5,357 nt of DNA from Thiomargarita sp. Lineage in GTDB: Bacteria > Pseudomonadota > Gammaproteobacteria > Beggiatoales > Beggiatoaceae. Shown piece by piece: positions 1 through 5,357 of this stretch; position 1 is the stretch's first letter, and every line of letters begins with the position of its first letter. A program made the translations under genes and the position numbers. The stretch spans positions 1 through 5,357 of the forward strand of contig JAUXCJ010000124.1 of the NCBI GenBank assembly GCA_030618965.1, given 5' to 3'. The notes under the pieces were generated by a model. The model did not search any database, had not been told where the DNA came from, and worked only from the letters and a program-made list of their open reading frames with translations.

Positions 1-40
1 AACGAAGTAAGCGTAGCTAAATGACACACTAGCTTTAGTT

Positions 41-83
41 AAAAATCAACTACTTGTAAAAACTGTCCGAACTATTGATTTTT
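41..83. repeat. AT-rich inverted repeat, 9-bp arms
   Basis: AAAAATCAA at 41-49 is the exact reverse complement of TTGATTTTT at 75-83, with 25 bases between them. It lies in the gene-free stretch 1-155. All three plus-strand frames carry stops within the first 24 bases, so no plus-strand gene continues into this stretch. The arms contain few G or C bases and neither strand shows a proper stem followed by a T run, so I do not call a terminator. In AT-rich DNA a repeat of this size can arise by chance. Confidence 0.3.
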
Positions 84-116
84 GGAACTGTGATGAATGG
101 AGAATTTTATTTTATT

Positions 117-144
117 ACCTGACAGATTTCTAAAACCTGTCAGT
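117..144 (-). repeat. Imperfect palindrome / RNA hairpin after the prmB operon
   Basis: CTGACAG at 119-125 pairs with CTGTCAG at 137-143. Inside that, TTT (127-129) pairs with AAA (133-135) around a 3-base loop. The single mismatch (126 against 136) becomes a G-U pair in minus-strand RNA, so the transcript from the prmB side folds into an 11-bp stem. It begins 12 bases after the stop codon of the 93-residue gene, which suits a 3'-end structure or terminator. However, the bases after the stem are not a T run. The near-perfect CCTGTCAG-type arms look like a dispersed palindromic repeat, which one copy cannot prove. Confidence 0.5.
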
Positions 145-155
145 ATAACTAACGC

Positions 156-437
156 CTAAAAAACATTATCCGCTTCCGTAATATCAAAAAGATCCCAATG
201 TTTATTAATATCAAGATAGTCTTGATATCTGATTTGAGCAGAAATGATATGAGTGCCTTTACAAAACTGACAAGACTTTTTTTCTCGTTTGTGTCGGGGT
301 GTTCGCAATGCACCTGTATAATTACGTTCCCATTTAACACTGATGATAAGTTCACAATCTAAACATTCTGTTTGGTAATAAATGGGACGCGGTTTGGCAC
401 ATTTTCCCCTAAATGCTTTACTCTGATAATTAAACAT
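156..437 (-). CDS. Hypothetical 93-residue protein with two CxxC pairs (putative zinc ribbon)
   Basis: I do not recognise the family. The protein has CLDC at residues 25-28 and CQFC at 56-59, a CxxC-27-CxxC arrangement typical of a zinc ribbon with four cysteine ligands. Between the pairs lies a basic stretch (RTPRHKREKK, 45-54) and aromatic residues. The C-terminal third is rich in Asp, Tyr and Trp. There is no signal peptide or membrane segment, so it is probably cytoplasmic. Its ATG (435-437) overlaps the last 8 bases of prmB (ATGTTTAA, where TAA ends prmB). No Shine-Dalgarno sits at normal spacing, so translation is probably coupled to prmB. Zinc binding is inferred from cysteine spacing. 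Binding of nucleic acid or protein is possible but unproven. Confidence 0.65.
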   Translation of the reverse strand: MFNYQSKAFRGKCAKPRPIYYQTECLDCELIISVKWERNYTGALRTPRHKREKKSCQFCKGTHIISAQIRYQDYLDINKHWDLFDITEADNVF

Positions 438-1341
438 AACTGGAACTGCATTCTTCTCTAGTTAATAAAAATACCCCTAAACCACCCCGTTGAAATTCAA
501 TCCATCTAAATGGTACATCGGGATATTGTTCAATCAGTTGAGTTTTACTGACACCTACTTCGACAATGAGCTTGCCTTCTGGTGTCAAATAGTCTGGGGC
601 TTTTTCTAAGATTTGTTTAACAAAAAGTAATCCATCCTCTCCCGCTTCAAGGCCAATTTTAGGCTCATGATGATATTCATTCGGCATGGTTTCCAGCGCG
701 TGGGGATCAACATAAGGCGGATTGCAAATAATTAAATCGTAACGTTTTCCGGCTAAGTTTGAAAATAAATCAGAACAGATAGTATGCACACGCTGTTCTA
801 AACCATAATTTTTAATGTTTTTATTTGCAACTTCAAGGGCTTCTGATGAAATATCTACAGCATCAATCTCAGCATTAGGAAATGCTATCATGGCACTAGC
901 AATTGCAATACAACCGCTACCTGTACATAAATCAAGTACATGCTCAACCTCGTTTGACTCTACCCAAGGCTGAAATCCTTGTTCAATTAATTCCGCGATT
1001 GGAGAGCGGGGAATTAAAACCTGCTTGTCTACAAAAAAACGCATCTGAGCAAACCAAGCCTCTCCAGTCAAATAGGGTGTTGGAATGCGTTGCTCTATTC
1101 GTTGATTAAATAAATCAAGTATGGCTTGTTTTTCGACTGTTGTTAATCGAGAATGCCATAAAACATCTGGAATTTCAGGGGGTAAATGCAAGGCGTGGCA
1201 AACCAATACGACGGCTTCATCTATAGCATTCTCAGTACCATGTCCAAAAAATAGATTGGCTTTATTAAATTGAGTTGCGCCCCAGCGTATAAAATCGCCA
1301 ACAGTATGCAGTTCGTTAATCATAAATTTTGAATTTTCCAT
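430..1341 (-). CDS. prmB: 50S ribosomal protein L3 N5-glutamine methyltransferase PrmB
   Basis: This 303-residue protein is a SAM-dependent class I methyltransferase of the HemK/PrmC family. PrmB methylates a glutamine side chain of ribosomal protein L3 in the cytoplasm, which aids assembly of the large subunit. Visible motifs are the N-terminal helical segment (NELHTVGDFIRWG from residue 9), IPRSP at 110-114, the SAM-binding motif DLCTGSGCIAIA at 137-148, an acidic VDIS turn near 162-165, and the catalytic NPPY at 207-210. The segments PNEYHHEP and EQYPDVPF also match my memory of E. coli PrmB, about 310 residues long. The NPPY motif alone would also fit PrmC, but the N-terminal and C-terminal segments favour PrmB. 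The first ATG gives the usual family length but has no Shine-Dalgarno. A second ATG, six codons later at 1321-1323, has GGAAAA upstream and is a possible alternative. The gene is first in a unit with the downstream CxxC protein. Confidence 0.95.
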   Translation of the reverse strand: MENSKFMINELHTVGDFIRWGATQFNKANLFFGHGTENAIDEAVVLVCHALHLPPEIPDVLWHSRLTTVEKQAILDLFNQRIEQRIPTPYLTGEAWFAQMRFFVDKQVLIPRSPIAELIEQGFQPWVESNEVEHVLDLCTGSGCIAIASAMIAFPNAEIDAVDISSEALEVANKNIKNYGLEQRVHTICSDLFSNLAGKRYDLIICNPPYVDPHALETMPNEYHHEPKIGLEAGEDGLLFVKQILEKAPDYLTPEGKLIVEVGVSKTQLIEQYPDVPFRWIEFQRGGLGVFLLTREECSSSYV

Positions 1342-1383
1342 ATAAACTTAATTAAAAAAAGCTTGCATCATTTTAGCTACTTT

Positions 1384-1413
1384 ATTATAATGCGCCCGTT
1401 GATGCGAATTCAC
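1384..1413 (-). promoter_or_regulatory. Candidate prmB promoter
   Basis: Read on the minus strand, TATAAT (1384-1389) is a perfect -10 box. It would start transcription near 1377 and give a leader of about 36 bases before the prmB ATG at 1341. The best -35 is weak (GTGAAT, 1408-1413, 18-bp spacer). The same bases read on the plus strand also give TATAAT (1386-1391), so the strand assignment rests on gene position. Confidence 0.4.
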
Positions 1414-1418
1414 ACCTG

Positions 1419-1436
1419 AGCTTTTTTAAAAAAGCT
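1419..1436. promoter_or_regulatory. 18-bp perfect A/T palindrome upstream of the tRNA promoter
   Basis: AGCTTTTTTAAAAAAGCT is a perfect 18-bp palindrome ending one base before the tRNA -35 box. Its T6/A6 tracts sit where an RNA polymerase alpha-subunit UP element or an intrinsically bent tract would be expected at a strong stable-RNA promoter. It has no loop, so it is more likely DNA-level than a terminator. The UP-element role is inferred from position and composition. Confidence 0.4.
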
Positions 1437-1437
1437 G

Positions 1438-1465
1438 TTGATTTTAACTCAAATTTGTGTATAAT
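1438..1465 (+). promoter_or_regulatory. Sigma70-type promoter of tRNA-Asn
   Basis: TTGATT (1438-1443) and a perfect TATAAT (1460-1465) are separated by 16 bp. Initiation near 1472 would leave a leader of about five bases before the mature tRNA 5' end at 1477. The bases after the -10 box are AT-rich, without the GC discriminator usual at stringently controlled promoters. Confidence 0.75.
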
Positions 1466-1476
1466 ATCAAAATTAT

Positions 1477-1552
1477 TCCCTGGTAGCTCAGTTGGTAGAG
1501 CAGTTGACTGTTAATCAATTGGTCGGCGGTTCGAGTCCGTCCCGGGGAGCCA
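1477..1552 (+). tRNA. tRNA-Asn (anticodon GTT)
   Basis: This is a complete 76-base cloverleaf. The acceptor stem pairs TCCCTGG (1477-1483) with CCGGGGA (1542-1548), including one G-T pair. The D arm contains AGCTCAGTTGGTAGAGC. The anticodon stem is GTTGA/TCAAT (1503-1507, 1515-1519) and its 7-base loop CTGTTAA carries anticodon GTT at 1510-1512, which reads AAC and AAT. The T arm is GGCGG/CCGTC around TTCGAGT. The discriminator is G1549 and the CCA end is encoded (1550-1552), as usual in gammaproteobacteria. It has its own promoter and terminator and is a single-gene unit. Confidence 0.98.
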
Positions 1553-1560
1553 GTTTCTAT

Positions 1561-1597
1561 AAAGCCGTTGTTAATTATTAACAACGGCTTTTTTTTT
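1561..1597 (+). terminator. Rho-independent terminator of tRNA-Asn
   Basis: The 14-base arm 1561-1574 (AAAGCCGTTGTTAA) pairs perfectly with 1578-1591 around a TTA loop. Nine consecutive T residues (1589-1597) follow the stem. It begins nine bases after the tRNA CCA end, so it closes the tRNA transcript and isolates the lipoprotein gene downstream. Confidence 0.95.
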
Positions 1598-1609
1598 GCC
1601 TAAATAGTC

Positions 1610-1630
1610 TACTTATTGTTACAATAAGTA
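1610..1630. repeat. 21-bp dyad, candidate operator
   Basis: TACTTATTGT (1610-1619) and ACAATAAGTA (1621-1630) are perfect 10-bp inverted arms around one central base. It lies just after the tRNA terminator, in the region upstream of the lipoprotein gene. There is no T run and almost no loop, so it reads as a DNA-level dyad such as a dimeric repressor site rather than an RNA hairpin. It is about 48 bp upstream of the candidate -35 box, so an operator role is only possible. Confidence 0.45.
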
Positions 1631-1640
1631 ATAAAATTAA

Positions 1641-1674
1641 TTAATTTCAACTTGTTACATTTTTTTGAAATTAA
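1641..1674. repeat. AT-rich inverted repeat, 10-bp arms
   Basis: TTAATTTCAA (1641-1650) is the exact reverse complement of TTGAAATTAA (1665-1674), with a 14-base spacer containing a T7 tract. It ends four bases before the candidate -35 box of the lipoprotein gene. It could be a regulator site or a weak RNA stem. In sequence this rich in A and T, chance is a real alternative. Confidence 0.35.
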
Positions 1675-1677
1675 ATT

Positions 1678-1705
1678 TTGAAAACAGCCATAATTGTTGT
1701 AAAAT
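1678..1705 (+). promoter_or_regulatory. Candidate promoter of the lipoprotein gene
   Basis: TTGAAA (1678-1683) and TAAAAT (1700-1705) each match the sigma70 consensus at five of six bases, with a 16-bp spacer. Transcription would start near 1712 and give a leader of about 125 bases. A GATAAT at 1741-1746 has no usable -35 partner. The stretch 1598-1837 otherwise holds no gene I can support. Confidence 0.45.
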
Positions 1706-1837
1706 ACTCAGCAAATGTATTAAAAATGCCTAATTTTGCGGATAATACCAACTTATCAATTAATTTAAGATGGTTTTTTTGAACCCGCATATAACTGTCC
1801 ATTAATATTTGGACTCAATCTGTTTTAGGAAATCAAA

Positions 1838-2134
1838 ATGAAACTAAATAACATTTTTTTGTCAGGAGCTATATTTGCAATAGTAGTCTCTTTCTCTGCT
1901 TGTATTAAAACTGCTGAAAAGCAAATGGATGTCGTGGGTAAAACCATTACATTGGAACAAGACACAAATTTGGAGTGGGAAGGTAAACAGAAGTATGTCG
2001 CAGAAGAAGGCGATACACTAACAATAATAATGTCACAGCCTTGTAAAGTAAAACCTGAAATAGAATGTTGGATTGTAAATCATAATGAACATGGAAGAGG
2101 TGTTATGGTAGCGCAAGAAAACCTTCTCCAATAA
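1838..2134 (+). CDS. Small putative lipoprotein, possible SH3-like domain
   Basis: I do not recognise the family. The 98-residue product starts with a short charged end (MKLNN), a hydrophobic core (about residues 6-19) and FSAC ending at Cys22. This is a type II signal peptide, although Phe at the -3 position is unusual for a lipobox. The mature 77-residue protein would be lipid-anchored in the periplasm. From Val33 on, a pattern of short beta strands, EEGDTLTII (56-64), a tryptophan-valine strand (CWIVN, 77-81) and a glycine-led turn before VMVAQENL resembles bacterial SH3-like barrels. That fold is an inference. Cys69 and Cys77 could form a disulfide. AGGA (1827-1830), seven bases before the ATG, supports the start. 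It is transcribed alone and convergent with the GTPase operon. The stop TAA runs directly into a hairpin region. Confidence 0.75.
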   Translation: MKLNNIFLSGAIFAIVVSFSACIKTAEKQMDVVGKTITLEQDTNLEWEGKQKYVAEEGDTLTIIMSQPCKVKPEIECWIVNHNEHGRGVMVAQENLLQ

Positions 2135-2140
2135 CGGAGT

Positions 2141-2180
2141 TCATCAAGCGGAGGCGCTATCTAACGCGCCCTGCTTATGA
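2141..2180. repeat. Bulged GC-rich hairpin between convergent genes
   Basis: On the plus strand TCAT (2141-2144), AAGCGG (2146-2151) and GGCGC (2153-2157) pair with GCGCC (2166-2170), CTGCTT (2171-2176) and ATGA (2177-2180). C2145 and A2152 are bulged out, one pair is G-T, and the loop is eight bases. This 15-bp stem is the most GC-rich spot in an AT-rich region. It starts six bases after the lipoprotein stop and lies 33 bases beyond the GTPase operon stop on the other strand. It could terminate both transcripts, but the only T run (2204-2211) is 24 bases past the stem. The bulged bases and the TCAAGCGG motif recall integron attC hairpins. Confidence 0.6.
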
Positions 2181-2213
2181 TAATTATGAATCACTTCAGA
2201 CTATTTTTTTTGC

Positions 2214-2948
2214 CTATTTATTAAATCTCATAATTTTTTTAAGCTTATCAAAACGTCCTTTTCCCTTGTTAAAATCAATTTCAGATTCAACCTCTGAAGA
2301 TAAAGTCAATAACAACATGTCCTCACTGAGTTCCGCAATTTCTTCACATTTTTCAAGGCTGACTCTACCCGTGGATATAAGATAAAAGTGGCCATTTTCA
2401 GTTGATGGCTCAAAATCCATCAAATAACGCGCACAGCGATTTCTATTAACTGGCGTAGAAGGCAAAATCAACTTATTCGATTGAATCGGGCTTAAACTCA
2501 AATCAGCTTGTTTATATAAGCTAGGCAATATCACGGTTTTTTCAGCTTCTTGTGCATATAAGGTTTCAGCGTAATCACTAAAATGTTGCTGATGAGGCTT
2601 ATAAGTTTTTTGAGAACAGAGTAATAAACTCGTTATTGATTCTAAGATATTTTCCTGCTCTTCTTTATCAAATTCTAAATAAAGCGTGTTATAAATCACT
2701 CTGTTTCCATGATCAAGGCGAGAACTGGGTAAGTCTCCAATTAATAAACCAACCGCTTGATCTTCAAGAAGTAAAGCCAATATAGGAGCTTCGCCACCCG
2801 CATCACGTAATGCGACTCGGTGCATATATTCCATTTGTTCAAATAATTGCAGTTCCCCCTGTTTAACTATCCAATCATAATCTTTCCTCGGATCAATTTC
2901 TCGCGTATGAACAGCAGCCCCTTGCCAATTAACTTGTTTTACTTTCAT
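2214..2948 (-). CDS. Unknown 244-residue partner protein of the GTPase operon
   Basis: I do not recognise the family with certainty. The protein is soluble, with no signal peptide or membrane segment. An N-terminal alpha/beta-looking region (about 1-110) contains LLLEDQAVGLLIGDLPSSR at 59-77, followed by the charged stretch DHGNRVIYNTLYLEF at 79-93, the most motif-like part of the protein. The C-terminal part has strands around HFYLISTGRV (187-196), a helix rich in Glu, and a basic tail (GKGRFDKLKKIMRFNK). No P-loop is visible. Its ATG overlaps the stop of the upstream GTPase gene as ATGA, and GAGG (2959-2962) lies ten bases upstream, so translation is coupled. It is probably an effector, adaptor or regulator of the GTPases. 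The motif region loosely recalls GTPase-associated proteins of bacterial conflict systems, from memory only. Confidence 0.75.
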   Translation of the reverse strand: MKVKQVNWQGAAVHTREIDPRKDYDWIVKQGELQLFEQMEYMHRVALRDAGGEAPILALLLEDQAVGLLIGDLPSSRLDHGNRVIYNTLYLEFDKEEQENILESITSLLLCSQKTYKPHQQHFSDYAETLYAQEAEKTVILPSLYKQADLSLSPIQSNKLILPSTPVNRNRCARYLMDFEPSTENGHFYLISTGRVSLEKCEEIAELSEDMLLLTLSSEVESEIDFNKGKGRFDKLKKIMRFNK

Positions 2949-3898
2949 TTTTTTGATACCTCAATCAGTGAAGCATTTCCATAAATTTTAAATGAGCGAT
3001 TACGGGCTTCCGCAAATTCGCTCAAGGCTTTTTGAAAAGCGACATTTTCATCTCGTAACCAGCGCATCAAACGGCTCAATTGAGTACGATGTTGATCATG
3101 TTGCAATAAGGCAAATGCCAGCGCATAGCGTAAAGCTTGATCAGTATTTTGAGGTCGAAATTCTAAATTAGGTTTCCTCACAAATATCAATTCATTATGT
3201 TTATTGTGATAATCAATATGAGTAAACTCCACGCAACCCAAAGTTTTGACAGGTATCAAAACCCCAGCAACATTATTTTGTTCTGAAAGCATATTGAGAA
3301 CAATTCTATAACGTTTTTCAAAGGCTGTTTCTAACTGGTTTCGACGGGTTTCATTTTTAAGCCACGCTTCACATTTAGTAATTACAAATAAAAGCAAATG
3401 ATCTCGTTTTTCATTTTTTAATGTAGGTACAAGCAGTTTATAAATTTGTATAGGATCATTTCGTTGAGCCAATAAAAAATCATCACCTTCGACTAAGACA
3501 GAGCCATCTATTACAATCATAATCACAAGAGATTCTTCTAGCTTATTTTGAAAATCCTTAAAATCATGATGATCACTATCCGTATCCGCATGTATTAAAC
3601 CGCCCGCAATATCATAAAAAACAAAATCCAGTTCCTTTTTACCTTTAAATAACATTTCAAATTTACGCTCAACAATACCAGCAGTACCCCTCAGTAAAGG
3701 CCCTGTGGGTGTAAAAGTCGGTTGCGTAATAATATTACTCAGCTTCAAATAAGCCTCTTGAAGATCATCAGCCGTATCTTTACTCGCCGCGAGTTCAAAA
3801 CCCGATTGCTTATCAAATTGATGATACATAGTTGCCAATAATGTCGTTTTACCCACACCATCTGGCCCTATCATCATCATAACTGTCCGATTTGGCAT
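2945..3898 (-). CDS. P-loop GTPase, TRAFAC-like, possible conflict-system type
   Basis: The 317-residue protein has a GTPase core near its start: P-loop GPDGVGKT (residues 11-18) after a hydrophobic strand, a conserved-looking TFTPTGPLL (61-69) in the switch I area, G3 motif DIAG (96-99) in VFYDIAGG, a VIDGS strand end (129-133), and G4 motif TKCE (174-177) in place of the usual NKxD or TKxD. A G5-like segment may be VKTLGC (217-222). The C-terminal 60 residues are helical and basic (HRTQLSRLMRWLRDENVAF). No membrane segment is visible, so it is cytoplasmic. The start is supported by AGGGG (3904-3908) five bases upstream of ATG. It lies nine bases after the large GTPase gene and overlaps the next gene by four bases. 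GTP specificity is likely but the Glu in G4 leaves doubt. The Double-GTPase (DO-GTPase) group is a candidate family. Confidence 0.8.
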   Translation of the reverse strand: MPNRTVMMMIGPDGVGKTTLLATMYHQFDKQSGFELAASKDTADDLQEAYLKLSNIITQPTFTPTGPLLRGTAGIVERKFEMLFKGKKELDFVFYDIAGGLIHADTDSDHHDFKDFQNKLEESLVIMIVIDGSVLVEGDDFLLAQRNDPIQIYKLLVPTLKNEKRDHLLLFVITKCEAWLKNETRRNQLETAFEKRYRIVLNMLSEQNNVAGVLIPVKTLGCVEFTHIDYHNKHNELIFVRKPNLEFRPQNTDQALRYALAFALLQHDQHRTQLSRLMRWLRDENVAFQKALSEFAEARNRSFKIYGNASLIEVSKK

Positions 3899-3907
3899 CT
3901 TTTCCCC

Positions 3908-5357
3908 TTAATAACTTGGAAACTCTGCCTGTACCTGTTTCGCACTTTTTAGTGCATCTTCAAGCGCGTTCCGCCACTGTTTGCGTAAAGCAATCTCTTG
4001 ATTAAACTGACTTAATTCTTCAGCCCAGAGAGTTTCCCTAATGGGATCAAGAAAACTTTGCCACTCTTCTTTCATACCTTTGGCTCTGACAAGACGATCT
4101 TTAATTTCTTCAACCAAAGCCAAAATTGCATTAGCTGGATCGGCTTGCATAGTTTCACCAAACTGCTTTCTCAATTGATAAATCGTTTGTTGATAATGAC
4201 TATCTAAGCCCCTTGCAATTTCTTCCGCTTTTTCCATAAAATTATCCCGTGTCGCATCTTGAGGCACAATGTCATCAATAGAATCGCTGCTATAAGTGTT
4301 TAGCAAGCCCATTTCCTCACGAACACGATAATGAAAATGGCTATGGTAAGAGAAATTAAATTTATGGATGTACTCAAAGGCTTTATAAATATTAGGATGT
4401 TCGACTTTATCCAATAGTTTTTGGAACTCTAAGATTATAGCGCGTGGATCAGTATCAGTTTCTGGTGGAGTGGGCAACATTTTTTGCAAGGATTTGGGGA
4501 AAACTCCGAGTAATACTTGTCGAAGCACTTCATTAATCTTGGTTTGCAAATAATTATCTAAATTGGTTGCCATGAACTCAGTCAAATAAGCACGTAAATA
4601 ATTCAGTTCTTCGCCAACAACGCCCTTCCAACCACTAGATTCTAAATAGTGTTCTGCCAAAGCCTCTTTAGTCGGAATCGGTGCAGTTTCCCTAGCAGCT
4701 TCGCAAATTTCCTCAACTTTCTGTTTAAATTCCTCACTAATCTTTAAAACATGTTGGACATCCAATACCAACTTTTCTAATCCTCTTATCAATTCCTTGA
4801 TAAATTTTTCGGACAATATCCGATATTTTCTTTCTCGCGTTAAATCGGCATTTCTGGTACTCAATCCGCTCAGACTGGGTGTAAAAAGCAAGGAAAGTGT
4901 TTCAGCCACAGAAGCCATTTTCTCTGCAAGAGCTTTGATATATTTCCTGTCTGTGCTTTCCAAATTGGTCTCAATATGTTGAAGCACGACGGAAAATACC
5001 TTATGTTCCACTTCAGCTGCATCAATACAATTCGCCGTCAAAATCCTAGGCGGACTATAAGTTTCAGGTGGCTGCTCTTTTAACAATTGCACCTGTTTGC
5101 GGTTAGAACCATCGTTTTTCTCATTTAAAACAATGAATAAACGATTAGCCAGCTCGACTTCCCTCACCGCATTATCAACTAAATCAAAAACACTATAATC
5201 AGCTTGTTCCCAATCCGTACCCAGTACATCGGGCGATTTTACAAAAATAACTGCATCCACTTCATGTTCCAATGAAGAAACCAATTTTTGCTCATGCCCT
5301 TGAGCCGCCTCTAATCCGGGTAAATCAACCAGACATAAACCGGTAACATCATGATTG
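3908..5357 (-). CDS. Large dynamin-like GTPase, 5'-partial (N-terminus beyond window)
   Basis: The frame is open to the window edge, giving 482 complete codons before TAA (3908-3910). The first ATG-like start inside, a TTG at 5282-5284, is not the real start. The 24 codons before it contain no stop and encode a G3 motif, VDLPG (residues 10-14), part of the GTPase core. EKND (79-82) fits G4 with Glu in the first position, and ILTANC (105-110) follows where G5 would be. The P-loop and switch I must lie off the window. The rest is predominantly charged helix without membrane segments, with a distinctive aromatic block FNFSYHSHFHYRVREEM (333-349), and ends in a Glu/Gln/Lys-rich helix. This GTPase head plus long helical stalk suggests the dynamin superfamily, which self-assembles on membranes or scaffolds. 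It is the most upstream gene visible of the three-gene operon; the operon promoter is not seen. Confidence 0.75.
   Translation of the reverse strand, partial: NHDVTGLCLVDLPGLEAAQGHEQKLVSSLEHEVDAVIFVKSPDVLGTDWEQADYSVFDLVDNAVREVELANRLFIVLNEKNDGSNRKQVQLLKEQPPETYSPPRILTANCIDAAEVEHKVFSVVLQHIETNLESTDRKYIKALAEKMASVAETLSLLFTPSLSGLSTRNADLTRERKYRILSEKFIKELIRGLEKLVLDVQHVLKISEEFKQKVEEICEAARETAPIPTKEALAEHYLESSGWKGVVGEELNYLRAYLTEFMATNLDNYLQTKINEVLRQVLLGVFPKSLQKMLPTPPETDTDPRAIILEFQKLLDKVEHPNIYKAFEYIHKFNFSYHSHFHYRVREEMGLLNTYSSDSIDDIVPQDATRDNFMEKAEEIARGLDSHYQQTIYQLRKQFGETMQADPANAILALVEEIKDRLVRAKGMKEEWQSFLDPIRETLWAEELSQFNQEIALRKQWRNALEDALKSAKQVQAEFPSY

What the first reader, a model, noticed from the sequence alone, without database searches (positions are those of the whole stretch)
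2214..5357. Three-gene operon: two different GTPases plus an unknown coupled partner
Seen: a dynamin-like GTPase with a long helical region, a second P-loop GTPase and a 244-residue unknown are packed with gaps of +9 and -4 bases, all on one strand. Known: paired GTPases with dedicated partner proteins occur in bacterial conflict systems, and dynamin-like proteins in membrane protection. Inference: this is one GTP-driven system, possibly defensive, with the small GTPase as switch and the third protein as effector or adaptor. Nothing in the window proves defence.
Basis: partly seen in the sequence, partly recalled or inferred. Interest (0 to 1): 0.7.

Follow-up and report, generated by a model that had tools for sequence, protein, structure and literature searches.

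The report
Mobile three-gene bacterial dynamin module
Three neighbouring genes, found side by side in giant sulfur bacteria and in members of six other bacterial phyla, encode a relative of the membrane-shaping protein dynamin, a second GTPase and an unnamed partner; their family trees largely match, so they are apparently passed on together, and they likely form one GTP-driven system that reshapes or protects the cell membrane under stress or attack.

Summary
On the minus strand a dynamin-like gene (cut by the contig end, about 256 N-terminal residues missing), a DO-GTPase2-like gene and a 244-residue unknown are packed with a 9-base gap and a 4-base overlap. The trio recurs. Of 38 dynamin loci found in GTDB genomes, 31 hold the GTPase on the same strand (29 adjacent), and a third gene follows in all 29 whose sequence runs past the GTPase, in seven phyla. 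Trees of the three proteins largely agree (distance correlations 0.85-0.91), also where they group different phyla, so the trio apparently moves as a unit. The third proteins form one family by profile comparison; 18 of 21 distant copies have a membrane segment. The window copy's model weakly resembles TagF and longin/roadblock proteins. Most GTPases share an unusual G4 motif (KCE). Most likely the partner and the GTPase control dynamin assembly on the membrane. Defence is possible (single fusions with LRAT or TerD domains) but unproven: only weak PADLOC matches and no clear defence-island context. I found no description of this trio in the papers searched.

The parts
3908..5357 (-). Gene 1: bacterial dynamin-like protein (BDLP/SynDLP/mitofusin type), 3' two thirds only; the contig end removes ~256 N-terminal residues with the P-loop
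   Evidence: ORF open at contig end; 94% identical to residues ~257-739 of the 739-aa protein of the same genus; Dynamin_N in the full-length relative; fold search of its model
5309..5326 (-). G3 motif DLPGLE of the dynamin-like protein
   Evidence: read; D, L, P, G and E invariant in 35 aligned relatives
3899..3907 (-). 9-base intergenic gap with ribosome-binding-like sequence before the GTPase start
2945..3898 (-). Gene 2: DO-GTPase2-like P-loop GTPase, 317 aa
   Evidence: PF19993 33.3 bits, cut-off 27; alignment A2
3845..3868 (-). P-loop (G1) GPDGVGKT of gene 2
3599..3613 (-). G3/Walker B DIAGG of gene 2, without the glutamate reported for DO-GTPases
3368..3379 (-). G4 position TKCE instead of N/TKxD; K, C and E invariant in 30 aligned relatives, KCE in 44 of 49 GTPases of the wider set
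2214..2948 (-). Gene 3: 244-aa partner of an unnamed family, overlapping gene 2 by 4 bases (ATGA)
   Evidence: no significant Pfam, NCBIfam or PADLOC match; 29 proteins at E 0.001, itself included; family extended to other phyla; model pLDDT 86.6
2871..2906 (-). Conserved block TR...DYDW of gene 3
2685..2729 (-). Conserved block S-R-x-D-H-x-x-R-x-I of gene 3, which hhalign sets against TagF PSVDxVGRYFPL at low probability

Best explanation
The three genes form one operon-like unit, conserved in order across seven phyla and apparently co-inherited, which likely works as a single GTP-driven membrane module: the third protein would act as partner or regulator of the DO-GTPase2-like GTPase, and this GTPase would license assembly of the dynamin-like protein on the membrane. 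Shown: gene order, conservation, largely matching trees, GTPase motifs in gene 2, and profile similarity that joins gene 3 across phyla. Predicted by computation: a dynamin-type model for gene 1, membrane segments in most distant copies of gene 3, and a fold of gene 3 weakly similar to TagF and to longin/roadblock domains. Inferred: the order of action (stress or invasion at the membrane, sensed through protein 3; GTPase switch; dynamin assembly that tethers, seals or deforms membrane). In giant sulfur bacteria protein 3 has no predicted membrane segment, so membrane contact would there come from the dynamin. The most likely use is protection of the envelope against damage or phage; which of the two is open.
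Confidence: 0.52

Rival explanations
1. Anti-phage or conflict system proper: protein 3 senses infection at the membrane, the GTPase sets a threshold and the dynamin (or a fused effector) seals, disrupts or kills.
For: Patchy spread and apparent joint transfer; plasmid copies; an LRAT domain fused to a third protein in L093 (E 7.9e-22) and AAA_35 fused to the Symploca dynamin of L074; a TerD-GTPase fusion whose contig length equals that of one with a dynamin and a GTPase; published DO-GTPases belong to predicted conflict systems (PMC7159879, passages). In the neighbour census the raw PADLOC count is higher than in the control: 127 families over 142 proteins against 55 over 106.
Against: Trio members have only weak, mostly P-loop-sized PADLOC matches (best E 1.7e-4, HEC-02A). 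The neighbour hits shown are largely redundant models such as kinases, at most 4 proteins per family in either set, so enrichment is not clear. The window's neighbours are a PrmB/PrmC-like methyltransferase and tRNA-Asn.
Confidence: 0.35
2. GTP-sensing signalling system like E. coli RdcA/RdcB: the dynamin and its partners dock on a membrane enzyme and switch it on, without remodelling membrane.
For: RdcA is a dynamin-like GTPase encoded with a partner, and directly activates the membrane-bound cyclase DgcE (PMC6510439, passages read); same gene order, dynamin first.
Against: RdcA aligns to the A1 profile over only 75 columns around the P-loop, probability 87.9; RdcB does not align to the third protein or the GTPase; no DO-GTPase is annotated next to rdcAB; no gene family recurs widely beside the trio.
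Confidence: 0.13
3. Housekeeping membrane or cell-division function of very large or filamentous cells (the window's relatives are giant sulfur bacteria, and other multicellular taxa have the trio).
For: Found in Thiomargarita, Parabeggiatoa, Thioploca, cyanobacteria and Actinobacteria.
Against: Also in Gluconobacter, a Treponema and gut or rumen Bacteroidales bins; the GTPase is in 11 of 25 genomes of the window's family, and the dynamin in 2 of 369 genomes drawn from the class.
Confidence: 0.12
4. Unrelated genes that happen to lie together in one genus.
For: Short operons can be accidental.
Against: Trio order kept in seven phyla and largely congruent trees.
Confidence: 0.02

Closest known systems
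DO-GTPase/GAP1 (GTPase-centric) predicted conflict systems, Kaur et al. 2020, PMC7159879 (passages read)
   Same: Gene 2 passes the DO-GTPase2 Pfam model; tandem GTPase copies occur (L068-L070, L086, L089, L092); membrane segments, scattered distribution, occasional fused domains
   Different: No GAP1 found; a dynamin is the usual partner (the word dynamin does not occur in that paper's main text); no Walker-B glutamate in the window; KCE at G4; no GASH, FNIII or zinc-ribbon match showed up in the Pfam scans of the trio proteins that I ran
Bacterial dynamin-like pairs (C. jejuni DLP1/2, SynDLP, BDLP; PMC6104087, passages read)
   Same: Gene 1 is of this fold family; operon with a second GTPase
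   Different: That paper says most bacterial dynamins exist as side-by-side dynamin pairs; here the partner is a small, non-dynamin GTPase plus a third protein
LeoABC / Eleos (PMC4159319, passages read; the name Eleos is recalled)
   Same: Dynamin-based three-gene locus
   Different: LeoB and LeoC are two parts of a second dynamin; no significant PADLOC LeoA/LeoBC match of the dynamin (E 0.017 and 0.41)
RdcA/RdcB (YjdA/YjcZ) of E. coli (PMC6510439, passages read)
   Same: Dynamin-like protein followed directly by a partner gene
   Different: Partner unrelated to gene 3 by profile; no DO-GTPase beside it; target is a cyclase
TagF (type VI secretion repressor; PMC10433429, passages read) and longin/roadblock GTPase partners such as MglB or Rag/Lst4
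   Same: Best, though weak, fold matches of the third model; hhalign sets TagF's PSVDxVGRYFPL on the third family's S-R-D-x-x-x-R-I block
   Different: No TagF_N Pfam match; profile probability at most 12.8; different operon

Membership tests
Bacterial dynamin-like proteins | Dynamin_N G domain | tested here: met
   Full-length same-genus relative 36.4 bits, cut-off 27; the truncated window copy alone scores 18.9
Bacterial dynamin-like proteins | G domain plus long helical neck/trunk in a dynamin arrangement | tested here: met
Bacterial dynamin-like proteins | GTP-dependent membrane binding and remodelling | not testable with these tools
   needs protein and liposomes
DO-GTPase family | Match to the DO-GTPase2 model PF19993 | tested here: met
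   Window 33.3 bits, cut-off 27. Relatives vary: L050, L056, L073 and first copy of L086 pass; L052, L082, P0123 and P0138 fall below; second copy of L086 and the L092 copy tested show no match at E 0.01
DO-GTPase family | Conserved glutamate in Walker B (as stated in PMC7159879) | tested here: not met
   Window reads DIAGG; no E in the six residues from D onward in 38 of 38 GTPases where the pattern was readable, of 49. A few others have E there (P0081, L122). The passage read gives no exact position, so the placing is mine
DO-GTPase/GAP1 conflict system | GAP1 protein encoded next to the DO-GTPase | tested here: not met
   No GAP1 match in the window proteins or ten distant third proteins; GAP1-N2 in 0 of 150 phylum genomes, own included, and in 2 of 20 genomes that carry the dynamin; hhalign of the third family to two GAP1-N2 sequences probability at most 0.23. 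GAP1-N1 was not searched in genomes
Eleos / LeoABC | Match to LeoA and LeoBC models | tested here: not met
   LeoA E 0.017 (L042 dynamin), LeoBC E 0.41 (window dynamin); a LeoA model matches the L052 GTPase at E 6e-4 over 41 P-loop residues only
RdcA/RdcB | Partner homologous to RdcB | tested here: not met
   hhalign probability 0.6
TagF | TagF_N sequence family (PF09867) | tested here: not met
   No Pfam match; hhalign probability 0.1-12.8 against 15 TagF sequences
TagF | TagF fold | tested here: inconclusive
Longin/roadblock GTPase partners | Longin/roadblock fold | tested here: inconclusive
Known anti-phage system | Match to a PADLOC model over the protein | tested here: inconclusive
   Only weak, mostly P-loop-sized hits; an undescribed system would give the same result

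The most novel reading that the evidence does not exclude
A mobile bacterial immune or membrane-repair system built on a dynamin that is switched by its own small GTPase and by a membrane-anchored TagF/longin-like regulator: a prokaryotic counterpart of the eukaryotic arrangement in which small GTPases and longin-type partners govern membrane-shaping machines, with exchangeable lipid-acting or sensor domains.
Probability: 0.3. Interest if true: 0.85.

Novelty: new variant of a known kind. Interest (0 to 1): 0.6.

Why it matters
Bacterial dynamins are described mostly as dynamin-dynamin pairs (PMC6104087, PMC4159319, passages read), and how they are controlled is, to my knowledge, largely open. 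A module that carries its own GTPase switch and membrane partner, conserved across phyla and apparently moving as a unit, offers a compact system in which dynamin control in bacteria can be tested. If protein 3 is truly longin- or roadblock-like, it would also bear on where the small-GTPase control of membrane machines in eukaryotes came from. If it protects against phage it would be a new dynamin-based defence type.

Tried and rejected
GAP1 as identity of gene 3: tested with Pfam, genome searches and hhalign, rejected at this sensitivity (one search used a wrong strand for one of the two GAP1 sequences and was redone). RdcB as identity of gene 3: rejected. TagF membership: fold lead only. Viral structure match for gene 3: none at E 0.001. 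Phage and viral copies of the dynamin: none in 50,697 phage records; 153 pattern stretches in IMG/VR, none confirmed. Solved relatives by sequence: none useful for genes 2 and 3. Defence-island test by PADLOC census with a control: not conclusive. Both censuses put unrelated proteins of 100 aa or more into one alignment so that many could be scanned in one call; A4 held 142 of 148 listed neighbours (six left out when I copied the list, one of them the L082 third gene), A5 all 106 control proteins, from 16 of 20 control stretches, since four contigs were too short; only the top 25 families are shown. Extra operon genes: among 353 neighbours compared, with seven duplicate loci left out, no family recurs in more than 6 loci; one component there is the third gene itself, which the strict filter had not removed (L087, L089, L090, L093). 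The contig-length test used 103 of the 120 listed GTPase clusters (17 not typed in) and all 120 listed dynamin clusters. Trees were FastTree, midpoint-rooted, one GTPase per locus, supports not inspected; the permutation does not correct for host phylogeny; G018:C349 and other draft-genome contigs could be binning contaminants. At least six of the 38 loci are records already fetched (L058, L059, L062, L065, L067, L071). ORF calls in high-GC Actinobacteria are rough; stop-to-stop frames were used there.
Full report
What is in the window. The window is a whole 5357-base contig of a 2.07 Mb, 59.6% complete draft genome. Its closest named protein matches are Thiomargarita, Parabeggiatoa and Thioploca, that is, giant sulfur bacteria. 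On the minus strand lie a dynamin-like gene (5356-3908, open at the contig end), a P-loop GTPase (3898-2945) and a 244-residue unknown (2948-2214), with a 9-base gap and a 4-base ATGA overlap. To the left are a methyltransferase of the PrmB/PrmC type (430-1341, minus), tRNA-Asn (1477-1552, plus) and a small gene that reads like a lipoprotein (1838-2134, plus). The dynamin lacks about 256 N-terminal residues with its P-loop; the same-genus genome G001 has the full 739-residue protein.

Constraint. Window against G001: amino-acid identity 94.4%, 80.8% and 79.9% for genes 1, 2 and 3, with third codon positions changing most. All three look like real, selected genes.

Near relatives. In 40 related genomes the GTPase was found in 11, the dynamin in 10 and the third gene in 10, counting the window's own; all hits are in one family of 25 genomes, none in the 15 outside it. 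The three genes are adjacent in G001, G003, G013, G018 and G019, and in divergent form in G012:C87 and G018:C349. Not every genome keeps them together: in G009 dynamin and GTPase end at a contig end while the third gene lies inside another contig; in G023 the dynamin lies apart from the other two; G008 has a dynamin and, at a contig start, a GTPase elsewhere; G002 has GTPase and third gene but no dynamin found; G012:C67 has a lone dynamin. Of 369 genomes drawn from the class, 2 had the dynamin at E 1e-20, both of the window's family. The distribution is patchy.

Distant relatives. A profile of 35 dynamins (A1) found 38 loci in GTDB genomes, by record titles from Pseudomonadota, Desulfobacterota, Cyanobacteriota, Actinomycetota, Spirochaetota, Bacteroidota, Riflebacteria and a planctomycete, plus a short fragment labelled Oscillospiraceae. 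Profile searches of stop-to-stop frames place a GTPase of the same family on the same strand in 31 of 38, within 650 bases in 29 and after inserted genes in 2 (L074, L075); the other 7 are L065, L067, L071, L072, L076 and the contig-truncated L079 and L094. The planctomycete shows the dynamin only, so the trio itself is seen in seven phyla. GTPases come in tandem in L068-L070, L086, L089 and L092. In all 29 loci whose sequence runs beyond the GTPase a third gene follows: 14 by strict profile, 15 by position and an N-terminal signature read by eye, of which 7 were also reached by looser iteration. L060 and L063 end inside the GTPase. In L087, L090 and L093 the signature is weaker.

The third family. 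Window-type third proteins (A3) and the distant ones align as one family: strict iterative HMM search joins 26 frames, looser iteration 33. hhalign of the two groups gives probability 97.5 over 196 columns. Leaving out the distant members that the strict profile had already joined, it gives 94.9 over 208 columns; single distant groups alone give 27 (Actinobacteria, Gluconobacter and one spirochaete), 58 (Bacteroidales, Treponema and another spirochaete) and 90 (Symploca, G018:C349, Riflebacteria), while comparisons with the dynamin or GTPase profiles give at most 1.4. The signature is TR-x(n)-DY-x-W/F near the N-terminus and S-x-R-x-D-x(3)-R-x-I later. No Pfam, NCBIfam or PADLOC family fits convincingly. 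A simple hydropathy scan finds a membrane segment in 18 of 21 distant proteins (all but L073, L091 and L092 of L073-L093, L122 and L124), in 15 of them within 60 residues of the C-terminus; in 2 of the 3 L052 copies; not in L056; and in 0 of 18 short sulfur-bacterial and Desulfobacterial rows, 15 of them distinct. So anchoring is usual and is missing in the window's lineage.

The GTPase. It passes the DO-GTPase2 model; some relatives fall below its cut-off. Among 49 GTPase frames, KCE at the G4 place was found in 44 (not in L054, which is cut, nor L080, L085, L087, L091), and DxxGG at G3 in 36 of the 38 where the pattern was readable. PMC7159879 describes a conserved Walker-B glutamate in DO-GTPases; no E lies in that stretch in any of these 38, though P0081 and L122 have one. 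I take it for a separate branch near DO-GTPases.

One unit. Trees of 30 loci for the three proteins give distance correlations of 0.91, 0.85 and 0.87, against a maximum of 0.30 in 2000 permutations. Shared descent of the hosts explains part of this, but all three trees also put Gluconobacter, an alphaproteobacterium, with or next to Actinobacteria and Spirochaetes_133, put the G018:C349 copy with Symploca, and keep Spirochaetes_133 apart from the other two spirochaetes. Riflebacteria and the second Parabeggiatoa copy are placed differently in the three trees. The simplest reading is joint horizontal transfer. Ten of 72,556 plasmid records carry a related dynamin, one of them chromosome-sized. 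Of six inspected, three show the GTPase by profile (L122, L124, and L123 weakly) and three do not (L121, L125, L126); the Streptomyces plasmid L124 has the full trio by profile, and the conjugative Aulosira plasmid L122 has a similar third gene with a membrane segment not reached by the profile. No phage record or viral contig matched.

Hints of what it does. One third protein (L093) carries an LRAT domain (E 7.9e-22); LRAT-type enzymes act on phospholipids (recalled). The Symploca dynamin of L074 is fused to an AAA_35 ATPase. Each of these is a single case. Constant cores with variable effector domains mark predicted conflict systems (PMC7159879, passages read). Against defence: PADLOC matches of the trio are weak and mostly P-loop-sized. 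The neighbour census found more PADLOC families near the trio (127 over 142 proteins) than in control stretches (55 over 106), but the families shown are largely redundant models such as kinases and no family has more than 4 proteins in either set, so I count it as inconclusive. No other gene family recurs beside the trio in more than 6 loci.

Mechanism. I favour a membrane module: protein 3 at the membrane binds and regulates the GTPase, which licenses dynamin assembly that seals, tethers or deforms membrane when the envelope is attacked. The binding, the order of action and the trigger are inferred. A signalling role like RdcA/RdcB, where a dynamin-like GTPase and its partner activate a membrane enzyme (PMC6510439, passages read), is the main non-remodelling rival, but the proteins align only around the P-loop.

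What is known. Published bacterial dynamins are mostly side-by-side dynamin pairs (PMC6104087 and PMC4159319, passages read). DO-GTPases are published with GAP1, and the word dynamin does not occur in that paper's main text; one paper notes a DO-GTPase beside psp genes (PMC11237479, passage read). Ten full-text searches of the held library listed no paper that, by title or abstract start, describes this trio; most papers of subscription journals and all bioRxiv preprints are missing from it, so this is not proof of novelty.

Noticed in passing
L093:4363-6009: Third protein of a rumen Bacteroidales copy carries a C-terminal LRAT domain (PF04970, E 7.9e-22) after a membrane segment: a possible lipid-acting effector.
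   Followed up: partly
   Followed up: partly
L074:8504-11998; L073 and L075: The Symploca dynamin of L074 carries an N-terminal AAA_35 ATPase; those of L073 and L075 are about as long but were not scanned. In L074 and L075 the GTPase lies 8.2 and 4.6 kb downstream of the dynamin.
   Followed up: partly
L052:4272-8555: Three tandem third-gene paralogues of 446-500 aa; at least two share the same C-terminal stretch, two have a membrane segment, and the GTPase there has N-terminal membrane segments.
   Followed up: no
G000:C125 (L096): The window's own genome has a TagF_N gene (E 7.4e-45), rare among relatives (3 of 40), hinting at a type VI secretion locus.
   Followed up: no
G000:C260 (L001) and G000:C160 (L002): Two further dynamin-like matches in the same genome, one over and one under the family cut-off; whether they pair with GTPases was not checked.
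   Followed up: no
window:1477-1591: tRNA-Asn followed by a terminator-like hairpin with a T run, beside a possible small lipoprotein gene at 1838-2134.
   Followed up: no
G002:C812:1727-2449 (L020, L044): In G002 the third-gene match contains one in-frame stop and no dynamin was found in that genome: possibly a decaying copy or an assembly fault.
   Followed up: no
L063: A contig filed under a Bacteroidales bin carries a dynamin 73% identical to the sulfur-bacterial one: probably a misbinned sulfur-bacterial contig.
   Followed up: no
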